DNA of 48,939 nucleotides from positions 1 to 48,939 of the forward strand of contig QZIJ01000048.1 in NCBI GenBank assembly GCA_003598975.1, in the 5' to 3' direction. Shown one piece after another: positions 1 through 48,939 of this stretch (within the stretch, counting starts at the first letter, position 1; every line of letters starts with the position of its first letter). The notes under the pieces are model-generated. The model was not told where the DNA came from and searched no databases. It saw only the letters and a program-made list of their open reading frames with translations. The position numbers were made by a program, and so were the translations under genes. The stretch comes from Anaerolineaceae bacterium. GTDB taxonomy: Bacteria > Chloroflexota > Anaerolineae > Anaerolineales > Villigracilaceae.

Positions 1-1
1 C

Positions 2-226
2 GCCGCGGCCATTCCCGCGAACGTACGAGCCGAGCGGGGCTGGCGGTGCCTTCGTGTCGCCGGACGCCTAGACTTCTCCATGACGGGAATCCTCGCCTCC
101 ATCGTCGCCATCGGGGGAATTATGATCCCCATCATGGTCAAGCATGGCTATTCCAAAGCTTTTGCTGCGGCCATGTGTGCGGCGGTGGCTGGAATCGACG
201 CCCTTATCCCGCCAAGCAATATCTGA
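2..226 (+). pseudogene. TRAP transporter large permease (DctM-like) remnant
   Basis: In frame 2 the stretch from about base 68 to the TGA at 224-226 reads LDFSMTG, then [20 protein letters not shown] and ALIPPSN. This is the conserved GS(G)xxA...IGxIxIPxM...GYxxxFAAA...IPPS signature of TRAP-type DctM permeases, which move organic acids across the membrane together with a periplasmic binding protein. Only about 50 codons are recognisable. Upstream of base 68 the homology seems to hop between frames, so the fragment is degraded or contains sequence errors. The reading is lost exactly where the uvrB reading begins (about 205-224). A real gene remnant or an assembly chimera are both possible. 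Confidence 0.5.
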
Positions 227-1518
227 CTGCCTCAGACAGAATGAAAGACGCGATTGCCAATATCGAAAAAGAATTGGAGGAGCGGCTGGCGCTCTTTAAA
301 GAACAGGGTAAACTGCTCGAAGCGCAACGGCTCGAACAACGCACGCGCTACGATCTTGAAATGCTGAAAGAAGTGGGCTACAGTTCTGGCATCGAAAACT
401 ACTCGCGTCATCTCGATGGCCGCGAACCTGGCACGCATCCGTGGACGATGATTGACTTTTTGCCAAGCGATTACCTGCTCATCATTGACGAGTCGCACAT
501 GAGCGTCCCGCAGATTCGCGGCATGTATAACGGCGACCGCTCACGCAAAGAGACGCTGGTTGAGTATGGCTTCCGCTTGCCGAGCGCGCTCGACAATCGT
601 CCGCTCAAATTTGATGAGTTCGAAAAGGTGATGGGACACACTATCTACACGTCCGCCACGCCCGGGCCGTACGAAATGGGACACGCCGAACAGGTGGCCG
701 AGCAGATCATCCGCCCAACGGGACTCGTTGACCCCGAGGTGGAAATCCGCCCGACGAAGGGACAGGTGGACGATCTCGTCAAGGAGATTCGCGCCCGCAC
801 CGAAGTTGGCGAGCGCGTCCTCGTCACCACGCTCACGAAGCGCATGGCCGAGGACCTCTCCACCTACATCATGGAACTCGGCATCAAAGTTCACTACCTG
901 CATTCCGAAGTGGAGACGCTCGAACGCATCGGCATTTTGCGTGACCTGCGCCTCGGTGTCTTCGACGTGGTGGTCGGCATCAACCTCCTGCGCGAGGGAC
1001 TCGATCTGCCCGAAGTTTCCCTCGTTGCGATTTTGGACGCGGACAAGGAAGGCTTTCTCCGCTCGGACACGGCTCTCATCCAGACGATCGGCCGCGCCGC
1101 GCGTCACCTGCATGGACGCGTCATCATGTACGCCGACCGCATGACCGACTCGATGAAGCGCGCTCTCGATGAAACCTCCCGCCGCCGCGCCAAGCAGGTG
1201 AAGTACAACCAGGAACACAACATTACGCCAGTCAGCATCCACAAGGCCATTCGCGACCTCACCGACCAGATGACTGAGAAAAAGGTCTCTGAAATGCGCG
1301 GTGAGTACAAGGTTAAGGCCACGGAGGGGATGCCAAAGGGCGAGATGAAGCGCATCATTGACGAATTGGAGAAGCAAATGAAGGAGGCAGCCAGGAATCT
1401 CGAATTCGAGAAGGCCGCCGCCCTGCGCGACGAACTCTATGAGTTGAAAGCGATCTACGCCGACGATGCGAATCTCAAGCCGTGGGAAAGGTTGAAGTTG
1501 CTGACAGGGGATGAGTAA
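205..1518 (+). pseudogene. uvrB: UvrB, excinuclease ABC subunit B, 5'-truncated
   Basis: UvrB is the helicase-like damage-verification subunit of nucleotide excision repair; it is loaded by UvrA and recruits UvrC. The recognisable protein begins at YPAKQYLT (base 205) and runs for about 437 residues, against 660-690 for the family. Missing is the N-terminal part with the Walker A motif and most of domain 1. Present are the DESH motif [11 protein letters not shown], motif [11 protein letters not shown], motif [11 protein letters not shown] and a C-terminal UVR domain ([16 protein letters not shown]) that contacts UvrC. An open frame continues upstream to base 46, but that part is translated DctM-fragment DNA in the wrong frame. 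As it stands the product cannot hydrolyse ATP. A hairpin terminator follows 6 bases after the stop. Confidence 0.9.
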
Positions 1519-1523
1519 TCGTT

Positions 1524-1555
1524 GGGGCGGACTGGTATGTCCGCCCTTTTTGTTT
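1524..1555 (+). terminator. Intrinsic terminator after uvrB
   Basis: The inverted repeat GGGCGGAC/GTCCGCCC (1525-1532 and 1539-1546) has a 6-nt loop and is followed by TTTTTGTTT. It sits directly behind the uvrB stop codon. Confidence 0.85.
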
Positions 1556-1579
1556 AAAGGCATACACGCAGGTCTGCCT

Positions 1580-2713
1580 TTACTCGACCATCATTTCAAG
1601 AAATGCGTCGACCGCCTCAGACCAGAAGTATTTTCCCGATTGTTCCCGAATGTGTTGCATTGTTTTCTTTTTTGTCCATGCTTTGCGGTAGGGACGATCC
1701 GACGTCAACGCGTCGAAGACATCCACCACGGCGAAGAGACGGGCCGCGAGAGGAATTTCCTCGCCCTTGAGGCCGCGGGGATAACCCGTGCCGTCCCATT
1801 TTTCGTGATGGCAGTAGGGGATGTCCATGGCGGGGATGAGATATTCGATGTGTGACAGGATGCTGTATGCTTTTTCAGGATGCGTGCGCATGATCTCCCA
1901 GTCTTCGCTGGTCAGCGCGTCAGTCTTTTGCAGGATGGAATCGGGGATGGCCATCTTGCCGATGTCGTGCAGGAGCGCGCCGCGGCGGATGTGGCCGAGA
2001 TCCGCTGAGGGGACGCCCATCTTTTTGGCGAGAGCCACCGTCAGGTCCGCGACGCGATGTGTGTGCTCGTCGGTGACGTGGTCGCGCATGTCGAGGACGC
2101 GCGACCATCCCTCCAGCGTGGCGTCATATGCGTGGCTGATGTCTGCGATGGCTTGCTGTGCTTTTTTATATAGCTTTGCGTTGGCAATGGCAAGTGATAC
2201 CTGAAAAGACAGCATGTAACTCAGGTCAATCTCGCTGGGCGTGAATCGGCGCGGGGCGTCGGTGGTGCCTACGATGAAGACGCCGATTGCTTCATCCTTC
2301 AGGAGCAGGGGAAAGAAGAGAAGGGAAACGAGATGGCGCGAGTCGACAATGGTTATCTCGGCGGCAGTGAGTGTGGCCCGTCGAGCGTCGGGGAGGTAGA
2401 CAGGTATCTTGTTGAGCACGGCTTGTCGGATATGCGGATGATCCTTGAGATGCGCGGTGCGGAGTTCTTCGGGGAATTGGAGCGGCAGGGGCGGAGTGGT
2501 GGCGCCCAGGAGAAGAGTCTCGTTTTCGAGTGTGTAAATCGCGCCTGAGCCAATGTGGAGCAGGTCAGCCACGCTTTCGATGGCGATTTGCAGGATTTCC
2601 GATAATTCCATGGTGGACGCCAGGGAACTGCTGACTTTCAGCAGGGTGGATAGTTCCTTTGCGGTGATACGCGTAGCCAGCTCTTCGGGAGTGCCGCTGT
2701 TCGTTGATTTCAT
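1580..2713 (-). CDS. GAF domain / HD-GYP domain protein
   Basis: Likely a cytoplasmic cyclic-di-GMP phosphodiesterase or signalling hydrolase. Residues about 20-190 form a GAF sensor domain, and about 205-370 form an HD-GYP domain. The latter shows HTHRVADL, the metal-binding HD pair in ALLHDIGK, and HHEKWDGTGYPRGL with the GYP motif, followed by LFAVVDVFDALTSDRPYR. HD-GYP proteins convert c-di-GMP to pGpG and GMP; activity here is inferred from intact motifs. The start chosen is the ATG at 2713 (MKSTNSG), where domain-like sequence begins; the open frame extends 90 codons further but that part has no protein-like character. There are no membrane segments or signal peptide. The gene is separated from the minus-strand pair at 2826-3422 by about 110 bases. 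Confidence 0.88.
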   Translation of the reverse strand: MKSTNSGTPEELATRITAKELSTLLKVSSSLASTMELSEILQIAIESVADLLHIGSGAIYTLENETLLLGATTPPLPLQFPEELRTAHLKDHPHIRQAVLNKIPVYLPDARRATLTAAEITIVDSRHLVSLLFFPLLLKDEAIGVFIVGTTDAPRRFTPSEIDLSYMLSFQVSLAIANAKLYKKAQQAIADISHAYDATLEGWSRVLDMRDHVTDEHTHRVADLTVALAKKMGVPSADLGHIRRGALLHDIGKMAIPDSILQKTDALTSEDWEIMRTHPEKAYSILSHIEYLIPAMDIPYCHHEKWDGTGYPRGLKGEEIPLAARLFAVVDVFDALTSDRPYRKAWTKKKTMQHIREQSGKYFWSEAVDAFLEMMVE

Positions 2714-2825
2714 GAGATTTCCCGTTTCAATCTGAAAAACCGCGGAGTGCGGACTTAAATCCGCAATCCGATACCCGGATTGTTCTCGTGCCAGATTTTG
2801 AAAAAGTGCGCGTTTCCAGCCGTTT

Positions 2826-3197
2826 TCAGTCTGGTCGGAACGTGCCTGCCATGAGGACTTGTCCCATGTAACGGATTTCCGCTGTGCTCCTGTTGCGAAT
2901 TGTCGAGACCGCCTCTCCTTGGATATCCATTTGCAGGCGGCCCATCCCCTGTCGCACCTCGACCTCGCAGATGAGTTTTCCATCCGCCAGCGCGGAGATC
3001 GACGAACCGTCGGGGATTTCGACGCCGAAGAATTTGATCTCCACCCGAGCCTCCCCGTTGTCGTACTTCTTCACTTCGATCTCGCCACTTTTAGCCCTGC
3101 TCTGGAAGGAAAAGCCCAGGAATTTGACGGTTTGGCCGCGGTACAAGTCCGCTTCATACTCCTCAATTTTGCGCCGCCAGGTGTTTGTCTGGTTCAT
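2826..3197 (-). CDS. Conserved hypothetical protein, 123 aa
   Basis: Not recognised. It is a soluble, beta-rich, charged protein ([20 protein letters not shown]...) with no signal peptide, membrane segment or cysteines. It starts 3 bases after the stop of the amphi-Trp gene, with a purine-rich GGGAGA ribosome-binding site inside the end of that gene, so the two are almost certainly co-translated. A shared function with the amphi-Trp protein is an inference from this coupling alone. Confidence 0.7.
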
Positions 3198-3200
3198 CTC

Positions 3201-3422
3201 TCAATTCTCCCATTTGAGTTGGAACTCGACTTCCTCCGCGCCATCGGAGCGTTCATGCTCGACGCTGATGCTGGCGCTCGATGGGACGCTGATTCTCTTC
3301 CCTGCCACCTGGATCGAGAACCTTTTGCCCTCTTCCAGGGCATCGGCCAGCCGCCGCAGTTTCGCGGCAAACTGCTTGACAGAATAAATTCTCTCCACAT
3401 CTCGATTGTTTTTCTTCGACAT
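3201..3422 (-). CDS. amphi-Trp domain-containing protein, 73 aa
   Basis: The small protein matches the amphi-Trp domain pattern: an initial [22 protein letters not shown] helix that aligns with the family, a central beta section ([13 protein letters not shown]) and the hallmark C-terminal alternating strand [11 protein letters not shown] ending in Lys-Trp. The biochemical role of this domain is unknown; members occur singly or in tandem in bacteria and archaea. The ATG at 3422 (MSKKNN) is chosen because it has a strong GGAGG site 5 bases upstream; longer readings start in a palindrome. The gene is coupled to the 123-aa gene downstream. Confidence 0.8.
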
Positions 3423-3458
3423 TTCAGCCTCCGATTTGAATTGATTTGTTTTGTTTCC

Positions 3459-3475
3459 GTGCAAATGCTTTGCAC
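3459..3475. promoter_or_regulatory. Palindrome upstream of the amphi-Trp gene
   Basis: GTGCAAA-TGC-TTTGCAC is a perfect 7-bp inverted repeat between the end of the aldo/keto reductase gene and the amphi-Trp start. It could be an operator or a weak terminator for the reductase; there is no clear T-tract. Confidence 0.35.
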
Positions 3476-3490
3476 AAACCTTGTCCTTCT

Positions 3491-4477
3491 CTACTCTTCT
3501 TCCTCTTCCACCTTCCCGACGATTTTATCCACCCGCTTCATCACATCCTCGGTCAACTTTGGCAGGACCTCAAGCGCCTTCATGTTCTCGCGTACCTGTT
3601 CCACGCGGCTCGCGCCCGTGATGACCGTGCTCACGTTGGGATTCTTCCCGCACCAGGCGATGGCGAATTGTGCCAGTGTGCAGTCCAGTTCTTTGGCAAT
3701 CCTGCCCAGTTTCTGCACCTTGGCGAGGCTTTCCTTGTCGGTTAGTTTATCCTTCAGCCAGCCATAGCCGCGCAACGCGCCGCGGCTGTCTTTGGGAATC
3801 CCGTTCTGGTATTTGCCCGTCAGCAGGCCAGAGGCAAGCGGACTCCAGATCGTCGTCCCGAGGCCGATGTCTTCGTAGAGACGCGCGTATTCCAATTCCA
3901 CGCGTTCGCGGCGGAACAGGTTGTATTCGGGTTGCTCCATCGCAGGTTTGTGCCAGCCGTATTTGTCGCAGACGTTCCACGCGGCGCGGATCTCGTCCGC
4001 GCTCCATTCGGACACACCCCAGTACATGGCGCGTCCCGATTGGACGATATCCTGCATCGCGTGCGCGGTCTCCTCGATGGGTGTCTCGCGGTCGGGGCGG
4101 TGACAAAAGACGAGGTCCACGTAGTCCAGCCCAAGTCGGCGGAGGGAACCGTCAATGCCTCCAAGCAGGCGTTTTCGGTTCAGGGTGTTTCGTTCGTTGG
4201 GGCCGTCGTGCAGTCCCCAGAAGAATTTCGTCGAGATGAGGTAACTGCCGCGCCGCCAGCCGAGTTTTTTCAGCGCCGTGCCCATCACTTCTTCGGACTT
4301 CCCGCCCGCATAGACTTCCGCGTTGTCGAAAAAGTTGACTCCCGCCTCGCGCGCCGCCGACATCATCTCCACGGCCGCGTTCACATCAGCCTGATTGTGG
4401 AACGTGACCCACGACCCAAACGATAGCAGGCTGACTTTGATTCCCGCCCGCCCCAGGCGACGATACAGCATATCCAT
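3491..4477 (-). CDS. Aldo/keto reductase (potassium-channel beta-subunit / YghZ type)
   Basis: NADPH-dependent oxidoreductase of the aldo/keto reductase superfamily, reducing aldehydes or ketones in the cytoplasm. The catalytic tetrad is visible: Asp and Tyr in [15 protein letters not shown], Lys in ISTKFFWG and His in LVFCHRPD. The C-terminal part has the cofactor-binding [20 protein letters not shown]. Length (328 aa) and sequence style ([19 protein letters not shown]...) fit the Kv-beta/YghZ subgroup. The ATG at 4477 is preceded by GGAGAG five bases upstream, better than the ATG six codons earlier. The very acidic tail (EEEEE) is unusual but harmless. Physiological substrate unknown. Confidence 0.9.
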
Positions 4478-4594
4478 TTTTTCTCTCCGACTCAATGTTT
4501 TCCGCGATTATACCTGACGCGGCGAGTCCTGCCTCTGATATAATTCCGCCGTTCTGCACGACAGACACCACGAAGGAAATCGAGACTCTCTTTG

Positions 4595-5223
4595 ATGAAA
4601 CGCCTGCCTGCGCTGGACGCCTTGCGGGGAATCGCCATCCTCATCGTTCTGGTCCATCATTACGTTCCCGAACAGTTCAAGCCGCCGCTCTTCTGGAGCG
4701 GCGTGGATTTGTTCTTTGTTCTTTCGGGCTTTCTGATCACCGACATCCTCCTGAAAAACAGGGACGCTTCAAACTATTACCTGACGTTCTACCTGCGACG
4801 CGGGGCGCGCATCCTGCCGCTGTATTGGTTCCTGCTTCTGGTATTTTTTCTGGTGATGACCTTTGAACCTGAAATGCTGGGTCTTCTTTTGCCAAGCATT
4901 TGCCGTTCTGGTCGTATTTCACCTTCACCCAAAACTTTTTGTATGCGGCCAGGAATTTCTGGCGCGATCCCTGGCTGGATGTGACCTGGTCACTCGCGCT
5001 GGAGGAGCAGTTCTATATTTTCCTCTCCCTCTTCGTGCGCAACCTGAACAGGAAACATCTCGCAGGTTTGTCCGTCTTCCTCATCCTGCTCGTCTGTCTT
5101 TTGCTTTGTGCGCTCGCTGAACTATCCTACCGTCTTATCGAAAAGCCCATTATGAACTGGGGACATCAATTCAAATATCAGCAGTTGCTTTCGCCTGTGC
5201 CCTCGTTGGACGGCAGCGCGTGA
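4595..5223 (+). pseudogene. Acyltransferase 3 family membrane protein, frameshifted and internally deleted
   Basis: The first reading (4595 to about 4890) is a clear acyltransferase-3 (OafA/YrhL) N-terminus: LPALDALRGIAILIVLVHHY, then GVDLFFVLSGFLITDILL and a membrane segment RILPLYWFLLLVFFLV. Around 4880-4905 the frame changes, and another frame continues with FWSYFTFTQNFLYA, DVTWSLALEEQFYIFLSLF and finally ELSYRLIEKPIMNWG, the typical family C-terminus. Family members have about 350-400 residues and 10 membrane segments; here the middle (after FLILLVCLLL) jumps straight to the C-terminal LIEKP motif, so several helices are missing. Such enzymes O-acylate cell-surface sugars. The combination of a frameshift and a deletion points to a decayed gene. 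A TATAAT box lies upstream at about 4540. Confidence 0.8.
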
Positions 5224-5275
5224 ATCGCTCTGTTATAATTTCAACTCCCGCGGCTACGAGTCGTCGCGGGTCCTA

Positions 5276-5830
5276 ATGTTCATGCTCAAAAAACTTTCCG
5301 ACTTTCTCAAGCGCGGTCTGCCCGCCAAAAGCGAGATGTTCCTCGTTCTTTCCACGGCGGCCTTTTTGATCTTTACCTGGTCTGTGCGGACCCTGTTTTT
5401 TAATTTCCCCGCCTTCCTTCTCTCCTACACAATTGGGGAAATTCTGGTGATTGCGGCTTATATGCTGGCCTTTGCCCTGTTCGAGACCCTGCTGGCAACC
5501 CTGCTTTTAATCATCATGTCCGCGCTTCTGCCAGGCGGGATTTTCAAAGAGGGCTTTTCGTATAAAGCCTCCTTCTTTTTGATCGCGTTCGGCGCTGTCT
5601 CCATCCATATGCAAAACGTGATGACCAATCAACCAACGACAGATTTCCTTCTACTGGAGCTCGGGCGCGCGCTCACCCTGTGGCTGGTTCCCGTTTTACT
5701 GACGCGCTATGTGAACGTGGTGCGCAAGATTGTCCTGGACATTCTCGACCGCCTGATCATCTTCTCCTACATTTACCTGCCATTGGGGATCGTTTCCCTC
5801 CTTGTGGTTGCCTTCCGACTTTTGTGGTGA
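5276..5830 (+). CDS. Hypothetical membrane protein, 184 aa
   Basis: Not recognised. It contains four or five hydrophobic segments (for example EMFLVLSTAAFLIFTWSV, GEILVIAAYMLAFALF, IYLPLGIVSLLVVAF) separated by short charged turns, so it is an inner-membrane protein without a cleaved signal. It ends 5 bases before the sulfatase-like gene, suggesting one transcript and a shared role in an exported or envelope process. A TATAAT hexamer lies about 45 bases upstream. Confidence 0.75.
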   Translation: MFMLKKLSDFLKRGLPAKSEMFLVLSTAAFLIFTWSVRTLFFNFPAFLLSYTIGEILVIAAYMLAFALFETLLATLLLIIMSALLPGGIFKEGFSYKASFFLIAFGAVSIHMQNVMTNQPTTDFLLLELGRALTLWLVPVLLTRYVNVVRKIVLDILDRLIIFSYIYLPLGIVSLLVVAFRLLW

Positions 5831-5835
5831 TGTGA

Positions 5836-7371
5836 ATGACTATCGACTCTAAACTTTCACGCCGCGACTTTCTCAAACTGATGGCGTTGACCCCGTCCGT
5901 GCTGGCGGCGCGCCCGCTTGCTTCGCTTCTGGACCCGAAAACGGACTCAGCGACCCCGCACATCCTTTTCTTCGTCTTCGACGCGTGGTCGGCGGCCAAT
6001 GTTCAATTCCACGGCTATCCCCGCCGCACCATGCCGAACCTCGAGCGCTTTGCCGAGCGATGTTACGTCTATCATAATCATTACACGGCTGGCAACTTCA
6101 CCGTCCCGGGGACGGCGTCCATGCTGACGGGACTCTATCCGTGGACGCATCGCGCTGTCCAGTTGACCGCGGGAGGCGTGGCGTCCGCACACCAGACCCA
6201 CAATTTGTTCGCCGCCCTTGAAGCGACGCATTCCACGCTTGGTTTCTCCCAAAATCCTTACGCGGATATTTTCCTGTATCAGTTCGAGAAATACCTCGAC
6301 ACTTATCTTTCAGAGGCAATCTTCAATCTGGAGCGTCGTCAATTTTCCAGCCTGCCGTTTTTCAACAACGACGCGCAATTTGCTTTTGCCAGTTTCGAAA
6401 ACAACATTCTCCGTAATGGCAAGGGGACGAGCGGTTCTCTCTTCCTCAGCATGATTTCCCGCTTGAACAAGTTGCTTCGGTATTCCCGTTTTCGGCAACT
6501 TTACCGCGATGTGTATCCGAAAAGCCTTCCCACCGCGGGCGGCGTGTTCCTGCTGGATCAACTCGTAGATGGGATGATGGATACCATCCGAAAATTCGAT
6601 TCGCCCACACTGGCTTACTTCCATGTGTTTCCGCCGCATGAACCGTACGCGCCAAATCGGAAAGCGCTTTCGCTGTTTGATGACGGCTGGACGCCGCTCG
6701 AAAAACCCGACCATCCGCTTTCCCAGCATCGTTCCGCGGACGAGATGCTGGCCTCCCGTTTGCGTTATGACCAATACCTTGCCACGTGGGACGCCGAATT
6801 TGCCCACCTGCTCGACGAACTGGAAACTTCGGGACTTTTGGAGAAAAGCATCGTTGTCATCACGTCTGATCACGGCGAACTCTTCGAGCGCGGCGAGACC
6901 GAGCACAATACGTTTCTGCTTTCCAGTCCTGTGGTTCACGTGCCTCTGCTTATCTCCCTGCCTGGGCATGCTCAGCGCAAGGACATCCATGCCTTTACCA
7001 GTAATGTGGATCTCCTCCCGACGCTGGCCAACCTCGTCGGTGCTCCCGCTCCTTCCTGGACCGAGGGCCATCTCCTGCCTGCACTGGGTGGGGAGGAAGA
7101 CCTGGATCGCAGTATTTACTCCATCGACGCCAAAACCGCTTCTTCGTTCTCAACCTTCGAAAAATATTCCATTTCGCTGATTAAACAAAGACACCGATTG
7201 ATTTTTTATCAATATCCCGAACATTCAGGGTTTGAATTCTACAACATGGATGACGATCCTGAAGAACTGCGCGATCTTTTCCCGTCTGCGCCATCTCTCG
7301 CTGGGCAGATGCAACAGGAATTGCTGGACAAGGTTGATGAGTTCAACGCGCCGTATAAAAAAACGCATTAA
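5836..7371 (+). CDS. Tat-exported sulfatase / alkaline-phosphatase-superfamily hydrolase
   Basis: The N-terminus carries a twin-arginine signal (SRRDFLKLMALTPSVLAA). The mature protein has the sulfatase fold: a metal-binding HILFFVFDAWSA near residue 38, a nucleophile region NFTVPGTASMLTGLYPW, and ITSDHGELFERGETEHN providing C-terminal metal ligands. The nucleophile position is Thr in TVPGTAS rather than the Cys/Ser-x-Pro-x-Arg of formylglycine sulfatases, so it is more likely a phosphoglycerol- or phosphoethanolamine-transferase-like, phosphatase or phosphodiesterase member than a true sulfatase. The start follows the membrane-protein gene by 5 bases. The substrate is unknown; an envelope glycolipid is a guess from its neighbours. 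Confidence 0.8.
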   Translation: MTIDSKLSRRDFLKLMALTPSVLAARPLASLLDPKTDSATPHILFFVFDAWSAANVQFHGYPRRTMPNLERFAERCYVYHNHYTAGNFTVPGTASMLTGLYPWTHRAVQLTAGGVASAHQTHNLFAALEATHSTLGFSQNPYADIFLYQFEKYLDTYLSEAIFNLERRQFSSLPFFNNDAQFAFASFENNILRNGKGTSGSLFLSMISRLNKLLRYSRFRQLYRDVYPKSLPTAGGVFLLDQLVDGMMDTIRKFDSPTLAYFHVFPPHEPYAPNRKALSLFDDGWTPLEKPDHPLSQHRSADEMLASRLRYDQYLATWDAEFAHLLDELETSGLLEKSIVVITSDHGELFERGETEHNTFLLSSPVVHVPLLISLPGHAQRKDIHAFTSNVDLLPTLANLVGAPAPSWTEGHLLPALGGEEDLDRSIYSIDAKTASSFSTFEKYSISLIKQRHRLIFYQYPEHSGFEFYNMDDDPEELRDLFPSAPSLAGQMQQELLDKVDEFNAPYKKTH

Positions 7372-7383
7372 CTTCTTGTTGGA

Positions 7384-7398
7384 TTGTGACTAAAGTCA
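7384..7398. promoter_or_regulatory. Palindrome upstream of the nitrite reductase gene
   Basis: TGACT-AA-AGTCA (7387-7398) is preceded by TTG, giving TGTGA-N6-TCA, which resembles a CRP/FNR-family half-matched site. It lies about 70 bases upstream of the nirS start, a reasonable activator position, with AT-rich sequence (7416-7440) between it and the ribosome-binding site. An anaerobic or NO-responsive CRP/FNR regulator would be expected for a nirS gene; the assignment is tentative. Confidence 0.3.
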
Positions 7399-7468
7399 TG
7401 TTCTTAGGCGGGAAATTGGGCAATAATTATCAATAATAGAAAAATTCCCACCTTATCCAGGAGACAAA

Positions 7469-9865
7469 ATGAAAACGATACGTTACATCTTTATTCTTTT
7501 GCTGATTGCCGTTGTATTAACCGCTTGCGGCGCGATTCAGGCGGATTTGAGCACTAGGGAATACATCCTGACCACGGAGTTCGTCAATGGGGAGATGTCG
7601 TTTATGGGTGTTGGCGGTGATATTAACGGCGTCCTCAATCCCACGCTGGTTGCCAAAGCAGGGGAGATCATCACCGTGACGCTTGTCAACGGAGGCTGGG
7701 GCAGGCACGACATTTACTTCCCTGAACTGAAGGTTGGCACAAAAGTGGTTACAGAGAAGGGCGAATCTGCCTCGGTGACATTCAAGGTCCCAATGCAGGA
7801 AACAGAACTTGAGTACCACGACAGTGTGGACCATCATGCCGAACTTGGCATGTTGGGCGTTCTGCAGGTGATTGAGGCGGATGTTGTGGAAACGCAATCT
7901 CAACCCGCCGCGGTGGTGGAAGCGAATCTGGCGCAGGCGTTTCAGAAGGGCGGATGCGCGGCCTGCCATGTGATCCCCGGTGTACCCAATGCGATTGGAA
8001 GTATTGGACCCGATCTTACGAACATGGCGCTTGTTGCAGGGGAACGCGTGCAGTCGAAAGATTATCAGGGCAGTGCCGGGACGGTGGAAGAGTACGTGCG
8101 TGAGTCGATTGAGGAGCCCAGCGCGTTTGTTTCTCCAGATTGCCCGGGCGGTCCCTGTCAGGACGGCTTGATGCCTTCGGTTGCCAGCGTGTTCAGCGAA
8201 GAGGAAATGCAGGCTGTGGTGAGTTACCTTGCCGGTTTGCCCGAAAGCGCCAGCCAGTTGGAATCCGCGCCGGTGGCAGAGACCGGCGTGGGGGAGTCTG
8301 GATCCGCCGCGCCCCAGGGCGAAGTCGCGCTTACAGACGAGGAGTTTGCCTGGGCGAAGCAGACCTTCTTCGAGCGGTGCGCGGGTTGTCATGGAACGTT
8401 AAGAAAAGGCGCGACAGGCCCTGCGCTGACGCCCGATAAAACCCTGCCCAAAGGTACACTGGCATTATCCGCGATCATCTTTAATGGCACCACGCGCGGC
8501 ATGCCTGATTGGGGCAAGCAGGGCGTATTTACCCAGGAACAGACAGACGTCATGGCAAAGTTCCTGCAAAACGAACCGCCCGCCCCGCCTGAACTTTCGC
8601 TTCAGCAGATGAAGGATTCGTGGCAGTTGATCACGCCTGTTGACCAGCGCCCCACTTCGAAGCAGACCACGCGTGATATCGAAAACTATTTCATCGTCAC
8701 CCTGCGCGATGCTGGACAAGTTGCCATCATTGATGGTGACACCTTTGAGATTGTCAACACCGTGGATAGCGGCTACGCGGTCCACATCACGCGCATGTCG
8801 GCTTCGGGACGTTATGCCTATGTGATCGGGCGCGATGGACGCCTGGCCTTGATCGACCTGTGGATGGAAAAGCCCGAAGTGGTGGCGCGCGTGCAAACCT
8901 GTTACGATGCCCGCTCGGTGGAAGTGAGCAAGTACGAAGGCCCCGAAGGTGATTTCCGCGACAAGTACGCCATTACCGGTTGCTACTGGCCGCCGCATTT
9001 CGCCATTCTTGATGGTCAGACGCTCGAACCGATGAAAGTTGTCTCCAGCCGCAGTTACACCTTTGATACAGGCGAATTCCACCCCGAACCGCGCGTGGCG
9101 AGCATCCTGGCTTCACACTACAAACCGGAATGGGTTGTGAACATCAAGGAGACCGGCTTGATCTGGATCGTGGATTATACCGACCTGGACAACTTGTCCA
9201 TCAAGCAGATTGAAGCCTCGCTCTTCCTGCACGACGGCGGGCTGGATTCGACCCACCGCTACTTCCTGGTGGCGGCGAACCAATCCAACCAGATCGCGGT
9301 CGTGGACTTGAAAGACGGCAGTCTGGCAAGCATCGTGGATGTGGGCGCAGTGCCGCATCCCGGGCGCGGCGCGAATTGGCTGGACCCCGAATTTGGTCCT
9401 GTCTGGAGCACGCCACATCTCGGTGAGGCCTCGGTGATGTCGGTCGGGACCGACCCGGACGGTCACGCGGATAACGCCTGGAAGTCGGTCCGCACCACGC
9501 CTCTGCCGGGTTCTGGCAGTCTGTTTATCAAGACTCATCCCAACAGCCAGTGGATTTGGGTGGACATGACGCTCAACTCCGACCCGGCGCTGTCGCGCAC
9601 GATCTGCGTCATTGCCAAATCCGACCCGTCCAAGACTCACAAATGCTGGGAGATCGGCACCTACGGGCGCGCCGTCCACTTCGAGTACAACAAGGACGGC
9701 ACGCAGGTGTGGGTCAGTTTGTGGGGCGACGCCGCCAAACCCGGCGAAACTGGCGCCATCGTGGTCTACGACGACGCCACGCTAGAGGAAGTCGCCCGCA
9801 TTGACAATCTGATCACCCCCACAGGCAAGTTCAATGTTTACAACACCGTAAACGACATCTACTAG
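7469..9865 (+). CDS. nirS: Multidomain cytochrome cd1 nitrite reductase (cupredoxin-cyt c-cyt c-d1)
   Basis: Reduces nitrite to nitric oxide on the outside of the membrane. A lipoprotein signal ends at LTAC20. Residues 30-136 form a cupredoxin-like domain, followed by a cytochrome c domain with CAACH (173-177), a second one with CAGCH (304-308), and a d1-heme propeller from about 400 to 798. In the propeller the proximal d1 ligand His439 (SGYAVHI) and both active-site histidines, His538 (FHPEPRV) and His550 (ILASHYKPEW), are present, so nitrite reduction is plausible. At 798 aa it is far longer than classical NirS (about 560-600), owing to the N-terminal cupredoxin and the extra heme. The cupredoxin lacks its Cys ligand (Asp118). 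RBS is AGGAGA. No d1-heme biosynthesis genes (nirF/E/J) are in the window. A terminator follows. Confidence 0.92.
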   Translation: MKTIRYIFILLLIAVVLTACGAIQADLSTREYILTTEFVNGEMSFMGVGGDINGVLNPTLVAKAGEIITVTLVNGGWGRHDIYFPELKVGTKVVTEKGESASVTFKVPMQETELEYHDSVDHHAELGMLGVLQVIEADVVETQSQPAAVVEANLAQAFQKGGCAACHVIPGVPNAIGSIGPDLTNMALVAGERVQSKDYQGSAGTVEEYVRESIEEPSAFVSPDCPGGPCQDGLMPSVASVFSEEEMQAVVSYLAGLPESASQLESAPVAETGVGESGSAAPQGEVALTDEEFAWAKQTFFERCAGCHGTLRKGATGPALTPDKTLPKGTLALSAIIFNGTTRGMPDWGKQGVFTQEQTDVMAKFLQNEPPAPPELSLQQMKDSWQLITPVDQRPTSKQTTRDIENYFIVTLRDAGQVAIIDGDTFEIVNTVDSGYAVHITRMSASGRYAYVIGRDGRLALIDLWMEKPEVVARVQTCYDARSVEVSKYEGPEGDFRDKYAITGCYWPPHFAILDGQTLEPMKVVSSRSYTFDTGEFHPEPRVASILASHYKPEWVVNIKETGLIWIVDYTDLDNLSIKQIEASLFLHDGGLDSTHRYFLVAANQSNQIAVVDLKDGSLASIVDVGAVPHPGRGANWLDPEFGPVWSTPHLGEASVMSVGTDPDGHADNAWKSVRTTPLPGSGSLFIKTHPNSQWIWVDMTLNSDPALSRTICVIAKSDPSKTHKCWEIGTYGRAVHFEYNKDGTQVWVSLWGDAAKPGETGAIVVYDDATLEEVARIDNLITPTGKFNVYNTVNDIY

Positions 9866-9885
9866 GCGATGCCCGTTTGAACGAA

Positions 9886-9921
9886 CAAGACCTCCGATTT
9901 TGGTCGGAGGTCTTGATTTTT
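9886..9921 (+). terminator. Intrinsic terminator after nirS
   Basis: A perfect 12-bp stem CAAGACCTCCGA/TCGGAGGTCTTG with a 6-nt loop is followed by ATTTTT. It separates the convergent nirS and glnA genes. Confidence 0.9.
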
Positions 9922-9934
9922 AAAACTGAGCTTG

Positions 9935-11272
9935 TTACGCCACTTCCAAATAGCGTTCGATCTCGTAATCCGTAACGCGCAGGCGGAAATCGTCCCACTC
10001 CTCCCACTTGGCACGGACGAAGGTCTCGTAAGCGGCCTGACCGAGCGCTTCCTTCAGGACCGCGTCCTTCTCCAACTCGGAGAGGGCTTCAGCCAGTGAC
10101 CCGGGCAGTTCGCCCACACCCAGTCTCTTGCGTTCCTTCTGATCGAGGTGATACAGGTTCACGTTATTGAGCGGCTTGGGCGGAGTCATATTGTTGTCAA
10201 TGCCATCCAGCGCGGCGGCCAGCATCCCCGCGAAGGCCAGATAGGGATTCGACGAAGGATCGGGGAAGCGCAACTCGGCGCGCATGGACTTGTCACGACC
10301 TTCGGTGTAGCGCGGGATGCGAATCAGCGCGGAACGGTTGATCTGTGCCCAGCCGATATAGACGGGTGCCTCGTAACCGGGGACGAGTCGCTTGTATGAA
10401 TTCACCGTCGGTGCGACGAGAGCGGCTAGCGCGCGGGCGTGCTTCAATTGTCCCGCGATGAACGAGCGAGCCAGCGCGGAGAGTTTCATTTCATCTTTCG
10501 CGTCGAAGAACAGGTTGTTGCCTTTGTCGTCGAACAACGACTGATGGCAGTGCATGCCCGAGCCGTTGATGCCAAACACAGGCTTGGGCATGAACGAAGC
10601 GGTTAGTCCGTGTTGCGCGGCGATGGCTTTCACGGTGTACTTCAAGGTCAACACATTGTCTGCGGCTTTCAACGCGTTCGCAAAGCGGAAGTCGATTTCG
10701 TGCTGACCAAGCGCCACTTCGTGGTGGCCCACTTCCACCTCGATGCCCATGCTCATCAACGCTTCCATCAATTTTGTGCGTACGGTCACGGCTTCATCGA
10801 ACGAGGAAAAATCGAAGTAACCACCCACATCGTGCGGAACGGGATGGACGCCATGTCCGTTCGTTCCTTTGAAAAGGAAAAACTCAGGCTCGGGGCCGAT
10901 GTTAAACGTCCAGCCGCGTTCGGTCACTCGCTTTATCATCCGCTTCAACGTCCCGCGCGGATCGCCATCGAAAGGTTCGCCGTCGGGTGTGTAGATGTCA
11001 CAGAAGATGCGCGCCCGCTTGCTTTCCTCAGGCGACCACGGAAGCACGGCATACGTGTCGGGATCCAGGATGAGGCGCATGTCGCTTTCCTGAATGCGGG
11101 CAAACCCCTCCACCGAGGAACCGTCGAACCACACGCCGTCTTCCAGCGCGCCCTCCAGATTATGCAACGGCATATCCACGCTTTTCACTACGCCGAGCAC
11201 GTCTGTGAACTGTAACGAGACAAAGTGGACTTTGTCTTCCTTAATTTGTTTGATCAAATCTTTCGCATCCAT
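9935..11272 (-). CDS. glnA: Glutamine synthetase, type I (alpha subgroup)
   Basis: ATP-dependent synthesis of glutamine from glutamate and ammonium in the cytoplasm; dodecameric enzyme. The 445-aa length and the absence of the C-terminal adenylylation-loop insertion mark the GSI-alpha form. Visible motifs are DGSSVEGFARIQESD, the metal ligands in NIGPEPEFFLF, HHEVALGQHEIDFRF, the ATP-site KPVFGINGSGMHCHQSL, NSYKRLVPGYEAPVY, and NRSALIRIPRY with RAELRFPDPSSNPYLAF. The ATG at 11272 is chosen because GGAGAAAAA precedes it; the upstream extension is translated from a low-complexity ATCAGTCAATC repeat. It would assimilate ammonium, for example that released by the purine genes. Convergent with nirS. 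Confidence 0.96.
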   Translation of the reverse strand: MDAKDLIKQIKEDKVHFVSLQFTDVLGVVKSVDMPLHNLEGALEDGVWFDGSSVEGFARIQESDMRLILDPDTYAVLPWSPEESKRARIFCDIYTPDGEPFDGDPRGTLKRMIKRVTERGWTFNIGPEPEFFLFKGTNGHGVHPVPHDVGGYFDFSSFDEAVTVRTKLMEALMSMGIEVEVGHHEVALGQHEIDFRFANALKAADNVLTLKYTVKAIAAQHGLTASFMPKPVFGINGSGMHCHQSLFDDKGNNLFFDAKDEMKLSALARSFIAGQLKHARALAALVAPTVNSYKRLVPGYEAPVYIGWAQINRSALIRIPRYTEGRDKSMRAELRFPDPSSNPYLAFAGMLAAALDGIDNNMTPPKPLNNVNLYHLDQKERKRLGVGELPGSLAEALSELEKDAVLKEALGQAAYETFVRAKWEEWDDFRLRVTDYEIERYLEVA

Positions 11273-11328
11273 TTTTTCTCCTTTTTCTGATGACTGATTG
11301 ATTGACTGATAACTGGTCACTGGATTGC

Positions 11329-12267
11329 TTACTCTGCAACCGCCACTACCTCCTCCTCCTCATTTTTCTTCGCTTCTTTCTGGACCCCAGAGCGGCTTCT
11401 GTTTATGAACATCACCGACCCGACGATGATCGCGGCCGCCAGCCAGATGCGCGGCTCCAGCGGCTCATCTGCCAGCCAGTTTCCGAGCAACACCGCAACG
11501 ATGGGATTCACATACGCGTATGTCGCCACTAATGAAATCGGCGCGTTCTGCAATAACCAACCGTACGAAACGAACCCAACCAGCGAACCGATAAAGATAA
11601 GATAGAGCAATCCCCACGCGGATTTCGCTGTGACAAGGGATACTTCCCATCCACCTAATTCGCCTGAAACCATGGACACGACGAACAAGCCGACGCTTCC
11701 CATCAACATCTGTCCACCCGTGGACATGAGCGAGGATTTAGGCAGATCGGCATGCTTGCTGTACACCGAGCCAAGACTCCAGAACACACATGCAAAGAGC
11801 AGAGCGCCGATTCCCAAGGAGTCCAGTTTTGTGCCGCCAGTCAATTCGGTGGGACTGATCAGGATGAAGATGCCGATGAAACCGATCAGCAATCCGAGGA
11901 AGGTCCATCGGTTGGGTTTAATTCCGCCCGGGCGGAAGGCTTCGGTGATGACCAGAAACATCGGGATCGCGCCGATTATCAGTGCCGCGATCCCTGATGG
12001 GATGGTCTGCTCAGCCCACGCCACCAAACCGTTGCCACCGAGCAGGAGCAGGTTGCCGATGATGGCGAGCGAAATCCACTGTTTGCGCGTGGGCATGGGG
12101 ATCCCTGCCGCGCGTTGCCAGATGACGAGGATGAGCCCTGAGACAAGGAATCGAATCCCTGCGTGGAAGAACGGCGGGATGCTTTCCACCGCGAATCGAA
12201 TCCCCAGATACGTCGAACCCCAAACAATGTAGAGCGCCAGTAATGCAATCCAGATTTTTGTTTTCAT
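11329..12267 (-). CDS. EamA-family (DMT superfamily) transporter
   Basis: A 312-aa inner-membrane permease with ten hydrophobic helices and two EamA repeats. The first opens with WIALLALYIVWGSTYLGIRF (the WGSxxxxxR signature), the second with ALLFACVFWSLGSVYSKH. The typical YedA-type ending YVNPIVAVLLGNWLADEPLE is present. Members export amino acids or other metabolites; the substrate here cannot be read. It lies 57 bases upstream of glnA on the same strand, so co-transcription is possible. ATG at 12267 has GGAAACC upstream. The C-terminus carries an acidic tail (KKNEEEE). Confidence 0.9.
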   Translation of the reverse strand: MKTKIWIALLALYIVWGSTYLGIRFAVESIPPFFHAGIRFLVSGLILVIWQRAAGIPMPTRKQWISLAIIGNLLLLGGNGLVAWAEQTIPSGIAALIIGAIPMFLVITEAFRPGGIKPNRWTFLGLLIGFIGIFILISPTELTGGTKLDSLGIGALLFACVFWSLGSVYSKHADLPKSSLMSTGGQMLMGSVGLFVVSMVSGELGGWEVSLVTAKSAWGLLYLIFIGSLVGFVSYGWLLQNAPISLVATYAYVNPIVAVLLGNWLADEPLEPRIWLAAAIIVGSVMFINRSRSGVQKEAKKNEEEEVVAVAE

Positions 12268-12282
12268 GGTTTCCTTTTTGTA

Positions 12283-12352
12283 CACGGATTACACGGATTT
12301 TTTTTTAATCCTTTCCGTGTGAGTCCGTGTAATCCGCGTTTATCCGTGTACG
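12283..12352. repeat. ACACGGATT palindromic intergenic repeat
   Basis: TACACGGATTACACGGATT is followed by a T-run and then, in inverse orientation, AATCC...CCGTGTAATCC...ATCCGTGTA, giving an imperfect hairpin with repeated CCGTGTAATC units. It overlaps the last codons of the adjacent methyltransferase gene (TVHG plus stop). Confidence 0.75.
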
Positions 12353-13185
12353 GTTTGATGTCTCAGTTCGCTGAACAACAGCGCTTTCTTCCTTGCGCTT
12401 CCATACCGATAATTTCCGAAATCACCGTCTTTGCGTAGTACGCGGTGACAGGGGATCAACACCGCAACGGGATTGTGTCCAACCGCCGTTCCCACCGCGC
12501 GCAAGGCAGACGGTTTGCCAATTCTTGTCGCGATCCGCTCATAGGTGGTTACCGCGCCTTGCGGAATCCGCAACAGCGCCTCCCAGACCTTGATCTGGAA
12601 ATTCGTCCCGCGCAGGTGCAGGCGAAGGGCATCTTGTCCGCGCCAGTTCAGGTCGAAGATCGGTGCGACGAGTGGGGCAGTGGTTTTGACATCTTCGATC
12701 ATCTTCGCCTCTTTCCAGTCTGCGACAAGGTTGTCCACCGCGTCGCCTTCGCTGGTCTGCACGAAGCCGAGATGACAGATGCCGCGTTCGGTTGTCGCGA
12801 TCAGGCACTTGCCGAAAGGCGTTGGGTGAATCCCGTAGCGGATGGTTACGCCTGCGCCGCGCGTCTTGTATTCGCCCGGTGTTACCGCCTCGGTGGTGAC
12901 AAAAAGATCGTGCAGGCGTCCCAAACTCGAAAGTCCGACTCGATGCGTTGTATCCAGCAGGTTTTCCGATTGGGCGAGGAGTTCCTTGGCGTGTTCCTTC
13001 GTCAGGAATTGCAGGAAACGCTTTGGGCTGATACCTGCCCAGCGGGTGAACATCCGCTGGAAGTGGAACTCGCTCACTCCAACCGCCGCGGCCACCTCCT
13101 CCAGCTCGGGTTGGCGCGCCGCGTTGGTTTCGATAAAGCGAATCGCCTGCTCGATGAGTCGATAATCTTGTGAAGTGGATTCCAT
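12340..13185 (-). CDS. AraC-type HTH / methylated-DNA-protein-cysteine methyltransferase fusion
   Basis: A 281-aa fusion that combines DNA-alkylation repair with transcription control. Residues about 10-105 form an AraC HTH domain (LEEVAAAVGVSEFHFQRMF, then GISPKRFLQFL). From about 115 a regulatory/ribonuclease-like segment precedes the catalytic methyltransferase domain with FQIKVWEALLRIPQGAVTTY and the active site IPCHRVL, whose Cys accepts the alkyl group irreversibly. It resembles Ada without the N-terminal Zn/methylphosphotriester domain, so the methyl-switch of classical Ada regulation is absent. Start at 13185 (MESTSQDY) with GGAGG upstream; the longer frame runs through repeat DNA. 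The last four codons lie in an intergenic repeat. Confidence 0.92.
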   Translation of the reverse strand: MESTSQDYRLIEQAIRFIETNAARQPELEEVAAAVGVSEFHFQRMFTRWAGISPKRFLQFLTKEHAKELLAQSENLLDTTHRVGLSSLGRLHDLFVTTEAVTPGEYKTRGAGVTIRYGIHPTPFGKCLIATTERGICHLGFVQTSEGDAVDNLVADWKEAKMIEDVKTTAPLVAPIFDLNWRGQDALRLHLRGTNFQIKVWEALLRIPQGAVTTYERIATRIGKPSALRAVGTAVGHNPVAVLIPCHRVLRKDGDFGNYRYGSARKKALLFSELRHQTVHG

Positions 13186-13318
13186 AGCAACCTCCGTTTT
13201 TTGATGATGGAAATTGTATTTCTCACTCGTTGTGGAGGCCACCCGATTCTTGCTCATTTTCTCCTTTCCCCCCTCCCCCGATTTTGGGAGAGGGGCAGGG
13301 GTGATGGCGATTAAAACA

Positions 13319-13346
13319 AAACAGGCACGCGCGGGCATGCCTGTTT
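13319..13346. repeat. Hairpin AAACAGGCA/TGCCTGTTT
   Basis: A 9-bp perfect inverted repeat with a 10-nt C/G-rich loop, in the gene-free region upstream of the AraC/methyltransferase gene. It may be a terminator remnant or part of the repeat set. Confidence 0.5.
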
Positions 13347-13683
13347 AAACCACATGGGGTATTTAAAAAAGACAGCCCTTCCAAATGCAAACAGACCCAA
13401 TGAGTCTGTGTCATTGCGCCGCCTTGTCCCACGCGTCACCGCATGGTTTTTGGCAGGAGCAACAGAGTTTTTTTAAACTCCTTTGCTCGTGCGCTTGCTT
13501 TGGAAGGGAGAAGGGAGCCAATGACGTGGCTCCAGAGGCATCCGCTGATCGATCCGATGTTCCGCTACCCCACCGCCCCTGTTGGGGCACCTCCCCCATT
13601 TTGAACAAATGAAGGAGGCTGGGATGGGGTGGCGTTAGCGCCCCGTTCGCACGGGGGAACCTCCACCTCGTGATCTCATCTTC

Positions 13684-13720
13684 GGTGGTCGAGTAGGACG
13701 AAGTCCATACCGAGGCCGCC
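13684..13720. repeat. GGTCGAGTAG palindromic element copy
   Basis: GGTGGTCGAGTAGGACG and TACCGAGGCCGCC form an imperfect hairpin. The core GGTCGAGTAG...TA(C/T)CGAG matches the larger copies at 21944-22107, so it belongs to the same dispersed family. Confidence 0.55.
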
Positions 13721-14052
13721 AACTGAGACCCAGCCGCTAGTTCTCCGAATATTTAATTGTTAATCAGGCGGCATTGTACTCGCGCCAGAGAAGTGAGTCA
13801 AGCCGTAAGTTTAAAAAGTTACCCCGCAAATGCCGTGTGCAACCGGGTTTTGGACCTGCTTTCGCAGGTGGGCTCCAATCGGGAAACGCCGCCTTGGCTC
13901 AGGCCTATCGCGTTATTTCCACGAAGATAAGAGCCCGTTGTGTGGATGTTGGCCCAAAACGTAGTAGTTACATCACGAACACAGCAGGGTATGATTCTTA
14001 TACCATAAACCCAAAGCAGAGGGGAGAGAAAAATTAATTACAATGGTGATGG

Positions 14053-14064
14053 TACAATCCCGCC
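14053..14064 (+). promoter_or_regulatory. -10 hexamer directly before the start codon (leaderless mRNA)
   Basis: TACAAT (14053-14058) is followed by 6 bases and then the ATG at 14065. No Shine-Dalgarno sequence fits. Transcription starting 6-7 bases after the hexamer would begin at the AUG itself. Confidence 0.55.
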
Positions 14065-14652
14065 ATGCCCATCTCTTCGACATCATTGATCCTCGTGGCC
14101 TTTCTTCCAACTCCTCGAGACATGGAGATCGCGCGACTGTTGGGCTGGTACCGCATCCCGCTTCGCTCCGCCCCCAAAGTGGTCGCGGTTGACCATTTGG
14201 CTTTTTACCAACCCGCGAGTTTTGGTGAGCGCGGCGGACGGATCGAATTCGTCAGCGAAGTGCGCGGCCACGAACTGACAACGCGCGCCGAACTCCTGCG
14301 CGATGAAGCGGATCATCCACGCGCCAATGAGGAGTATTATAAAATCCAGATCGGTGCGCTGGAAAAGTTGGCCTCCCCAATTCTGGCGGACAAGTGGAAA
14401 CGCATCACCTTTCTTTACACCACGGGGGAATATCTTCTCAATGCGAAATCCGTCAATGACCTTGTTGTTCAAAGCGATGAGCGTCAGTTACTTTGGCGCT
14501 CCCTGCGAGAACGTGCCGAGAACGAACAACTCTATAAAGTGGATCTGCCCGAAGCGAACATTCCTCCCGAAGTATTGATGGCGTTATTGGGGATAAAAGA
14601 AATGCAGGCTCCCTATTCTGCAAAGGATGAATCGAATGGCGACATTGATTAA
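14065..14652 (+). CDS. Conserved hypothetical protein, 195 aa
   Basis: Not recognised. It is a soluble protein with a basic, tryptophan/tyrosine-containing N-terminal region (IARLLGWYRIPLRSAPKVVAVDHLAFYQP) and a C-terminal region rich in acidic helices (RSLRERAENEQLYKVDLPE). No signal peptide or membrane segment. Its last 17 bases overlap the hydantoinase gene that follows, implying translational coupling and possibly a related function. The mRNA appears leaderless. Confidence 0.75.
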   Translation: MPISSTSLILVAFLPTPRDMEIARLLGWYRIPLRSAPKVVAVDHLAFYQPASFGERGGRIEFVSEVRGHELTTRAELLRDEADHPRANEEYYKIQIGALEKLASPILADKWKRITFLYTTGEYLLNAKSVNDLVVQSDERQLLWRSLRERAENEQLYKVDLPEANIPPEVLMALLGIKEMQAPYSAKDESNGDID

Positions 14653-16048
14653 GAACGGAACGCTGATTACTGCGTCGGAAACTTTTGAGGCCGACATTCT
14701 GATTGAAGGGGAAACCATTTCTTTGATTGGTAAAAATTTACAGAATCCCAATGCGGATGTGATAAACGCCTCTGGTAAGTTCATTACTCCTGGGGGAGTT
14801 GATCCGCACACACACTTCGACCTGCCCATGTTTGGCACGGTCTCATCGGATGATCATTACACAGGTCACAAGGCCGCCGCGTTCGGTGGGACGACGACCG
14901 TGATGGATTTTGTGGTGCATGAGCCGCAGGGATTTAAACACTCGGTTGAGCTCTGGATGGAAAAGGCGACGAAGGCTGCAATTGATTTTTCCTTCCACAT
15001 GAACCTGACGAAATTCGATGAAGGGATTGCGAAGGAAATCCCAACGCTTGTGGACATGGGGATCACAGCGCTGAAAGTTTTTACCGCCTACAATGGACGT
15101 CTCCGCATTGACGACGGCAGTATCTTCCGCGCATTGCGAATCGCCAAAGACAACGGGATGCTCATGATGGCGCACTGTGAAAATGGCGATGTGATCGAGA
15201 CATTAATTCCCGAAGCGTTGGCCGCGGGACATACCTCTCCTGAATGGCACGCGCGCACGCGTCCTGCGTGGGGCGCGGTGGAGGCGACGCTCCGTCTCGC
15301 GGCGATGGCCGAGCAGGCGGACGCGCCCGTCTACATCGTCCACATGAACGCGGGCGGTGAAGCGGACATGCTCAAGTACGCGCGCGAGCGCGGAGTCAAA
15401 GTGATGGGGGAGACTTGTCCACAGTATCTCTTTTTCACCATTGACCATCTCCGCCGTCCCGATGGCGCGAAGTGGATTTGCTCCCCGCCGATGCGGACGG
15501 AGACGGACAACGCGCGTCTGTGGGAAGGCCTGCATGATGGAACATTGCAAGTCGTTGGCACCGATCACTGCCCGTTCTTCTTTGACGGCACAAAATCAAT
15601 TATCTATGAAGGGAAGGAAATTGCCATCGCAGGCAAGGAACTTGGCAGGGACGATTTCACCAAAATTCCCAACGGGCTTCCCGCTGTCGGCGACCGATTG
15701 CCGATCCTCTGGACGTACGGCGTCCGCGCGAGACGGATCACCGCCAACCAGTTCGTTGCGTTGACATCTACGAATCCCGCCAAGATTTTCGGCTTGTACC
15801 CGCGCAAGGGCGCACTCGTCCCCGGCGCGGACGCGGACATTGTCATCTGGGACGCGGAGAAAAAGGTCAAATACGGCGTAGCGTGTAGTCAGCATCGGAC
15901 GGATTACAATCTGTTTGAAGGCTGGGAAGTGGTCGGGATGCCCGAGAAGGTTTTCCTGCGCGGAAAACTTATCGTGGACGAAAACGAATGGCGCGGCGCG
16001 GCAGGCCAGGGTCAGTTTTTGAAGCGAGACGCGGGGCAAGTACTATGA
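14636..16048 (+). CDS. hydA: Dihydropyrimidinase / hydantoinase
   Basis: Cytoplasmic cyclic amidohydrolase that opens dihydropyrimidine or hydantoin rings to N-carbamoyl amino acids. The binuclear metal site is intact: VDPHTHFD, the carboxylated lysine in ITALKVFTAYN, MMAHCENGD, VYIVHMNAGG and VVGTDHCPF. The 470-aa length and the C-terminal TDYNLFEGWEV fit D-hydantoinase/dihydropyrimidinase rather than allantoinase or dihydroorotase. Start at the second in-frame ATG (14636), with GGAT about 8 bases upstream; it overlaps the preceding gene by 17 bases. A hydantoinase (HyuA) also belongs to anaerobic purine clusters of the ygeW type, but here it lies 24 kb away from those genes, so pyrimidine breakdown is equally likely. 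Confidence 0.93.
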   Translation: MATLIKNGTLITASETFEADILIEGETISLIGKNLQNPNADVINASGKFITPGGVDPHTHFDLPMFGTVSSDDHYTGHKAAAFGGTTTVMDFVVHEPQGFKHSVELWMEKATKAAIDFSFHMNLTKFDEGIAKEIPTLVDMGITALKVFTAYNGRLRIDDGSIFRALRIAKDNGMLMMAHCENGDVIETLIPEALAAGHTSPEWHARTRPAWGAVEATLRLAAMAEQADAPVYIVHMNAGGEADMLKYARERGVKVMGETCPQYLFFTIDHLRRPDGAKWICSPPMRTETDNARLWEGLHDGTLQVVGTDHCPFFFDGTKSIIYEGKEIAIAGKELGRDDFTKIPNGLPAVGDRLPILWTYGVRARRITANQFVALTSTNPAKIFGLYPRKGALVPGADADIVIWDAEKKVKYGVACSQHRTDYNLFEGWEVVGMPEKVFLRGKLIVDENEWRGAAGQGQFLKRDAGQVL

Positions 16049-16053
16049 AATCC

Positions 16054-16092
16054 AATCAGCCCTGAGTCCGCAAACTCAGGGCTGATTTTTTG
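16054..16092 (+). terminator. Terminator between convergent genes
   Basis: AATCAGCCCTGAGT/ACTCAGGGCTGATT is a 14-bp perfect stem with a 6-nt loop and a following T-run. It terminates the hydantoinase gene and may also serve the convergent lipoprotein gene. Confidence 0.9.
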
Positions 16093-16103
16093 TGGCATCT
16101 GGT

Positions 16104-16619
16104 TTACTTTCGTTGCGTTCTCAATAAGGCAGTTGCTGTTGTTCCATCGGGAAGTGTGATAACGTAATCTGCATCCAGGCGCCCATCGCCGATTTTGCCT
16201 GTATACATCATGGCAGGGATCGTCCCGCCCGCCAGATTTTTGAAATTGCCGATGATGTTGCCATTTGCGTCAATCCTGACATCCATGTCACCGAATAGCA
16301 CGCTATTGCCAACAACTGTCGCGCCGTTATCGTTATAGGTGGCGGACAAGGTCACAGCGGGCGGATCTGCCAGCCCGAGATATTTTCCGCCAAAGTCGAG
16401 CGTCAGGGTTACGTTGTGGGTGGACTCGTCGGCCTCGATGCTAATCACCACAGGGCCGCTGGCGCCGGTCGATTCGTTGTCCCATGTACCTTCGTAGGTG
16501 CCTACAAAATCGTTTACATCGAACTTTTCTCCAGCGACTGGTGCAGGTGTGGACTTTGGCGCACAGGCAGTAAGCGCCACCATCAAGACAAGAACAATCA
16601 TCAAACCACTTCTAAACAT
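16104..16619 (-). CDS. Putative lipoprotein, 171 aa
   Basis: Function unknown. The signal sequence MFRSGLMIVLVLMVALTAC ends in the lipobox LTAC, so the protein is lipid-anchored outside the cytoplasmic membrane. The mature part is beta-rich (VGTYEGTWDNESTG, GPVVISIEAD, LTLDFGGKYLG, ADYVITLPDGTTATALL) and looks like a lipocalin/avidin-like barrel, though no family is assigned. ATG at 16619 with GGAGG 5 bases upstream. Confidence 0.82.
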   Translation of the reverse strand: MFRSGLMIVLVLMVALTACAPKSTPAPVAGEKFDVNDFVGTYEGTWDNESTGASGPVVISIEADESTHNVTLTLDFGGKYLGLADPPAVTLSATYNDNGATVVGNSVLFGDMDVRIDANGNIIGNFKNLAGGTIPAMMYTGKIGDGRLDADYVITLPDGTTATALLRTQRK

Positions 16620-16666
16620 TTGAGCCTCCAAACGGTAAGATTTTTGGCATCGGGCAGATGCCTAAC

Positions 16667-17344
16667 TCACGCATGAGGTGGGGCGCTCGAAAGCAACTCC
16701 GCAACACGCGGGAAGTCCTTGTAAAAACCTCGATAGCGTTCTGGCAGGAGCGCCGCGATGCGGCACATAATCTCGTCGGTATATTGCTTTAATATTTCAT
16801 CGCGGTTCTCGCGTGGGATGGGCGGAATTGTGAAATATGGCCCTGCCGTGATGGTGAAGTGACTTTTCTTCAAACGCTTGAGATTTCCGAAAACCACTTT
16901 ATCTTCCGTGCCTGTGATAGCGATGGGGACAATCGGACGATTTAATTTTGTCGCGAGATACGTGACGCCAGGTTTCGCCTCGATCAACGACCCGACTCGG
17001 GAGCGCGTCCCTTCGGGTGAGATTCCCAGCGCGTTGCCTGCCTCCATCAAGTGGATGAGTTTTCGCATGGCTCTAATGTCGGGATTGTAGCGGTCTATGA
17101 AAACGAAGTTGAAATATTTTCCCAACCAGTTCAGGAACCAGTTCTTTTCCCATTTCTCCGCGACGGGGATGTAAATATCCCAGCGGTTGAGCGCGTAGAA
17201 CGGCAGGATGGCGTCGAGGATGCCGATGTGATTGGTCGCCAGCACGTAACTTTTATCGGCGGGGAGATTTTCGTAGCCGCGCACGTCCACGCGGGCGATG
17301 AGATGGAGCAGGCTGCGGATAAGCCAGCGCAGGATATTACGCAT
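16667..17344 (-). CDS. plsC: 1-acyl-glycerol-3-phosphate acyltransferase family protein
   Basis: PlsC/LPLAT-family acyltransferase, transferring a fatty acyl group to lysophosphatidate in membrane phospholipid synthesis. The HX4D catalytic motif is seen as NHIGILD, the substrate-binding motif as ISPEGTRSR, and the third block as VPIAITGTED. 225 aa, with an N-terminal hydrophobic stretch (LIRSLLHLIARV) for membrane association. It overlaps the upstream paralogue by 8 bases; the two are clearly a tandem duplication (shared ITGTED/LTGTED, PERYRGFY/PEKYRGFY). Confidence 0.9.
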   Translation of the reverse strand: MRNILRWLIRSLLHLIARVDVRGYENLPADKSYVLATNHIGILDAILPFYALNRWDIYIPVAEKWEKNWFLNWLGKYFNFVFIDRYNPDIRAMRKLIHLMEAGNALGISPEGTRSRVGSLIEAKPGVTYLATKLNRPIVPIAITGTEDKVVFGNLKRLKKSHFTITAGPYFTIPPIPRENRDEILKQYTDEIMCRIAALLPERYRGFYKDFPRVAELLSSAPPHA

Positions 17345-18005
17345 GTTGTTCCAGCAATTCTTTCAGGCGGGGATGCTCGGCATAGAAGCCGCGATACTTT
17401 TCAGGAAGTTTCGCCGCGATTTGACACATGATCTCGTCGGTGGCGGCGCGCAGGGATGCTTCGCGACCGCGTCCACGCGGGATGTCGACGCGGAACAACT
17501 CGCCCGCGTGCGCGGTGATCTTCGAGCGGCGGAACCGCTTCAAGTTCTGGACGATGAGGCGGTCTTCCGTCCCCGTCAGCGCCACCGGCAGGACGGGATA
17601 TCCGCTCTTCGACGCGAGGAACGCGACGCCCATCTTGGCTTCCTGCAACGCCTCGGTCTTGGAGCGCGTCCCCTCGGGCGCGATGACCATCAGCCCACCC
17701 TTTTCCATACGTGCCAGAATTTCGCGAAACGCGGCGTAATCCGTATCGAAGCGGTTCAACCAGATGGCGTTCACGGCGCGGCCAATTGCCCCAAACAGGG
17801 GATGGTTTTTGTATTTCTCGGCCACAGGCATGATGATATCTTCGCGGTCCACCGCGTAGAGCAGGATGGCCGAGTCCAGCCGTCCGAGATGATTCGCAGC
17901 GAGGATGAAATTTCCCTCGGGGAGTTTATCGAGGCCGACCACTTCCACATCGGCGATGAGGTTCATGACGAAACGGACAATGGATCGGAGCGTGGTGTAT
18001 TTCAT
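17337..18005 (-). CDS. plsC: 1-acyl-glycerol-3-phosphate acyltransferase family protein (paralogue)
   Basis: Second member of the tandem pair. HX4D appears as NHLGRLD, with IAPEGTRSK and LPVALTGTED. 222 aa. Divergence between the two copies suggests different acyl acceptors or acyl donors, but which is the true PlsC cannot be told from sequence. It is the first gene of the pair and reads through into the other by an 8-base overlap. Confidence 0.88.
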   Translation of the reverse strand: MKYTTLRSIVRFVMNLIADVEVVGLDKLPEGNFILAANHLGRLDSAILLYAVDREDIIMPVAEKYKNHPLFGAIGRAVNAIWLNRFDTDYAAFREILARMEKGGLMVIAPEGTRSKTEALQEAKMGVAFLASKSGYPVLPVALTGTEDRLIVQNLKRFRRSKITAHAGELFRVDIPRGRGREASLRAATDEIMCQIAAKLPEKYRGFYAEHPRLKELLEQHA

Positions 18006-18020
18006 TCCCCGATTTTAATA

Positions 18021-18062
18021 CACAAACCAGGTTTCCGCCGAAGGCGAGAAACCTGGTTTGTG
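18021..18062 (-). terminator. Strong hairpin downstream of the PilZ gene
   Basis: CACAAACCAGGTTTC/GAAACCTGGTTTGTG encloses a smaller CGCC-GAA-GGCG stem. It starts 6 bases after the PilZ stop and is followed on that strand by an AT-rich stretch without a clean T-run. Confidence 0.75.
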
Positions 18063-18067
18063 CGATC

Positions 18068-18457
18068 TCATCTCCACAGATAGTCATTGCTTGATTTTTG
18101 AGATTGACTGTTTTGCGAGCCATATTTCTCGAACATGCGCGAGAAAATCTCAAAATCGCTGGGGGCCATATTGGTGATTTGGAATCCCACATTGAAAGCT
18201 GTGGGGTCGAACGGGTCTTCGTGACACCATTTACTGCGCGCCATGAAGATCATGGAACTTTTGTTGGCAACCTCATTGGTCAGTTCGATGCGCAGGCGGT
18301 AATCCTTGTTGAGAGGAATAGCCGTGGAACTGTCCAGTTTGAAGCCGCCTGTGCTGATGTCGGCCAGATGACCGATGAGTTGCCCGTTGACTTCATCCAT
18401 GACGCGCATGTAATAAGAAAAAAAGCGTCGCGCAAGTTTACGTTTTTCTGCTGGCAT
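18068..18457 (-). CDS. PilZ domain protein
   Basis: A 129-aa single-domain PilZ protein, a likely c-di-GMP receptor. It shows the arginine-rich start RKLARRF and the second motif HLADISTGGFKL (D/N-x-S-x-x-G). No transmembrane segment. With the GAF/HD-GYP protein at 1580-2713 this is the second c-di-GMP-type component in the window, though they are not linked. AGGA ribosome-binding site, own promoter upstream. Confidence 0.85.
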   Translation of the reverse strand: MPAEKRKLARRFFSYYMRVMDEVNGQLIGHLADISTGGFKLDSSTAIPLNKDYRLRIELTNEVANKSSMIFMARSKWCHEDPFDPTAFNVGFQITNMAPSDFEIFSRMFEKYGSQNSQSQKSSNDYLWR

Positions 18458-18496
18458 AAGACATCCTTTCGTTAAAAGAAGGGCGTCACTGCCAAA

Positions 18497-18525
18497 AGTA
18501 TATAACAGGATTGGATACCTTGCAA
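18497..18525 (-). promoter_or_regulatory. Promoter of the PilZ gene
   Basis: On the minus strand TTGCAA (18525-18520), a 17-bp spacer and TATACT (18502-18497) form a good housekeeping-sigma promoter, about 40 bases upstream of the start codon. Confidence 0.65.
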
Positions 18526-18554
18526 GATTGTAAGGTGGCCGAATTGGGGAAAAT

Positions 18555-19703
18555 TTATTCCGTCACGCGCAAAATATGCGTCAAAATCGTCGCGCCCGAG
18601 CCGCCGATGTTTTGCGCCATGCCGATTTTCGTGTCTGCGACTTGTGTCTCTCCGCACTCGCCGCGCAATTGCTGGACGACTTCCACGATTTGATACATCC
18701 CCGTCGCGCCGACGGGATGCCCGCGCGCCTTGAGTCCGCCCCGAGTGCAGACGGGCACGCGACCTTTAGGGTGGATCTCTCCATCCAGGCCGAGTCTTGG
18801 CCCCTGGCCGCGCTCGGCGAATCCGCAGGCTTCCAGTGAAAGTGCCGACATGATGGAGAAGGCGTCGTGCAGTTCGAATACGCCAATATCCGCAGGCCCG
18901 ACGCCAGCCATCTCATATGCTTTTTTCGATGACGCGTACGCCGCGGACAGGAACATCGGGTCGCGGCGCGAGTGGACGGCGATGGTGTCCGTCGCGGACG
19001 CGGAACCCGCCACGAGGATTCTCCGTCCCGACAACTTCTCTGCAGGGACGATGATCGCCGCGGCCGCGCCATCGCCAATCGGCGAGGCATCCATCAGGTT
19101 AATGGGCGTGGCGACCATGCTTGATTTTTCGAATTGCTCCACCGTGATTCTTTGATGCAAACGCGCGTTCGGGTTGTGCATTGCGTTCTCATGCGCGTTA
19201 ATCGAGAACGGTGCGAAATCGGCATGCTTCCATCCATACTCGTGCATGTACCGCCGCATCACCAGCGCGTTGAGACTCACGAACGAGACGCCTTGCTCCC
19301 CTTCGTAGTCCGCGTCTGCGGCGGTTGCCAATGCGGATGTGACATCGTGTCCTGCCATGTCGGTCATCTTCTCGACGCCAATCACCAGCGCGGAGTCCGC
19401 GTCGCCCGACGCGACCGCCATCAGTCCCGCGCGGAACGCCGCCGCGCCCGATCCGCAGGCGGCCTCGATTTTCGTCGCCTCCGCGCCCCACATCCCGATC
19501 CAATCCGCGACGTGAGTCCCCAGTTGATTCTGATGGCTGATGATTGGCGAGAGCATGTTGCCCACAAAGAGCGAATCGGCGCGCTTGATGCCCGCGTCGT
19601 TCAGCGCGGCGAAGGCCGCCTCGCCCGCCAGTTCTTTCAGCGATCTATCCCAGTGTTCGTCAATTTTGGTTTGGCCAATGCCAAGGATGGCTACAGGTCT
19701 CAT
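18555..19703 (-). CDS. Thiolase family protein (SCP-x / acetyl-CoA acetyltransferase-like)
   Basis: A 382-aa thiolase-fold enzyme acting on acyl-CoA chemistry (claisen condensation or thiolysis). The nucleophile Cys is in EAACGSGAAAF, the HDAF motif in VFELHDAFSIMS, and the C-terminal catalytic His in GGLKARGHPVGATG. The sequence resembles the SCP-x-like/archaeal thiolases that often pair with a DUF35 zinc-ribbon protein; no such partner is next to it. Start at 19703 (MRPVAILG) with TAGAAT seven bases upstream and no Shine-Dalgarno, so probably leaderless. Divergent from the HEXXH gene. Confidence 0.9.
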   Translation of the reverse strand: MRPVAILGIGQTKIDEHWDRSLKELAGEAAFAALNDAGIKRADSLFVGNMLSPIISHQNQLGTHVADWIGMWGAEATKIEAACGSGAAAFRAGLMAVASGDADSALVIGVEKMTDMAGHDVTSALATAADADYEGEQGVSFVSLNALVMRRYMHEYGWKHADFAPFSINAHENAMHNPNARLHQRITVEQFEKSSMVATPINLMDASPIGDGAAAAIIVPAEKLSGRRILVAGSASATDTIAVHSRRDPMFLSAAYASSKKAYEMAGVGPADIGVFELHDAFSIMSALSLEACGFAERGQGPRLGLDGEIHPKGRVPVCTRGGLKARGHPVGATGMYQIVEVVQQLRGECGETQVADTKIGMAQNIGGSGATILTHILRVTE

Positions 19704-19794
19704 ATTTTGTATTCTACCGCGAATGCGTCGCACCCGACCCTGAGAGAGAATCTTCGGGTGAGGTGCGACGCACCCTTTGCGATATACTTGCCAC
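19704..19794. promoter_or_regulatory. Divergent leaderless promoters flanking a 10-bp inverted repeat
   Basis: To the left, TAGAAT (19716-19711, minus) lies 7 bases before the thiolase ATG. To the right, TATACT (19783-19788, plus) lies 6 bases before the next ATG. Between them GCGTCGCACC (19725-19734) and GGTGCGACGC (19762-19771) form a perfect 10-bp inverted repeat, extended by ACCC/GGGT inside. It could be a shared operator or a cruciform repeat. Confidence 0.5.
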
Positions 19795-20277
19795 ATGGAT
19801 GAAGCATCCAAACTGGATAAATTGCTGACCCGCCTCGAAGGGACTGGCCCCGAAGGCCGCGCCGCGCGTGACTTTTTGCAGGAGCGCCGAGTGAAGGTTG
19901 GACTTCGCCCTCAGCCCACTGGCGCGCGCTGGACGATCTTCGGTCACATCGAACTGCATCCCGCGCAAATAGACAACGAGGCTTACGCGCTGAGTCTCAT
20001 TGTCCACGAGGTGCGACACTTGAAACAAGGCCTCCTCGGCGCGCTCTCCGTGCGCGGGGAATTGGAAGCCTGGCAGGAGCAATTCGCTTTTCTGAAATCG
20101 CAGACGGGACAGTACACCGCTTCGCCGCGTCACAATGCCATCATCGAGCAATTGATGACCCTCTCTCTCGATTCCCGCGCCGATTTACAACGCGCCCGCG
20201 CATTGATGCGCGAGTACGCGGGTCCGAAGTATCGAATCCATTGGCTGCCGTTGTTTCCGTTTTTTAACCACAGATGA
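19795..20277 (+). CDS. Small HEXXH-motif putative metalloprotein
   Basis: A 160-aa soluble protein with a zinc-protease-like helix, LIVHEVRHLKQG (HEVRH = HEXXH), and a downstream RGELEAWQEQFAF glutamate region that could provide the third ligand. It therefore looks like a minimal gluzincin-type domain; proteolytic activity is not proven. No signal peptide. The ATG at 19795 sits 6 bases behind TATACT. The C-terminal residues NHR and the stop are encoded by an ACAGATGAACACAGATG-type repeat. Confidence 0.65.
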   Translation: MDEASKLDKLLTRLEGTGPEGRAARDFLQERRVKVGLRPQPTGARWTIFGHIELHPAQIDNEAYALSLIVHEVRHLKQGLLGALSVRGELEAWQEQFAFLKSQTGQYTASPRHNAIIEQLMTLSLDSRADLQRARALMREYAGPKYRIHWLPLFPFFNHR

Positions 20278-20286
20278 ACACAGATG

Positions 20287-20320
20287 GAAAGCCGAGGCGA
20301 CTTGCCTCGGCTTTCCTCTT
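20287..20320. terminator. Bidirectional terminator
   Basis: GAAAGCCGAGGC/GCCTCGGCTTTC, a 12-bp stem with a 5-nt loop, lies between the convergent HEXXH gene and the decarboxylase operon; a pyrimidine-rich tract follows on the plus strand. Confidence 0.85.
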
Positions 20321-20325
20321 TCTTC

Positions 20326-21468
20326 CTACATCATCCCCGCCACCACTGCCAGCAATACTCCTCCCGCGATCACACTTCCCAACTGACCTGCCGTATTCGA
20401 TCCCATCGCGTGCATCAGGATGAAATTGTCAGGGTCCTCCTCCAGCGCCATTTTAGCGGACAAACGTCCTGCCATGGGGAAGGCGCTGATTCCGCACGCG
20501 CCGATGAGGGGATTGACCTTTCCACCCGTGACGAAGCACATCAACTTTCCGAAGAGCAGACCCGCGATGGTATCCACTACAAACGCGAGTAAACCGAGTC
20601 CGAGGATCATCAGCGTCTGCCATTGGATTCCTGTTGCGGGATCGAACAGGAATTTTTCGGCGGTCATCGTCGCGCCGATTGCCAGTCCCAAAAACAACGT
20701 GGCGATGTTGATGATCTCGTTCTGGGCGGCTTTGCTCAACCTGTCCACGACGCCTGCTTCGCGCAGGAGATTCCCGAGCATCAGCGCAGCGATCAGTGGC
20801 GCGGCGGACGGGGCGATCAGGCTGATGGCGACCGTCACCACGATGGGGAACGCGACCGCCGTCACGCGCGAGACAGGACGCGGCGCGTAGGCCATGCGGA
20901 TCATCCGTTCCTTGCGCGTCGTCATCATCCGCATAATGGGCGGCTGAATGATCGGGATGAGACTCATGTACGAGTAGGCCGCGACCGCGATCGGTCCGAG
21001 AAGTTCGGGCGCGAGTTTGGTCGTCACGAAGATGGCGGTTGGCCCGTCAATCGCGCCGATGATGCCAATCGAAGCGGCCTCGTTGAGTGGAAATCCGAGC
21101 GCGGCCGCCAGCAGGAGAGTCCCGAAGATGCCGAACTGTCCCGCCGCGCCGAGCAGAGCCAGACTCGGTTGCGCGAGCAGAGGGCGGAAGTCGATCATCG
21201 CGCCGACGCCAATGAAGATGAGCAGGGGGAAGAGTTCGGTCTTGATGCCCGCGTCGTAGATAACGCGCATGAAACTTTCTTCCGTGTATGCCGACATGCC
21301 CAAATTCGCGAGGATACAACCGAAGCCGATGGGCAGGAGCAAAACGGGTTCGTATTCTTTCGCGACCGCAAGATAAATCAACACGCCGCCGATGAGGAGC
21401 ATGAGCGCATTCGCCCAAGTGAAAGTCAGGCCGCCGAAAATATTTGAAAGCAGTTCGAGCAGGTTCAT
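20326..21468 (-). CDS. mmdB: Sodium-translocating decarboxylase beta subunit
   Basis: Integral membrane subunit (380 aa, about 9-11 helices) that decarboxylates the carboxybiotin carrier and pumps Na+ outward. Conserved family motifs are present: IGAIDGPTAIFVTTKLAP with the essential Asp, NPLIGACGISAFPMAGR and FILMHAMGSNTAGQLGS. The order mmdA-mmdD-mmdC-mmdB on the minus strand and the propionyl-CoA-carboxylase-like alpha subunit favour methylmalonyl-CoA decarboxylase over oxaloacetate or glutaconyl-CoA decarboxylase. Its start overlaps the biotin-carrier gene by 4 bases. Confidence 0.92.
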   Translation of the reverse strand: MNLLELLSNIFGGLTFTWANALMLLIGGVLIYLAVAKEYEPVLLLPIGFGCILANLGMSAYTEESFMRVIYDAGIKTELFPLLIFIGVGAMIDFRPLLAQPSLALLGAAGQFGIFGTLLLAAALGFPLNEAASIGIIGAIDGPTAIFVTTKLAPELLGPIAVAAYSYMSLIPIIQPPIMRMMTTRKERMIRMAYAPRPVSRVTAVAFPIVVTVAISLIAPSAAPLIAALMLGNLLREAGVVDRLSKAAQNEIINIATLFLGLAIGATMTAEKFLFDPATGIQWQTLMILGLGLLAFVVDTIAGLLFGKLMCFVTGGKVNPLIGACGISAFPMAGRLSAKMALEEDPDNFILMHAMGSNTAGQLGSVIAGGVLLAVVAGMM

Positions 21469-21896
21469 TCGAACTCCAACAGAGCCTGTTTGTGTGTTAC
21501 GGTCTGCCCCGCGCTTGCCAGCACCGCGGAGATTTTTCCCTCGCGCGTCGAGCGGATGCTGTTCTTCATCTTCATCGCTTCGATCACCAGCACGACCTGT
21601 CCGCTTTCAATTTCGTCGCCAGGCTTGACGAAAATTTCGGTGATGGTTCCTGGCAGCGGCGCGGGGAGCGATTTTGCGTTCGACGCGGGAGACGGGACAT
21701 CCATCTTTTTCGGCGCAGATTCTGTCGCCGTGCTCGCTTCTTTCTTGACGGGAACTTGTGCGCCGCTTCTCACCGGGCTAATGTCTGGCGTCACTTCAAA
21801 CCGCTCGCCATCCACCACCGCGATGATGGGACGCGTGTTGAGGTCTTCAATTTCGACGGAGTAAGTTTTTTCGTTAATTTTTACGTTGAGTTTCAT
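21465..21896 (-). CDS. mmdC: Biotin carboxyl carrier subunit of the decarboxylase
   Basis: A 143-aa biotin protein that shuttles CO2 from the alpha subunit to the membrane beta subunit. It has an N-terminal domain (KLNVKINEKTYSVEIED), a Pro/Ala/Lys-rich flexible linker (about 50-75) and a C-terminal biotinyl domain with VIEAMKMKNSI, whose central Lys is biotinylated. Stop and mmdB start overlap (4 bases), indicating coupled translation. A 220-bp palindromic repeat region separates it from mmdD. Confidence 0.93.
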   Translation of the reverse strand: MKLNVKINEKTYSVEIEDLNTRPIIAVVDGERFEVTPDISPVRSGAQVPVKKEASTATESAPKKMDVPSPASNAKSLPAPLPGTITEIFVKPGDEIESGQVVLVIEAMKMKNSIRSTREGKISAVLASAGQTVTHKQALLEFE

Positions 21897-21907
21897 GAGC
21901 TTCGTTT

Positions 21908-22107
21908 CATAGTTTGATAGTTTTGTAGTTTCGTAGTTGCCGCCGTCCTGAGCGAAGCCGCTGGTCGAGTAGCGGAGCGTATCGAGACCAAGCGGCGCAG
22001 TCGAAGGACGGGTTTCATGTGCAAGCGCTGTTCTGTGGACTTGCCCTTCGACTTCGGGTCTCGATACGGCGGAACTACACCGCCTACTCGACCCTCCGCT
22101 CAGGGCA
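21908..22107. repeat. Paired palindromic elements between mmdD and mmdC
   Basis: First a GATAGTT/GTAGTTT tract (about 21908-21940). Then two roughly 66-bp palindromic units in opposite orientation: 21944-22010, bounded by CGTCCT/AGGACG, and 22042-22107, bounded by TGCCCT/AGGGCA. Both contain GGTCTCGATACG and CTACTCGACC (or their complements). The whole region could fold into a long hairpin inside the operon mRNA. Confidence 0.8.
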
Positions 22108-22119
22108 GTGGATTGGTGG

Positions 22120-22458
22120 CTACTCTTTTCCTCTTCGTTTCATCTCACCTTTTTGTGCCATTTGACGCGTGCGCATGCCCAACTGCCACGCGCCGATGAT
22201 GGTGGGTTGCGGAGATGTCAACGGCCGCGCCGTGGATTGCGATTGTTCGGCCAGCGCCACGGCCACTCCCAGCGCGGCCGCGCGGGCGCGGTCATCGCTC
22301 TCGATAACGGGAACAACTGCGGGCGAGTCGGATGCAGACTTTCGGTCGCGGAAGATGCGCGTCATGGCAGACATGAGTCCTGCGAGCAGCACCAGCGCGG
22401 CGAAGACGAGTCCCATGCTGAGGAGGGTGATCCAAAGTGATTGTGATAATACTGTCAT
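22120..22458 (-). CDS. mmdD: OadG/MmdD-like small membrane subunit of the decarboxylase
   Basis: A 112-aa subunit with one N-terminal membrane helix (LWITLLSMGLVFAALVLLAGLMSAM) followed by an Ala/Pro/Ser-rich stretch and a basic tail, matching the OadG/MmdD assembly subunit that anchors the alpha subunit to the membrane part. The ending IIGAWQLGMRTRQM resembles the short C-terminal segment of such subunits in fused form. GGAG-containing leader upstream. Confidence 0.82.
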   Translation of the reverse strand: MTVLSQSLWITLLSMGLVFAALVLLAGLMSAMTRIFRDRKSASDSPAVVPVIESDDRARAAALGVAVALAEQSQSTARPLTSPQPTIIGAWQLGMRTRQMAQKGEMKRRGKE

Positions 22459-22466
22459 TCAGGCTC

Positions 22467-22515
22467 CTTACGTTTTTTTGTTTTACGTTTTAATGCGTAA
22501 AGCGAAAAACGTAAG
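22467..22515. repeat. CTTACGTTTTT inverted repeat
   Basis: CTTACGTTTTT and AAAAACGTAAG flank inner TTTTACG/CGTAAA copies in the 58-base gap between mmdA and mmdD. This is another short, A/T-rich palindromic repeat type. Confidence 0.65.
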
Positions 22516-22516
22516 A

Positions 22517-24067
22517 TTACACAGGGATATTCCCATGCTTGCGCGGCGGGGCAGGCGCGTATTTATCGCGCAGGGCGGAGAGGGCCGCGATGATCTTTGG
22601 ACGCGTCTCCTTCGGCTCGATGATGTCATCCACGTAGCCCGTCGCCGCGGCATGATAGGGATTGTTGAATTTCAGGCGATACTCGTCCGCGATGCGTTTG
22701 CGTTCCGCGGCGGGGTCGGCGGCGGCTTCGATTTGTTTCTTGAACAAAATATTGGCCGCGCCTTCCGCACCCAGCACCGCAATCTCGGCGCTCGGCCAGG
22801 CGTAGGTGACATCTGTGCCAAGATATTTGCTGGACATAACCACGTACGCGCCGCCATATGCCTTGCGCGTGATGACGGTCACTTTCGGGACAGTGGCTTC
22901 GGAATACGCAAACAGCAATTTCGCACCGTGACGGATGATGCCGCCGTGTTCCTGTGCCACGCCTGGGAGGAACCCTGGCGAGTCCACGAACGTGACGAGC
23001 GGGACGTTAAAGCAGTCGCACATGCGGACGAAACGCGTCATCTTGTCGGCGGCGTCGATGTCAATCACGCCTGCCATCACCGACGGCTCCTGTCCCACGA
23101 TGCCCACGCTGTGTCCGCCAATGCGCGCCCACCCGATGATGGCGTTGCGCGCCCAGTGCGGTTGCAGTTCAAGGAAGGTTCCATTATCTACAACCGACTC
23201 GATGACTTGATGCATAACGTACGGAGTCTGCGGATCGAGCGGGACGAGGTTGTTAAGCGACTCGTCCATCCGCAGCGCGTCGTCTCCATTCTGGACGAAG
23301 GGCGGGTTCTCCACATTATTGGAAGGGAGGTGGCTGAGAGCGCGTCGCGCCAGCGACAACGCTTCTTCTTCAGAGACCGCTGAAAGGTGCGCCGTCCCGC
23401 TGACGGAGGTGTGAATCGCCGCACCGCCCAAAGATTCGGGATCGATCACTTCACCCGTCACCGCCTTGATGACCTCAGGTCCCGTCAAAAACATGAACGA
23501 TTGTTTTTCGACCATGATGATGAGGTCTTGTAACGCGGGCGAGTAAGCCGCGCCGCCCGCGCAAGGTCCGAGCATGATGCTGATCTGGGGAATCACGCCC
23601 GAGTACTGCGCGTTGCGTCGGAAAATTTCCGCGTAGCCGCCCAGCGCTTTGACTCCCTCCTGGATGCGCGCGCCGCCCGAGTCAATGAGACCGATGCACG
23701 GCGCGCCATTGCGCAGGGCGAGGTCCATCACGCGGCAGATCTTGTGACTCTGCATCTCGCTGAGCGTCCCGCCGTAGATGGTGAAATCCTGGGCGTAGAC
23801 GTACACCGTCCGCCCGTCAATTTGTCCGTAACCCGTCACCACGCCGTCGCCGAGGAAATGCTCTGGCTCCAGGCCGAGTTCGTCACCCTCGCTGGTGATG
23901 AAAGGTTCGAGTTCGTTGAATGTGCCTGGGTCGAGGAGCAGGTCAAGGCGTTCGCGGGCCGTCAGTTTGCCTTTGGCGTGTTGTTTGGCAATGCGTTCCT
24001 TGCCGCCGCCTTCGCGCGCTTTGGCGCGGTTCCTTCGTAATTCCAAAATTCTTGGGTCTTCTTGCAT
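22517..24067 (-). CDS. mmdA: Methylmalonyl-CoA decarboxylase alpha subunit (carboxyltransferase)
   Basis: A 516-aa carboxyltransferase moving CO2 from (S)-methylmalonyl-CoA to biotin, producing propionyl-CoA. Both crotonase-like halves are present: IGLIDSGGARIQEGVKALGGY and GPCAGGAAYSPALQD in the N-half, and FVDSPGFLPGVAQEHGGIIRHGAK and RKAYGGAYVVMSSK in the C-half. The same fold serves propionyl-CoA carboxylase beta, but the linked membrane subunits make a Na+-pumping decarboxylase far more likely. It would build a sodium gradient at the end of a succinate-to-propionate route. First gene of the operon. Confidence 0.93.
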   Translation of the reverse strand: MQEDPRILELRRNRAKAREGGGKERIAKQHAKGKLTARERLDLLLDPGTFNELEPFITSEGDELGLEPEHFLGDGVVTGYGQIDGRTVYVYAQDFTIYGGTLSEMQSHKICRVMDLALRNGAPCIGLIDSGGARIQEGVKALGGYAEIFRRNAQYSGVIPQISIMLGPCAGGAAYSPALQDLIIMVEKQSFMFLTGPEVIKAVTGEVIDPESLGGAAIHTSVSGTAHLSAVSEEEALSLARRALSHLPSNNVENPPFVQNGDDALRMDESLNNLVPLDPQTPYVMHQVIESVVDNGTFLELQPHWARNAIIGWARIGGHSVGIVGQEPSVMAGVIDIDAADKMTRFVRMCDCFNVPLVTFVDSPGFLPGVAQEHGGIIRHGAKLLFAYSEATVPKVTVITRKAYGGAYVVMSSKYLGTDVTYAWPSAEIAVLGAEGAANILFKKQIEAAADPAAERKRIADEYRLKFNNPYHAAATGYVDDIIEPKETRPKIIAALSALRDKYAPAPPRKHGNIPV

Positions 24068-24184
24068 GGATGTGTCCTTATTAAAGTGATTGTCTTCAAT
24101 GGCGAAAATTCAGTCCAATTATATGACCAATGGATAAGAGCATGTAAGTGATGCGTGTCAGGGAAATCAATGCTTTTTGCCATA

Positions 24185-24222
24185 ATAAAAAGACTTCCGA
24201 AGTCTCGAAAACTTCGGAAGTC
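24185..24222 (-). terminator. Terminator after asnS
   Basis: On the minus strand GACTTCCGAAG (24222-24212) pairs with CTTCGGAAGTC (24202-24192), and TTTTTATTATG follows. It ends the aspS-asnS transcript. Confidence 0.9.
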
Positions 24223-24228
24223 GGCTAA

Positions 24229-25569
24229 TTACGGATACACCCGCTTGATCGTTCTCGGGAATGCAATCGCCTCGCGGACGTGTTCGATGCCGCACATCCA
24301 GGCGGTGACGCGTTCCGTGCCCATCCCAAACCCAGAGTGGGGGACGGAACCAAATTTGCGCAGTTCCAGGTACCACTTGAACGCGGATTCGGGCAAACCC
24401 TCTTTGTGAATGCGCGCCAGAAGCATATCGTGGTCGGACATGCGTTCGGAGCCGCCGCAGATCTCGCCGTAGCCTTCGGGCGCCAGCAGGTCCACGGACT
24501 TGCAGACTTCGGGGCGGCCTGGCCAGGGTTCCATGTAGAACGCCTTGACTGCACTTGGGTAACCATAAACAAACACAGGCTTGTCGTACAGTTTGGTGAT
24601 CTCGGTTTCGTGTGGCGCGCCGAAGTCCATGCCCCATTCGAACTTGAGCAGTTCCTTCTTTTCGGGGTCGGTTTCTTTTTCGTAGAGCTCGATCAGGTGT
24701 TTTGCGGCGTCATCGTAGGACATGCGCGGGAAGGGGGCTTGGATGCTTTCCAGTTTGGAGATGTCACGACCGAGGAATTTCAATTCAGCCATGCGGTCGC
24801 GCAAGACGCGTTGCGCGATGTGCTGGATCATTTGCTCTTCGATTTCCATCATCTGATCGAGGTCGCAGAAGGCTATTTCGGGTTCGAGCATCCAGAACTC
24901 GGTCAGGTGGCGGCGCGTCTTGGACTTTTCCGCGCGGAAGGTGGGACCGAAGCAGTAGACCTTGCCGAAAGCCATGATGGTGGCCTCGCTGTAAAGTTGA
25001 CCCGTTTGTGCGAGGTAGGCTTTGCCTTCATCAAAGTATTCTGTCTCGAAGAGTGTGGTTGTGCCCTCCGCCGCGGCAGGAGTCAGAATCGGCGTGCTCA
25101 TTTCGATGAAGCCGTTGGCATCGAGCCACTCACGCGTTGCCGCCATGACCGTGGCGCGGACACGTAGGATCGCCCACTGACTCTGCATCCGAATCCACAG
25201 GTGACGGTTGTCGAGTGCGAAGTCCACGCCGTGATCTTTGAGCGACATCGGATAGTCCACGTCGGCGGTTTGCACGATCTCGATTTTTTTCACGCCGACC
25301 TCATATCCGCCAGGGACGCCCGGTGCGCGCTTGTCCGCGCGGACGGGACCAGTGATGATCACCGACGATTCCTGCGGCAGGCGCACGAGCTGATCGAACA
25401 CCGCCTCGTCGAGGTCACCTTTAAACGCCACGCACTGGACGAACCCCGTCCCGTCGCGGACGAGCAGGAAGACGAGTTTGCCTTTGTCGGTGCGGTTGTA
25501 GACCCAGCCCTGCACGGTCACTTCCTGGCCTTCGTATTTTGAAATTTCGTCAACGCGGATGATTGGCAT
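24229..25569 (-). CDS. asnS: Asparaginyl-tRNA synthetase
   Basis: Class IIb synthetase that charges tRNA-Asn with asparagine. The N-terminal OB fold (VTVQGWVYNRTDKGKLVFLLVRDG) is followed by the catalytic core: motif 2 in FGPTFRAEKSKTRRHLTEFWMLEPE and motif 3 in GSVPHSGFGMGTERVTAWMCG. The E-FWMLEPE sequence and 446-aa length without a GAD insert distinguish AsnRS from bacterial AspRS. It follows aspS after a 91-base gap containing an AT-rich repeat, on the same strand, and is likely controlled by the attenuator upstream of aspS. Confidence 0.95.
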   Translation of the reverse strand: MPIIRVDEISKYEGQEVTVQGWVYNRTDKGKLVFLLVRDGTGFVQCVAFKGDLDEAVFDQLVRLPQESSVIITGPVRADKRAPGVPGGYEVGVKKIEIVQTADVDYPMSLKDHGVDFALDNRHLWIRMQSQWAILRVRATVMAATREWLDANGFIEMSTPILTPAAAEGTTTLFETEYFDEGKAYLAQTGQLYSEATIMAFGKVYCFGPTFRAEKSKTRRHLTEFWMLEPEIAFCDLDQMMEIEEQMIQHIAQRVLRDRMAELKFLGRDISKLESIQAPFPRMSYDDAAKHLIELYEKETDPEKKELLKFEWGMDFGAPHETEITKLYDKPVFVYGYPSAVKAFYMEPWPGRPEVCKSVDLLAPEGYGEICGGSERMSDHDMLLARIHKEGLPESAFKWYLELRKFGSVPHSGFGMGTERVTAWMCGIEHVREAIAFPRTIKRVYP

Positions 25570-25577
25570 GATTTACT

Positions 25578-25655
25578 CCTCGGGATTCGATATTCGGGAA
25601 ACGATACACGATATTAGATACTCGAATCCCGAATATCGAATTATCGAATATCGAA
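25578..25655. repeat. GATATTCG/CGAATATC palindromic repeat between aspS and asnS
   Basis: The gap is filled by TTCGATATTCGGGA and, inverted, TCCCGAATATCGAA, with further ATTATCGAATATCGAA copies. It can form a long A/T-rich hairpin between the two synthetase genes. Confidence 0.75.
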
Positions 25656-25660
25656 ATTTG

Positions 25661-27427
25661 TTATTCCACAATCTTGATATGCAATTCCTTCAACTGCTTC
25701 GGCTCGACTTCCGACGGCGCATCGGCCATCACGTCGCGGCCGTTCTGATTCTTCGGGAAGGCGATCACTTCGCGAATGTTGATCTCGTCCGCGAGCAGCA
25801 TGACGAGACGGTCAATCCCAGGCGCCATGCCGCCGTGCGGAGGCGCGCCGTACTCGAACGCTTCGAGCATGTGACCGAATTTCGCCTGAATGTCCTCATC
25901 CTTGTGGCCGAGCATCTGGAATATCTTGTTCTGGATGTCGCGGCGATGGATGCGGATCGAACCCGATGCGACCTCGTATCCGTTACAGACCATATCGTAG
26001 GCGTCTGAGAGAATCGAGCCGGGGTCGGTGTCGAACTTGTCGAGGTCGGCGAGTTGCGGCATGGTGAACGGATGATGCTCCGCGTCCCAGCGCTGTTCCT
26101 CTTCGTTCCACGCGAACATCGGGAAGTCCACCACCCAGGCGAAGGCCATTACATCTTTGTCCGCGAGGTTAAGTTTATCGCGGAAGATGAGACGCAATCC
26201 ACCGAGAACTTTATTGACGACCGGACGCGCGTCCGCGGCGAAGAGGATCAGGTCGCCCTCACCCGCTTTGGTCTGAGTCCGAAGCGCTTCCACTTCGTCC
26301 GGCGTGACGAACTTCGCGGCGGTTCCCTTCGGACCTTCGGCGGTCACGGCCAACGTGGCGAGCCCCTTAGCCCCCAGCGCCTTCGCGGACTCGGTCAGCG
26401 CGTCCACTTCGCGGCGCGACATGTCGGCGCTCTTCGGCGCGACGATGCATTTGACCACGCCGCCCGCCTCCAGCGCGGACTTGAATACTTTGAACTCGCT
26501 TTTTGCGAAGACCTCGCTCACGTCCACGAGTTCCGTGCCGAAGCGCAGGTCGGGTTTGTCGGTGCCATATTTTTCCACGACTTCACGATAGGAAAATTTC
26601 GGCCACGGCGAGGAGAGAAGTTTTTTGTTCGGTGCAACGGCGGGAAGCATGGCGGTGTACAAATCTTCAACCACTTTTAAAACATCGTCGCGATGCACAA
26701 AGGACATTTCGAGATCAAGTTGTGTAAATTCTGGTTGACGATCACCGCGCAGATCTTCATCGCGGAAACAGCGCGCGATCTGGAAATATTTGTCCAAGCC
26801 AGCCACCATGAGCAATTGCTTCAGTTGCTGGGGTGATTGGGGCAGGGCATAAAATTGTCCAGGGTAAATGCGCGAGGGGACGAGATAGTCGCGCGCACCT
26901 TCGGGCGTGGCTTTGAACATGATTGGGGTTTCGACCTCGATGAAACCTTCCTTGTCGAGATAGTCACGCATGAACTTGACGACCTTGTGGCGCAGAATCA
27001 TGTTGCGGGTCATGCGTTCGCGGCGTAGGTCGAGATAACGATATTTGAGGCGCGTATTCTCGTCGGGTAGATCGTTTTCGCCGCTGACCATGAAAGGCAG
27101 AGTCTTGGACGGGTTGAGCACGGTGATGTTTTTTGCGATGATCTCGATCTCGCCTGTTTCCATCTTCGGATTTTCCATGCCCGCGGGACGTTTATGCACG
27201 GTCCCCTCGATTTGCAGGACCCACTCGAAGCGCACATTCGCCACCAAATCCAAAACATCTTTCGCCAGGTCTGGATTGATGGTGACCTGGACGATTCCAG
27301 CGCGGTCGCGCAGGTCGAAAAACGCCACGCCGCCGTGGTCGCGTCGACGGTGTACCCAGCCAGCCAGGGTCACGGCCTGACCCGCATGGCTGGCGCGCAA
27401 TTCGCCGCAAGTGTGAGTTCTGTACAT
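25661..27427 (-). CDS. aspS: Aspartyl-tRNA synthetase (non-discriminating signature)
   Basis: A bacterial-type 588-aa AspRS: OB fold with [19 protein letters not shown], class II motif 2 ([18 protein letters not shown]), an inserted GAD domain (about 290-410) and motif 3 region ([16 protein letters not shown]). Residues His31 and Gly83 (RPAGM) match the pair reported to make the Pseudomonas aeruginosa enzyme non-discriminating (able to form Asp-tRNA-Asn), whereas the discriminating E. coli enzyme has Leu and Lys there. Start at 27427 with GGAGG 7 bases upstream. A leader peptide and attenuator lie 110-240 bases upstream. Confidence 0.96.
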
Positions 27428-27439
27428 GGTGCGCCTCCG

Positions 27440-27537
27440 AAATACATTTTTACCACGAAGGACACGAAGGGTCACAAAGAAAGAGGAAGGAAGAAAGAAT
27501 CTTAGCGCTCTTCGCGTGCTTTGCGGTTAATCTCAGA
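27440..27537. repeat. ACCACGAAGGACACGAAGG repeat in the aspS leader
   Basis: ACCACGAAGGACACGAAGG followed by TCACAAAGAAAG and, further on, GCGCTCTTCGCGTGCTTTGCGGTTAA. The two parts are imperfect inverses (CACGAAG.../CTTTGCGGTTAA) and belong to the same family as the copies at 39172-39292. Confidence 0.65.
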
Positions 27538-27574
27538 CAAAATAAATCGCCCTTCGCGGATGCGTCGGGCGATT
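27537..27574 (-). terminator. Intrinsic terminator (attenuator) in the aspS-asnS leader
   Basis: On the minus strand AATCGCCC (27574-27567) pairs with GGGCGATT (27552-27545); an inner CGC/GCG pair closes an AUCC loop. TATTTTGTC... follows: TTTATTTTG including the last stem bases. It lies 20 bases after the leader-peptide stop and 110 bases before aspS. Its 5' arm can alternatively pair with an upstream segment (27618-27610), giving an antiterminator. Confidence 0.82.
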
Positions 27575-27658
27575 GGTGTGACTTGAATTACCTGTCAACC
27601 AGCCATGCTTCGCCCAACGCCGCGGACGGCGTCGTTATCGTTATTGTTGTTGGCGAAG
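27567..27658 (-). promoter_or_regulatory. Mutually exclusive RNA hairpins (attenuation control region)
   Basis: Segment 1, CTTCGCCAAC (27658-27649), pairs with segment 2, GTTGGGCGAAG (27618-27608), by ten base pairs with one bulged G. Segment 2 can instead pair with segment 3: GTTGGGCGA (27618-27610) with TCGCCCGAC (27572-27564), nine pairs including one G-U. Segment 3 otherwise forms the terminator. The Asn/Asp codons sit just after segment 1, so a ribosome stalled there would mask segment 1 and favour the 2:3 antiterminator. The pairings are read directly; the mechanism is inferred by analogy with trp/his/phe attenuators. Confidence 0.75.
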
Positions 27659-27669
27659 TTGGTTTGCAT
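27595..27669 (-). CDS. Asn/Asp-rich leader peptide of the aspS-asnS operon, 24 aa
   Basis: A short frame starting at the ATG at 27669 (MQTN...) and ending with TGA at 27597-27595. Its middle reads FANNNNDNDAV: six Asn and two Asp among the first 14 residues, encoded by AAC AAC AAT AAC GAT AAC GAC. This is a strong enrichment in exactly the two amino acids handled by the downstream synthetases AspRS and AsnRS. TATAAT ends 8 bases before the A of the ATG, so the mRNA probably starts at or next to the AUG and is leaderless. An in-frame ATG three codons earlier overlaps the -10 box and cannot be transcribed from it. Segments 1 and 2 of the attenuator lie within the frame. Not previously recognised by me as an annotated family. 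Confidence 0.78.
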   Translation of the reverse strand: MQTNFANNNNDNDAVRGVGRSMAG

Positions 27670-27676
27670 GGGCGGC

Positions 27677-27685
27677 ATTATAGCA
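27677..27685 (-). promoter_or_regulatory. Extended -10 promoter of the aspS leader
   Basis: TGCTATAAT (27685-27677, minus strand) is a perfect extended -10 element, located immediately behind the patB stop codon. No -35 match is visible, as expected for extended -10 promoters. Predicted start point is 27670-27669, the leader AUG. Confidence 0.7.
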
Positions 27686-27689
27686 CAAA

Positions 27690-28895
27690 CTACTTTTTTT
27701 CCTCCAGCGAATTTACCGCCTCTTTCATCCTCCTCAACGCCTCCTTCACAACTTTCCTTGGCGTGGCGATGTTCATGCGTAGGAAGCCGTCACCCCCTGT
27801 CCCGAAGACGGCGCCATTTTCGAGGTAGACCCGCGCACGGTCCGCGAAGAAGCGATGCAGGGAGGATGCGTCCATGCCGAGGGCGCGGCAATCCAGCCAG
27901 ACGAGATAGGTCCCCTCGGGGCGGATCATCCGAATTTGGGGGATGCTTTCCGCGAAATATTTTTCCATGAAGTCGAGCGTGCCGCTGAGGTAGTCAAGCA
28001 GTTGATTCAGCCAGTCCGCGCCGTGGGTGTAGGCGGTCTCGGTGGCGAGACGCCCAAAGAGATTCGTGTCTGCCAGCGCGTTTTGGAACAGATACTTTTC
28101 GAATTGACGGCGCAGGGTCTGGTTTGGGATGATGATGTTGGAATTGGCGAGGCCCGCCAGGTTGAAGGTCTTGCTGGCGGCGGTGCAGACGATGGTGTTT
28201 TCGTCCAGCGCGCCGAAGGGGATGAAGGGAGTGAAGGTCAGGTCAGCGTGGATCTCGTCGGAGATGACCAGCACACCGTTGGCGCGGCAGATCTCGGAGA
28301 GACGCGCCAACTCGTCACGCGTCCAGACGCGGCCGACGGGATTGTGTGGGCTGGAGAGGATGAGCATCTTCGTCTGTGGGTCGCGGGCTTTTTGCTCGAG
28401 GTCCGCGATGTTCATGTAATAATGACTGCCTTCGTAGACGAGCGGATTTTCCACCACTTCGATTTCGTTGAATTCCAGCACGAGCCGAAACGGATAGTAA
28501 ACGGGCGGTTGGATGATGGTTTTTTCGCCTGCTTTGAGGAACGCGCGTACCAGCATTGCTAGCGCGGGGACGACCCCAGGCGTGTTGAGAATCCATTCAG
28601 GTTGGACATCCCAATCGTGACGCGATTTCATCCAGTCTGCCACGCTGCGTTTGTAGGTCAGGGATGATTCGGTGTAGCCGTAAAGTCCATGTTTGGCGCG
28701 GGCGGTCAGTGCGTCCACCACTTCTTTTGGCGCGGCGAAATCCATGTCGGCGATCCACATTGGGGTGGCCGCATCCTCGCCAAAGAAGCGTTCTGCTCGA
28801 ACGTGAATGTAAGCGTTCGCCTCTGATTGAATGGTTTCCCACTTGCTCGAATTTGTCCCAGCCCGATCGATGATTTTGTCGAAGTTGATTTTCAT
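27690..28895 (-). CDS. patB: MalY/PatB-type PLP-dependent C-S lyase / aminotransferase
   Basis: A 401-aa fold-type I PLP enzyme of the cystathionine beta-lyase MalY/PatB subgroup, cleaving C-S bonds in cystathionine-like substrates to give thiol, pyruvate and ammonia. Family hallmarks are PMWIADMDFAAPKEVVDAL near the N-terminus, LILSSPHNPVGRVWTRDEL, ISDEIHADLTF, and the PLP lysine in CTAASKTFNLAGLANS. TATAAT lies six bases before the ATG (28907-28902, minus), implying a leaderless transcript. Its end abuts the aspS leader promoter, so transcripts reading through would meet the attenuator too. Confidence 0.92.
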   Translation of the reverse strand: MKINFDKIIDRAGTNSSKWETIQSEANAYIHVRAERFFGEDAATPMWIADMDFAAPKEVVDALTARAKHGLYGYTESSLTYKRSVADWMKSRHDWDVQPEWILNTPGVVPALAMLVRAFLKAGEKTIIQPPVYYPFRLVLEFNEIEVVENPLVYEGSHYYMNIADLEQKARDPQTKMLILSSPHNPVGRVWTRDELARLSEICRANGVLVISDEIHADLTFTPFIPFGALDENTIVCTAASKTFNLAGLANSNIIIPNQTLRRQFEKYLFQNALADTNLFGRLATETAYTHGADWLNQLLDYLSGTLDFMEKYFAESIPQIRMIRPEGTYLVWLDCRALGMDASSLHRFFADRARVYLENGAVFGTGGDGFLRMNIATPRKVVKEALRRMKEAVNSLEEKK

Positions 28896-28901
28896 GAGCC
28901 C

Positions 28902-28942
28902 ATTATAACTTTCTTGTCAGGCCTCTCGAATCCGTCTATACT
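28902..28942. promoter_or_regulatory. Divergent promoters of patB and the formate dehydrogenase locus
   Basis: Plus strand: TTGTCA (28914-28919), 17-bp spacer, TATACT (28937-28942), a near-consensus promoter 18 bases before the start codon with a GGAG site between. Minus strand: TATAAT (28907-28902), six bases before the patB ATG. Confidence 0.75.
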
Positions 28943-28960
28943 CGGCGTACTGGAGTATTC

Positions 28961-30694
28961 ATGTCCGAAATTGATCTTTCCGCTCTCACACCTGCCCTTG
29001 AAAAAATCATTCCCCTCGGTCGTTCAGGTTTACTTCCCGCCCTTCATGCCGCGCAAAAAATTTATGGCTGGCTTCCGCAGGAGGTCGCCGCAGAAGTGGC
29101 GAAGACGCTCAAAGTCCCGCTTGCGGACGTTCACGGCGTCATCGAGTTCTATTCCCTCTTTTACAACGAACCCGTTGGACGAAAAATCATCCGCGTCTGC
29201 ACGGATCCCGCCTGCGCGCTGAAAAATGCGGATGGACTTCTCGACCACCTCTGCGCTCACCACGGACTGGAAGCGGGTCAGACGACCCCAGACGGGACTC
29301 TGACCATCGAGCGGAGTCCCTGCCTTGGCCTCTGCGAACAAGCTCCCGCCGCGCTCGTGGACGACAAAGCCGAAACCAACATTGACCTTGACGCGGATTC
29401 CTACGAACTCGGGCGTCCGCGCTCCATCGTGGGCGGCTCGCTCCGCATGTTGACCGCGAACTGCGGAAATGGCACAACTTCCCTCGCGAGCTATGGCGAA
29501 TATGCCGCGTTGAAAAAAGCGCGTGCGATGAAATCCGAAGAGATCGTGGGCGAAATCAAATCCAGCGGTTTGGTTGGACGTGGCGGCGCGGCTTTCCCGA
29601 CGGGTGTCAAATGGGAGGGCGCGGCCAAGGCCGAGGGCGATCAGAAATACATCGTCTGCAACGCGGACGAGTCCGAACCTGGTACGTTCAAGGATCGCGT
29701 GCTCCTGCTCGACGATCCGCACCGCCTGATCGAAGGGATGTGCATCGCCGCGTATGCCATCGGCGCGGCAAAGGGATACATCTATCTGCGCGGCGAATAT
29801 CCATACACTTTGCCCGTCCTTGAAAACGCGTTGACCGAGGCGCGCGTCGCGGGTTATCTCACCGAAGACTTTGATATCGAAGTTCGTCTCGGGGCAGGGG
29901 CATACATTTGCGGCGAAGAGACTGCGTTGTTCGAGTCCATCGAAGGCAAGCGTGGATTCCCGCGCGTCAAACCGCCGTTCCCAACCACGAACGGCCTCTT
30001 CGACAAGCCGACGGTCATCAACAATGTGGAGACGCTGTTCAACGTGCCGTTCATTATCGAAAAAGGCGCGGTGGACTATCGCAAGATCGGCACGGAAAAA
30101 TCGCCTGGTTCGAAGTTGTTCTGCGTTTCTGGCGATGTCGCGAAGCCTGGCGTGTACGAAGTTCCGTTTGGTGTTACTTTGCGCGAATTGTTGGAAATGG
30201 CTGGCGGCGTGGTGCGGACACTTGCACCTGGCGCAAGTGCAGGTGGTGGCACTCCGCAAGGCCAGGCGGAATACCATTCCGCCCCACAATTACAGGCAGT
30301 TCTCTTCGGCGGCGCGGCGGGCGCGTTTGCCACCTCCGAACACTTGGATTTGAAACTCACGTTTGAAGATCTGCGCGCCGCGGGACTTCCGCTCGGCTCG
30401 GGCGTGGTGATGGTCTTCAACGAGACGCGCGACCTGCGCGACGCGTTGAAGCGGCTGGGTCATTTCTTCGCGCACGAGAGTTGCGGCAAGTGCTATCCCT
30501 GCCAGATGGGGACGCAACGTCAGATGGAAATTCTGGAGCGTGTAGCCAGAGGGGTGGCTCTGCCCGATGACGCGACCCGTTTGCAAGATGTCGGCTGGAC
30601 GATGACGGACGCGAGTCTCTGCGGCTTGGGACAAACGGCCGCGGGCGCGGTGTTGTCCGCGATGAAGTTGTGGCCAGAGATGTTTGAAGGTTAG
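28961..30694 (+). CDS. NuoE-NuoF fusion: NAD(H)-oxidoreductase subunit of the formate dehydrogenase complex
   Basis: A 577-aa fusion. Residues 1-150 are NuoE-like (24 kDa) with the [2Fe-2S] cysteines C80-x4-C85 and C121-x3-C125. From about 160 the protein is NuoF-like (51 kDa): the NADH/FMN site [46 protein letters not shown], and the [4Fe-4S] ligands [13 protein letters not shown] plus a later Cys in SLCGLG. It passes electrons between NAD(H) and the iron-sulfur chain. Because ferredoxin-like and FdhA subunits follow, it most likely belongs to a soluble NAD-linked formate dehydrogenase rather than complex I. NuoF carries an in-frame palindromic insertion (30214-30294). GGAG site, good promoter upstream. 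Confidence 0.92.
30214..30294. repeat. Palindromic element inserted in frame inside the NuoF part
   Basis: CACTTGC/GCAAGTG (30219-30225, 30233-30239) and GGCGGAAT-ACC-ATTCCGCC (30265-30283) form two adjacent hairpins. They encode about 25 residues rich in Ala, Gly, Ser, Thr and Pro ([19 protein letters not shown]) between ELLEMAGGV and [10 protein letters not shown], where other NuoF proteins have a short loop. Confidence 0.6.
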
Positions 30695-30703
30695 CGGGCT
30701 GGA

Positions 30704-30740
30704 AAGTTGAAAGTTGCGAAACCCGCGAACCTTTCAACTT
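30704..30740. repeat. AAGTTGAAAG hairpin repeat
   Basis: AAGTTGAAAG (30704-30713) and CTTTCAACTT (30731-30740) form a hairpin right after the NuoEF stop. A longer relative lies at 32301-32348 in the same operon. Confidence 0.65.
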
Positions 30741-30763
30741 CCCAACATTCAAACGGAGAACTC

Positions 30764-31453
30764 ATGAGTATTAAATTGATGATGGATGGCAAGGAAATAT
30801 CCGTTGACGAGGATGCCACTTTATTGGAAGCCGCGCGCGAGAATGGGATTGACATCCCGACGATCTGCTTCCACGAGGCGACCACACCCAACGCGCTGTG
30901 TCGAATCTGCGTCGTGGAGGTGGAGGGGCAGAGAGTGCTCCAGCCAGCGTGCATCGTCAAGGCGGCGAACCAGATGAAGGTCCAGACGCGAAGCGAGCGC
31001 GTGGTGCGGGCGCGGAAAACGATTCTCGAAATGCTGGCGTCCACGATGGATCTGTCCGACGCGCCCGAAGTCCTGACGATGATGGACGAGTACGGCGCGG
31101 ACGCATCCCGCTTCCCCGACGCGCATCGCCGCGAATCCCAAGTTAAAGACGACAACCCGATGTACGTGCGTGATTACTCGAAGTGCCTGTTATGCTGGCG
31201 GTGCGTGCAAGTCTGTGCGGACGACGCTCAATACACGTATGCAATTAACTTCGATGGGCGCGGGTACGAGACGCAGATTGGCACGTTCTTCGAGCGGACG
31301 ATTCCCGAAACGACATGCGTGCTGTGCGGGCAATGTGTGGGTGTGTGCCCGACGGGCGCGCTGAAAGTAAAGCGCGAATATTTGCTGGAGCAGGGCATGA
31401 CGCCTGACCAGATTTCTGTGTTGAGCATGGGACGAAAGAAGAGGAAGGCGTGA
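30764..31453 (+). CDS. HoxU/NuoG-N-terminal-like iron-sulfur subunit
   Basis: A 229-aa electron-transfer subunit. The N-terminal [2Fe-2S] ferredoxin domain has [21 protein letters not shown] and a later PACI; then follows a His/Cys region, and two [4Fe-4S] clusters of bacterial ferredoxin type, [11 protein letters not shown] and [14 protein letters not shown]. This corresponds to HoxU of NAD-linked hydrogenases or to the N-terminal extension of FdsA. It would connect the NuoEF fusion with FdhA. Start at 30764 with GGAG; its TGA overlaps the GTG start of the transporter gene. Confidence 0.92.
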
Positions 31454-32292
31454 CATTGACCGCGATTCTGTTTGGGATTGCATCCGCACTGACGTGGGGC
31501 GCGGGAGACTTTGCGGGAGGGATTGCCAGCAAGCGTTCTTCTCCGTATGCGGTGGTGATTTGGGGAGACATCGTCGGGATGACGGTGGTGTCGGTGTTGG
31601 CGTTTATTTTGGGCGACCCGTTTCCATCGTGGGGAAGCATGATTTACATCCTCCTGAGCAGTTTTTGCGGCGCAATTGGAATCATTATTTTGTACCGCGC
31701 ACTCGCGGGCGGACAGATGAGCATCGCCGCGCCGACCTCCGCGCTGATGGCGGCGGTCATTCCTGTCTTCGTTGGTGTGATCGTGGACGGCTGGCCGAAA
31801 TGGCTGACGATGGTGGGCGTGGTCATGGCGCTGGCCGCCATCTGGCTCGTGGCGCGGGCGGAACACGAGGGCGTGCATCGCATCCACTGGGCGGATGTGC
31901 GTATGCCTTTGATTGCAGGCGTGTTGTTTGGGTTGTTCTTCGTCTTCATGCACCAGGCTTCGAGCGAATCTGTTTTGTGGCCTGCGGTTTTGCTTCGCAT
32001 TTCATCGGCCATCCTGCTGGCGGTCATTGCGTTGTTCACGCGCAGTTCCTTTGCCATTCCCCGCGAGCAATGGTGGCTGGTGGTCTTTGTCGGCATCTTT
32101 GACATTGCGGGAAATATCTTCTACATCCTCTCCGCGCAGACTGGCCGCATGGATATTGCCGCAGTGGTCGGTTCCCTCTACCCTGGCATGACCGTCGCGC
32201 TGGCGTGGATGATTCTGAAAGAGAGGATTTCCTCCTCGCAGTGGATTGGAATTGCCGCGGCATTGACGGCGATTGTGCTTATATCGGTTTAA
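31450..32292 (+). CDS. EamA-family transporter embedded in the formate dehydrogenase locus
   Basis: A 280-aa DMT-superfamily permease with ten hydrophobic helices and two EamA repeats ([35 protein letters not shown]; ending [19 protein letters not shown]). The GTG start overlaps the stop of the HoxU-like gene (GTGA), which means tight translational coupling. Substrate unknown; formate or a related anion would fit the position but EamA proteins are not known formate carriers, so this is a guess. Confidence 0.85.
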
Positions 32293-32300
32293 ATTTGGAA

Positions 32301-32348
32301 GGTTAAAAGTTGAAGGTCAATTACGAACAGAATATTCAACTTTTAACC
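32301..32348. repeat. GGTTAAAAGTTGAA hairpin repeat
   Basis: A perfect 14-bp inverted repeat, GGTTAAAAGTTGAA (32301-32314) and TTCAACTTTTAACC (32335-32348), between the transporter gene and fdhA. It lacks a T-run, so a role in mRNA processing or stability is as likely as termination. Confidence 0.75.
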
Positions 32349-32370
32349 TGAAACCTGTAACGGAGCAATC

Positions 32371-34530
32371 ATGATAAAACCCGACCATGTCACCACCACC
32401 ACCTGCCCCTACTGCGGGGTGGGTTGTACTTTACAGTTACACGTCAAAGATGACTTCATCTACAAAGTCACCTCGCCGTTTGATTCGCCCGTCAATCATG
32501 GAAACTTATGTGTTAAAGGTCGCTTTGGGTATGACTTTGTTTACCATCCCAAGCGTGTGACGAAGCCGATGATTCGCAAGACGAAGCAGGAAGCGGGAAA
32601 ACGCACGCAGGCCTTCGACCTATCCGAATGGCGCGAAGTGACGTGGGACGAGGCTCTCGATTATGTCGCCGACAACCTCGTTCGCATCTACCAGCGCGAT
32701 GGCTCCGACGCGATGGCGGTCTATTGTTGCGCAAAAGCCACAAACGAAGACAATTATCTCCTGCAAAAAATGTACCGTGCCCTGTTCCGCACGAATAACA
32801 TTGATCACTGCACGCGTCTCTGTCACGCGGGTTCAGTGGTGGCGCTCCAGCAGGCGGTGGGATCGTCCGCCATGAGTAATACCGCTTCACAGGTGATTCA
32901 GAATGATGTCTTCATCGTCACTGGCTCGAACACGACGGAGAATCATCCAATCATTAGTTTGCAAATGAAGGATGCGGTCGAGAAGCATGGAGCGAAAATG
33001 ATCGTGGTGGATCCGCGCCGCATCGAACTCGTGGACTTCGCCGAGATGTGGCTTCCGCTCAAGCCAGGTACGAATGTCCCCGTTTTCTCCGCGATGGCGC
33101 ACGTGATCGTGAAAGAGAATTTGGTCAATCACGAGTTTATCGCCAATCGCACCGAAGGCTTTCAAGAATTTATCGAATCGCTGGAAAAGTTCACACCCGA
33201 ATACGCCGAAGAAATTTCTGGTGTCCCTGCCGAAGATATTCGCAAGGCGGCGCGTCTCTACGCCAAAGCGAAAAACGCTGCGATTTATTGGGGCATGGGC
33301 ATCTCGCAACTTTCGCACGGCACGGCCTCCGCGCTCGCGCTGATTCATCTTGCCTTCCTCACGGGTCACATCGGACGCGACGGCACAGGGCTGAATCCCC
33401 TGCGTGGACAGAACAACGTCCAAGGCGCCAGCGACATGGGCGCCATGCCCTTCCATTATCCCGGCTACATGCGTGTCGACGATCCTACCAACCGCGCCAA
33501 ATGGGAAAAGACGTGGAATATCGCAGAGGGCGGCCTCAGTCTCAAACTCGGTCTCACCACCACCGAGATTTTGACTCACGCGCATGAGGGCGGCATCCGC
33601 GCGCTTTACATCATGGGCGAGAACCCGATGATGTCCGAGCCGAATCTCAACGAGACGCGCAAGCACATGTCGCAACTCGAGTTCCTTGTCGCGCAGGATA
33701 TTTTTATCAACGAGAGCGGTGCATTCGCGGATGTCTTCCTACCTGCCACTCCTTTCGCCGAAAAAGATGGGACATTCAGCAACACCGACCGACGCGTGCA
33801 ACGCGTACGCGCCGCGCATCCTCCGCGCGGACAATCGCGTCCCGACTGGCAGATCATTTGCGATTTGGCGCGGCGCATCGAATCCCGACTTGGGGTTGCC
33901 TCCGCTTTCTGGGACTACTCAAACCCCGAGCAGATTCTGCGCGAGATGGCGAGTGTCAATGAAGATTACGCGGGCATCACCTACGAACGCATTGATAAAA
34001 TTGGATTGATTTATCCCGTGCCGCACATGGAACACCATGGGACGCCGACCCTCTTCACTGAGTCTTTTCCGCGTGGACGCGGCAAATTCCATCCACTGGA
34101 TTATGTCCCCGTGATGGAGGAAGCCGATGACGAATTCCCGTTCATCCTCACCACGGGACGCGTGCTCGAACACTGGCATGGCGGCACGATGACGCGCAAC
34201 TCGTCCTTGAATGAAGCCTACCCCGAGGCGCGTGTCGAGATCCATCCCGCCGACGCCGAGATCCACGGCATTCGAAATGGCGGCCCCGTCATGGTCCAGA
34301 GCAGACGCGGAATGGTAATCCTGCGCGCCACGGTTACGGAGAAAACGTCCGTGGGAGTCGTCTTCATCCCGTTCCATTTTGCCGAAGCCGCCGCAAATTT
34401 GCTGACGAACGACGCGCTCGACCCGCAGGCGAAAATCCCCGAGTTCAAGGCTTGCGCGGTGCAGGTGTTCCCTGCGAGGGATGGGGATTTGCCCAACCCC
34501 GAAGCGGTTGTGGAGCGAGGAAGGTACTAA
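32371..34530 (+). CDS. fdhA: Formate dehydrogenase alpha subunit, molybdopterin, Cys type
   Basis: A 719-aa cytoplasmic bis-MGD oxidoreductase interconverting formate and CO2. An N-terminal [4Fe-4S] site has C12, C15, C19 and C47 (CPYCGVGC...NLCVKG). The active site is CTRLCHAGSV with Cys151 at the selenocysteine position of E. coli FdhF and the neighbouring catalytic His152. There is no Tat signal, so it is cytosolic. The C-terminal MGD-binding domain includes LTTGRVLEHWHGGTMTRNS and SRRGM. It lacks the N-terminal ferredoxin domain of FdsA because that domain is supplied by the separate HoxU-like protein. Direction (formate oxidation or CO2 reduction) cannot be read from sequence. Followed by a terminator. 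Confidence 0.94.
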   Translation: MIKPDHVTTTTCPYCGVGCTLQLHVKDDFIYKVTSPFDSPVNHGNLCVKGRFGYDFVYHPKRVTKPMIRKTKQEAGKRTQAFDLSEWREVTWDEALDYVADNLVRIYQRDGSDAMAVYCCAKATNEDNYLLQKMYRALFRTNNIDHCTRLCHAGSVVALQQAVGSSAMSNTASQVIQNDVFIVTGSNTTENHPIISLQMKDAVEKHGAKMIVVDPRRIELVDFAEMWLPLKPGTNVPVFSAMAHVIVKENLVNHEFIANRTEGFQEFIESLEKFTPEYAEEISGVPAEDIRKAARLYAKAKNAAIYWGMGISQLSHGTASALALIHLAFLTGHIGRDGTGLNPLRGQNNVQGASDMGAMPFHYPGYMRVDDPTNRAKWEKTWNIAEGGLSLKLGLTTTEILTHAHEGGIRALYIMGENPMMSEPNLNETRKHMSQLEFLVAQDIFINESGAFADVFLPATPFAEKDGTFSNTDRRVQRVRAAHPPRGQSRPDWQIICDLARRIESRLGVASAFWDYSNPEQILREMASVNEDYAGITYERIDKIGLIYPVPHMEHHGTPTLFTESFPRGRGKFHPLDYVPVMEEADDEFPFILTTGRVLEHWHGGTMTRNSSLNEAYPEARVEIHPADAEIHGIRNGGPVMVQSRRGMVILRATVTEKTSVGVVFIPFHFAEAAANLLTNDALDPQAKIPEFKACAVQVFPARDGDLPNPEAVVERGRY

Positions 34531-34533
34531 AAC

Positions 34534-34570
34534 AAGAACTCCGAGATTTCAAAAATCTCGGAGTTCTTTT
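34534..34570. terminator. Bidirectional terminator after fdhA
   Basis: AAGAACTCCGAGATTT/AAATCTCGGAGTTCTT, a stem of about 16 bp with a short loop, followed by TT and CC. It separates fdhA from the convergent transglutaminase-like gene. Confidence 0.88.
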
Positions 34571-34573
34571 CCG

Positions 34574-35236
34574 CTAATGAGTGCTATCTTCCCGATTCCC
34601 AAACGACTGACTCAAATCCGTAAACAGCGTCTCAGATTTGTAGTTCCGATCAGTGACGTGCGATAATCGCTTTGCCATGCTCTTGGTCACAAGTGGAACG
34701 GCGGAACGTCCGTAGAAATGTTTGTAATACAAAACATTCGCGCCTTTTTCATCTGCTGCCCAATTTAGGTGGGTGTAACGTGACGCATCCAGCGGACGCG
34801 TATAGCCGCGCAGAACTTTCTCCTGATGGATGCTGATGTAATGCTCGAAGTAGGTCATCACCAGTTCGCGCAAGGATTTGTAAACAGGTTCGCGGAATCC
34901 GAGATTGACGTAATTTGATTTTGCCAGCGCACCCCAGCGTCCTTCGATCTGGTACAGCGCAAGGACGTGATCATCGTCTTCGCCGGGATACGGCACAATG
35001 TCAATGAGAAGCGGCTTGAATCCAATGCGCCAGAGGCAAAGCGCGGCGAGAAATCCACCATCGAGGCAGTGACTCTGGTTGTCCAGCATCACGTTCAGGG
35101 GCGAGCGGTCGCGCTCCTCGCCGACGTAGGGCATGGAATCGAGATACTGCTGGATGGCGAAGGGTGAGTTCAGGCTCTTGAATTTTTTGTGGAGATTCTT
35201 CGGCAGGCGGGATTCGAATTCGGTTATAAAAGACAT
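34574..35236 (-). CDS. Transglutaminase-like domain protein
   Basis: A 220-aa soluble protein. The segment SHCLDGGFLAALCLWRIGFKPLL followed about 25 residues later by DDDHVLALYQIEGRWGAL has the arrangement of a transglutaminase/papain-like core: Cys in HCLDGG at a helix start, His in DDDHV and a following strand. Function is otherwise unknown. No signal peptide. AGGAAAGG ribosome-binding site. Confidence 0.6.
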   Translation of the reverse strand: MSFITEFESRLPKNLHKKFKSLNSPFAIQQYLDSMPYVGEERDRSPLNVMLDNQSHCLDGGFLAALCLWRIGFKPLLIDIVPYPGEDDDHVLALYQIEGRWGALAKSNYVNLGFREPVYKSLRELVMTYFEHYISIHQEKVLRGYTRPLDASRYTHLNWAADEKGANVLYYKHFYGRSAVPLVTKSMAKRLSHVTDRNYKSETLFTDLSQSFGNREDSTH

Positions 35237-35424
35237 GAGAACCTTTCCTGAAGGTGGGCTTTCGGTTGTGCCAATGATAGCACAGGGCGGTTGGGGGCTA
35301 AAGGCAGGCGCTGCACCTGTCTCCGATCCAACATGACAATTTCATTGTCGTATTCATTCTTTCAAAGATGAAAGCAGAGTTTTCTTTTGGCTGCACTATA
35401 ATTTGAAAAACGGAGAACTTTGGG
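35237..35424 (+). promoter_or_regulatory. Intergenic region with promoter of the GT4/NRPS-like pair
   Basis: Contains a GGCAGGCGCTGCACCTGTC repeat-like hairpin (about 35302-35322), a perfect palindrome GACAAT-TTC-ATTGTC (35335-35349) and TATAAT (about 35396-35401) followed by a GGAG site before the TTG start at 35425. The palindrome lies about 50 bases upstream of the -10 box and could be an operator. Confidence 0.45.
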
Positions 35425-36555
35425 TTGATAAAGATATTACAGATCATTGACCTTTTGCAATGGGGCGGAGCCCAGAAAATGCAGGTCTTCCTCGCGGAGC
35501 AATTAAATGCCCACGATGTGGAATTGACCGTGGTGAGCATGAACGTGTCGGAGGGTTCGCCCCTCCCCGAATACCTGCGACAGCGCGGCGCGCGCGTGGT
35601 GGTTTTTCCATTCCCAAAACTTTTATCCGTCCGTTCCTTTTTTCATTTGCTCGATTTTGTCCGTCGTGAAAAATTCAACCTGATTCACACGCATCTCACC
35701 TACGCCAATATCTTTGGCACAATCGTCGGACGACTGACGGGCACACCCGTGATCGCCTCCCTGCGGACGGCTGGCTACGATCCGCGTTACCATCGCCCGC
35801 TTCGGCAATTCATCGAGACGGTGGTGGTGAAATACGGCGCGCAGTGCATCATGGCAAACGGGTACGCTGTTGCCAAATTCGGACGGGAACGCTTCGCCCC
35901 GCGTGAGATTGATGTTCTGGTCAACGCCATAGACCTGCCCTCGCCTCTTGCGGACGGGGAGCGGATTGCACTCCGAACGAAGTTGACCGGTGACCCGTCA
36001 CGTCCCATCGTCATCTCCGTTGGCAGACTTGACCTTCCGAAGGGTTTTCCTGATTTGATTCGATCCTTTGTCGCCGTACGCGAAGCGCATCCGCGCGCCG
36101 CGCTTGTTATTGCAGGCGATGGCCCGATGAGTGACGAATTGGACGTGCTGGTGGAGGAACTGCATCTACAGGATTCGGTCTTCCTGCTCGGGCAATGCGA
36201 TGATGTGCCGCGCCTGCTTGCGGCGGGCGACTTATACGTCAGTTCGTCTCACTGGGAGGGATTGCCCGTCTCCATTCTCGAAGCCATGGCCAGCGGATTG
36301 CCTGTCCTGGCTACCGAGGTGGGGGATATTCCTCACGTGGTCGTCCCTGAGGCGGGCGTGTTGATTCCACCACATCAGCCAGCACGGATGGCGCAGGAAG
36401 TCATCTCCCTCCTCTCGAATCCAGAGAAATTGGAAGCGATGGGCGCCGCGGCGCGCACGCACATCCAGCGAAATTACAGCCCAGGCATCTGGGTGCATAA
36501 ATTGCTCCGTCTTTATGCCGGCGTTTATCCGCCTGCCGCTGTCCTTTTGGCGTAG
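35425..36555 (+). CDS. Glycosyltransferase family 4 protein
   Basis: A 376-aa GT-B fold retaining glycosyltransferase. The N-terminal acceptor domain starts IDLLQWGGAQKMQVFLAEQL; the C-terminal nucleotide-sugar domain has ISVGRLDLPKGFPDLIRSF, VIAGDGPMSDEL and the E-x7-E motif in SHWEGLPVSILEAMASGLPV. Translation probably starts at TTG with GGAG nine bases upstream. It is followed after 29 bases by the NRPS-like gene, so the two likely act in one pathway, for example glycosylation of an acyl or peptidyl product. Confidence 0.9.
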   Translation: MIKILQIIDLLQWGGAQKMQVFLAEQLNAHDVELTVVSMNVSEGSPLPEYLRQRGARVVVFPFPKLLSVRSFFHLLDFVRREKFNLIHTHLTYANIFGTIVGRLTGTPVIASLRTAGYDPRYHRPLRQFIETVVVKYGAQCIMANGYAVAKFGRERFAPREIDVLVNAIDLPSPLADGERIALRTKLTGDPSRPIVISVGRLDLPKGFPDLIRSFVAVREAHPRAALVIAGDGPMSDELDVLVEELHLQDSVFLLGQCDDVPRLLAAGDLYVSSSHWEGLPVSILEAMASGLPVLATEVGDIPHVVVPEAGVLIPPHQPARMAQEVISLLSNPEKLEAMGAAARTHIQRNYSPGIWVHKLLRLYAGVYPPAAVLLA

Positions 36556-36584
36556 GCGAGTTTTTATCCGAGAGAGATGTGCGA

Positions 36585-39227
36585 ATGCTGCCATCGAATT
36601 TCCTCGAATTGTTTCAAAGCCAGGTGGAATCGATTCCCAACCTGCCCGCATTGGAATTCAACGGGCAGGTGCTAACCTACCTGCAACTCGACCAGCGCGT
36701 CAACCAGGTGGCGAATCGTCTCCTGTGTCAGGGGTTGACGCCCGAAGCGCGCGTCGGATTGTGCGTGGACCGATCCATCGAAATGATCGTCGGCATGTTG
36801 GGTATCTTGAAGGCGGGCGGAGCATATGTCCCCCTCGACCCTACCTACCCTGTCGAACGGCTGACGTTCATGCTCGCAGACTCGGGCGCACCAATTTTGT
36901 TGACGCAGGAATCGCATCGCGAAAAATTCCCCGAATTTCACGACACCGTAATCTGCCTCGATTCAGATTGGAAACAGATCGAACGCGAAAGTGACCAGGG
37001 TCCCAATCTTAAAATCGCGTCGAATCAACTGGCCTATATCATCTACACCTCAGGCTCCACAGGTCAGCCGAAAGGTGTCATGATCGAGCATGGCGGTTGG
37101 GTGAACTATTGCCGATCTGCGCAAGCCGCGTTTGACCTCCGCCCTGGGGAGCGCGTCCTGCAATTCTCCTCCTTCAGTTGGGACACCAGCGCCGAGGAGA
37201 TTTTCCCGACCCTCGCCAGCGGCGCGACGCTCGTCCTCCGCACCGCGGACTTGATCGACTCGTTTACACGCTTTTGGGACGCGATTGCGAACCTGGGAGT
37301 TACCGTCCTCAGCCTTCCGACTGCCTTCTGGCACGAACTGGTCGGGCATCTCTCGCTTCACGCGGGACCTTGGCCGGGTTCGCTCCGAGTGGTTTTTATC
37401 GGCGGCGAACGCGCTTTGCCTGCCATCCTGCGCCAGTGGCATGAGATCGTCCCAATGGGCATCCAACTCTTCAACACCTACGGGCAGACCGAATGCACCG
37501 CCGTGACGACGCGCTGCCTGCTTGAACCCTCTGACAGCGATTCGGTTCCCATCGGCCGCGCCGTGGAAAATGTGAACTTGAAAATTCTCAATGAGCATGG
37601 ACTACCTGCCTCGCAGGGAGAGTTGTATGTTGGCGGCGCAGGGCTGGGACGCGGCTACTTGAACCAGCCCGATCTGACCGCGCAGAAATTTATAACGCTC
37701 GACGGCATGCGCCACTATCGCACAGGCGACCTCGTCCGCGTGGATGAGTCTGGCATGTTGTTCTATCAGTGCCGCGCCGACGAGCAGTTGAAGATTCGCG
37801 GCGTACGCATCGAGCCGGGCGAGGTGGAGGCGGCGCTTGTCCAGCATCCTGAAGTGAAATTGGCCGCGGTGGTTGGGCATCCGCCTGAGTCGCCGCGGGC
37901 GCTGGTGGCGTATGTTGTCCCGCACGGACCCGTCAGCGAGGCACCGCGCGAACTTCGAGTGTGGTTAAAAGCCTATTTGCCAGAGGCCCTCCTCCCGTCT
38001 GCGGTTGTGGCGCTGGCTACGCTGCCTCTCACACCGAATGGCAAGCTGGATCGCCGTGCTCTCCCCGCGCCCGAGTCGGTCGTGTCGGAAGTCTCCGAGA
38101 GCGATCAACCGCGCGATTCGCTGGAGACACACCTCCTCGCGATTTGGAAACGATTATTGAAACGCGAGGATATCGGCATCCATGATAATTTTTTTGAAAA
38201 GGGCGGGGATTCTTTGCTGGTGGTGATGATGATCACCGAGTTGGAGAACGAATTGCAACACAGCCTGCCGCTTGCGCTGATCTTCCACGCGCCGACGATT
38301 GCCGATTTGGCGGTGGTGTTGCGCGACCGCGGCTGGAAACCGCGCTGGTGTTCGCTCGTCCCGATCCAGCCGCGCGGCTCGAAGCCGCCGCTGTTCTGTG
38401 TCCACGCGGACGGCGGGACGTTTTTCTACACGCGGTTTGCGCCTGGGCTTTCTCCCGACCAGCCATTTTATGGATTGCAGGCGCGTGGCCTGGACGGGCT
38501 GGCCGATCCGTTTTGCGATCTCAGGGAAATGGCCGCGCATTACATTCGCGAGATACGCACCGTCCAGCAGCGCGGACCATATCGCCTCGGCGGATTTTCA
38601 GTGGGAGGGGTGATCATTTACGAGATGGCACAGCAGTTACTGGCGCAAGGCGAGCAAGTCTCGTTGCTCGCGTTTTTGGATGCGCCCGCGCCCGATTATC
38701 CCGTCTATGTCAAGGCGCACCCGCTGACGCGCAAGCTGCGGAACTTTTTGCAACTGGAGACCGGTGAGCGCTGGACTCATGTCGCCCGCCGATTGGGACA
38801 ACGCCTCCGTAACGCGCTCACCAGCCTGAACTTGAAATTGCATCTGCGCCTCAAGTGGACTCTGACCCCTGAACTGCGCATCTTCCGCGTGCGACAATTG
38901 AATCAGTCTATGGGCGATTCATACCGCCCAAAACCATACACTGGCCCGATCCATGTTTTTTATGCCATGCAACAGCCGCTGAACATTGTAGATGATTGCA
39001 CGCTTGGATGGGGAAAGTATGTGCGAGGTCCAATCTATTGTGAGGAGGTCCCTGGTGACCACGAATCGATCTTCCAGTTGCCAAATGTGATCGTGCTCGC
39101 GCGGTCTCTGCAAAAAAGATTGGACGCAATTTCGGATTTCATTCGTGAGTCCACTGAAAAAGAACTTTCACCACAAAGGACACGAAGTACACAAAGGAAT
39201 TCTGAAAGGCTCATTGCCGAAACTTGA
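36585..39227 (+). CDS. Monomodular NRPS-like protein (adenylation-thiolation-thioesterase)
   Basis: An 880-aa protein with adenylation domain (about 5-490), carrier domain (about 505-580) and thioesterase domain (about 600-845), but no condensation domain. Core motifs: A3 IYTSGSTGQPKGVMIEH, A4/A5 FSWDTSAEEIF and NTYGQTEC, A7 YRTGDLVR, A8 LKIRGVRIEPGEVEAAL, A10 NGKLDRRALP; carrier FFEKGGDSLL with the phosphopantetheine Ser; TE GGFSVGGVIIYEMA with nucleophile Ser and a late His in PGDHESIF. A-T-TE proteins activate one acid and release or self-condense it. The acid-binding pocket keeps the Asp of amino-acid-activating domains. ATG at 36585 (GAGAGAG upstream) or GTG at 36579. The last 20 codons are repeat DNA. 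Confidence 0.9.
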   Translation: MLPSNFLELFQSQVESIPNLPALEFNGQVLTYLQLDQRVNQVANRLLCQGLTPEARVGLCVDRSIEMIVGMLGILKAGGAYVPLDPTYPVERLTFMLADSGAPILLTQESHREKFPEFHDTVICLDSDWKQIERESDQGPNLKIASNQLAYIIYTSGSTGQPKGVMIEHGGWVNYCRSAQAAFDLRPGERVLQFSSFSWDTSAEEIFPTLASGATLVLRTADLIDSFTRFWDAIANLGVTVLSLPTAFWHELVGHLSLHAGPWPGSLRVVFIGGERALPAILRQWHEIVPMGIQLFNTYGQTECTAVTTRCLLEPSDSDSVPIGRAVENVNLKILNEHGLPASQGELYVGGAGLGRGYLNQPDLTAQKFITLDGMRHYRTGDLVRVDESGMLFYQCRADEQLKIRGVRIEPGEVEAALVQHPEVKLAAVVGHPPESPRALVAYVVPHGPVSEAPRELRVWLKAYLPEALLPSAVVALATLPLTPNGKLDRRALPAPESVVSEVSESDQPRDSLETHLLAIWKRLLKREDIGIHDNFFEKGGDSLLVVMMITELENELQHSLPLALIFHAPTIADLAVVLRDRGWKPRWCSLVPIQPRGSKPPLFCVHADGGTFFYTRFAPGLSPDQPFYGLQARGLDGLADPFCDLREMAAHYIREIRTVQQRGPYRLGGFSVGGVIIYEMAQQLLAQGEQVSLLAFLDAPAPDYPVYVKAHPLTRKLRNFLQLETGERWTHVARRLGQRLRNALTSLNLKLHLRLKWTLTPELRIFRVRQLNQSMGDSYRPKPYTGPIHVFYAMQQPLNIVDDCTLGWGKYVRGPIYCEEVPGDHESIFQLPNVIVLARSLQKRLDAISDFIRESTEKELSPQRTRSTQRNSERLIAET

Positions 39228-39292
39228 GGTTCTGTGCGGAATTTTTCAATAAACTTCGTGACCTTTGTGTCCTCCGTGGTAAGAAAAGGTTT
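39172..39292. repeat. CACAAAGGACACGAAG inverted repeat pair
   Basis: CACCACAAAGGACACGAAG (from 39172) is followed by TACACAAAGG; about 70 bases later the inverse AACTTCGTGACC, TTTGTGTCC, TCCGTGGTAAG (39251-39285) appears. The left arm lies inside the 3' end of the NRPS-like gene and supplies its last codons; the pair could fold into a long hairpin at the mRNA end. Confidence 0.75.
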
Positions 39293-39325
39293 TTTTCGGT
39301 ACAGCCAATAGTTGATTTAAAAATG

Positions 39326-39362
39326 GAAACCGCCCCTTGTTCCATGAACAAGGGGCGGTTTC
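39326..39362 (-). terminator. Terminator after the RRM gene
   Basis: GAAACCGCCCCTTGTTC/GAACAAGGGGCGGTTTC is a perfect 17-bp stem with a 3-nt loop, followed on the minus strand by CATTTTTAAATC. Confidence 0.92.
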
Positions 39363-39380
39363 TCTTGCGATGTTCTTGTG

Positions 39381-39641
39381 CTACGCGTGTTCGACGCGGG
39401 GTTTGGCGACATTGACCTTGAGCGGGCTGTCGGCCAGCAAATAGGCATTGAACATGCTGATCGCCTTGTCTGCTTCGACCTGCGTCGGCATGGCGACAAA
39501 GGCAAAACCCTTCGATTGTCCAGTGACCTTGTCTTTGATCAGTTCCACTGAAGACACGGTTCCCGCTTGCGCGAACAGGGCGCTGATTTCATCCTGTGTG
39601 GTTGACTTGGCCAGGTTGCCAACGTAAATTCTAATATCCAT
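39381..39641 (-). CDS. RRM-domain RNA-binding protein
   Basis: A single RNA recognition motif of 86 aa with RNP2 (IYVGNL) at residues 5-10 and RNP1 (KGFAFVAM) near 44-51. Bacterial one-RRM proteins of this kind are often cold-induced RNA chaperones in cyanobacteria and other bacteria. Here a structured 5' leader of about 100 nt precedes it and a very strong terminator follows, so it is a stand-alone transcription unit. Confidence 0.92.
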   Translation of the reverse strand: MDIRIYVGNLAKSTTQDEISALFAQAGTVSSVELIKDKVTGQSKGFAFVAMPTQVEADKAISMFNAYLLADSPLKVNVAKPRVEHA

Positions 39642-39750
39642 GGTGTTACTTCTTTCTCCGGCACGGCCGGAAATAAAATGACCGCCAGCCCTTTAACAGG
39701 GTCGGCGGCCAAGGTACGACAGAGATCCAGTTACTACGTATTCAGTGTAA
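39642..39750 (-). promoter_or_regulatory. Structured 5' leader of the RRM gene
   Basis: On the minus strand TACACT (39749-39744) could be the -10 box. The transcript would then contain a hairpin GGCCGCCGACCCT/AGGGCTGGCGGTC (about 39710-39680) and a second, CCGGCCGTGCCGG (about 39672-39660), before the start codon. Long structured leaders are typical of cold-shock genes; function here is inferred. Confidence 0.45.
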
Positions 39751-39804
39751 CACAGTATTCACCCGCAGACGAATCAGTTTTTCGCGAAAGCGGGAGGGAA
39801 CGAT

Positions 39805-40233
39805 TTACTTTTTCGACTCAATATCCGCTTTTTGGGAATCATATTGTTCGCTCGAGATCAATCCTTCCTTGCGCTGTTTTAGGAGCTTCTGAAGTTTTGT
39901 TACTACACTATCCTGAGGGAGGAGGGTTCTCTTGGATCGATAAAAGGCTGCTTCATCGGTCTCGTCATTCCGAGTATTGGAGATTTTCATGCCACCGATG
40001 AACAATGACACCAAAACAGCCAGGATCAAAACGCTCGGGCATAGTCCTGCCGGGAATGGGGAATTGCGTATGTTTTGGATGGCATTCCCCAGCAAGTACG
40101 CGGCAATGATCAAAACACCACTGCCTAGAAAGATCGGGACAAACCTGCCCCAGGCATTATTAACGTATACATGTCCAAACCCGGGAATCAGTGCGTTCAG
40201 CAGGCCAGTAATGATTGGATTTCTTCTTTTCAT
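39805..40233 (-). CDS. Membrane protein with C-terminal SHOCT domain
   Basis: 142 aa. The N-terminus (NPIITGLLNALIPGFGHVYV) resembles the TM2/DUF5683 type double-helix segment; further helices are FVPIFLGSGVLIIAAYLL and SVLILAVLVSLFIGGM. The C-terminal LQKLLKQRKEGLISSEQYDSQKADIE is a SHOCT domain (short C-terminal, predicted oligomerisation or membrane-protein-associated). Role unknown. In the 5' region AGTCAGA-GTG-TCTGACT (40262-40278) is a perfect 7-bp palindrome. Confidence 0.75.
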   Translation of the reverse strand: MKRRNPIITGLLNALIPGFGHVYVNNAWGRFVPIFLGSGVLIIAAYLLGNAIQNIRNSPFPAGLCPSVLILAVLVSLFIGGMKISNTRNDETDEAAFYRSKRTLLPQDSVVTKLQKLLKQRKEGLISSEQYDSQKADIESKK

Positions 40234-40261
40234 GGCGAACTCCTGTAAATCGTTGAGTATC

Positions 40262-40278
40262 AGTCAGAGTGTCTGACT
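40262..40278. promoter_or_regulatory. Palindrome in the 5' region of the SHOCT gene
   Basis: AGTCAGA-GTG-TCTGACT is a perfect 7-bp inverted repeat located between a TGCTACAAT extended -10 box (about 40310-40318, minus strand) and the start codon. It may be an operator or an mRNA hairpin. Confidence 0.35.
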
Positions 40279-40386
40279 CTCTTTCATACGCCTGACTCTT
40301 ATACGCTTTCATTGTAGCACCATTAGCAACGCAGTGTATGCTTGTATTCCATGCGTTCTTGGTGAAATAAATAATCGAAAATCTCG

Positions 40387-40431
40387 TTGACAACCTCTCC
40401 CTCTTCTGCTAAACTAGCAATTGTCAGACAA
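40387..40431 (+). promoter_or_regulatory. Promoter and operator of the purine operon
   Basis: TTGACA (40387-40392), 17-bp spacer, TAAACT (40410-40415): a near-consensus promoter. The perfect palindrome TTGTC-A-GACAA (40421-40431) covers the predicted start point. The site fits the T-N-GT-N3-AC-N-A pattern bound by GntR-superfamily repressors, and a GntR/UTRA gene lies in the operon. Regulation by that protein is inferred. Confidence 0.65.
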
Positions 40432-40467
40432 CTAGACTATCTGCTAATTGCTTACGGCTGAATGCTC

Positions 40468-41850
40468 ATGAACACCCTTCTTATTAAAAACGCCTACATC
40501 ATCACAATGGATGACCACCATCGGGAATTTCCCGATGGTGGTCTTTTCATTCGAGACGGCTTCATCGGACAAGTGGGGCAAACAGACAGTTTGCCCACCA
40601 CCGCCGATGAAATCCTCGACCTGCGCGGCCATGCGCTTTTTCCTGGCCTCGTCAACACCCATCATCATTTTTATCAGACCCTGACTCGCGTCGTCCCCGC
40701 CGCGCAGGATGCCAACCTTTTCACTTGGCTGAAGACGCTCTATCCGATTTGGGCGCGGCTCACGCCCGACGACATTTTCATCTCGACGCAGACCGCCCTG
40801 AGCGAACTCGCCCTTTCGGGATGTACCACCGCCTCCGACCATCTCTACCTCTATCCGAACGGTTCCAAACTGGACGATGAGGTGGCCGCGGCCTCCGAGC
40901 TGGGACTCCGCCTGCACGCCTCGCGCGGCTCGATGTCCCTCGGCGAATCGAAAGGCGGACTTCCCCCCGATAGCGTAGTAGATACCGAAGAGAACATCCT
41001 CAAAGACTCGCAACGTCTCATCGAAAAATATCACGACCCGAAACCTGGCGCGATGGTACAGATTGTTCTCGCGCCGTGTTCGCCGTTTTCAGTCACTGGT
41101 GAATTGATGAAGCAATCCGCCAAATTGGCGCGCGAGTATGGCGTCCATCTCCACACCCATCTTGCCGAGACGGAGGATGAGGAGCAATTCTGCCTGCAAA
41201 AATTCGGCCATCGTCCTGTAGGCTACATGCAGGAAGTGGATTGGGTTGGGAACGATGTCTGGTTCGCTCACTCGATCTGGGTCAATGAGGAGGAGATCGG
41301 CGTATTTGCCAAACACCAGTGCGGCGTGGCGCATTGTCCCACCTCGAACATGAGACTCGCTTCGGGCATCGCGCCCATCAAGGAATATCGCAAGGCGGGC
41401 GTCAACGTCGGCCTCGGTGTGGACGGCTCCGCGTCCAACGACGGCTCGCACCTGCTGGCGGAGGTCCGTCAGGCCATGCTTTTGTCTCGTGTGCGCGAAG
41501 GAATTACAGGTTATTCGCTTTCAAACGATCCCAATCGCAAACTGATGACTGCCCGCGATGCCCTGCATCTCGGCACACGCGGTGGCGCGGCCGTTCTCGG
41601 ACGCAAAGACATCGGCTCGCTCGAAGTCGGCAAATGCGCCGATTTCTTCGCGGTGGACATGAACCATCTCGACTACGCGGGCGCCCAGCACGATCCCGTT
41701 TCGGCGGTTGTCTTCTGCCAGCCCGTCCGTGTGGATTACACAGTGGTTGGCGGAAAGTTTGTAGTGAAAGAAGGCCAATTGGTCATGGCTGATGAAAGAA
41801 AACTGATCGAGAAGCACAACCAGGCCTCCAGGCGTTTGCTGGCAGGATAG
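40468..41850 (+). CDS. 8-oxoguanine deaminase (amidohydrolase family, SsnA-related)
   Basis: A 460-aa cytoplasmic metal-dependent deaminase; the characterised family members convert 8-oxoguanine to uric acid and ammonia. Metal ligands are seen in PGLVNTHHHFYQTLTRVVP, VHLHTHLAETEDEEQFC, VWFAHSIWV and GVDGSASNDGSHLL. Long blocks such as LFTWLKTLYPIWARLTPDD, ELALSGCTTASDHLYLYPNG and RGSMSLGESKGGLPPDSVV match the 8-oxoguanine deaminase group (also annotated hydroxydechloroatrazine hydrolase) rather than guanine deaminase. First gene of the operon. ATG at 40468; an in-frame ATG is 2 codons earlier. Confidence 0.88.
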   Translation: MNTLLIKNAYIITMDDHHREFPDGGLFIRDGFIGQVGQTDSLPTTADEILDLRGHALFPGLVNTHHHFYQTLTRVVPAAQDANLFTWLKTLYPIWARLTPDDIFISTQTALSELALSGCTTASDHLYLYPNGSKLDDEVAAASELGLRLHASRGSMSLGESKGGLPPDSVVDTEENILKDSQRLIEKYHDPKPGAMVQIVLAPCSPFSVTGELMKQSAKLAREYGVHLHTHLAETEDEEQFCLQKFGHRPVGYMQEVDWVGNDVWFAHSIWVNEEEIGVFAKHQCGVAHCPTSNMRLASGIAPIKEYRKAGVNVGLGVDGSASNDGSHLLAEVRQAMLLSRVREGITGYSLSNDPNRKLMTARDALHLGTRGGAAVLGRKDIGSLEVGKCADFFAVDMNHLDYAGAQHDPVSAVVFCQPVRVDYTVVGGKFVVKEGQLVMADERKLIEKHNQASRRLLAG

Positions 41851-41868
41851 AGCGCGATTTTTGCGTTG

Positions 41869-42186
41869 ATGATAACCAGCGAAATTCTCGTTCAACTTCT
41901 CTTTGGCGCTCCTGCGGGTATCCTTGCGTCGCTTCTGGCCGCGCTGGGCGTTTGGAAGCAATGGCCGATTGCCTCGGTTGTTGCTGGAGTCTGGGCAATT
42001 CCCGCTACATATTATTTGAGCGCTGCTGTTGGACTTCCAATATTTTTATCTGCCCTGCTTGCGTTTGGCTCGGCCGTTGCAGTTCGTAAAAACAGGATCC
42101 GTTTTGCCTGGCTCTTGCTCATCCCTTTGTTCGTTTGTGCGCTCTGGATGGCCACTTTGACCATTTACGGATTGTTTCATGGCTGA
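41869..42186 (+). CDS. Small membrane protein, 105 aa
   Basis: Not recognised. It has three or four hydrophobic segments (LVQLLFGAPAGILASLLAALGV, WPIASVVAGVWAIPATYYLSA, FAWLLLIPLFVCALWMATLTIYGLF). It lies between two deaminase genes, 18 bases after the first and 15 before the second, so it belongs to the operon; a role in purine uptake is conceivable but unsupported. Confidence 0.7.
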   Translation: MITSEILVQLLFGAPAGILASLLAALGVWKQWPIASVVAGVWAIPATYYLSAAVGLPIFLSALLAFGSAVAVRKNRIRFAWLLLIPLFVCALWMATLTIYGLFHG

Positions 42187-42201
42187 CCTCATGGAGACTT
42201 T

Positions 42202-43986
42202 ATGACCCCTTCCGCTAAACTTACCCGTTCCCTCATTGATGTTGCCATGGGACGCGCTCATGCCGACCTCGTCATCCGTCATGGACAGTGGGTCTGCGTT
42301 CAATCGGGCGAGATCATCGACGGGACGGATGTCGCCATTGTCAACGGGCGAGTCGCCTTTGTCGGTTGGGATGCCAGCCACACAGTCGGGAAAAATACGA
42401 TTGTTATTGACGCACGCGGCAAATACCTTGTCCCCGGCCTGCTCGATGGTCACATGCACGTTGAGTCGGGGATGGTCACCGTCACCGAGTTCGTGCGCGC
42501 CGTCGCTCCGCGCGGGACGACAGGCATGTTCATTGACCCGCACGAGATCGCCAACGTGTTCGGCTTGCGCGGCGTCAAGTTGATGGTGGACGAGGCGCAA
42601 AAACAGCCGATTCACGTGTGGGTGCAAGTGCCTTCGTGCGTGCCGTCCGCACCGGGCTTCGAGACGCCGGGCGCCAGTATCACTCCAGATGACGTGGCCG
42701 AAGCGCTGACCTGGCCCGGGGTGATCGGCCTCGGTGAGATGATGAACTTCCCCGGCGTGGCGGTTGGCGACGCGAAAATGCTGGCGGAGATGGCATCCAC
42801 CCACGCGGCGAACAAGACGATTGGCGGTCACTACGCTTCGCCCGACCTTGGCCTGCCCTTCCACGGATATGTGGCGGGCGGCGCGGAGGACGACCACGAG
42901 GGGACACGCGCCGAGGACGCGATTGCGCGCGTGCGTCAGGGTATGAAAGCCATGCTTCGATACGGCTCGGCCTGGCACGATGTGGCGACGCAGGTGAAAG
43001 CCATTACCAAAAACAAATTGGATCCGCGCCGCTTCCTGCTCTGCACCGACGACTCGCACGCGCAGACAATCTCGCACGAAGGCCACATGGACCGCGTCCT
43101 CCGTCATGCCATTGCCGAGGGACTCAATCCGATGACGGCCATCCAGATGTGTACCATCAACACCGCCGAGCATTTCGGCTTGACGCGTGAGATGGGCATG
43201 ATCGCCCCGGGCCGCTGGGCGGATATTTTGCTGGTGGATGACCTGCGCGATTTCCGCGCGGAGATCGTTATCGCAAGGGGACAGGTCATCGCGCAAAAAG
43301 GCAAATGGACAACCGACCTGCCTGTTGTATCCTATCCGAAGTGGGCGATCAATTCCGTTAATTTGAAGCGCGAACTCAAGGCGGATGATTTTATTTTGAA
43401 TGTGGATGAAAAGAAAATGAAAGTCAGGGCGAATGTAATTGGCGTGATTGAAAACCAGGCGCCAACAAGACATTTGACCTTTGAAATCGAACCTGTGAAC
43501 GGCGAGATCAGAGCAGACATGACGCGCGACATTGCCAAAATCGCGCTGGTGGAACGTCACAAAGGCACGGGCGCGGTCACACTGGGACTCGTCAGCGGAT
43601 TCGGGTTCACTCGAAAATGTGCCATTGCTTCCACCGTCGCGCACGACAGTCATCACATGATCGTCGTCGGGACGGACGATGCTTCGATGGCCGCGGCCGC
43701 CAACAGTCTCGCGCGAAGCGGAGGCGGGCAGGTCGTCGTCATTGACGGGAAAGTCCGCGCCCAGGTCGAGTTGCAGATCGCGGGGCTGATGTCCACCGAG
43801 CGCGCGGATATCGTCGCGAAAAAAGCCCTGTCGGTGCTGGAAGGTTTTGTGAATTGCGGCTGTGAGTTGAACAACCCGAACATGCAGTTGAGCCTGCTGG
43901 CGCTGGTGGTCATCCCCGAATTGCGCATTTCTGATTTGGGGCTGGTGGATGTGACGAATTTCAAGTTTATTCCGGTGCTGGAATAA
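42202..43986 (+). CDS. ade: Adenine deaminase
   Basis: A 594-aa amidohydrolase converting adenine to hypoxanthine and ammonia. Conserved family segments: [69 protein letters not shown] and [18 protein letters not shown], followed by INTAEHFGL. The C-terminal domain [16 protein letters not shown] is also present. Together with the upstream 8-oxoguanine deaminase it provides the entry to purine breakdown. The next gene starts 12 bases later. Confidence 0.95.
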
Positions 43987-43997
43987 CTGGAGGAAAC

Positions 43998-44717
43998 GTG
44001 GCAAATTTTCCCTTTCAACGATTGACCGCTGAACTTTCGAGCCTGATCTCAAGCGTGCCCGCCGGCCAGCAACTGCCCTCCGAGCCCGAACTGGCGAAGC
44101 AATTGGGTGTGAGCCGCGCCACGTTGCGCGAGGCGATGCGCGCCTTTGAAACGCAGGGGTTGATCCGCCGCAGGCAGGGCGCGGGCACATTTGTGGTTGG
44201 AAAAGTGCCGGTCATGGAAAGCGGCCTCGAGGTGCTCGAAAGCCTGGAAACGATGGCGCGTCGCATGAACCTGTCGGTTGCGGTTGGCGATTTGCGCATC
44301 GAAAAGGTTTTTGCCGACCAGGAAATTGCGGGCGCGCTGGACATTCCACTTGCCACGCGCATGACGCGCGTCCGCCGCGTGATGCAGGCGAACGGACGTC
44401 CCGCCGCGTACCTGGTGGATACCCTGCCTGAATCGATTCTGCGCGCCGAGGACCTGCCCGAATCGTTCGGCGGCTCGGTGCTGGACTTTTTGCTGGATCG
44501 CCCCAATCCCCCGACTGGTTCGCGGGCCGCGATCAGCGCCATCGGCGCGGCGGCGGACGTGGCCAAGGCGCTCGAAATCCAGCGCGGCGACGTGTTGTTG
44601 CATTTCAGTTCGCAGTTGTTCAATGCCAGCGGCACGGTCATTGATTATTCAAAAACGTATTTCATCCCCGGCTATTTTAATTTCCACATTGTCCGCCGCG
44701 TGGGAAATGGGAGTTAG
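43998..44717 (+). CDS. GntR-family regulator with UTRA domain
   Basis: A 239-aa one-component regulator (HutC subfamily). The N-terminal winged helix has [42 protein letters not shown]-like sequence at residues 24-66. The C-terminal effector-binding UTRA domain ends [21 protein letters not shown]. The GTG start has GGAGG four bases upstream. Located inside the purine operon, it probably senses a purine or a degradation product and binds the palindrome at 40421-40431; both ligand and site are inferences. Confidence 0.9.
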
Positions 44718-44767
44718 TCACAGGCCCCACAGAGATCCCTGTGGCAGCTATATTTTGTGAGGTAAAT

Positions 44768-45988
44768 GTGTCGGTACAGCAAATCAAACAAAAGGTAAAC
44801 GTGCATCGTGATGACATTATCCAGTTCATGCGCGAGATTGTTGCCATCCCCAGTATGAATGGGCAGTTGAAGGATGTCGGTGACCGAATCCAGGCCGAGA
44901 TGAAGAAACTTGGCTTTGACGAGGCGCGCTTCGACAAGATGGGCAATACCATTGGCCGCATTGGTAACGGGCCAAAGGCGATCGTTTTCGATTCGCACAT
45001 TGACACAGTCGGCATTGGAGATGCCAATGAGTGGAAATGGGACCCGTTCAAAGGCAAGGTGGAGGATGGGATTCTCTATGCGCGCGGCGCGGTGGATGAG
45101 AAGGGCTCCACGCCGGGCATGGTCTACGGCCTGGCCATCGCCCGCGATCTCGGCCTGCTTGACGGTTACACGGCCTATTACTTCGGCAACATGGAGGAGT
45201 GGTGCGACGGTATTGCCCCCAATGCTTTTGTTGAGGCCGATCCCCAAGTCAAGCCTGATTTTGTGGTTATCGGTGAGCCGACGAAGATGCAGGTCTATCG
45301 TGGGCACAAGGGCCGCATCGAGTTAAAGATCACGGCCAGCGGACGGTCGGCGCACGCGGCCTCGCATTATCTGGGCGACAACGCCGTTTACAAGATGATG
45401 GCGATCATCACGCAAATCCGTGAACTGGATCGGCGCATGCGTTTTGGGTTGGGCTTTCACCCAATCCAGGGTTACCCCTCCATCGCGGTGACGGACGTCT
45501 CAGCGCGCACGGCCTCGCTGAATGCAGTGCCCGACCAGTTCACGATCTATCTTGACCGCCGTATTACATCCAATGAGCCGCGCGAGGAAGTTATCCAGCA
45601 AGTCAAGGGATTGATTCCCGATTATTTGCAGGAAGAGATCCACGTAGAGGAATTGTTCTACGATGAGCCTTCCTATACGGGGTTTGTCTTTCCTGTTTCC
45701 AAGTATTACCCTGCCTGGCTGTTGGAGGATGGACATCCATTGGTACAGGCGGGACAGTCCACTATCGAGGAGTTGTGGGGTGGGAAGCGCGAACTCGGCA
45801 CGTGGGACTTTTCTACGAATGGCACGTACTGGGCGGGGAAGGCGGGTATCCCGTCCATTGGGTTTGGCCCTGGGGACGAGAAGTCCGCGCACATGCGCGA
45901 CGAGCACGTCCCGCTCGAGGAAGTGGTCGCGGCAACGGAGTTTTACACGTTGTTGCCGAGCATTCTAAGTAAACAGGTAAACAGGTAA
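44768..45988 (+). CDS. ygeY: YgeY-like M20-family metallohydrolase
   Basis: A 406-aa M20 peptidase/deacylase-type enzyme. Zn-site motifs: VFDSHIDTVG, ARGAVDEKGSTPGMVYGL, YYFGNMEEWCDG, GEPTKMQVYRGHKG (dimerisation-domain start) and SAHMRDEHVPLEE. The sequence fits the YgeY group found with ygeW, ygeX, hydantoinase and carbamate kinase in anaerobic purine/selenium-linked clusters. The true reaction of this group is not settled; hydrolysis of an N-acyl or N-carbamoyl intermediate is a reasonable guess. GTG at 44768 is chosen for its GAGGT site. The last six residues (SKQVNR) are encoded by an 8-bp tandem repeat. Confidence 0.88.
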   Translation: MSVQQIKQKVNVHRDDIIQFMREIVAIPSMNGQLKDVGDRIQAEMKKLGFDEARFDKMGNTIGRIGNGPKAIVFDSHIDTVGIGDANEWKWDPFKGKVEDGILYARGAVDEKGSTPGMVYGLAIARDLGLLDGYTAYYFGNMEEWCDGIAPNAFVEADPQVKPDFVVIGEPTKMQVYRGHKGRIELKITASGRSAHAASHYLGDNAVYKMMAIITQIRELDRRMRFGLGFHPIQGYPSIAVTDVSARTASLNAVPDQFTIYLDRRITSNEPREEVIQQVKGLIPDYLQEEIHVEELFYDEPSYTGFVFPVSKYYPAWLLEDGHPLVQAGQSTIEELWGGKRELGTWDFSTNGTYWAGKAGIPSIGFGPGDEKSAHMRDEHVPLEEVVAATEFYTLLPSILSKQVNR

Positions 45989-46038
45989 ACAAGTAAGCAA
46001 GTAAGCAAGTAAACAGGATTTGAGTACCTGTTTACTTG
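45968..46038. repeat. Six tandem 8-bp repeats plus hairpin
   Basis: Six units of (A/G)GTAA(A/G)CA occupy 45968-46015. The last unit forms part of CAAGTAAACAGG (46006-46017), which pairs with CCTGTTTACTTG (46027-46038). The array starts inside the ygeY-like gene and provides its stop codon (45986-45988). Unit length and lack of spacers exclude a CRISPR array. Confidence 0.85.
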
Positions 46039-46080
46039 TCTACGTGTGTACATAATCTTTTCCACACAAGGAGTTTCAAA

Positions 46081-47034
46081 ATGCGTAGTTTTGCCGGTCG
46101 TGATATTCTGTCGCTCAAGGATTTTGAGCGCAACGAGTTCTTCCACGTGTTCGACGTGGCCTCGAAAATGGAACCCATCGCGAGGTCCAGAAAGAACGTG
46201 GATATGCTCAAGGAGAAGACCCTCGTCACCGCGTTCTATCAGCCGTCCACGCGCACGCGTCTCGCACACGAGTCTGCCATGCACCGTCTCGGCGGCCATG
46301 TGACGGGTTTTTCGGACGCCAAGATGACGCGCGCAGGCGACTTCTATCAGGAGTCGATCAAGGATACGGTCAAGATGCTGGAGTTCTACGGCGATGTGAT
46401 CGTGATGCGCCACTTCCAACAGGGCGCGCCGCACGAGGCCGCCAAATGGGCGAGCATCCCGATCATCAACGGCGGCGACGGCTGGGGTGAGCATCCCACG
46501 CAAATCCTGACCGACCTGTATACCGTCCTGCGCGAGAAGGGACGGATTGACGGACTCAAGTGGCTGGCCGTCGGTGACATGCGCATGCGCACCATGCACT
46601 CGCTTGGCTATGCCCTCAGCCAGTTCGATTGCCCGATTACGTTTGTCTCGCCGCCCGATATGAGTCTCACTGACGAATTCAAGGCGGAACTCAAGCAACT
46701 CAGCGTGAATTTCAAGGAAGTTGACCACGTCGAGAAAGCCATCGCCGAAGCGGACGTGATCCTGGTCGAGCCTGTTGTCCAGCCCGACTACACCAAGTCC
46801 CGCGACGAGCGGACGGGCGAACTCAGCCTGACGCCCGCCAACTATCGCATCACGCGTGATCTTTTGGAAAAGAAAGCCAAGTCGGACGCGATCCTGCTCC
46901 ACTCGCTGCCGCGCATGGACGAAGTCCCCGTGGATGTGGATATCACTCGCTGGTCGCGCTACTGGCAGGAGGCGTTCAACGGCGTTGTCATGCGGATGAC
47001 GTTGCTGGCGCTGGTGTTGGGAGCGATGGAGTAA
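46081..47034 (+). CDS. Aspartate-carbamoyltransferase-like protein of unknown substrate
   Basis: A 317-aa carbamoyltransferase with the PyrB fold. Carbamoyl-phosphate motifs are present: FYQPSTRTRLAHESAMHRLGG and GEHPTQILTDLYT. But the catalytic SS-x-x-KGES loop of true aspartate carbamoyltransferase is altered to MTRAGDFYQES (no Lys), and the aspartate-binding R-x-Q segment is changed (VEPVVQPDYTKSRDER). The amino substrate is therefore probably not aspartate. It sits between a YgeY-like hydrolase and a YgeW-like carbamoyltransferase, with carbamate kinase after that, so a catabolic role producing carbamoyl phosphate is likely. AGGAG site 7 bases upstream. Confidence 0.85.
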   Translation: MRSFAGRDILSLKDFERNEFFHVFDVASKMEPIARSRKNVDMLKEKTLVTAFYQPSTRTRLAHESAMHRLGGHVTGFSDAKMTRAGDFYQESIKDTVKMLEFYGDVIVMRHFQQGAPHEAAKWASIPIINGGDGWGEHPTQILTDLYTVLREKGRIDGLKWLAVGDMRMRTMHSLGYALSQFDCPITFVSPPDMSLTDEFKAELKQLSVNFKEVDHVEKAIAEADVILVEPVVQPDYTKSRDERTGELSLTPANYRITRDLLEKKAKSDAILLHSLPRMDEVPVDVDITRWSRYWQEAFNGVVMRMTLLALVLGAME

Positions 47035-47035
47035 A

Positions 47036-47102
47036 TTAGTTCGATAGTTACGTAGTTTGATAGTTGGGTAGTCTGTGCGGTGTATTTCAGACTGCCCAGT
47101 TC
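47036..47102. repeat. GATAGTT/GTAGTTT repeat and hairpin
   Basis: TTAGTTCGATAGTTACG and GTAGTTTGATAGTT (47036-47066) are the same repeat type as 21908-21940. Next comes a hairpin GGGTAGTCTG/CAGACTGCCC (about 47064-47098) with a 12-nt loop. The element lies in the gap between the two carbamoyltransferase genes. Confidence 0.65.
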
Positions 47103-47143
47103 GTTTGTTTGAAATCACGAAAATTACCAAAAGGAGACAAAAT

Positions 47144-48133
47144 ATGATTACTGATCTACGCGGCCGCGACCTGATTGGTGACCTCGACTTCTCGAAAGAG
47201 GAAGTGGAAACTGTTTTGGATGTGGCCTTTGACCTGAAACGCAAGCGCGCTCTTGGTGAGCCACATGCCTACTTGCGCGACAAGGTGCTGGCAATGCTGT
47301 TCTTCTTCTCTTCCACGCGCACGCGCGGATCGTTCGAAGCGGGCATCGCCCAACTGGGCGGGCACGGCGCGTTCATCGAGAGCAAGTCCACGCAGATCGC
47401 GCACGGAGACACCCCCGTCGAAATCGGCGAGATTTTCGGACGCTATTTTGACGGCCTCGCCATCCGTCACGTGGATTGGAAGATCGGCAACAAATACATC
47501 AGTGACGTTGCCAAATACTCTCGCTCGCCCGTGCTGAACATGCAATGCGAAATCTACCATCCCTTCCAATGCCTGGCCGACCTGATGACCATCATGGAGA
47601 AGAAGGGACGCGACCTCCGCAAGAGGAAGATCGTCGTCTCGTGGGCATACGCGGCCTCCTACCAGAAACCGATCTCGGTTCCCCAGTCCCTGATTCTGCA
47701 AATGCCCCGCTTCGGCATGGACGTGGTGCTGGCTCACCCGCCCGAGTTCAAACTCATGCCCGATATCATGGACGCGGCGAAGGAACAGGCTAAAAAATTC
47801 CACACCAGTTTCGAGGTCATGGATGACCCGCACGGGATGGAGAAAGCCTTCAAGGACGCGGACGTGGTCTACGCCAAATCCTGGGGCGCGATGATGACTA
47901 CCGAGGATGCCAACGAAGGCGCGAAGATTATCGGTCAATACAAAGACTGGATCACTGACGCCAAGAAGATGAAAGCCGCCAAGGACGATGCCATTTACAT
48001 GCATCCGCTTCCCGCGGACCGTGATGTGGAAGTGACCAGTGAAGTCATGGATGGCCCGCATTCGGTCGTGTTCGATGAAGCCGAAAATCGCCTTCACGCG
48101 CAAAAAGCCGTCATGGCTTTGACAATGAAGTAG
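47144..48133 (+). CDS. ygeW: YgeW-like (knotted) carbamoyltransferase
   Basis: A 329-aa carbamoyltransferase of the ornithine-transcarbamylase superfamily. It shares blocks with E. coli YgeW: FFSSTRTRGSFEAG, ESKSTQIAHGDTPVE, LNMQCEIYHPFQCLADL, VSWAYAASYQKPISVPQ, FGMDVVLAHPPEFKLMPD and MHPLPAD. Length is shorter than YgeW (about 396). YgeW-type enzymes are thought to act phosphorolytically on a carbamoylated amino compound in anaerobic purine use; the substrate is not established. AAGGAG site. Carbamate kinase starts 8 bases downstream, matching the known cluster order. Confidence 0.87.
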   Translation: MITDLRGRDLIGDLDFSKEEVETVLDVAFDLKRKRALGEPHAYLRDKVLAMLFFFSSTRTRGSFEAGIAQLGGHGAFIESKSTQIAHGDTPVEIGEIFGRYFDGLAIRHVDWKIGNKYISDVAKYSRSPVLNMQCEIYHPFQCLADLMTIMEKKGRDLRKRKIVVSWAYAASYQKPISVPQSLILQMPRFGMDVVLAHPPEFKLMPDIMDAAKEQAKKFHTSFEVMDDPHGMEKAFKDADVVYAKSWGAMMTTEDANEGAKIIGQYKDWITDAKKMKAAKDDAIYMHPLPADRDVEVTSEVMDGPHSVVFDEAENRLHAQKAVMALTMK

Positions 48134-48141
48134 GAGCAACA

Positions 48142-48939
48142 ATGTCGAAATTAGCCGTCATCGCCATCGGTGGCAACTCGCTAATCAAGGATGAATCCCA
48201 CAAGACTGTGGAGGATCAGTACCTCGCTGCAAAAGAGACATCCGTCCATATCGCGGACATGCTCGAAGCGGGCTGGGACGTGGCTATCGGTCATGGCAAC
48301 GGACCTCAGGTCGGGTTCATCCTCCGACGCTCGGAGATCGCCGCGAAGGTCGAGGGGATGCACGAAGTCCCGCTCGAAGTCTGCGGCGCGGACTCACAGG
48401 GCGCCATCGGTTACGCCCTCCAGCAGACCCTGCAAAACGAACTCAACCGCCGCAAGATCAAGAAATCGGTCGCGACGGTTGTCACGCAGGTGGCCGTGGA
48501 CGCGGAAGACAAGGCCTTCAAGGAACCGTCCAAGCCGATCGGTTCGTTCATGGACGAGGCCGAGGCCAAACGCCGACAAACGGAGCTCGGCTGGTCGGTC
48601 AAGGAAGACGCGGGGCGCGGCTGGCGTCGCGTCGTCGCTTCGCCTCTCCCAACCGAAGTTGTGGAACTTGAAGCGGTCGAGGCCCTCATCAAGGCTGGGA
48701 CGGTCGTCATCACCGTCGGTGGCGGAGGCATCCCCGTCATCCGTAAATCGGACGGTGAGTTGCAGGGTGTCGCGGCGGTCATTGACAAGGACTTTGCCTC
48801 GTCGTTGCTGGCGCGCCTCATCAAGGCTGACCTGTTTCTCATCTCCACCGCGGTGGAAAAAGTTGCCATTAACTTCGGCAAACCCGAACAGAAATGGCTC
48901 GATACGATGACCGTTGCCGAGGCGAAGCAGTATCTTGCA
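48142..48939 (+). CDS. arcC: Carbamate kinase, cut by the window end
   Basis: The first 266 codons of a protein of about 310. It transfers phosphate from carbamoyl phosphate to ADP, yielding ATP, CO2 and ammonia. Visible motifs are the N-terminal AVIAIGGNSLIKDE, IGHGNGPQVGF, VCGADSQGAIGYALQQ, WRRVVASPLPTEVVE, VITVGGGGIPVI and VIDKDFASSLLA. GGAG site five bases before the ATG, eight bases after the YgeW-like gene. It would harvest energy from the carbamoyl phosphate made by the two transferases upstream. Confidence 0.95.
   Translation, partial: MSKLAVIAIGGNSLIKDESHKTVEDQYLAAKETSVHIADMLEAGWDVAIGHGNGPQVGFILRRSEIAAKVEGMHEVPLEVCGADSQGAIGYALQQTLQNELNRRKIKKSVATVVTQVAVDAEDKAFKEPSKPIGSFMDEAEAKRRQTELGWSVKEDAGRGWRRVVASPLPTEVVELEAVEALIKAGTVVITVGGGGIPVIRKSDGELQGVAAVIDKDFASSLLARLIKADLFLISTAVEKVAINFGKPEQKWLDTMTVAEAKQYLA

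Follow-up and report, generated by a model that had tools for sequence, protein, structure and literature searches.

What controls aspS in this Anaerolineales bacterium? In the window (the whole stretch of DNA analysed, 48,939 nt), the gene is preceded on the minus strand by a promoter element, a short reading frame rich in Asn and Asp codons, and a terminator. The initial annotation had read these as a ribosome-mediated attenuator in a probable member of the Chloroflexota, and the guess at the phylum was right. With a probability of about 0.92, the element is a ribosome-mediated transcription attenuator of the trp/his/pheST type that responds to how fully tRNA-Asn and tRNA-Asp are charged and regulates aspS, together with asnS where that is the next gene. 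For comparison, 80 related genomes were searched for aspS, as were GTDB species genomes (Anaerolineales, Chloroflexota; one Candidatus Villigracilaceae).

Anatomy of the aspS upstream region

The element and its two downstream genes are on the minus strand. An extended -10 promoter element, TGCTATAAT (27677-27685), lies 5 nt from 27690, where the aminotransferase gene upstream of it ends; the -10 was confirmed by its coordinates and by the relatives. The leader ATG (27669) follows the -10 at a distance of 7 nt and opens a frame of 24 codons, MQTNFANNNNDNDAVRGVGRSMAG, closed by a TGA ending at 27595 (leader gene 27595-27669); the frame and its Asn/Asp core agree with the initial annotation, and its start is probably leaderless. 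Segment 1, CTTCGCC (27652-27658), is the 5' strand of the protector stem 1:2 and is followed directly by the regulatory codons AAC AAC AAT AAC GAT AAC GAC (N N N N D N D; 27631-27651). Segment 2, GCGTTGGGCGAAG (27608-27620), is the partner of either segment 1 or segment 3, and the inner hairpin of the 1:2 stem, GACGCC/GGCGTT, occupies 27616-27633. A hairpin predicted by folding, GGTTGAC/GTCACACC (27575-27600), contains the leader stop codon and lies within the 2:3 loop. Segment 3, AATCGCCCGACGC (27562-27574), serves as the 3' strand of the antiterminator or the 5' strand of the terminator, and segment 4, GGGCGATT (27545-27552), with the U-rich tail TATTTT (27539-27544) completes the intrinsic terminator (27539-27552).

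The ten pairs proposed for 1:2 were recovered as a block of 7 contiguous pairs and, across a bulge, AAC:GTT, and the proposed terminator of eight 3:4 pairs, an inner stem (3 pairs) and a U-rich tail was found in place; for 2:3, 11 contiguous pairs were counted instead of the nine first given. The whole element has an MFE of -50.9 kcal/mol (z = -3.5), with 1 of 200 dinucleotide shuffles as good. A consensus terminator scan misses the window terminator because of the internal loop in its stem.

Downstream, a Shine-Dalgarno (SD) sequence GGAGG (27434-27438) precedes aspS, aspartate--tRNA ligase (25661-27427; NCBIfam NF001750, E 1e-256), and after a gap of 91 nt comes the second gene, asnS, asparagine--tRNA ligase (24229-25569; NCBIfam NF003037, E 2e-156). 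These are the two synthetase genes named in the initial annotation, and their products, AspRS and AsnRS, match the codons that would be sensed. The gap between terminator and aspS holds dispersed repeats CGCAAAG...CTTCGTGGT at 27451-27530 of the minus strand, with 17 more matches in the same genome, and in other relatives it holds repeats GTCATTGCGAG...CTCGCAATGAC; it seems tolerant of insertions. Elsewhere in the window, a 6S RNA was found at 13817-13993 of the minus strand (Rfam RF00013, 75 bits).

The pattern TATAAT-N5..22-ATG-N6..30-(RAY)4 has a single site in the 3.94-Mb genome, with 1 match in a backwards-read control. A (RAY)5 version matched in 15 of 121 genomes of the order, again with 1 match in the reversed control; nearly all matches are at aspS, as assigned by coordinates or sequence, and two (G278:C6 and G055:C176) appear unrelated to it.

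Evidence for translation of the leader

Runs of at least 5 RAY codons with an upstream -10 were gathered irrespective of frame, giving 85 distinct relatives. In every one of them (85/85), the first ATG after the -10 shares its frame with the run. The run is 5-13 RAY codons long, and a ten-codon window across the relatives contains 452 Asn, 222 Asp, 1 Glu and 1 Lys codons; Asn and Asp interchange freely, and AAT and AAC as well as GAT and GAC are in use. Further examples from upstream of the relatives' aspS include MFKNNHFANNNNNNDNDDRWIVGRSFAG. The N- and C-terminal residues of the leaders are unconserved.

The segment-2 core GGGCG was located in 78 leaders. Of these, 66 read segment 2 in frame 0, and their stop lies exactly 18 nt from GGGCG; the other 12 read it in frame +1 and have a stop exactly 14 nt from the core. 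In these 12 the frame change alters the C-terminus from IVGRSFAG to YRWAKPC and leaves the stop within 4 nt of its usual place. Because the stop position holds through the frame change, what is kept is the place where the ribosome stops and not the C-terminal peptide. This evolutionary pattern argues for a translated leader, a short ORF carrying codons for the regulated amino acids.

If the RAY repeat were instead an RNA motif, not codons, the element might be a tRNA- or protein-sensing RNA, T-box-like or bound autogenously by AspRS. Such repeats could form a protein-binding array as in TRAP, and some Firmicutes control aspS and asnS by T-boxes (PMC2494555), but the 85 of 85 runs in frame with the start, the stop kept through a frame change, and the lack of any Rfam family at gathering score for the window element and 16 homologous loci make this reading very unlikely. 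At E<=10, the same sequences gave only weak unrelated matches below gathering and no relevant family. As a specific candidate, the T-box riboswitch was rejected, there being no match to the T-box covariance model.

A leaderless start of the proposed attenuator would fit most homologues, the -10 lying 7-10 nt from the ATG in 74 of 85 relatives; a few lineages have 16-30 nt there, some of them with an SD-like GAGG. The longer gap with a GAGG-type sequence in L031, L032, L034 and L051 may reflect a change from a leaderless to an SD-led start inside one attenuator family.

Conservation and alternative pairing

Alignment with relatives, suggested earlier as a check, found the Asn/Asp codons and the base pairing conserved. 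Conservation sets in abruptly at TGTGCTATAAT and is lost beyond the U tail. The promoter TG is present in 82 of the 85 relatives, information is near 0 farther upstream, and no conservation was seen at -35 or farther up. A constitutive terminator of the upstream gene, beside a chance short ORF and with aspS driven from elsewhere, would suit a terminator placed between genes and an aminotransferase gene that ends so close to the -10. However, relatives show unrelated sequences 5' of the element but retain the element itself next to aspS, and the codon run, frame and pairing are conserved, which leaves this explanation barely credible.

In a 51-sequence alignment, the helices of the terminator state (1:2, inner and 3:4) are 96.9% paired, against at most 43% in slid registers, and contain 39 double-change cells against 11 expected, with 0 of 500 shuffles as good. 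Two pairs are changed on both sides in the 1:2 helix (99% of cells paired), two in the 3:4 helix (98.8% paired), and three in the inner hairpin, where the changes are A-U/C-G/G-C and U-A/C-G. The 2:3 helix is 98.2% paired, with slid registers again at or below 43%. Inside the window's family it is conserved and not covarying (262-265 of 500 shuffles as good) because there is too little variation within the family, and support for 2:3 therefore depends on a swap test between lineages. When segment 3 was swapped among 17 lineage representatives, with regions marked by hand and lineages not fully independent, the own pairs summed to -371 kcal/mol versus -312.5 kcal/mol for swapped pairs, and 0 of 100,000 permutations was as good. 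Shuffles of the segment-2 region gave p<=0.01 in 55 of 84 cases, several of the failures being cases in which the script mistook the stop-codon hairpin for the terminator. RNAalifold on the full alignment yields 1:2 and 3:4 only, because an alternative pairing cannot be displayed.

The 2:3 antiterminator and the 3:4 terminator are mutually exclusive, and in the window's family the protector stem 1:2 overlaps the leader. In naked-RNA folds from several other families, segment 3 is paired upstream instead of 1:2 giving protection. The invariant core of the element is thus made up of the leader codons, 2:3 and 3:4, and 1:2 stands outside it since it is conserved in the window's family while the naked RNA of other families pairs segment 3 upstream. 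That the short gene's peptide acts in trans with the RNA structure secondary, as leader peptides such as peTrpL can (PMC7298713), is just as hard to credit as a constitutive terminator, the terminal residues being unconserved and the C-terminus wholly replaced in the 12 frame-changed leaders.

Ribosome position and proposed mechanism

A ribosome was placed on each codon in turn and the window RNA beyond it was folded, with the footprint edge chosen at 11 nt past the A site. With the ribosome on run codons 7-12, the probability of 2:3 is 0.78-0.97 and that of 3:4 at most 0.17; codon 13 gives an intermediate state, and from codon 14 to the stop 3:4 reaches 0.90-0.96. The Asn/Asp run ends at the point where a ribosome would begin to cover segment 2, in agreement with the initial proposal that the regulatory codons just past segment 1 are placed to release segment 2. 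Across 97 homologues, counting codons back from the stop, the Asn/Asp share is 0.71-0.94 from -18 to -11 and falls to 0.16 at -10, and this drop in density tracks the onset of the drop in antiterminator pairing. Before segment 4 is made, the 5' arm of the terminator is paired upstream with a median of 0.74 when the ribosome is on the run and 0.05 when it is at the stop (97 homologues). Once the RNA is complete, 3:4 prevails at equilibrium in most homologues even when a ribosome occupies the run (median 0.89), and read-through in those homologues must therefore be kinetic and cotranscriptional. The control codons sit where a stall would free segment 2, which a ribosome that has reached the stop would cover.

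The anatomy, frame, conservation, mutually exclusive pairing and codon position read from the sequence suggest the following mechanism, which assumes coupling of transcription and translation. Transcription would start at, or a few nt from, the leader ATG. With ample charged Asn- and Asp-tRNA, the ribosome would run on to the stop codon, which lies shortly after segment 2, and cover that segment, 3:4 would form, and transcription would stop before aspS. When either charged tRNA is scarce, the ribosome would stall in the Asn/Asp run, beyond segment 1 and immediately before segment 2, and block 1:2; segment 2 would then capture the nascent segment 3, and RNA polymerase would read through, as the predicted response to Asn or Asp limitation. 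Frame, pairing and codon position all favour the trp/his-type reading put forward in the initial annotation.

Distribution and target gene

The element is not confined to the window and, as judged from the upstream regions, is spread over the order. It was found, in some cases weakly, in nine families, namely the window's and eight others (L072/L074, L052/L054, L063/L065, L061/L069, L055/L057, L076, L056 and L041); leaders of L063/L065, L072/L074 and L041 have few Asn/Asp codons. It is absent in f2 (L044, L045, L077), f12 (L066, L067) and L068, where a promoter lies close to the gene with no leader, and among 40 upstream regions of aspS genes outside the order, taken from other families of its class and phylum, no such leader with a terminator was found.

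In the window and many relatives asnS lies 3' of aspS, and in others it is elsewhere or was not found. An Asn leader was found at none of 17 stand-alone asnS loci; two of these loci (G032 and G028) lie behind an aspS-like end and probably belong to an operon. In this respect the initial annotation is corrected: the element is tied to aspS and not to asnS. It is kept in genomes whose asnS lies far off or was not found, and it is missing from solo asnS genes. Asn codons are kept in the aspS leader where asnS was not found (e.g., G053, G056, G069 and G021), which would fit a non-discriminating AspRS that feeds Asn-tRNA via an amidotransferase.

Two genomes carry pairs of aspS paralogues about 6 kb apart, L042/L025 (G020) and L043/L024 (G039), with an Asn/Asp leader of its own on each copy. 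L036 and L037 keep the promoter and terminator and have few or no Asn/Asp codons, in genomes where asnS was not found; decay or a changed signal is possible.

Relation to known systems

The closest parallel in function is E. coli pheST, a synthetase operon attenuated by tRNA charging (PMC4082710, citing Fayat 1983, Springer 1985 and Mechulam 1987). The likeness lies in an aminoacyl-tRNA synthetase operon under leader-peptide attenuation by tRNA charging; pheST has Phe codons and belongs to gammaproteobacteria, whereas the element described here has Asn and Asp codons, a near-leaderless start, two synthetases and a host in the Chloroflexota. The E. coli pheST leader is SD-led. The trp and his attenuators of Proteobacteria and Actinobacteria share the leader codons, the 1:2, 2:3 and 3:4 pairings and the stop past segment 2, but serve biosynthetic operons in other phyla; the likeness is one of layout, and a sequence relation is not expected. 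His-leader attenuators at hisS/hisZ (PMC2965389) and at his operons in Firmicutes (PMC9413887) likewise use a leader peptide instead of a T-box, with synthetase-related targets, and differ in His codons and in their Firmicutes hosts. Leaderless leader peptides are known from trpL of Sinorhizobium meliloti (PMC7298713) and, as cited in PMC13236596, from mycobacterial polycysteine sORFs (Canestrari 2020); going by these accounts, they too have a leader ORF that starts at or near the transcript 5' end, but sense Trp or Cys and belong to other phyla. The aspS/asnS T-boxes of Firmicutes (PMC2494555) share the target genes and tRNA charging as the signal, but bind tRNA directly with no leader peptide, and the present element has no T-box match. 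Dehalococcoides have T-boxes (PMC2494555), and a Shewanella aspS 5'-UTR motif has been labelled merely "tRNA synthetase leader" (PMC2659441).

Neither an Asp/Asn leader-peptide attenuator nor leader-peptide attenuation in Chloroflexota was found in the literature searched, one older survey of synthetase attenuators being outside that search. That survey, by Lopatovskaya, Seliverstov and Lyubetsky in 2010 (PMID 20198868), is the work likeliest to overlap. The mechanism is already known; as far as the literature searched shows, the novelty lies in the Asp/Asn target and in the phylum. The element would add aspS or aspS-asnS to the targets, and Chloroflexota to the phyla, of leader-peptide attenuation. 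Its codon run mixes two amino acids, and its naturally occurring frame-change variants separate coding constraint from RNA constraint. Such leaders are potential sensors for Asn/Asp-tRNA charging and would allow asking how attenuation works from a leaderless or near-leaderless start.

A His-codon counterpart before hisG

A search for His-run patterns led to hisG, a gene named by eye from sequence. A His-rich short frame was present in 20 of 23 hisG upstream regions in a first scan, and in 17 of 23 a run of at least 3 His codons is readable from an ATG, mostly followed by a terminator-like hairpin and U tail. A His leader with a terminator at most Anaerolineales hisG loci examined would be a second attenuator of the same layout. 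Patterns for Phe, Thr and Trp run leaders gave scattered matches at close to control level. It is likely, with this His counterpart taken into account, that the aspS element belongs to an ancient class of attenuators found across the order, with a single leader reading Asn and Asp together and so tracking the AspRS product pool, and that near-leaderless attenuation is standard in Anaerolineales. The hisG leaders include L240 (G002, in the window's genus), L241/L260 (G053) and L245-L267, with MAQRHAHAHHHPISRLAGWCWRVGM and MQLTALHHHHHHFSPFDPGQDRLN as examples.
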